This document shows, piece by piece, positions 1-21,843 of a stretch of 21,843 bases of DNA. A program made the position numbers and the translations under genes. Source of the stretch: a virus; IMG/VR virus record IMGVR_UViG_3300042459_000243, positions 1 through 21,843 of that record. One strand, given 5' to 3'. Position 1 is the first letter of the stretch, and every line of letters starts with the position of its first letter. The notes under the pieces are model-generated. The model did not search any database and was not told where the DNA came from. It saw nothing but the letters and a program-made list of their open reading frames with translations.

Positions 1-2296
1 ATCTAGTAATACTAAATCCTCTATAACCTCTATTCTTAAAGTGATATAAAAGTCTTGGTTTATTATTCTCCGCCAATATAGGCATACCATAAAATACACA
101 AGCCATCAATACATCTTCAAAAAATATTTCAGCAGTCTTTGGTCTTGCAACATACTCTAAAAAGAACGTGTTATTCGGTGCATTTGAAAAACTAAGACCT
201 GTAAGTCCGTGTAATGCTCCTTTAGACGCTCTGTTTGTATCTTCATCATAAGAACCATCTTTTCTAACTCCTTCCACTGTTCCTGATATATCGTATGTAT
301 CACAACCAAAAGAACCTATATCTCCATTCAAAGGGTGTTTTGAATACCCTCCGAAATTATTTCTCATTTCAAATTTGTTTCTCATCTCCTCTGGAGGAAT
401 CCAAGAAACCTTAAACCTACCTTTTTCATTAGGATGCCACTCAACAATAGTATCTTTTATTCCATCTTTCCATTGGAAATTACCAGTAACTATTCTTTTC
501 TCAGCCTCGTGGTCTTCATTAATTTTTACTTGCTCTAATATCTTTTCGATATTAAATGTTGACTGAAGAAGCTCGTCTCTGAACGCTTCATCTATTGTCA
601 TTGGAAATGCTCTTAACTCTTCGTTATAAGCAATATCACTTTCTTTTCTTTTACTACTTCTTTTAGCCTCTAAAAACTGAACACTTCCAACTGTCTTTTT
701 GTCTCCGTGAACATTGATGAATGAATCTCCTTTTTCAACAAGTTCGTGACACACACCATACCTGTCAGTAAATTCCTCCATATTTTTATGTGCAGGTAAG
801 AAGTAACAATACAAACCAGAAGGAGTCCTTCCAGTTATGCTATTTCTTTTGCTTATCTTAGATGCCTTATATAATCTATAAAACTCTTCACCACCTTTAT
901 TCATTGCATTTACCGTTGAACCAATAAATGCCTTACCAACTACTTTACCACCCGTATCAAATGTAGGTGACACCTGGCCCCAGTGTTTCTCGTAGTTAGC
1001 TGGCCTTGTCCATTTAGATGCCTCATCACCTAAATATCTATACATTCTCTGTCCATCATAAGACGAATCTTTTGTTGGCTGATAATCTATAAATGTATTT
1101 AGGTAGTCATCTGTATTTGTGTCTTTATTCTTTTTAAAACTTTTACTTCTATCTGTTGGTTTTGCAAACTCCAAGAAGTTCTTACTATCTTCTGAACCCT
1201 TTACAACTGGTTTAAAGAAGAAAGGTAAATTTAAATAACCGTATCTTAATTTGGAAAATGCCATTTTTGCATCTTCGTCTGATTTAGATGTCATACCTAT
1301 CCTAGCATTTGCTGTTGAGGTAGAATCGTTAAGCAACTGACATATTATCTGATAAGTAAAACCAGTACGTCTTGACTTAACAAATAATTCACCTAAACAT
1401 CTTGGGTCTACAATACAAGCCTCTGTAAAATAGAACATATCTCTCTGAGCAGTTCTAAAATCCATATAAGTACCTGTATCCTCCATTTTAACCCAGTTAA
1501 GTGCAAAGTAGTGAGTTCCAGTTAGATATTCAGCTTTACCATTATTCATAAACCAAATACCCTCTCTTCTTCTCCTAAACTCCTCTATTATATACTCGGT
1601 ATATGCCTCTGCATTATCTTGAGACAATCCACTTGGCGGCTCTTGCCTTCTCCAATACTGATTCTCTTTCTTTTCATTCCAAAACAAAATGTCTTTTCTA
1701 TATGGAATCTTAGGTAGTGTAATCTTTAAATCACCAACACTAATAACATCTCCTTTAGTTCCTTTCGGATCTATCATTACAGAATCGTTATCAGAGTCAT
1801 ACCACTCTTTGTAGTAGTTCTTTTTAGGTAAGAACTCACCAGTAGCAAACTTCTCTGGATACCCTCTTTTAAATTCATTCTCCTTCAGATTAATCTTGTC
1901 AGAATCTATTTGCATTCTAAGCTCAATTAACGAGGAATCAATTTCTATAATTGCTTGATGAATTGATGGTTTTACCGATATAGCTAAGTGGTGTTTCGAT
2001 GGATCTAACTCATCGTAGTCTATCTTGGCTCTAAGAGCCTCTCTAAGCACGTTTAAGGCAATATCTCCAGCCTTAACAAGTCTTACTACGTATTTCTTAA
2101 ATTTATCCTCAGAAGGCGAATTTGCACTATTCTGCCATCTTAATAATAATTCTTTTCCGTACTTAAATGAATCGACTTTTGCTTTTACAATTGTTTTTAC
2201 TTTGTCTGGCTCAATTATAGACATATCTGTATCATACTCCAATCCTTCGATTACAGTTTCTACAGCTATCTCTATGTCATTACTAAGTCCAATCAT
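1..2296 (-). CDS. terL: Terminase large subunit (C-terminus cut by window edge)
   Basis: This is the ATP-driven DNA-packaging motor and nuclease, which moves phage DNA into the prohead through the portal. The first 765 codons are visible and still open at base 1. The ATPase half shows VKSRRTGFT at residues 306-314, a loop in the Walker A position; LGDE with D424 and E425 as Walker B and catalytic glutamate; and IGSTV about 40 residues later as the coupling motif. PMTIDEAF then leads into the RNase H-like nuclease half, where GCDTYD (D666) is the likely first metal-binding aspartate. Upstream, the segment around WFMNNGKAEYLTGTHYF recalls crAss-like and marine-phage terminases (from memory). 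The start overlaps the stop of the upstream gene as ATGA (2293-2296), which indicates translational coupling. The Walker A loop lacks the usual lysine after its glycine. The identification is firm; the lineage is inferred. Confidence 0.93.
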   Translation of the reverse strand, partial: MIGLSNDIEIAVETVIEGLEYDTDMSIIEPDKVKTIVKAKVDSFKYGKELLLRWQNSANSPSEDKFKKYVVRLVKAGDIALNVLREALRAKIDYDELDPSKHHLAISVKPSIHQAIIEIDSSLIELRMQIDSDKINLKENEFKRGYPEKFATGEFLPKKNYYKEWYDSDNDSVMIDPKGTKGDVISVGDLKITLPKIPYRKDILFWNEKKENQYWRRQEPPSGLSQDNAEAYTEYIIEEFRRRREGIWFMNNGKAEYLTGTHYFALNWVKMEDTGTYMDFRTAQRDMFYFTEACIVDPRCLGELFVKSRRTGFTYQIICQLLNDSTSTANARIGMTSKSDEDAKMAFSKLRYGYLNLPFFFKPVVKGSEDSKNFLEFAKPTDRSKSFKKNKDTNTDDYLNTFIDYQPTKDSSYDGQRMYRYLGDEASKWTRPANYEKHWGQVSPTFDTGGKVVGKAFIGSTVNAMNKGGEEFYRLYKASKISKRNSITGRTPSGLYCYFLPAHKNMEEFTDRYGVCHELVEKGDSFINVHGDKKTVGSVQFLEAKRSSKRKESDIAYNEELRAFPMTIDEAFRDELLQSTFNIEKILEQVKINEDHEAEKRIVTGNFQWKDGIKDTIVEWHPNEKGRFKVSWIPPEEMRNKFEMRNNFGGYSKHPLNGDIGSFGCDTYDISGTVEGVRKDGSYDEDTNRASKGALHGLTGLSFSNAPNNTFFLEYVARPKTAEIFFEDVLMACVFYGMPILAENNKPRLLYHFKNRGYRGFSITR

Positions 2297-2835
2297 AAGT
2301 GAAGTATAATTCTATTTTGATTAATCATATATAACTTCTCGTCAAATATGTTAAATTCGTATTCAGAATCTTTTTTAACACCAACTAAAGAACCATTCTC
2401 TATTGATGTCATATTTTTATTTTTGTACTTTAACGTACATATTTGCTCGTTCTCCTTGTAACCTTCGTACTTGTCTTCAATATACGTTGGCTCTATAAAA
2501 CAAAATGGAGGCAGAGCTATCTTACTTCCGTCATTTTTAATTACCATATAAGCTAACTCTTTCTCAACATAGAACAAATCATCTTCTATGTGATACTTAC
2601 TCTCTAAAGGAAATCCTTGATTGTTATACTGAATTCTAAATGTATTGTGATGTACAATTAATAAATCAGAAACTTCTACATCTCCTTCATAGCCAATAGG
2701 AGTAGATACAACCTCTGCAATTCTTTGCGTAAAGTTGTGGTCTTCAACAGATATATTTAATACCAATCCATTGGAGTTGTTTGAGTACCTCTCACTATTG
2801 AAAGGTCTCACTATGAAATAATGTGGACTTCTCAT
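2293..2835 (-). CDS. Putative tandem GroES-fold (co-chaperonin-like) protein
   Basis: The protein has 180 residues and no certain family. Residues 6-100 follow the GroES layout: an opening strand YFIVRP, a polar loop ending in NGLVL (compare GGIVL of the GroES mobile loop), IAEVVSTP in the place of GEVLAVG, VEVSDLLIVHH in the place of VKVGDIVIF, and a closing DDLFYVEKELAYMVI. Residues 109-180 appear to repeat the plan, from FCFIEP to GSLVGVKKDSEYEFNIFDEK and a closing hydrophobic strand; SEYEF...EKLY is a phrase I associate with GroES-like phage proteins. It sits directly before the terminase with a 4-base stop-start overlap, so the two are probably made together. It might assist terminase or capsid folding, or be a structural protein that borrowed the fold. 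The fold assignment is inferred from the pattern alone. Confidence 0.5.
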   Translation of the reverse strand: MRSPHYFIVRPFNSERYSNNSNGLVLNISVEDHNFTQRIAEVVSTPIGYEGDVEVSDLLIVHHNTFRIQYNNQGFPLESKYHIEDDLFYVEKELAYMVIKNDGSKIALPPFCFIEPTYIEDKYEGYKENEQICTLKYKNKNMTSIENGSLVGVKKDSEYEFNIFDEKLYMINQNRIILHL

Positions 2836-2839
2836 AAGA

Positions 2840-3064
2840 TTATAATTGCGTATAGTATTCTATATGAATTATGTTGCTTATGTTAAATGACTTCCATATA
2901 GCTTTTACATCGCTATCTATTTCCTTTACATAGATGTCAAAGAACATTCCTTCTTTTATTATATCTGAAACAACGCCTGAACCACCGAAAACATTGCTGT
3001 CAACTTGGTAATGCATTATGTTGTTGTTATCCATTTTAACGGATATTTTCCTTACTAAACTCAT
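2840..3064 (-). CDS. Hypothetical small protein before the terminase pair
   Basis: The product has 74 residues and I do not recognise it. It is a compact sequence of alternating hydrophobic and charged residues (VRKISVKMD near the start, IIHIEYYTQL at the end), which suggests a small beta-rich domain. No membrane segment, signal peptide or catalytic motif is visible. It is the first gene after a TATCTTTG promoter element and is followed after four bases by the 180-residue GroES-like gene and then terL. It therefore probably leads a three-gene packaging transcript. Its start ATG follows an A/T-only leader without a Shine-Dalgarno sequence, as is usual in Bacteroidota. Confidence 0.75.
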   Translation of the reverse strand: MSLVRKISVKMDNNNIMHYQVDSNVFGGSGVVSDIIKEGMFFDIYVKEIDSDVKAIWKSFNISNIIHIEYYTQL

Positions 3065-3090
3065 ATTAAATTAAATTAAAAAAATATATG

Positions 3091-3098
3091 CAAAGATA
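3091..3098 (-). promoter_or_regulatory. Promoter -7 element TATCTTTG upstream of the terL group
   Basis: Read on the minus strand the sequence is TATCTTTGCA, a full match to the Bacteroidota -7 element TANNTTTG. It lies about 27 bases before the ATG at 3064 and directly after the stop of the upstream gene. I see no clear TTTG at the -33 position. It would drive the 74-residue gene, the GroES-like gene and terL. Confidence 0.6.
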
Positions 3099-3099
3099 C

Positions 3100-3648
3100 T
3101 TAAAATATAGGAATACCTACTCCTAGCGAAATATAAGGTTTTGTATTTTGAATATCATATCCAACACCACCCTTAAGTAAAAACTTATTTTTTATATTCC
3201 AATCAACACCAATGTTTATTTGATTGTTGGTATTGTAAGATGGAGATAAGAACAATCTACTATTATCTCTGTATTTTGTTACTGTCTTTTCTATTATAGA
3301 GTCTTGACATTCTATTGTGGCACAAAAATCCAAAAGATCTCCAGTTGTTGTTATATGAGCAACACCCTTTGATCTATTACCTATTATTGGTTGAGTATAC
3401 ATTCTAGCTTCAATAGAAGTTGTATCTGGTTTATCTAAGTAAACAACAGATGTATCGGTCTTTCTAATAAATACCTTTTTGTATTTTGTAACTACAGCTC
3501 CTTTTATTCTTAAGGTATCATTTACCTTTACAACTCTAGTGGTGACTACAATCTTATCTTTTTTTCTACTACCTTCACAAAATTGCAATAGGGCTGCACA
3601 AAGTGCAAACCCTATTACTAATGATATTAAGTGGCTTCTATTCGGCAT
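3100..3648 (-). CDS. Membrane-anchored protein with beta-rich C-terminus, spanin candidate
   Basis: This 182-residue protein has a short basic N-terminus, a hydrophobic segment at about residues 7-23 (LISLVIGFALCAALLQF) and a cysteine at 24, then a charged stretch. The last 50 residues alternate polar and hydrophobic residues in strand-like blocks (INIGVDWNI, LLKGGVGYD, YISLGVGIPIF) and end in phenylalanine, as outer-membrane beta proteins often do. An N-terminal anchor with a C-terminal envelope-facing domain would suit a spanin, which disrupts the outer membrane at lysis, or another envelope-facing phage protein. The cysteine context (LQFC) is a poor lipobox, so I do not call a lipoprotein. 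Its start overlaps the preceding gene by 11 bases. The role is inferred from topology only. Confidence 0.6.
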   Translation of the reverse strand: MPNRSHLISLVIGFALCAALLQFCEGSRKKDKIVVTTRVVKVNDTLRIKGAVVTKYKKVFIRKTDTSVVYLDKPDTTSIEARMYTQPIIGNRSKGVAHITTTGDLLDFCATIECQDSIIEKTVTKYRDNSRLFLSPSYNTNNQINIGVDWNIKNKFLLKGGVGYDIQNTKPYISLGVGIPIF

Positions 3649-3886
3649 CTGTTACTTCTTCTACCTCTTTTTCTTTGATTTCACCAGTAGAGATGTCTAT
3701 AGTGCAATCACCATATTTTTCAAACAATTCTTTAGAAAATTCTTCATTTTCTTTAGCCACAACTAAAAGTTGGTCTAATAAAAGTTTCTTTTGAAATTCA
3801 ACAGCTCCTACTTCAAATTGAAGTTTTTCACCAGTTGTTTTCAATTCCACAATTCTCTCTAATTCTTTTTCTTCTAATTTTTTCAT
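3638..3886 (-). CDS. Small coiled-coil phage protein
   Basis: The product has 82 residues, starting MKKLEEKELERIVELK. Residues 1-60 are rich in Leu, Glu and Lys with heptad-like spacing and should form a helix or coiled coil. The C-terminus carries EKYGDCTIDISTGEI, close to an EKYG-x-TIDxxTGE ending I recall in small proteins of marine phages near tail genes, whose function is not known. The ATG at 3886 is chosen over an in-frame TTG at 3913 because that TTG is part of the TATATTTG promoter element. The stop overlaps the start of the membrane-anchored gene by 11 bases. Confidence 0.75.
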   Translation of the reverse strand: MKKLEEKELERIVELKTTGEKLQFEVGAVEFQKKLLLDQLLVVAKENEEFSKELFEKYGDCTIDISTGEIKEKEVEEVTDAE

Positions 3887-3910
3887 TTTATTATTAATTA
3901 AATTTAAATG

Positions 3911-3918
3911 CAAATATA
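3911..3918 (-). promoter_or_regulatory. Promoter -7 element TATATTTG
   Basis: The minus-strand sequence TATATTTGCA matches TANNTTTG and lies 25 bases before the ATG of the coiled-coil gene at 3886, just past the stop of the upstream gene. A -33 TTTG is not evident. It probably gives a separate transcript for the coiled-coil and membrane-anchored genes. Confidence 0.55.
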
Positions 3919-3925
3919 GTGTTTT

Positions 3926-4321
3926 TTATTTAACTTCTTCAGTTAAAGTTTCTTCAATCTCTTCTTCAATTACAACCTCTTCCTCTACAACAATCTCTTC
4001 TTTGTTTGCAAAAGGAGCTGGTAAAGTTACTTGAACTGGGTTTATAATTAAATTGATTTGAGATAAAATGTTTTCTTGCATAGCTTCAACATCCATTGTA
4101 GCTTCCATCCATCCAATAACTTGCTCTTCACTAAGTTCTGGGTATGGAGTAAAAGCGTCAGGAGTAGGTTCTCCTACTGATTGCGCACCATACATACTTG
4201 CAGTAATACCAGCTTCATCTGTTCCTTCGTATATCCAGTGAACTGTAGTTACTACTTTTTCTAATCCTTCCTGATCCACTTTACAATCGAAAGCTGGAAA
4301 AGTCCATTTGTAATTAATCAT
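3926..4321 (-). CDS. Fibre-associated small phage protein with acidic tail
   Basis: The protein has 131 residues. Its N-terminal part (YKWTFPAFDCKVDQEGLEKV, then VHWIYEGTDE, YGAQSVGEP, TPYPELSEEQVIGWME) matches a family I recall from marine and Bacteroidota phages that usually lies next to tail-fibre genes and has no proven function. The last 25 residues are almost all Glu, Val and Ile (EEEVVIEEEIEETLTEE), an acidic tail that may mimic nucleic acid or bind a basic partner. It follows the giant fibre gene after 11 bases, so a role in fibre assembly or as a small virion protein is plausible but unproven. Confidence 0.7.
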   Translation of the reverse strand: MINYKWTFPAFDCKVDQEGLEKVVTTVHWIYEGTDEAGITASMYGAQSVGEPTPDAFTPYPELSEEQVIGWMEATMDVEAMQENILSQINLIINPVQVTLPAPFANKEEIVVEEEVVIEEEIEETLTEEVK

Positions 4322-4332
4322 AGTTTATTTAT

Positions 4333-7300
4333 TTATTTGTTTTCTAATTTATTTATTCTTTCTTCTAACTGAGTTATTTTATCTATAGCTTCTTGTAATG
4401 CAGCTGTCAATAAAGGAACAATTTTAGAATGATCTATACCTTGATACTTAGGTTTTCCATCTTTATCTAATTCGTCTTTTACCCCAACAACAGCCGCTGG
4501 TATAACTTCTTGAACTTCGTGTGCTATAAATCCATCTACAATTATATCAGGTCTATTTATAAAATTAAAGTTTACTGGTTTAAGCAGTTTTAATCTATCT
4601 AAAGCCCCATCTATTTTTACTACATTCTCTTTTAATCTGTAATCAGAAGATGTATTGTAGCTAGTTGAAGAACCATCGTAATTTATGCTTCCAACATTTG
4701 AACCTGCATTGTTTTCAAAATTTATAAGTCCAGCGCCAAAAAGAGGGTTCTCATTAACTTGAATGGTCATAGCTCTTTGTCCTTCAATAGTTTCCCTAAC
4801 GTGAACCCTTGCGTTTGGACTAGAAGTGTTAATACCAATATAACCATCTCCGTCTATTAGCATTGAGTCACTACTTCCTCTTCTAAATATCGTATTATTG
4901 TTAGCCCCAACATCTATTATCCCAGCCGCAGAAAAAACATCGCATATTAAATCCATTGACATAGCCACTATTCCTGTATCGTGGTTAACTCTAATTGTTG
5001 GAGAAACTAAAGAATCTGTGCCTTTGACCTCAAGGTTTGTAGAAGGTGTTGATGTTCCAATACCAATATTTCCTCCGCTAGTTACCCTCATTTTCTCAGA
5101 GCCGTTTGTCCAAAGAGATATAGGATTTCCTCCTGCCTGTGTAATAATCATACCACCAGTTTGACCTGAACCCGAGCTTACAAATGATGTTGACGGGAAT
5201 GCTAAATTAGTAGAAGGATAGCTTCTTAGGTCAATTCCATTACCAGAATTATTAAATGCTCCTACAAACGCATAAGCTGATCCGCCAGTACTTAAATTTC
5301 TAGACACTATTCCATTAGCCCCATTTGTTGTATAATCAACAACAAGTTTATTTCCAGGGCTTGTGCTTCCAATTCCTACGTTACCTGAATCATCTATTAC
5401 CATTCTACTGGCACTTCTCTCGTCGTATATGTAGAATTTAGTGTCTCCAGATCTCAGTCCTGTTGACCATATGTAATCTCCTGATCTATTGTAATATGTT
5501 CTAGCAGCCGTTGTGCCATCTATATTTACACCTACACTTGTTCCGTATACGTGCAATTTTTCATTTGGAGCAGTAGTGCCAATTCCAACATTGCCTGATG
5601 GGGAAATGTACATTGGGACTGTAAATGTAGTTCCGTTATACAAATACCAAGTAAAACTACCATTTGATGTGTTATTGGTTGATAAAAAGTAACTGGCTCC
5701 TCCGTTGTGTCCAATATCAAGAAATTGATTTGTTCCGTCTAAATCTTGAATTCTAACCACAGATTCACCGCTAGCGGATACGTGAAGTTTACTTTGAGGG
5801 CTTGTTGTTCCAATACCCACATTACCTGTTTCAGTAACCCTAACTTTTGAAGTCGAGTTAGTATATATATCAAATGGAGAATTAGTATATGTTCCTATAA
5901 GTCCTCCAGTAGAAGTTATTGAAGCTGCTACCCTAACGTCTGTTCCACCTGTTCTAGCAACTCTAAGCACAGATGTCCCTGAGGCTGGCTGTATATCTAA
6001 TAATGCAGTTGGACTTGTTGTGCCAATACCAACGTTTCCTGCGGATGTAATACGCATCTTCTCAGAACTTGCGTTATTTGCAGGATGAGTATAAAATGTC
6101 ATTGCTGTCGCAGCTGTAGAGGTGCTTTCTACGTGTGTACCTATTCTGTTAAGAGTTTCAGAATCTACTTGTGAAGAAATAAATGGAGTGTCTGTACCAT
6201 TTGACCACACAGTCGCTACGCTAAGTTTTGTTATAGGACTTGTTGTTCCTATACCCACATTGCCATCCCCTCTAATAGTTAAATATGTTCCTTGATCATA
6301 GGTACTATTGTATAGGCCGCCAAAGAACATAGATGTTTTTGAAGATCCGTCATAAGAAGTCCATATTTTACCTGTAATACCGCTGCCGTCGTGCCAAGTT
6401 ATCGCTCCTCTTTGTGCGTTTGTTATATCATAATTAACACCTAATCTCAGCAATTCAGATGATGTATTTTGAAACCCAACTGCCAATAAAGAACCAGGGC
6501 TAGTTGTTCCAATACCCACATTACCTGATGAGGTGATACGCATACGTTCGGTATTTGTAGCCCCTGTAAAGAATGTTATTTTACCACTTCCGTATTCTTG
6601 AGCAAGTCTTAACTCCTCATTTCCTGCGTCTTGTTGTATATATGATCCACCACCAACTTCTAACTTTGTAACATACGTTGATGGGTATTTTATTGCAAGT
6701 CTTTGATACACAGAAGAATAAACGTCTAATTGGCCATTTGGACTCGTTGTTCCAATACCTACGTTACCACCTGCTGTAATATTAAGTATTTTATTTACAA
6801 AAGAACCACCAGTATCATTGCCAATATGGAATGTACTACTATTAGTAGCAGTTACACCAATTTTCCAGGTATTTATTCCTGGATGGTCAATAGCATAAGA
6901 ACCTGCTGTACTCCCTAGTGTAGATGTTGTTAAAACTGTTCCAGCAACCTCTAATTTAGCGGTTGGACTACTCGTACCAATTCCTACGTTGCCAGAGGAG
7001 GTAATACGCATTCTTTCAGAACCAACAGTTGCAAAAGCTAAAACTCCTAATGCAGTTTGTGCATTTAATAGTACGCCAGCATCGCTATTACCAGAATTAA
7101 ATGTTGAAATAACAAGCCCCCTATCATTATTTTGACCAGAGAATGTAGCAACAGCTCCGTTAAGAATTCCTCCAAGAACGTGTAATCTATTTGTTGGTGT
7201 GCTTGTTCCAATACCTATGTTGCCGTCATTTTTTATATAAATCCTATCAGTAAATGTACTACCTGTTTGGGTAGTAGATTGTAAAATAGCAAAATCTCCA

Positions 7301-10300
7301 TATACGTTATAATCATTATTAACTAACCAGCTTCTGCTTGAAGTATTTGCATTGTAATTAATTAAAAGACCCCCTTGGGTTGTGCCAGCCCCATTGCTTC
7401 CTTGAACTTGAACTCTTGCACTAAATCTACCGTCACCTACCACATCTAATTTAGCAGCTGGACTTGTTGTTCCAATACCGACATTGCCTGATGAAGTAAT
7501 ACGCATACGCTCTGATCCAGACGTATTTATAGCAAGTACCCCATCAGCAGGATAGTTTATAGAAGCTGACTCTGATACGCCGTTTCTACCTATTCTAAGT
7601 ATCTCCCCGTAAGTTGCTTGACGTAATATTCTAGCTGGCAACGCATCATAAGAACCAACTATATCTATCTTTGCTCCTGGACTTGTTGTCCCAATACCTA
7701 CGTTACCCGTTGAAGTAATACGCATTCTCTCGTTTCTACTCCCAAAAGAAGTAAAGAATTTTAGATTGGCTACATTTACTCCTACTCCTTCCCAATCTGA
7801 TTCTACTCCTGCCCAAGCATTTAAATACCCAGGCTCATTTGTTCCAAATCTTAAAGAACCCCAAGTTCCTGTGTTTCTTCTAATTGATATATCCCCTGAT
7901 GAAACTTCTAACTTTTCAGACGGACTTATAGTTCCTATACCTACGTTAGTGCCATTATCATAAATTAATGAATTACCTAAGGTACTTGCTGTGGTGAATT
8001 TAGAAACGTAATTTGTTGTACCTGATATTGCTGCTGTTGATCCAGAGCTTCCTGTAATGCTAGTAGCTAAAGGCTTATATGTTAAGACGCTTACGTCTGT
8101 GCAATCAGAGATGTTAGCATCGGTCCAAGTCCATCCGCTTGAATAGTTTGCTTGATAATTACTACTATAAACACTTTCCACATAAAGTTTTGACCAATAT
8201 GGTGGAGATGGAAGATAAATAACTACAAATCCACTTGCGTCTTTTGCTAAACTAACAGTTGGACTCCAAGCTCCATTTGATATTATTGTTTCACTCCAAA
8301 AAGTCTCTAAATAATAGTGCCATCCAAGTGATAAAGATACCATTTGTTCTGATCCATAAGCAAAGCCTTTTATATTTACTGTAAAATCAGCTCCTCCAGA
8401 AGCAAAAGGTATTGTTGTATTAATTCTTACTTGTGTTTGATTATTGACATTTATATCAAGAATCCCAAGCGATAGTTTTTTACCTCCAGCCGACACTATT
8501 CCTGTTGCAGCAATATTTCCAGACACGTCAAGTTTAGCGCTAGGAATCGTTGTTCCTATACCTACATTGCCTGCTGAGGTAATACGCATTCTTTCTGTAT
8601 CGTTGGTATGAAAAATAGTAGCAGTATTTTCATAATTCCTTACATACGCATCACTTGCAGATGATAATTGTAATTGAAAACCATCTCCCAAACCATATCC
8701 ACTATTTGCATCTTGAATTGCTATAATTGAATTTCCTGCACTACCCCCAACTACAAATTTTCTATTTATGTCAGTAGTTCCTATACCTACGTTGCCAGTT
8801 GTTGTAATACGCATACGCTCCCCTGAAGCAACTCCATCATAAGTAGAAAACAATAAGTTACCAGTGGTTGCTCCAGATACCGCTATTTGTGCATATCCAC
8901 CTGAACTATTACCAAAGGCTAAAGCGTTTGCGCCATTTATACGAGCTCTACCGTTAATAACAAATTTATCAGAAGGTGCTGTATCACCAATTCCTACGTT
9001 ACCATTTTCTTTAATTGAAATTCTATAGTCCCCTAAAGAATTATATATATACATTCCTTTACCAGAATCAATTGATCCGTCAGAACCTATCTGCCAATTT
9101 CCTCCGCCTGAGGAAGCGTTGAAAATAAAAGAATTAGCTTTTGCAACACCACTAACGTCAAGTTTTTGTGAAGGCGAACTCGTTCCAATACCAACGTTGC
9201 CTTCATACGTCAAAGTCATTTTTGTATTGGATGTACTTACATTTGAGCTATCGTTACTTCCTTCTAATGCAAATTGCAAATTACCTCTTCCAGCTCCATC
9301 TCTACTTATAAAATAGATTGCCCCTTTTTGGTAAGAATTTCCTGTATATCCAAATGTTACTCCAGAATATTCGCCAGGAGTTCCTATATTATAATTCAAT
9401 AATCCTAACGTATATGAATTACTTCTGTCAACTGTTAAAGGAAAGTTTGGGCTACTTGTCCCAATACCTACGTTACCTGCAGAAGTAATACGCATCTTTT
9501 CAGTTGAATTTGACGAAACAACTAAATCGTGATTTGAAAAAGTACCTAAAAATCCAGCAGTTGCAGAAATTTGCATTCTTAAATCAACTGTTCCATTTGT
9601 AGTTTGAATAATTCCACCTGTTGTTGGGTTATAAACAGTAAATCCAGTGTATCCACTTGCTGAAATTGGCGAACTTGTCCCAATACCTACGTTTCCACCT
9701 GATGGATTTAAACTTAATTGTCTTGCTGTACCATTTGATAACGCTCCTTGAATAGAAGGTTCTCCTGCTGAATCTAATCCAATATAAACTCTTCTATTAC
9801 CTGAATCATATCCAGTAATAAAAGAATACCCAGCTCCATCTACTTGCAATTTAGTAGCTGGACTACTTGTTCCTATTCCCACATTACCTGCTGAAGTAAT
9901 TATCATTTTCTCACTTGGAGAAGTTGAACCTGCTGGTGTTGTTTGGAAAGATAAATAACCAGGTGTGCTGGTCGATGTCCAAGCATCTTGTGAGAAGGAG
10001 TATATCTGACTTCCTACTTGATACGTTGTGCCTGTTGAATATCCTCTAAATCTATAAGCTCCTAATGAAACACCGCTCGTATTTGGTATAAAGTTTCTAT
10101 TGCTATTAAAGAATGAAAATGAACCTGATGTAGTAACAGAAGCATCTCCGTCAAAAACCTCTAGCCTGGAAGTAGGACTTGTGGTTCCAATCCCTACGTT
10201 ATTTGTCGACCCGTTAATTGTAATTTGTGTTCCATCACATCCAAAATAGGCGTTTCCACTATAAGCATCAATAGTTGCTGTTCCGTTTGTATTTTGACCT

Positions 10301-11871
10301 ATGCCTGCTCTTCCAATTACGTGGAGTTTGTACCCTGGGTTTGCAATTCCAATACCTACATTGCCTGAAGCGGTTACAGAAAATTGACTTCCTTCAGCTT
10401 TACCGTAAGTAGTAATATGGCTAAATGATTTTGCTGGTGTTACCGAGTCGTAAACATACCCTAAACCTGCTGATTGATCTACAGCAATATCTCTACCGAT
10501 TAATATATTGCTATAATATTTTGATGAACTTAAATAAGTTGATTGTATAAATTGTACAACTGAACTATCTGAAACAATGTGTTGTTTATAAGAAGGACTA
10601 GATGTTCCAATTCCAACATTACCAGTGGAGGTAATACGCATTTTCTCAGATCCTTCTGTTGCAAAAGCAATAGCAGCCGAAACCCCAGTTCTTGGCTGAA
10701 TAAGTAAACTACCTGCAGAATATCCAAAACCACTATTAGTTGTTCCAATTATGGCTTTTATCGAAGACGAAGGAATCGCTGTGCTTATTAAGTTGTTTAA
10801 AATTATTCCAAGATTTGCGCCAGGTGCACCAACATTTATTGGTCCAGAAACTGTTAAAAGATAGTCAGGAGTTGAGGTTCCAATTCCCACATTCCCAGAC
10901 GAAGTGATACGCATTCTTTCAGAAGCACTTGTTAAAACCCTAAAATTATCATTACCAACTATAGCTTCAGTTGATGTTCCTCTACCGCAATATAATGAAA
11001 GTTCATAATCAGATACTGTTCTTATTAAATTAGAGGCAGGAGCTCCTAATGTATCAAAAGCCAATGTACTACCCACTCCACCAATATGTAATTTATATGC
11101 TGGAGAAGTTGTTCCAATACCAACATTTGTGCCATTATCAAATATCAAGCTATTTCCAAGTGTAGTACTTCCAGTGAATTTAGGTACATAGTTTGTTGTT
11201 CCATTTGCATTAGCAGGTGTATATCCTAACCAACCAGCAATTGTTTTATTAACCCATAATGTTCCATTAAATCCTAATAAATGTCCATTAACTGGTGTTG
11301 TGGTTTTTAAATCGACATCGTGTAATTCATCAAGCTCAAATCCGTTTTGAACTTTAACAAATATCTCTCCGTTATTTGAGTTTACTCTTGTAACAATACC
11401 AATAAAAACTAAATGAGCTGGAGCATATGGTTTATTAGTTAATCCATAAATTAGATTTCCATTTGTGCCTAACCACACAGGGTCTCCTGCTGTAGCTCCA
11501 TTTGTGTTTAATCCTGCAAGTAAGCCTTCAGCTATAACATTACCAAATCCATTGGTAGAAACAGTAGAAGCCATCAATCCCATTGTTTTTGACGACGTAG
11601 CCTCTGAAGCATTCGATGCTAATCCTACAATCATATTTGTTCCATCAGCAGATGTAACATATACAGCCTGTCCTTTATTTATAGCAACTCCAGCTTTTAC
11701 TTGATGTTGTATATTAGAAGCTACTCCAGGAGCAACTCCTAAATCTGAAAGCATTTCTGATCCAGTTCTATATTTTATGATGCCACCATCGGATACTAAG
11801 AATTTATCAGTATCTGTGGTAGCATTATTTAAAGCTTCTAATTGAACTTCGCTTTTAAACTTTTGACTCAT
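4333..11871 (-). CDS. Giant tail fibre with 26 NVGIG repeats and S74 chaperone domain
   Basis: This 2512-residue protein is a trimeric-type receptor-binding fibre. Residues 1-50 contain TDTDKFLVSDGGIIKYRT, which resembles the N-terminal modules of the neighbouring adaptor proteins. Residues 51-220 form a distinct domain. From about residue 249 to 2352 the motif (G)NVGIGTxxP, commonly preceded by EKMRITSxG and followed by xKLxV, recurs 26 times at irregular spacing. A block beginning GTTNYV occurs at residue 224 and again at 1284. Just before the second copy, residues 1131-1275 hold a tryptophan-rich domain without repeats. The C-terminus is a peptidase S74 intramolecular chaperone: SDYRLKENV from S2409, GFIAHEVQEVIP, then a coiled coil. 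By family precedent it trimerises the fibre and cuts itself off before S2409, releasing about 104 residues. Confidence 0.92.
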   Translation of the reverse strand: MSQKFKSEVQLEALNNATTDTDKFLVSDGGIIKYRTGSEMLSDLGVAPGVASNIQHQVKAGVAINKGQAVYVTSADGTNMIVGLASNASEATSSKTMGLMASTVSTNGFGNVIAEGLLAGLNTNGATAGDPVWLGTNGNLIYGLTNKPYAPAHLVFIGIVTRVNSNNGEIFVKVQNGFELDELHDVDLKTTTPVNGHLLGFNGTLWVNKTIAGWLGYTPANANGTTNYVPKFTGSTTLGNSLIFDNGTNVGIGTTSPAYKLHIGGVGSTLAFDTLGAPASNLIRTVSDYELSLYCGRGTSTEAIVGNDNFRVLTSASERMRITSSGNVGIGTSTPDYLLTVSGPINVGAPGANLGIILNNLISTAIPSSSIKAIIGTTNSGFGYSAGSLLIQPRTGVSAAIAFATEGSEKMRITSTGNVGIGTSSPSYKQHIVSDSSVVQFIQSTYLSSSKYYSNILIGRDIAVDQSAGLGYVYDSVTPAKSFSHITTYGKAEGSQFSVTASGNVGIGIANPGYKLHVIGRAGIGQNTNGTATIDAYSGNAYFGCDGTQITINGSTNNVGIGTTSPTSRLEVFDGDASVTTSGSFSFFNSNRNFIPNTSGVSLGAYRFRGYSTGTTYQVGSQIYSFSQDAWTSTSTPGYLSFQTTPAGSTSPSEKMIITSAGNVGIGTSSPATKLQVDGAGYSFITGYDSGNRRVYIGLDSAGEPSIQGALSNGTARQLSLNPSGGNVGIGTSSPISASGYTGFTVYNPTTGGIIQTTNGTVDLRMQISATAGFLGTFSNHDLVVSSNSTEKMRITSAGNVGIGTSSPNFPLTVDRSNSYTLGLLNYNIGTPGEYSGVTFGYTGNSYQKGAIYFISRDGAGRGNLQFALEGSNDSSNVSTSNTKMTLTYEGNVGIGTSSPSQKLDVSGVAKANSFIFNASSGGGNWQIGSDGSIDSGKGMYIYNSLGDYRISIKENGNVGIGDTAPSDKFVINGRARINGANALAFGNSSGGYAQIAVSGATTGNLLFSTYDGVASGERMRITTTGNVGIGTTDINRKFVVGGSAGNSIIAIQDANSGYGLGDGFQLQLSSASDAYVRNYENTATIFHTNDTERMRITSAGNVGIGTTIPSAKLDVSGNIAATGIVSAGGKKLSLGILDINVNNQTQVRINTTIPFASGGADFTVNIKGFAYGSEQMVSLSLGWHYYLETFWSETIISNGAWSPTVSLAKDASGFVVIYLPSPPYWSKLYVESVYSSNYQANYSSGWTWTDANISDCTDVSVLTYKPLATSITGSSGSTAAISGTTNYVSKFTTASTLGNSLIYDNGTNVGIGTISPSEKLEVSSGDISIRRNTGTWGSLRFGTNEPGYLNAWAGVESDWEGVGVNVANLKFFTSFGSRNERMRITSTGNVGIGTTSPGAKIDIVGSYDALPARILRQATYGEILRIGRNGVSESASINYPADGVLAINTSGSERMRITSSGNVGIGTTSPAAKLDVVGDGRFSARVQVQGSNGAGTTQGGLLINYNANTSSRSWLVNNDYNVYGDFAILQSTTQTGSTFTDRIYIKNDGNIGIGTSTPTNRLHVLGGILNGAVATFSGQNNDRGLVISTFNSGNSDAGVLLNAQTALGVLAFATVGSERMRITSSGNVGIGTSSPTAKLEVAGTVLTTSTLGSTAGSYAIDHPGINTWKIGVTATNSSTFHIGNDTGGSFVNKILNITAGGNVGIGTTSPNGQLDVYSSVYQRLAIKYPSTYVTKLEVGGGSYIQQDAGNEELRLAQEYGSGKITFFTGATNTERMRITSSGNVGIGTTSPGSLLAVGFQNTSSELLRLGVNYDITNAQRGAITWHDGSGITGKIWTSYDGSSKTSMFFGGLYNSTYDQGTYLTIRGDGNVGIGTTSPITKLSVATVWSNGTDTPFISSQVDSETLNRIGTHVESTSTAATAMTFYTHPANNASSEKMRITSAGNVGIGTTSPTALLDIQPASGTSVLRVARTGGTDVRVAASITSTGGLIGTYTNSPFDIYTNSTSKVRVTETGNVGIGTTSPQSKLHVSASGESVVRIQDLDGTNQFLDIGHNGGASYFLSTNNTSNGSFTWYLYNGTTFTVPMYISPSGNVGIGTTAPNEKLHVYGTSVGVNIDGTTAARTYYNRSGDYIWSTGLRSGDTKFYIYDERSASRMVIDDSGNVGIGSTSPGNKLVVDYTTNGANGIVSRNLSTGGSAYAFVGAFNNSGNGIDLRSYPSTNLAFPSTSFVSSGSGQTGGMIITQAGGNPISLWTNGSEKMRVTSGGNIGIGTSTPSTNLEVKGTDSLVSPTIRVNHDTGIVAMSMDLICDVFSAAGIIDVGANNNTIFRRGSSDSMLIDGDGYIGINTSSPNARVHVRETIEGQRAMTIQVNENPLFGAGLINFENNAGSNVGSINYDGSSTSYNTSSDYRLKENVVKIDGALDRLKLLKPVNFNFINRPDIIVDGFIAHEVQEVIPAAVVGVKDELDKDGKPKYQGIDHSKIVPLLTAALQEAIDKITQLEERINKLENK
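4810..11129 (-). repeat. Array of 26 degenerate NVGIGTxSP-coding repeats
   Basis: Twenty-six copies of a short coding repeat lie inside the giant fibre gene. At DNA level most read, on the plus strand, as variants of CCAATACCTACGTTGCC. Copies are separated by about 55 to 110 codons of unlike sequence, so this is a protein-level repeat and not a tandem satellite. Departures from consensus include GIANP, GDTAP, GTTDIN and the last copy YIGINTSSP. The conserved cores could support recombination among copies. Confidence 0.85.
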
Positions 11872-11890
11872 ATAAATTTTATTTTATTTT

Positions 11891-13273
11891 TTATCCTATC
11901 TTAGTTACAAGTACTCTAATTGAATTTGCTGGAGCATTTCCAAAAGTAACTGTAACTACACTTGTCGATGTTCTTACAACATCTGCGTAAACGGTTTCAC
12001 TAGTAACAGTATCGTAAAGTTGTACAATTACATCTTTAGTTCCTAAACTATGAGTTACAGCTCCTGAAGCAGAAATTGTAGCAGCATAAGTGTTAGCACT
12101 ATTACTTGGCAAAGTTACGGTTTTTGTGTTAATTGCCGTAACGTGTCCTTCGGTCGATGTTGTAACAGAATCAATAGCAGTAAATGTACCTCCAAATCCA
12201 GGAGATGCAGTGCTTGTGTTGTTTGTTCTTGTAACTGCTGCGTGGTTAATTGTAACTGAACTATTTCCTGATTGGTTTGCAGTAAAGCTTCCACCACCAG
12301 ACATAACCGTTCCAGCTGTAACTGTTAAAGTACCATTACCAATATCACTTGTTAATGCAATTGTACCAGTAGCATCAGGAAGAGTAACTGTTCTATCTCC
12401 AGTTAATGTTCCAGCTAATAAAGTAAGTTCGTTACCATCAGCAGCATTACCTTCGAATATAACACCATTTGAAGTAGATACGGTCTCTACATTATTTGTA
12501 GTAGTTGTACCAACAACAGTTAAGTTACCAGCAATCACTACATCATTAGGTAATCCGATTTGAATTCCTCCAGATGAATGAGTTACCTCAATTTCATTTG
12601 TTGTTCCAGTAATGTTGATTGAGTCAGTACCCCCACTAGATGGAACAAGGTTAATAGAACTACCACCTGATATAGATGTATTAGTTAAATCATATGTTGT
12701 ATTTGTGTCTGTAGATGCTATCGTAATAGTATCAGTAGAAGCGTTTGTTGTAATTGTTACGTTGCTTCCTGCTTCAAATGTCAATGTATCATTATTGTTA
12801 TCTGCAACAACTGTTGTCTGACCAGATACTGCTACATTCTTAAATATAGCTTGAGAAGAACCTAAATCAGTATTTGTGATTATAGGGTCTGTACTTGTAC
12901 CGCCAATAGAGATACCAGTTCCAGCAGTTATAGAATATACAGCGTCTAATCCAGCTATATAATCGTATAATAAATCAGCAGTAACTAATCCAGTACCACC
13001 ATTAGCAACAACACTAGCAATATCCAAAGACAATGAAACATCACCTGTAGTACCATTTGTTACTATAAGTCTAGATTCTGTAGATGAAACAGCAGTTATA
13101 TCACCAACTGGAACCCAAGCAGATCCGTTGTAAACATAAAGCATTTTCACTCCAGTCGTAGAGTTATAATAAAGTTGTCCTTCTACTGGGCTAGACGGAG
13201 CTGTCCCTAAAGGGTGAATTACAGCATTCTGTAATTGATTTTTGCTTAAATTAAGATTACTTAAGTATACCAT
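11891..13273 (-). CDS. Tail fibre or virion adhesion protein
   Basis: The product has 460 residues. The N-terminus (about 1-60) has PSSPVEGQLYYNSTTG followed by YVYNGSAWVPVGD, a module I recognise from many phage fibre proteins. The long middle (60-390) is low in charge and rich in Thr, Ser, Gly, Asn and Val, with strand-like blocks such as DTLTFEAGSNVTITTN and GDRTVTLPDATGTIALTSD, typical of fibrous beta structure. The last 65 residues (from about 395) form a compact C-terminal module (VTHSLGTKDVIVQLYD ... SIRVLVTKIG) of a kind found at the tips of phage fibres. It lies 17 bases before the giant fibre, which is probably its partner. No lyase or hydrolase motif was seen, so binding is the likelier role. 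Confidence 0.8.
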   Translation of the reverse strand: MVYLSNLNLSKNQLQNAVIHPLGTAPSSPVEGQLYYNSTTGVKMLYVYNGSAWVPVGDITAVSSTESRLIVTNGTTGDVSLSLDIASVVANGGTGLVTADLLYDYIAGLDAVYSITAGTGISIGGTSTDPIITNTDLGSSQAIFKNVAVSGQTTVVADNNNDTLTFEAGSNVTITTNASTDTITIASTDTNTTYDLTNTSISGGSSINLVPSSGGTDSINITGTTNEIEVTHSSGGIQIGLPNDVVIAGNLTVVGTTTTNNVETVSTSNGVIFEGNAADGNELTLLAGTLTGDRTVTLPDATGTIALTSDIGNGTLTVTAGTVMSGGGSFTANQSGNSSVTINHAAVTRTNNTSTASPGFGGTFTAIDSVTTSTEGHVTAINTKTVTLPSNSANTYAATISASGAVTHSLGTKDVIVQLYDTVTSETVYADVVRTSTSVVTVTFGNAPANSIRVLVTKIG

Positions 13274-13281
13274 TTCTTTTT

Positions 13282-14001
13282 TTAGTTAAAATACGCTTTC
13301 CCTGAAAAGGTTGACGTAAAAGTTATTTTTATATTGTTTAGGTCTATGTATTGAACATCTCCAACAACAACGTTATTACCAGAATCAACTATCGTGACTG
13401 ATGGGTATTTATTTAAATTATGAGAAACACTCCAGGTATTTGATGCAACGACTTGATTATGTACGTAATTTTTATCTTTATTTTCAGATTTATTAAAATC
13501 AATTACTGAAAATAAATAGTCCTTATCTTCTTCTATACTAGAGTTACCCTGTATAAATTGCATTTGAACATATAAGAAATCGCTTTCGTCTATGTCTTCC
13601 TCTATAGATGTTATATTATATAAACCATATTTATTTATATTGTCTGATTTATGTAGTATTACTATAGAGTCATTTGTTCCAAGTAAAAAATCAGCTATAT
13701 ATTTATAACTCTTAGATGTTTTACTTATAAGTATTTCAGTTATACTTGAAAAATTTACAGTTGCACCTATTTCATCTTTAAATGATATCGTACCAGTAAG
13801 ACGCTCCTCAAATGGGTCTAGTGTTTGGTATGTAAACATTAATGAATTAGCAGAACGTATAGACTCGCTAGAGTTAAAGTAATCTGCTAATTTTATAGGT
13901 GTGAAGTTCTTCGTTTTATTGTAGAATCCAGAATCACTACCAATCCACTTGTCTCCGCCAGTAATATCTTCGTCTAAAACGTATGTACTTATTCTTGCCA
14001 T
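13282..14001 (-). CDS. Modular virion protein with shared N-terminal adaptor and fibre-tip module
   Basis: The product has 239 residues. Residues 1-45 (MARISTYVLDEDITGGDKWI, then GSDSG, TKNFTPIKLADYF) resemble the N-terminus of the protein at 20013-20333, suggesting a common docking segment. The middle, 50-165, is mixed and unrecognised. The end, from about residue 175 (NYVHNQVVASNTWSVSHNLN, then KYPSVTIVDSGNNVV and FSGKAYFN), matches a short beta module I recall from many phage tail proteins. It precedes the 460-residue fibre gene by eight bases, so these fibre genes are probably co-transcribed. A docking-plus-tip architecture suggests an adaptor or short fibre. Virion location is inferred from context. 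Confidence 0.75.
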   Translation of the reverse strand: MARISTYVLDEDITGGDKWIGSDSGFYNKTKNFTPIKLADYFNSSESIRSANSLMFTYQTLDPFEERLTGTISFKDEIGATVNFSSITEILISKTSKSYKYIADFLLGTNDSIVILHKSDNINKYGLYNITSIEEDIDESDFLYVQMQFIQGNSSIEEDKDYLFSVIDFNKSENKDKNYVHNQVVASNTWSVSHNLNKYPSVTIVDSGNNVVVGDVQYIDLNNIKITFTSTFSGKAYFN

Positions 14002-14003
14002 AA

Positions 14004-14141
14004 TTATTTTCCTTGACCTCTATACAATTTCTTGTAATTTTTACTATCCTTTAACTTTGAGGTTTTGCTTTTAGCGTGAACTCCTGGTCTACTAACTTTT
14101 ATTTTTTGTATCTTTTTTTCAGATCCTGCTGATTTCTTCAT
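14004..14141 (-). CDS. 45-residue basic phage protein
   Basis: This short reading frame fills the space between the adaptor protein and the endolysin. The product is 45 residues, with about 16 Lys or Arg. It contains VSRPGVHAKSKTSKLKDSKN and ends YKKLYRGQGK. I recall a near-identical pattern (RPGVHxKxxxSKxKxSKNYKKxYRGQG) in short proteins from many aquatic phages, always small, basic and uncharacterised. It starts at an ATG three bases before the endolysin's stop codon (14144-14146) and stops three bases before the ATG of the adaptor gene, so it fits tightly in the operon. Nucleic-acid binding or a minor virion role is possible. Confidence 0.75.
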   Translation of the reverse strand: MKKSAGSEKKIQKIKVSRPGVHAKSKTSKLKDSKNYKKLYRGQGK

Positions 14142-14143
14142 AT

Positions 14144-14608
14144 TTACTCTTTTATTTGAAAGTGCATCCAATCATAATTTTTCTCTCTACCTAAAGATAT
14201 AAACCCGTGTTTATAAAATATGTCAATCATATCTTTATACTCAGGTCTTGCAAATCTAGCTGTTTTAGAAGTTTCTTTTAATTGGTTTCTTCCTGGATCT
14301 AGGTCTATTGCAACTCCCCAAGAGTGAGTACTCCAATCATTACCACCTCTCATTTTTCTAAAGTTAAAGCATCCTCCGAATATATCTATCCCTAACTCTA
14401 CTATTTTTTTGTAACCATAAACTCTTACTAGTTCGTTAAATACTAATAAGAATTTATCCGCCACTAATTTATGACATCTCATCTTGTGAACCTGAGTATC
14501 TAAATCCCAAGCCAACCTCATAGGATATGGAAGATTTATTGTTACAAGATACCCATCTCCAGTAACATTTGGTTTCCCATATTTAGCTATCAGAGCCTTT
14601 GTTGTCAT
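14144..14608 (-). CDS. Endolysin, M15-family zinc peptidase
   Basis: This 154-residue enzyme should cut peptide cross-links of host peptidoglycan at the end of infection. It shows the VanY/M15 zinc-site signature STHSWGVAIDLDP (H95 and D102 as ligands) and KNYDWMHFQ near the end (H149 as the third ligand, D146 as the likely catalytic acid). FGGCFNFRKMRGG just before the first motif matches the usual M15_4 lead-in. There is no separate cell-wall-binding domain and no signal peptide, so export would need a holin. Its start overlaps the preceding membrane-protein gene by 26 bases, placing it third in a tight lysis module. Confidence 0.9.
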   Translation of the reverse strand: MTTKALIAKYGKPNVTGDGYLVTINLPYPMRLAWDLDTQVHKMRCHKLVADKFLLVFNELVRVYGYKKIVELGIDIFGGCFNFRKMRGGNDWSTHSWGVAIDLDPGRNQLKETSKTARFARPEYKDMIDIFYKHGFISLGREKNYDWMHFQIKE

Positions 14609-14765
14609 CTTGCTTTTTCTTAATTAATTCAATTGTCTTCATAATGGTATACACTATAGATGCCAATAAAAGAATTATCTTCAATGTATTTTCGACATTA
14701 GTAAAACTAATTGCCATTGCTACTGAGTTTAGTGTATATAGTTTCAAATCGCTAATTGACATCAT
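14583..14765 (-). CDS. Small single-membrane-span protein, holin or antiholin candidate
   Basis: The product has 60 residues from an ATG at 14765 (a second ATG follows at once at 14762). A hydrophobic helix at about residues 27-46 (NTLKIILLLASIVYTIMKTI) is followed by a polar charged tail (KKKQDDNKGSDS), a common holin-accessory or antiholin layout. The gene overlaps the upstream membrane-protein gene by 14 bases and the endolysin by 26 bases. I prefer this start to an in-frame GTG at 14804, which would lie deep inside the upstream gene. Its exact function cannot be read from sequence. Confidence 0.65.
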   Translation of the reverse strand: MMSISDLKLYTLNSVAMAISFTNVENTLKIILLLASIVYTIMKTIELIKKKQDDNKGSDS

Positions 14766-14955
14766 TTTTAAACTTAAATAGTCGTTCAACAATATTTGTA
14801 ACACCTTCTATAGTTATGTAAGATGTCGCAACAATCACCCAATCAGTAGATGTAAGAACCCCAGAGAATAATCCAGCTGAAGCTATAACAAATACAGTTA
14901 ATTTTCTACTAACCCACTTCTTCAAGTAAAGGTCTATTTTTTCGTTTCTACTCAT
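14752..14955 (-). CDS. Two-span membrane protein, likely holin
   Basis: The product has 67 residues. After a charged N-terminus (MSRNEKIDLYLKKW) come two hydrophobic segments, about residues 18-35 (KLTVFVIASAGLFSGVL) and 39-57 (WVIVATSYITIEGVTNIV), then a short charged tail. Small size, two spans and a place immediately upstream of a second membrane gene and an endolysin fit a class II-like holin. A membrane role is secure; a pore-forming role is inferred from neighbours. Confidence 0.7.
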   Translation of the reverse strand: MSRNEKIDLYLKKWVSRKLTVFVIASAGLFSGVLTSTDWVIVATSYITIEGVTNIVERLFKFKNDVN

Positions 14956-14982
14956 TATGAATATATATTTTTTTAAAAGAAA

Positions 14983-15231
14983 TTACCATAATTTAGTACA
15001 AGCTAAATGTCTAGGTGTTCCAGGTTTAGCTGTAGCACATTTATGTCTTGCGTGAAAATTCTTTTTTCTATCTCGATCTTTGTGTTTTGTGAAATCAGAG
15101 TAACCTTTTGCGCCAGCGTGAACCAAAGTTTCCTTTCCATTTACGCAATACTTCTTCATTATTTTTTTACCTGGCCTAGTTGATTTTCTAACTTCACCAC
15201 ACTTCATACTAGCTTTTACTGAACCTGCCAT
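14983..15231 (-). CDS. Small basic cysteine- and histidine-containing phage protein
   Basis: The product has 82 residues from an ATG at 15231. It is strongly basic, with cysteines at 11, 29, 65 and 78 and several histidines. The core NGKETLVHAGAKGYSDFTKH, then DRKKNFHARHK and the terminal LW, resembles a short family found in phages and large DNA viruses (DUF5754/DUF5872-like, recalled and not checked) of unknown function. The four cysteines could bind zinc, but no regular CxxC pairs are present. An in-frame TTG at 15261 would extend it, but that TTG lies inside the promoter element at 15259-15266. It is the first gene of the transcript containing the lysis module. Confidence 0.7.
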   Translation of the reverse strand: MAGSVKASMKCGEVRKSTRPGKKIMKKYCVNGKETLVHAGAKGYSDFTKHKDRDRKKNFHARHKCATAKPGTPRHLACTKLW

Positions 15232-15258
15232 AAATAAAATCTTTTTAATAAATCTTTG

Positions 15259-15266
15259 CAAAGATA
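15259..15266 (-). promoter_or_regulatory. Promoter -7 element TATCTTTG, leftward
   Basis: On the minus strand TATCTTTGCA lies 28 bases before the ATG at 15231 and matches TANNTTTG. It would drive the basic protein, lysis genes and possibly the fibre genes. It is divergent from the chaperonin promoter 17 bases away. The 16 bases TGCAAAGATACGAAAT around it also occur at 20357-20372. Confidence 0.65.
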
Positions 15267-15282
15267 CGAAATAAAAAAAGTG

Positions 15283-15290
15283 TATATTTG
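15283..15290 (+). promoter_or_regulatory. Promoter -7 element TATATTTG, rightward, for groEL-groES
   Basis: TATATTTGCA matches the Bacteroidota -7 element and sits 22 bases before the groEL ATG. A TTTG occurs at 15255-15258, but the 24-base spacing is longer than usual for a -33 box. The -33 region overlaps the leftward promoter element, so the two promoters may compete for polymerase. Confidence 0.65.
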
Positions 15291-15312
15291 CATTATAAAA
15301 AATATAAATTTT

Positions 15313-16887
15313 ATGATAATTAAAGAAGTTAAATTTAATGAAAACGCAAAAGAACCCTTAATTAAAGGGATATCTACCATTTGCGATGCTGTATCTTCAA
15401 CTATGGGATATAGAGGAAGAACAGTACTTATCGAGAGTCCTGGTGGACTTCCTATCGTAACAAAAGATGGCGTATCTGTGGCTGATTCTATTTTTTTAGA
15501 GGATGCAACAGAGAGTTTAGGCTGTGAGTTTGTAAAACAAGCTTGTAGAAAAACAGTTAACGAGGCTGGTGATGGAACAACAGGAACCGCTGTATTGACT
15601 AAGTCTATTATTGATAATAGTCAGAAATACTTAAGTAATGGTGAGTCTGCAATAGATTTAAAGAACGGAATTGAAGAGGGTGTTAAAGATGTTATTAAAT
15701 ATATCAAGGAAACATCTAAAGAGGTTGATGACTCTTACTTATTTGACGTAGCTAGAATATCTGCTAATAATGATTCAGAGCTTGGTGAAATTATCGCTAA
15801 TGCATTTATTTCAGCTGGTAAGAATGGAGTTGTATCGTATGAGCAGTCAGATAATTCTGATACATATGTTGATTTTATCGATGGTATGCCTGTAGCTAGA
15901 GGTTACGAGTTTGAAGGTTTTGTGAATAAACCAGAGAACAGAACTATCGAGTTCAATAATAATCCATTGATTCTATTGTCAAATAGAAGATTTCAAAACA
16001 TCAGAGAACTTTTACCTGTTGTTGAGTACTGCCACAAAGCCAATAAAGAGTTATTAATTATCTCTGAAATGGAGTTTGAGGTTATGAAGGTTTTATACGC
16101 AAACAAAAAGAATGGACTTAAGGTAGCTACAATTATCCCACCAAGTATTGGAGAGAAGAGAAGAGATTACTTAACAGATATTTCTTTAGCAACTGGTGGT
16201 TTAATTATTGACCTTGATACATCTACAAATATCGATGGGTATGATATGGATGAATTACTAGGCAAATGTAGTAGACTAGTAGTGACTAAAGAGGATACCG
16301 TTTTATTCTTTAACGAAAAGCCTAATGCGGAAAGGGTTCAATCAAAGATTGAAGAGTTAAACAAAGTAATCAAGAATTCAAACAACAATCTTGAGAAGGA
16401 ATATTTAAAAGACAGAATCTCTAAGCTTGCTTGTGGTGTTTCTGTGATTAAGGTCGGTGGAACAACAGAGGTAGAAACTAAAGAGAAGCTTGACCGTGTT
16501 GATGATGCAATTAACGCAGTTAAGAGTGCAATCTCTGAAGGTGTTGTTGTAGGAGGTGGTTTAGCACTATATAACGCCTCTCTAAAGCTTCAATCCACAT
16601 CAAAAGGATATAGATGTCTACTTGAGTCAATTAAGGCCCCTATGCGCACTATATTGAATAATGCAGGTGTATCTCTAAGCGATATTGAAGCAGACCTATT
16701 GGTTTCTGATTACAACTACGGATATGACGTTAAGGATTATGAAATCGCAGATATGTTTGAGAAGGGTATTATAGATCCATCAAAGGTTATTAGATTAGCC
16801 TTAGAAAATGCTGCAAGTGTAGCTACAACAGTTTTATTAACAAACACAACAATAACACATAAGAGAAGCAATGAAAGTAGTTCTTAG
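15313..16887 (+). CDS. groEL: Phage GroEL chaperonin
   Basis: The 524-residue chaperonin subunit should form a ring that folds proteins in the cytoplasm using ATP, with GroES as lid. Key residues align with E. coli numbering: TKDG with D52, AGDGTTGT with D87, and VDDA with D398, plus GVSVIKVGG and EGVVVGGGLAL in the equatorial ATP site. The apical domain keeps GYEFEGFVNKP in place of E. coli GYLSPYFINKP, so the substrate and GroES-binding face has changed. The C-terminus ends THKRSNESSS and lacks the Gly-Gly-Met tail usual inside the bacterial cavity. The ATG at 15313 fits the promoter at 15283-15290; an in-frame TTG at 15256 lies upstream of that promoter and is rejected. It is transcribed against all its neighbours and overlaps groES by 17 bases. 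It looks catalytically intact. Confidence 0.96.
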   Translation: MIIKEVKFNENAKEPLIKGISTICDAVSSTMGYRGRTVLIESPGGLPIVTKDGVSVADSIFLEDATESLGCEFVKQACRKTVNEAGDGTTGTAVLTKSIIDNSQKYLSNGESAIDLKNGIEEGVKDVIKYIKETSKEVDDSYLFDVARISANNDSELGEIIANAFISAGKNGVVSYEQSDNSDTYVDFIDGMPVARGYEFEGFVNKPENRTIEFNNNPLILLSNRRFQNIRELLPVVEYCHKANKELLIISEMEFEVMKVLYANKKNGLKVATIIPPSIGEKRRDYLTDISLATGGLIIDLDTSTNIDGYDMDELLGKCSRLVVTKEDTVLFFNEKPNAERVQSKIEELNKVIKNSNNNLEKEYLKDRISKLACGVSVIKVGGTTEVETKEKLDRVDDAINAVKSAISEGVVVGGGLALYNASLKLQSTSKGYRCLLESIKAPMRTILNNAGVSLSDIEADLLVSDYNYGYDVKDYEIADMFEKGIIDPSKVIRLALENAASVATTVLLTNTTITHKRSNESSS

Positions 16888-17122
16888 TAACATTTTAGTT
16901 AAGGAGATAAAGGAAGACGTAAAGAGTAGTAGCGGCCTTTATCTTGGAGATGGTCAAGATATTAAATTCCACAAAGGTGAAGTTATCGCAATTGGAGAGA
17001 ATATTGATAAAGTTGGTATAGGAGACATTGTTTGGTTTGACAGACACCGAACATACCCGATTAACTACGAGGGAATCGAATACATAGTTATGGGATACGA
17101 AAATGTAGTAATTGTAGAGTAA
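16871..17122 (+). CDS. groES: Phage GroES co-chaperonin, shortened
   Basis: The 83-residue lid protein should cap GroEL during folding. The start LSNILVKEIKEDVKSSSG leads into a mobile loop with GLYLGDGQDI, where LYL stands for the IVL that docks on GroEL. KGEVIAIG follows, then VGIGDIVWFDRH and the closing YENVVIVE. E. coli GroES has 97 residues; the shortage lies between GEVIAIG and GIGD, where only about six residues replace the roof hairpin. T4 gp31 also lacks this roof, giving a taller, open dome. The gene overlaps the end of groEL by 17 bases, so translation is probably coupled. The order groEL-groES is the reverse of the usual bacterial operon. Confidence 0.93.
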   Translation: MKVVLSNILVKEIKEDVKSSSGLYLGDGQDIKFHKGEVIAIGENIDKVGIGDIVWFDRHRTYPINYEGIEYIVMGYENVVIVE

Positions 17123-17157
17123 AAAAAATAGAGAGGGTTTAAATTCCCTCTCTTTTT
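17121..17157. terminator. Two-way rho-independent terminator between convergent genes
   Basis: GAGAGGG (17131-17137) pairs with CCCTCTC (17146-17152) around an 8-base loop. Five Ts follow on the plus strand (17153-17157), and eight Ts follow the hairpin on the minus strand (opposite the A-run 17121-17128), so it can stop transcription both ways. The leftward gene's stop codon (17139-17141) lies in the loop. Confidence 0.88.
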
Positions 17158-17831
17158 ATTTCATCCTCTAGGTATATTCCAGTACCACCATTTATTATTT
17201 CATTCCTCCTCTTGTTATATTCAACCATCAATCTAGCTATCCTCTTATCTTTATAGCTAGTCTCATAAGAGTTAAAGAATTTATTGCTTGATGAGTACTC
17301 GCTCATTTCTTCTTGAAGTGTTAGTTTTTTATAAATACTAGCCATCCTTCTGTTTGCCTTCATACTTAATCTGTACAATCTATTCCCAGCAACTTTAATT
17401 GATGAATTGCCTGGCATCTCATCCACAAGCTCCATATCTATAAATCGCTTTATTGATTTATTCTTATGAAGCATTGCGGTATTATATATGTCAAACTCCT
17501 TCTTTGTGAATAAAGGTTCTGAGTAAAAATACATTAGCATTTCTATTTCATCTATAGTTAAATTGTATTGTACTGAAGCCCAACGCTTTACAATACCATA
17601 GAACTTCATAAAGTCAAATTCTCGATTTGCTGTTATGATTTTTACATTCTTTTTCTTGTATGTCTTCTTTACGGTTCTCTCACCTTTCCTCTTCATCGGC
17701 CTGTACTTCTTTGCTTTCTGTACAGTTCCATCAGATATTGGTTTTACTAAGAAGTCTTTGATTTCAGATAAAACCTTCTCTTCTTTTAGGACTTTTTTAT
17801 TCTCCTCTAGAAAGTCTTTAAAATCACTCAT
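17139..17831 (-). CDS. MarR-like winged-helix phage protein
   Basis: The protein has 230 residues. Residues 1-65 are highly charged with a Lys/Arg-rich stretch (KKYRPMKRKGERTVKKTYKK). Residues 80-170 look like a MarR-type winged helix: LTIDEIEMLMYFYSEPLFTK, an extended helix region, then VDEMPGNSSIKVAGN as wing and RLYRLSMKANRRMASIYKKL as closing helices. The C-terminus (175-230) is polar with KDKRIARLMVEYNKRRNE. I recall similar uncharacterised proteins in many marine phages. It may regulate transcription or be a DNA-associated protein of the replication or head region. It follows a small basic gene after three bases and ends inside the shared terminator facing groES. Confidence 0.68.
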   Translation of the reverse strand: MSDFKDFLEENKKVLKEEKVLSEIKDFLVKPISDGTVQKAKKYRPMKRKGERTVKKTYKKKNVKIITANREFDFMKFYGIVKRWASVQYNLTIDEIEMLMYFYSEPLFTKKEFDIYNTAMLHKNKSIKRFIDMELVDEMPGNSSIKVAGNRLYRLSMKANRRMASIYKKLTLQEEMSEYSSSNKFFNSYETSYKDKRIARLMVEYNKRRNEIINGGTGIYLEDEIKREGI

Positions 17832-17834
17832 ACA

Positions 17835-18104
17835 TTACTTCTTTTTACCTCTAGCTCTTTTATCTCCAGGAGAATCGCTTTTGCTTCCTCTATTTACAGA
17901 TGCCTTCTTCTTTACGATACCGCTTTTTGTATGGGCCATATCAAGTCCATCTCCGTTTCCGTATGTACCTCTTTCTCGATTAACTTTATTTAGTTCTACC
18001 CTCTTCTTAACCTCACCTGGTTTCTTGTTGTACTCTTTTTGGTAAGCATCCTTCTTGGCTTTTGCCTCTGGATTTTCTTTATAGTACTTAGCTGTTTTTT
18101 TCAT
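17835..18104 (-). CDS. Very basic small phage protein
   Basis: The product has 89 residues, over a third of them Lys or Arg. The start KTAKYYKENPEAKAKKDAYQ and the segment KKRVELNKVNRERGTYGNGD, then DMAHTKSG, SVNRGSKSDSPGDKRARGKK, match a short protein family I recall from many aquatic phages. The D-x-x-H plus NR pattern is faintly HNH-like, but a complete HNH site is not visible, so I call no nuclease. It could bind DNA or RNA. It overlaps the preceding acidic-protein gene by 17 bases and is followed after three bases by the MarR-like gene. Confidence 0.7.
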   Translation of the reverse strand: MKKTAKYYKENPEAKAKKDAYQKEYNKKPGEVKKRVELNKVNRERGTYGNGDGLDMAHTKSGIVKKKASVNRGSKSDSPGDKRARGKKK

Positions 18105-18483
18105 ATTTCTTCATTTCGTTTAATAATTCGTATCTCTCTCTTCTAAGTAACTCAAACTCAACGTATTCCATAGCATCATCAATTCTACCATCAAGAATTA
18201 AATCCTCTATGGCTTCAGAAAAGTATATAGCCTTGCAATTATCTGATGCAAAACCATCCTCGTCAACAATCAAGTCGTCTTCTTGATCGCAAACTATTGA
18301 TGCGATAACTGAAATTGGTATTATACCAGAGAAGAAGTCGTCTTTATCAATTAGTCTTGCGTCTTCAAATTGTTCGTATATCATATCTGACATACCCTTG
18401 TGGTCTTGATTCTCTAACATCAAGTCTACTCTATCGAATAATTCTACATTTAATTGATTAAAGACTGTGCTATTGCTTTCCAT
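18088..18483 (-). CDS. Hypothetical acidic protein
   Basis: The product has 131 residues, unrecognised, and strongly acidic (for example DQEDDLIVDEDG and ELFDRVDLMLENQD). It seems mostly helical, with a hydrophobic stretch at about residues 50-65 (FFSGIIPISVIASIV) that is too short and too acidic in surroundings for a confident membrane span. It overlaps the HAD-type gene upstream by 34 bases and the basic-protein gene downstream by 17 bases. The acidic and basic partners being adjacent could mean they bind each other, but this is only a suggestion. Confidence 0.65.
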   Translation of the reverse strand: MESNSTVFNQLNVELFDRVDLMLENQDHKGMSDMIYEQFEDARLIDKDDFFSGIIPISVIASIVCDQEDDLIVDEDGFASDNCKAIYFSEAIEDLILDGRIDDAMEYVEFELLRRERYELLNEMKKYEKNS

Positions 18484-18803
18484 TGGTTATCTGTTACGTT
18501 AATTACTTCTGTATATGTACTTCTACTTATTTCTCTTAGTTCTGTTTCGTCATTATCAAAGTGTATATCTACATCTTCCATATAGTGCATCTTCTTATCT
18601 CCATCTGTGTAAACAATTTTGTTTATACCAACCTTTTCTGTTACTTTTACTAAGTCTTGATTAAGATACTTTGAATGCCTTGTTGTTACCACAATTACAT
18701 TATATCCTGCTTTTATAAGTTCTATTGCAAGTTCTTGTACTGATGGAAGCGACAATGTTCCATCAAAGTCAAATGATATTGTTATTTCTTTATTTTCTAT
18801 CAT
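18450..18803 (-). CDS. Small HAD-superfamily phosphatase-like protein
   Basis: The product has 117 residues. Motif I is ITISFDFDGTLS with nucleophile D12 and D14. Motif II is VIVVTTRHS (T40 or T41). K70 or K71 may serve as motif III, and DIHFDNDE (D83, D85) is motif IV, binding magnesium with D12. The catalytic set therefore looks complete in a compact protein with almost no cap domain. Small HADs of this kind in phages act on nucleotides or polynucleotide ends, but the substrate cannot be read here. It lies four bases after the preceding hypothetical gene and overlaps the following acidic-protein gene. Confidence 0.82.
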   Translation of the reverse strand: MIENKEITISFDFDGTLSLPSVQELAIELIKAGYNVIVVTTRHSKYLNQDLVKVTEKVGINKIVYTDGDKKMHYMEDVDIHFDNDETELREISRSTYTEVINVTDNQWKAIAQSLIN

Positions 18804-18807
18804 AATA

Positions 18808-19134
18808 TTAGTTTACGTCGTTAAAGTACATTTCGTCATCATTCTCTTCATATACAAACGACCACTTAACATAGTTGTAGAATTTAAGATTGAACAATAG
18901 ATTCATTCTATTTAAAACAACATATTCATCAATGTTTATTATATTCTTATCTATCTTACCAAACATATCATAAACATCGTCTCCGATTAATACAACTATA
19001 TCTGGCATAGATTCATCTATTTCATCTTTTATTAATATTTCTCCTTTGAATTTATTTGCAAGTATTAGTGAAAACAAAAAAACATTGGGTCTATTAATTT
19101 CTGATACAAAACCATTTATAAATTTCTCGATCAT
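18808..19134 (-). CDS. Hypothetical protein, first gene of the HAD operon
   Basis: The product has 108 residues and no recognised family. The N-terminal half is hydrophobic and mixed (FINGFVSEINRPNVFLFSLI), the centre has MPDIVVLIGDDVYDMFGKI, and the C-terminus is acidic and aromatic (WSFVYEENDDEMYF). VVLIGDD resembles a strand leading to an acidic loop in alpha/beta folds, but this is not diagnostic. It starts 16 bases after a TACATTTG element that follows a terminator, so it opens a new transcription unit running to the MarR-like gene. Confidence 0.65.
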   Translation of the reverse strand: MIEKFINGFVSEINRPNVFLFSLILANKFKGEILIKDEIDESMPDIVVLIGDDVYDMFGKIDKNIINIDEYVVLNRMNLLFNLKFYNYVKWSFVYEENDDEMYFNDVN

Positions 19135-19149
19135 AATTAAATCTTTTTA

Positions 19150-19157
19150 CAAATGTA
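19150..19157 (-). promoter_or_regulatory. Promoter -7 element TACATTTG
   Basis: The minus-strand TACATTTG matches TANNTTTG, lies immediately after the terminator U-tract and 15 bases before the ATG at 19134. No -33 box is clear because the hairpin occupies that region. Spacing to the gene implies a very short leader. Confidence 0.45.
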
Positions 19158-19158
19158 T

Positions 19159-19187
19159 AAAAAAAGACCACACTATAAAATGTGGTC
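19159..19187 (-). terminator. Rho-independent terminator after the modular protein cluster
   Basis: On the minus strand GACCACA (19187-19181) pairs with TGTGGTC (19172-19166) around an 8-base loop, followed by seven Ts. It ends the transcript of the three small modular proteins at 20333-19219. Confidence 0.9.
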
Positions 19188-19218
19188 TAATTTAAAAGAT
19201 CTTTTCTTTATTCTATCA

Positions 19219-19509
19219 TTAAGATACCGCAGTAACCGCTTGACTGATCCAAGTGTTTGAACTTGTTTTTGTGTAAACTAATCCACCACCTGAAATACTT
19301 CTACATACAATTCTTGCTCCGATAGGATTTGCAGCATAAGTTGAGTTCAATGTAGCTAAAGATAAAGCAGAAGTAGTAGTGTTAACTACCAATCCTGATA
19401 ATTCATTCAAAGAGTAGTACTCAGTTTTTGCATTGTTAACTGAATCCTTTCTTTCTGTTACATCTAGTAACGCTGAATCTACGCTTAAAAATTTAATTGT
19501 GTTTGACAT
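19219..19509 (-). CDS. Small modular virion-type protein C
   Basis: The product has 96 residues. Its N-terminal half (IKFLSVDSALLDVTERKDS, then KTEYYSLNEL) parallels that of the gene at 19543-19989 (KFLGVNPALTNLTEKKG, KTEYFSIEDI). Its C-terminal half (LSLATLNSTYAANPIGARIV, then LVYTKTSSNTW) parallels that of the gene at 20013-20333 (LTLSQLNSLYAAYPVGTQII, FVYTKINTSSW). It thus looks like a recombinant of its two upstream neighbours. Composition and context suggest a small structural or decoration protein, but no experimental family is known to me. Confidence 0.75.
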   Translation of the reverse strand: MSNTIKFLSVDSALLDVTERKDSVNNAKTEYYSLNELSGLVVNTTTSALSLATLNSTYAANPIGARIVCRSISGGGLVYTKTSSNTWISQAVTAVS

Positions 19510-19542
19510 AATTTCTTTTTTTTATTTATTATATTTCTTTTT

Positions 19543-19989
19543 TTAGAATAACTCTATTTTTATTGTTGCACCAACTAATAAATCGTCAGATGGAGTACCG
19601 TCAATAGTTAATACACTTATTTTATCGAATACAGAGTCAAAACTTGCAAATGTATAAGATGTAAACAAACCATTGTTTATTGTTACGTGAATCTTTCCTT
19701 CTGTATAATCTTCTGGTATAGCCATAGAATATGCACCAGCATCATCTCTTTGAAAGTATGGAGCTGTAAATCCAGCTGTATTTTTATATACAGTAGTTAC
19801 AGGATTTGATGTTCCAGTTTGAGATAAAGATGCTACAAATACTAAATCACTTCCTCCTGCTGCATCTTGAATATCTTCAATAGAAAAGTATTCTGTCTTA
19901 CTATCTAATCTTGCCCCTTTTTTTTCTGTTAAATTAGTAAGAGCTGGATTTACTCCTAAAAATTTTGTTCCACTTGGAATTGTTGCCAT
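19543..19989 (-). CDS. Small modular virion-type protein B
   Basis: The product has 148 residues. The N-terminal 45 residues carry the KFLGVNPALTNLTEKKG and KTEYFSIEDI module shared with the following gene. The remaining 100 residues are a different domain (VFVASLSQTGTSNPVTTVYK, then TEGKIHVTINNGLFTSYTF, ending LLVGATIKIELF), beta-rich and of a type I recall in Bacteroidota phage and prophage virion proteins. The position between two relatives suggests these genes arose by duplication and domain swapping. Decoration or fibre-adaptor function is inferred. Confidence 0.75.
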   Translation of the reverse strand: MATIPSGTKFLGVNPALTNLTEKKGARLDSKTEYFSIEDIQDAAGGSDLVFVASLSQTGTSNPVTTVYKNTAGFTAPYFQRDDAGAYSMAIPEDYTEGKIHVTINNGLFTSYTFASFDSVFDKISVLTIDGTPSDDLLVGATIKIELF

Positions 19990-20012
19990 AATTTTATTTT
20001 TTATTTATTTTT

Positions 20013-20333
20013 TTATACCACTAATGGTCTTGTATCGTAAGTCCAAGACGATGTATTAATCTTAGTGTAAACAAACCTTTGTCCAACAACAGTTGTGATG
20101 TCTGGGCAGATTATCTGCGTCCCAACTGGGTATGCAGCGTAAAGCGAGTTTAACTGAGAAAGCGTTAATTCTGATGTTGTTCTATTTAACACTATTATAC
20201 TATTAATGAAGTGTGTTTTTAAATCACCTACTTTATAGTTCTCTGTAGCGTTTGAACCTCCTTTATCCGTACCGATAATTAAATCTATATCTTCAATTAC
20301 AGAATCGTTCTGATAGTTTTCTATTCTAGCCAT
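20013..20333 (-). CDS. Small modular virion-type protein A
   Basis: The product has 106 residues. Its N-terminus (MARIENYQNDSVIEDIDLII, then GTDKGG, TENYKVGDLKTHF) matches the N-terminus of the adaptor at 13282-14001 (MARIxxY, D-x-x-I-G-x-D, TxNxxxxxL). Its C-terminus (LTLSQLNSLYAAYPVGTQII, FVYTKINTSSWTYD) matches that of the gene at 19219-19509. It is the first gene after a TATCTTTG promoter and leads a three-gene unit. A virion role is inferred from the shared module. Confidence 0.75.
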   Translation of the reverse strand: MARIENYQNDSVIEDIDLIIGTDKGGSNATENYKVGDLKTHFINSIIVLNRTTSELTLSQLNSLYAAYPVGTQIICPDITTVVGQRFVYTKINTSSWTYDTRPLVV

Positions 20334-20357
20334 AGTTTATGTTTTGTTTTGAATGTG

Positions 20358-20365
20358 CAAAGATA
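20358..20365 (-). promoter_or_regulatory. Promoter -7 element TATCTTTG
   Basis: The minus-strand TATCTTTGCA lies 25 bases before the ATG at 20333 and matches TANNTTTG. Its surroundings share 16 bases with the leftward promoter at 15259-15266. A -33 TTTG is not seen. Confidence 0.6.
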
Positions 20366-20370
20366 CGAAA

Positions 20371-20583
20371 TTATGAAACGACCTTTATGAAGTTTCCATT
20401 TTTATCCTGAATCACATTTAACTCAAACTTCTTGTCTAAAGTATTTAATACTTCGTTGTCAAGATTGAATACCACTTGAAAAGTGTTGATGTCTGCTGTT
20501 CCTCCATTTTCCTTATAGTATCTATAAAACCAACCTAAATCGTACTGTCCAGAATTTCTCATTTTTATATATTCTTCTTTCAT
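20371..20583 (-). CDS. Hypothetical 70-residue protein
   Basis: The product has 70 residues, unrecognised: a helical, aromatic first half (YDLGWFYRYYKENGG) and a strand-like second half (FELNVIQDKNGNFIKVVS). No membrane segment or known motif is visible. It lies seven bases after the stop of the helix-turn-helix gene and so is likely in the same transcript. It could be an accessory to that regulator, but nothing in the sequence shows it. Confidence 0.65.
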   Translation of the reverse strand: MKEEYIKMRNSGQYDLGWFYRYYKENGGTADINTFQVVFNLDNEVLNTLDKKFELNVIQDKNGNFIKVVS

Positions 20584-20589
20584 ATAAAT

Positions 20590-21441
20590 TTATTTATTTA
20601 GTTTACTCCAATGCTTTGTTACTGTTGTTCTTGACACACCAGACTTCTCTGAAACCGAGTTTTTATTTATCCTCTCGTTATTTAACTTCATTTCATTTAT
20701 AATGCTTTGAAGTTCATTTATCTTCTCTTGCTTGTTTATCTCATTCTTATTTATCATAAGGTCGTATCCATCAAGTCTGATTATCTTTGATACATATTCC
20801 TCGTAATGTCTCTTAACGGTATTGAATGATATCTTCGTTCTATCAACTACCTCATTGATGTAGCATTTATCAAACGAACCCTTCTCCTCATTAATTATCT
20901 TTATGGTCTCTATTATCAAATCTCTCTTGCTCATACTATTTACTTTATTTAAAAATGTTAATGCCTCTTTTTGTTTCTTCTTTGATTTAAAATCTGACAG
21001 GTATTTATCCCTCTTAAGTCCAGACAATTTATTATACTCCTTACTCTCTTCTTCATTCATTATAAACAAATCATCTAGATTTGATTTCCACATTATCTTC
21101 TTACTATCGTATATCATATCCAACATACCTTGATTGAATTCCTCCTTGAAACAATTCTCAGCTATGGAGTATATATCATACTCAGATACGTATATCCCTT
21201 TAGTCATCTTCATCTTCTTAATCAATAATAATCCTTCATCAACTAATCCTCCAATTGTAATACCATCATTCAAGTACATTAACTTATAGAAGAATGATTC
21301 TACAGACCTTAACGCAGAACCTCTACTGTAGTTAATACCAACATACCTCGCATCCACACAAGTATATCCTTCTGGGTAATACCAAAAGAAGTTAGTCTCT
21401 ATTGGGTCTTTGGTCTTATTTATTATTCTGTAGTATATCAT
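20590..21441 (-). CDS. DNA-binding protein with two C-terminal helix-turn-helix segments
   Basis: The product has 283 residues. The N-terminal region (1-125) is unrecognised and rich in Tyr and Phe. A charged linker (125-170) includes KSKKKQKEAL. Two helix-turn-helix-like units follow: residues 193-217 (INEVVDRTKISFNTVKRHYE) and 258-282 (INKNSVSEKSGVSRTTVTKH), both with the TVKRH or TVTKH recognition-helix pattern and joined by a helical linker. It is likely a transcription regulator or a replication-associated DNA-binding protein. The start at 21441 is chosen because the TATATTTG element lies just upstream; an in-frame ATG at 21522 would precede the promoter. The leader is at most a few bases. 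It borders the non-coding, repeat-bearing right end, where it may bind. Confidence 0.72.
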   Translation of the reverse strand: MIYYRIINKTKDPIETNFFWYYPEGYTCVDARYVGINYSRGSALRSVESFFYKLMYLNDGITIGGLVDEGLLLIKKMKMTKGIYVSEYDIYSIAENCFKEEFNQGMLDMIYDSKKIMWKSNLDDLFIMNEEESKEYNKLSGLKRDKYLSDFKSKKKQKEALTFLNKVNSMSKRDLIIETIKIINEEKGSFDKCYINEVVDRTKISFNTVKRHYEEYVSKIIRLDGYDLMINKNEINKQEKINELQSIINEMKLNNERINKNSVSEKSGVSRTTVTKHWSKLNK

Positions 21442-21448
21442 ATCTATG

Positions 21449-21456
21449 CAAATATA
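21449..21456 (-). promoter_or_regulatory. Promoter -7 element TATATTTG, near-leaderless start
   Basis: The minus-strand TATATTTGCA ends eight bases before the ATG at 21441, so transcription would begin about at the start codon. A TTTTG sits about 15 bases upstream of the element, a candidate -33 box though spaced closer than usual. Confidence 0.5.
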
Positions 21457-21505
21457 TAAAAAATATGTATACAAAACTATTAATCTATATACATTATGTA
21501 AAAAG

Positions 21506-21561
21506 TGTACATACCTATTCAATCCATCCTTTTATATATACGGATGTTAATGGTGTGTACA
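21506..21561. promoter_or_regulatory. Pair of TGTACA palindromes, possible operators
   Basis: GTGTACA occurs at 21505-21511 and again at 21555-21561, start-to-start 50 bases apart, upstream of the helix-turn-helix gene. Paired short palindromes near a regulator promoter can be operators. A six-base palindrome occurs often by chance, so this is tentative. Confidence 0.3.
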
Positions 21562-21587
21562 GTTTTATATATCCACTTCAATCTTTA

Positions 21588-21606
21588 TATCTCTGTGTGA
21601 GAGATA
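21588..21606. other. Short hairpin in non-coding region
   Basis: TATCTCT (21588-21594) pairs with AGAGATA (21600-21606) around the loop GTGTG. It lacks a following T-run, so it is not a typical terminator. It may be an RNA or DNA structural element. Confidence 0.4.
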
Positions 21607-21622
21607 CACAAGATTTTCGTTC

Positions 21623-21660
21623 GATTTAGTTATGTTGTTGGGATTTAATTATGTTGTTGG
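21623..21660. repeat. Two tandem 19-base repeats
   Basis: GATTTAGTTATGTTGTTGG is followed directly by GATTTAATTATGTTGTTGG, differing at one base. A partial third copy is not convincing. Short tandem repeats in an intergenic region near a DnaA-box-like site could be iterons or protein-binding sites. Confidence 0.8.
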
Positions 21661-21774
21661 GGTTATAACACCAAATAACAATAAACAAGGTTTGAAGTAA
21701 AACCAAAAATAAAATGATACGGGGGTAACTTTTGAAATGACCCTCTCCAAACTTTTAGCCTTTTACCCTATCGT

Positions 21775-21783
21775 TGTGTATAA
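21775..21783 (-). promoter_or_regulatory. DnaA-box-like 9-mer TTATACACA
   Basis: The minus strand reads TTATACACA, matching the TTATNCACA form of the bacterial DnaA box. Only one clear copy is visible, so an origin is a suggestion only. Confidence 0.3.
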
Positions 21784-21843
21784 CCTACCCACTCAACCTA
21801 CGTTTTACGACAGCAACCTATAAAACATTTTGATACTCGATAA

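Follow-up and report, generated by a model that had tools for sequence, protein, structure and literature searches.

Some phages have both GroEL and GroES (according to a passage of PMC7185714), and three described groups come close to the locus analysed here. Elemovirus comprises Flavobacterium phages (vB_FspP_elemo, host Flavobacterium sp. BAL314) described by Hoetzinger 2021, as cited in excerpts of PMC12893351 and PMC12602537. The Elemovirus gene map that we read, that of elemoC_14-1A, has groEL and groES annotated in an inverted place. In Callevirus (phi38:1, phi40:1 and Calle_1, from Cellulophaga), a phage GroEL is accompanied by a short Cpn10 nearby and by a long GroES-like gene, which in phi38:1 lies directly upstream of the terminase. 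Podoviridae sp. ctfjg026 (MW202828) and its IMG/VR relatives have groEL before groES, a convergent gene for a homologue of a 230-aa protein and, again, a long GroES-like gene upstream of the terminase.

The window, by which we mean the whole stretch of viral DNA analysed (21,843 nucleotides), matches elemoC_14-1A in gene order, in strand against the flanks, in neighbours, in the second, long GroES-like gene and in the promoter element, and its GroEL and GroES are 89.2% and 85.5% identical to those of Elemovirus among the rows listed; groEL and groES overlap by 17 nt here and by 1 nt in Elemovirus, and the genes lying between cassette and terminase, the 2512-aa fibre among them, are different. 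Callevirus differs in that GroES precedes GroEL and a single gene separates them, and the Callevirus GroEL forms a separate branch (about 34-36% identical to the window's for phi40:1 and Calle_1). In ctfjg026 and its relatives, the cassette is on the terminase strand and GroEL is 35-39% identical. We read the locus, with a probability of about 0.55, as a group I chaperonin owned by the phage, from the Elemovirus lineage, in which two co-chaperonin genes, i.e. two lids, go with a single chamber protein. The pair on which the first-pass annotation centred is ordinary, one more instance of a phage module that has already been annotated. What is new is the second GroES-like gene, before the terminase, which that annotation missed. 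The features are as follows.

2-2296, minus strand: terminase large subunit, continuing past the window edge; the long GroES-like gene lies immediately upstream.
2293-2835, minus strand: second GroES-like gene, double-length (180 aa), a predicted tandem co-chaperonin; predicted domain 1 at about residues 1-103 (disordered loop at 18-34) and domain 2 at about 104-179.
4333-11871, minus strand: repetitive fibre (2512 aa) with a C-terminal Peptidase_S74 endosialidase-type chaperone domain.
14983-15225, minus strand: DUF5754 gene, divergent neighbour of groEL.
15255-15258, plus strand: TTTG, a possible -33 element with a 24-nt spacer to the -7 element; TCTG in 4 of 8 aligned rows.
15259-15266, minus strand: divergent -7-like element TATCTTTG, toward the leftward genes, kept in 8/8 aligned sequences.
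15283-15290, plus strand: -7-like element TATATTTG, the putative cassette promoter, identical in 8/8 aligned sequences.
15313-16887, plus strand: groEL, an intact group I chaperonin gene (524 aa, ATG start).
16871-17122, plus strand: groES, a short co-chaperonin (83 aa).
17130-17153, both directions: strong bidirectional terminator hairpin with T-runs on either side (z -3.8 and -3.4).
17139-17831, minus strand: gene for a 230-aa protein, convergent with groES.

By sequence, groEL and groES make up a single short operon that has a terminator and a conserved promoter-like element; the first pass claimed both elements, and both were recovered. The eight promoter-region sequences are the window and seven relatives, some closely related to each other. 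We take the -7-like element to be of the Bacteroidetes promoter type, with a spacer presumably slightly longer than the -33/-7 consensus. The groEL start moves from 15256, a position inside the promoter region where the open frame merely has its first TTG, to 15313, the equivalent of the start annotated in elemoC_14-1A. The terminator hairpin sits between groES and the convergent 230-aa gene, a homologue of which is convergent with groES in all 10 compared regions having one (directly adjoining in 9) and which has no match in Pfam, PHROG or NCBIfam. The pair are indeed the sole plus-strand genes: the remaining plus-strand open frames of the window reach at most 157 aa, and we take them to be antisense to minus-strand genes, while the matching stretch of the annotated elemoC_14-1A map has only groEL and groES on that strand. 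A tRNA search of the window found none.

The first-pass description of the cassette as inserted against the operon direction needs to be divided. The cassette does face against its flanks, but that orientation comes from an inversion, relative to more distant relatives, of a block comprising groEL, groES and the gene at 17139-17831, and is no sign of a foreign insertion. This inversion, neighbour gene included, marks the Elemovirus lineage. Likewise, the groEL-groES order is present as described; it is not peculiar to the window, as a wider group of relatives shares it. Nor did the statement that most phages carry only one component hold, since a Cpn10 match, marginal in one case, accompanies GroEL in 9 of 14 phage records (hand-picked from a spread list and one further list, with one bacterial-looking Acinetobacter record omitted).

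Both chaperonin proteins are complete by Pfam matches over cut-offs and aligned residues. GroEL matches Cpn60_TCP1 (PF00118) over residues 25-517 (E 1.3e-53; 182.9 bits, cut-off 34.3) and two NCBIfam GroEL subfamily models above cut-off, with the equivalog TIGR02348 below it (452 versus 582.1 bits). It is 37.8% identical to E. coli GroEL. Aspartates equivalent to D52, D87 and D398 of E. coli are present, as first reported, and invariant across an 11-sequence phage alignment; with these and the GDGTT motif, 12 of 14 ATP-site positions checked equal E. coli, the exceptions being T91 (G here) and N479 (D here). In the alignment R58 and D83 are also changed, the inter-ring contact residues K4, K105, R452 and S463 are kept, and A109, E434, E461, V464 and N467 are changed. 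The GGM tail is absent, and the apical groove and inter-ring contacts are altered. The short GroES matches Cpn10 (PF00166; E 6e-11, 42.7 bits, cut-off 21.1), whereas all NCBIfam GroES models fall below cut-off (best 40.6 of 109 bits). Structure prediction gave it a weak model (pLDDT 67 on average, against 42-56 in the four others), and the best Foldseek match to GroES structures has E 9.2e-4. A hydrophobic tripeptide is the defining feature of the GroES mobile loop; here, SSSGLYLG aligns with TAGGILLP of Acinetobacter GroES, giving LYL as the tripeptide, and predicted residues 18-29, the mobile loop, have pLDDT below 50. Judged from dN/dS, GroEL (0.05-0.13, 4 pairs) and the short groES (0.06, one pair, with two further pairs saturated) are evolving under purifying selection; these values, and those of the long gene (0.06-0.10, 3 pairs), are rough because dS often exceeds 1.

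For the long protein, PHROG assigns phrog_13932 ('co-chaperonin GroES') to all 46 scanned members. The predicted model has a mean pLDDT of 81, falling below 50 only at residues 18-34, and among the Foldseek matches listed its best PDB hits are 7ekq_R and 7ekq_Q, the former named as a Cpn20 co-chaperonin subunit. VIA-align against 7ekq_R gives Z 10.8 over 153 residues (span 1-179, rmsd 4.7, 14% identical), a comparison that barely tests the parts outside 97-179. By profile comparison, domain 2 resembles GroES (probability 89%, E 2.5e-7), and domain 1 resembles neither GroES nor domain 2 in sequence (probabilities 0.0 and 0.2), so the tandem reading rests on the predicted model and the PDB match. 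On these grounds, we predict a tandem two-barrel co-chaperonin with one mobile loop, which would act as a lid.

Both members of the pair are matched at 80-90% identity by 68 Flavobacterium phage (Elemovirus) records, which include RefSeq copies of others. The window is colinear with elemoC_14-1A (TerL 84%, long GroES 85% and GroEL 89% identical). Megablast aligns only 36% of the window, at 80% identity, so the window virus is probably a species or genus distinct from the Elemovirus isolates. All 13 virus records that were fetched, carry the long gene and measure 50 kb or more have GroEL and a short GroES (G003, G004, G006, G009, G014, G015, G018, G022, G023, G024, G025, G027 and G031), taken from the best 80 of 572 long-gene loci and a related locus list; GroEL is split over the record ends in G023 and is two pieces in one frame in G025. 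Among 15 chosen shorter records with the long gene, which may be fragments, GroEL is found in 6 and absent in 9. Strands, read from contig ranges and coordinates, fall into two sets. GroEL and the long gene are on opposite strands in 15/15 records with long-gene identity of at least 59% (the window, elemoC_14-1A, G001-G009, G011, G014, G034 and 3300046005_000561, of which G001 comes close to being the window virus itself); they share a strand in 11/11 with identity of at most 38% (G015, G018, G020-G025, G027, G031 and ctfjg026).

How might such a system work? Fresh phage proteins would be captured by the GroEL ring, with the short GroES closing it; one lid would be made with GroEL and the other with the packaging genes. 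On expression of the latter, the long protein could act as another lid, either by itself or together with the short GroES, and might fit the chamber to capsid, portal or other late proteins of the virion. A reduced short-lid roof and the absent GroEL C-terminal tail may give a roomier or more open cage, as in T4 gp31. This larger-cage idea is weak, because the roof segment is just 4 residues shorter than in Bacteroidota GroES (7 versus 11). The fibre proposed at first pass as client is an unlikely one, judging from its sequence, because it ends in its own endosialidase-type chaperone domain; moreover, a search of 41.6 kb of a 61.0-kb Elemovirus genome that bears the cassette gave no match to it at E <= 1e-10.

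The two-lid reading has to be set against another, in which an ordinary GroEL-GroES pair coexists with a 180-aa protein of GroES fold that belongs to the terminase-portal module, has a structural or packaging role and makes no contact with GroEL. This is possible, if doubtful. Gene position speaks for it: the long gene is directly upstream of the terminase in the window, Elemovirus, phi38:1 and G014, and about 0.3-1 kb upstream in the distant relatives compared. So do the lack of GroES-like sequence in domain 1 and an excerpt of PMC8776804 that counts a 'chaperonin cpn10', along with portal and structural proteins, among the 8 genes at the core of Pervagoviridae, where either cpn10 could be meant. 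The two-lid reading is itself weakened by the long gene not adjoining the terminase everywhere (a gap of 0.8-1 kb in 3/6 distant relatives; one small gene between in ctfjg026) and by the short GroES falling below the NCBIfam cut-offs. Against the packaging-protein reading, the closest fold is the co-chaperonin Cpn20, the 13 larger records with the long gene also hold the pair, and a 17-residue disordered loop at the GroES mobile-loop position is conserved about as much as the rest of the protein; the loci were picked by two motifs, one over residues 30-37, which biases conservation there, with N18 and S28 outside it.

A further proposal, compatible with two lids, concerns the clients: the pair would serve mainly host takeover/stress tolerance, acting on host or early phage enzymes and not in virion assembly. 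A promoter-like element belongs to the cassette itself, which runs in the direction of the Elemovirus replication genes and is conserved while the fibre and tail genes differ between window and Elemovirus; giant-phage chaperonins also act on endolysin in vitro (in a passage of PMC9598537). We nevertheless think it unlikely, given the second lid-like gene beside the packaging genes and a methylated phi38:1 GroEL tabulated in passages of PMC13288928 for infected cells and for free virions, an entry that also speaks for expression of GroEL in a relative. Recent capture of a host groESL operon, or a host-phage assembly join, is highly improbable, and no supporting evidence was found. The pair occurs in the Elemovirus records and in another IMG/VR metagenome record (48,957 bases) with the same arrangement and 97-100% protein identity. 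Cassette GC (about 0.35) resembles that of the rest of the window and does not single it out in either direction; a foreign insertion argued from base composition is likewise rejected. The AU test rejects grouping of the window GroEL with that of Bacteroidota (p 0.00035, or 0.0048 when phage DAC16 is kept in), the pair stands apart from the host-phylum chaperonins sampled, and a genome scan, which reaches close relatives only, found no close cellular one. Recent capture is thus ruled out within the cellular sample used, which includes Bacteroidales and no Flavobacteriaceae chromosome. Two giant-phage rows were omitted from the GroEL tree, and seven divergent phage rows, those two among them, from the AU-test tree.

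In our view, the three-gene set matters more than the pair, as a compact system for asking why phages should carry a chaperonin of their own and need two lids, with cultivated carriers in Elemovirus on Flavobacterium and Callevirus on Cellulophaga. Like the window, the giant phages EL, OBP and AR9 encode GroEL-like rings. Their chaperonins are reported, in an excerpt of PMC9598537, to work without a co-chaperonin, whereas the window has GroES genes; the EL paper (a passage of PMC7185714) leaves a possible distant GroES open. T4 gp31 is a phage-made lid with a GroES fold and no roof loops (in part of PMC6318259), to which the reduced roof of the short GroES compares; gp31 works with the GroEL of its host and its mobile loop is longer, whereas here GroEL is phage-made and the short-lid loop has the length of bacterial GroES. 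Chloroplast Cpn10 and Cpn20 provide single and tandem lids for one chaperonin system (in an excerpt of PMC5780408), as the short and long proteins may do here. The window tandem protein is 14% identical to Cpn20 over the match, shows a disordered mobile loop solely in domain 1, and its lid role is predicted. That a widespread phage group, whose cultivated members infect Bacteroidota, reached the chloroplast arrangement independently, with one ring, single and tandem lids possibly mixed, the tandem lid made with the packaging genes and the chamber re-tooled late, is a speculation with the odds clearly against it; in such a mixed cap, three tandem chains and one single chain, for example, would fill the seven positions. 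The three-gene set could also be compared, as a simple counterpart, with chloroplasts, where single and tandem lids are mixed.

The 21,843-base virus record carries a groEL-groES cassette that is real and already annotated in close relatives, and a longer GroES-like gene that may encode a second lid. The features concerned are the following.

2293-2835, minus strand: long GroES-like gene (180 aa), directly upstream of the terminase gene; phrog_13932, co-chaperonin GroES
4333-11871, minus strand: fibre of 2512 aa with many repeats; C-terminal Peptidase_S74 (PF13884), E 9.7e-11, an endosialidase-type chaperone domain
15313-16887, plus strand: GroEL, 524 aa; Pfam Cpn60_TCP1, E 1.3e-53, above the curated cut-off
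16871-17122, plus strand: short GroES, 83 aa; Pfam Cpn10, E 6e-11, above the curated cut-off
17130-17153, both strands: terminator hairpin, -15.7 kcal/mol (z -3.8), and -15.0 (z -3.4) on the other strand

The cassette genes overlap by 17 nt, and a PHROGs search assigns their products to the phage GroEL and phage GroES families. Both proteins are divergent, since GroEL passes the cut-off of two NCBIfam GroEL subfamily models and falls below that of the GroEL equivalog, while the short GroES reaches the cut-off of no NCBIfam GroES model. The first-pass annotation had described two plus-strand genes amid minus-strand ones, and the open frames and the annotated map of Elemovirus (Flavobacterium phages vB_FspP_elemo) agree with it. 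Its GroEL start at 15256 has to be given up: this is the frame's first TTG and lies inside the promoter region.

In the phage collection, 258 records match the window GroEL and 74 match the short GroES, with 68 at 80-90% identity in each case (the counts of 68 include RefSeq copies of other records); records with the host Flavobacterium sp. BAL314 among the GroEL matches also number 68. The isolate elemoC_14-1A has an annotated chaperonin GroEL gene followed, as here, by one for co-chaperonin GroES, both opposed to the flanking genes. A second IMG/VR record (48,957 bases) is arranged likewise, and the region's proteins there are 97-100% identical to those of the window. This shared arrangement answers the worry that the cassette is a host-phage assembly join. 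Near the cassette, a small protein (18450-18803, minus strand) has an Elemovirus counterpart, 81% identical, that is annotated as a HAD family hydrolase. One record filed as Acinetobacter phage MD-2021a (CAKLQH020000021.1) is probably a bacterial contig: its groES-groEL operon is of the ordinary bacterial type and sits amid metabolic genes of bacteria.

The cassette was also said to have its own -7 element and terminator, and the sequences bear this out. In an alignment of the window with seven relatives, some of which are close to one another, the upstream block TTTGCAAAGATACGAAATAAAAAAAGTGTATATTTGCA is mostly conserved, TATATTTGC is identical in all eight sequences, and the DNA farther upstream has diverged. 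The Bacteroidetes promoter consensus is TAnnTTTG with an upstream TTG. Here the spacer from TTTG to the -7-like element is 24 nt, slightly long against that consensus, and the upstream TTTG reads TCTG in four of the eight. Beside the rightward cassette element sits a leftward-facing one, TATCTTTG, which gives the region the look of a compact divergent promoter. The promoter-like motif TAnnTTTGC is enriched, with 11 copies on the two strands of the window (5.0 expected; matched in 3/100 shuffles), and several minus-strand copies stand immediately ahead of genes (near 3090, 3910, 15258 and 20357). The hairpin lies between two convergent genes with T-runs on both sides.

The cassette looks functional. 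At the ATP site 12 of 14 checked residues are identical to E. coli, including D52, D87 and D398; the changes are T91 to G and N479 to D. R58 and D83 are not conserved, but the pairs R197-E386 and D155-R395 are. Ten apical residues, those of the groove for GroES and substrate, were compared: three are unchanged (Y199, F204 and L234), two differ mildly (L237 to V, L259 to M), and five differ more strongly (S201 to F, Y203 to G, A241 to H, V263 to Y, V264 to A). The equatorial and inter-ring set of nine residues lacks A109, E434, E461, V464 and N467, and the protein has no GGM tail. The cassette genes are under purifying selection, with dS near saturation. In tables for phi38:1, a Callevirus (Cellulophaga phages), methylated GroEL is listed both in infected cells and in free virions (PMC13288928); this is supporting rather than direct evidence, because the window GroEL shares only ~35% identity with those of the congeners phi40:1 and Calle_1.

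Is this GroEL a host gene? Some phage GroELs do fall beside cellular ones: that of Bacteroides phage DAC16 neighbours Bacteroidales, and that of Vibrio phage SRILMA neighbours proteobacteria. In the 34-row tree, the Elemovirus-lineage GroELs form one group (7 rows, support 100/100) and a second phage group, which includes Podoviridae sp. ctfjg026 (MW202828), forms another (8 rows, 100/100), and eight cellular GroELs, three of them from Bacteroidales, are placed elsewhere with two phage GroELs (99/94). Support for the two phage groups being neighbours is modest (84/81, and 85/76 in a tree of 29 rows), and the join lies where, the tree program warns, long branches meet. A single clade of Elemovirus lineage and Bacteroidota GroELs was rejected by the AU test on the 29-row tree (p 0.00035, with a cellular sample free of Flavobacteriaceae chromosomes), also when DAC16 was added to the Bacteroidota (p 0.0048). 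Nesting within host-phylum chaperonins, and with it recent capture from a host, is rejected for GroEL within that sample. Six exact peptide patterns, which detect close relatives only, were run against 84,980 species of bacteria and archaea; they gave a single GroEL relative, from a Tissierellaceae MAG and at 36%.

Gene order follows the phage groups. groEL precedes groES in every fetched record of the Elemovirus lineage and the ctfjg026 group that has both; in Callevirus, immuto and DAC16 groES comes first. The strand relation of GroEL and the long GroES-like gene separates the two groups cleanly, being opposite in 15/15 Elemovirus-lineage records and the same in 11/11 of the ctfjg026 group. 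Gene maps compared between the groups have the block of groEL, groES and a 230-aa gene reversed as one unit at roughly the same place, and DUF5754 lies on its terminase side in the window, elemoC and four distant regions (L172, L173, L174, L178). The 230-aa protein (17139-17831, minus strand) has no family match, is convergent with groES in both groups and inverted with the cassette; it has a winged-helix look, by eye only, and its ctfjg026 counterpart is annotated as a repressor protein.

The Elemovirus counterparts of the long gene are annotated co-chaperonin GroES or cpn10; among viral models, the closest relative with a name is chaperonin cpn10 of Cellulophaga phage phi18:3. Pfam reports Cpn10 for four of 12 relatives (best E 2e-6) and not for the window protein. 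The family is common, with at least 572 relatives encoded among the 599 pattern-matched IMG/VR stretches listed. An AlphaFold2 model from 46 sequences (mean pLDDT 81; a single disordered stretch, residues 18-34) best matches 7ekq_R and 7ekq_Q in the PDB, which are Chlamydomonas proteins (PMC5780408) with the names Cpn20 co-chaperonin subunit and Chaperonin 23. By VIA-align the model reaches Z 10.8 over 153 residues against 7ekq_R, and residues 103-179 reach Z up to 9.2 against single GroES chains. Against a tandem reading, profile comparison confines the GroES similarity to domain 2 (residues ~104-179). The disordered loop is conserved to much the same degree as the remainder, with a mean top-residue frequency of 0.70 versus 0.65 elsewhere (24 dereplicated rows), at loci chosen partly by the loop motif.

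The long gene lies directly upstream of the terminase in the window, elemoC, phi38:1 and the fetched record G014; in ctfjg026 one small gene intervenes, and in five distant relatives (L172, L173, L175, L179, L180) it stands 0.3 to 1 kb before the terminase's matched part. Each of the 13 fetched records that carry the long gene and are at least 50 kb long also has GroEL and short GroES; of 15 shorter ones searched for GroEL, 6 have it. In these records the long gene accompanies phages owning a chaperonin, as expected of a second co-chaperonin. The crAss-like phages phi14:2 and cr111_1 have GroEL with no Cpn10 match in the whole record; they may hide a diverged lid, since the long protein's fold matches include a 129-aa protein of phi14:2.

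A virion protein had been proposed as client, with the fibre as one candidate. Peptidase_S74 is an intramolecular chaperone, and the closed GroEL cage admits clients of up to roughly 60 kDa. The fibre, with its own Peptidase_S74 and 2512 aa far over that limit, is a poor candidate; no copy was found in the part of one Elemovirus isolate that was compared. By analogy, a capsid or portal protein would be the likeliest client. In T4, gp31 and host GroEL are reported to fold a 56-kDa capsid protein (PMC6318259).

Phages with both GroEL and GroES have been described (PMC7185714), Maribacter phage Panino among them (PMC11590407). GroEL is reported from 36 environmental genomes of the phi38:1 group (PMC5332604), and cpn10 is listed among the Pervagoviridae core genes (PMC8776804). 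Searches of open-access literature for a tandem or double GroES in a phage context listed no title or abstract describing one. The two-lid set with its predicted tandem co-chaperonin would be the new part, and one worth a simple biochemical test.
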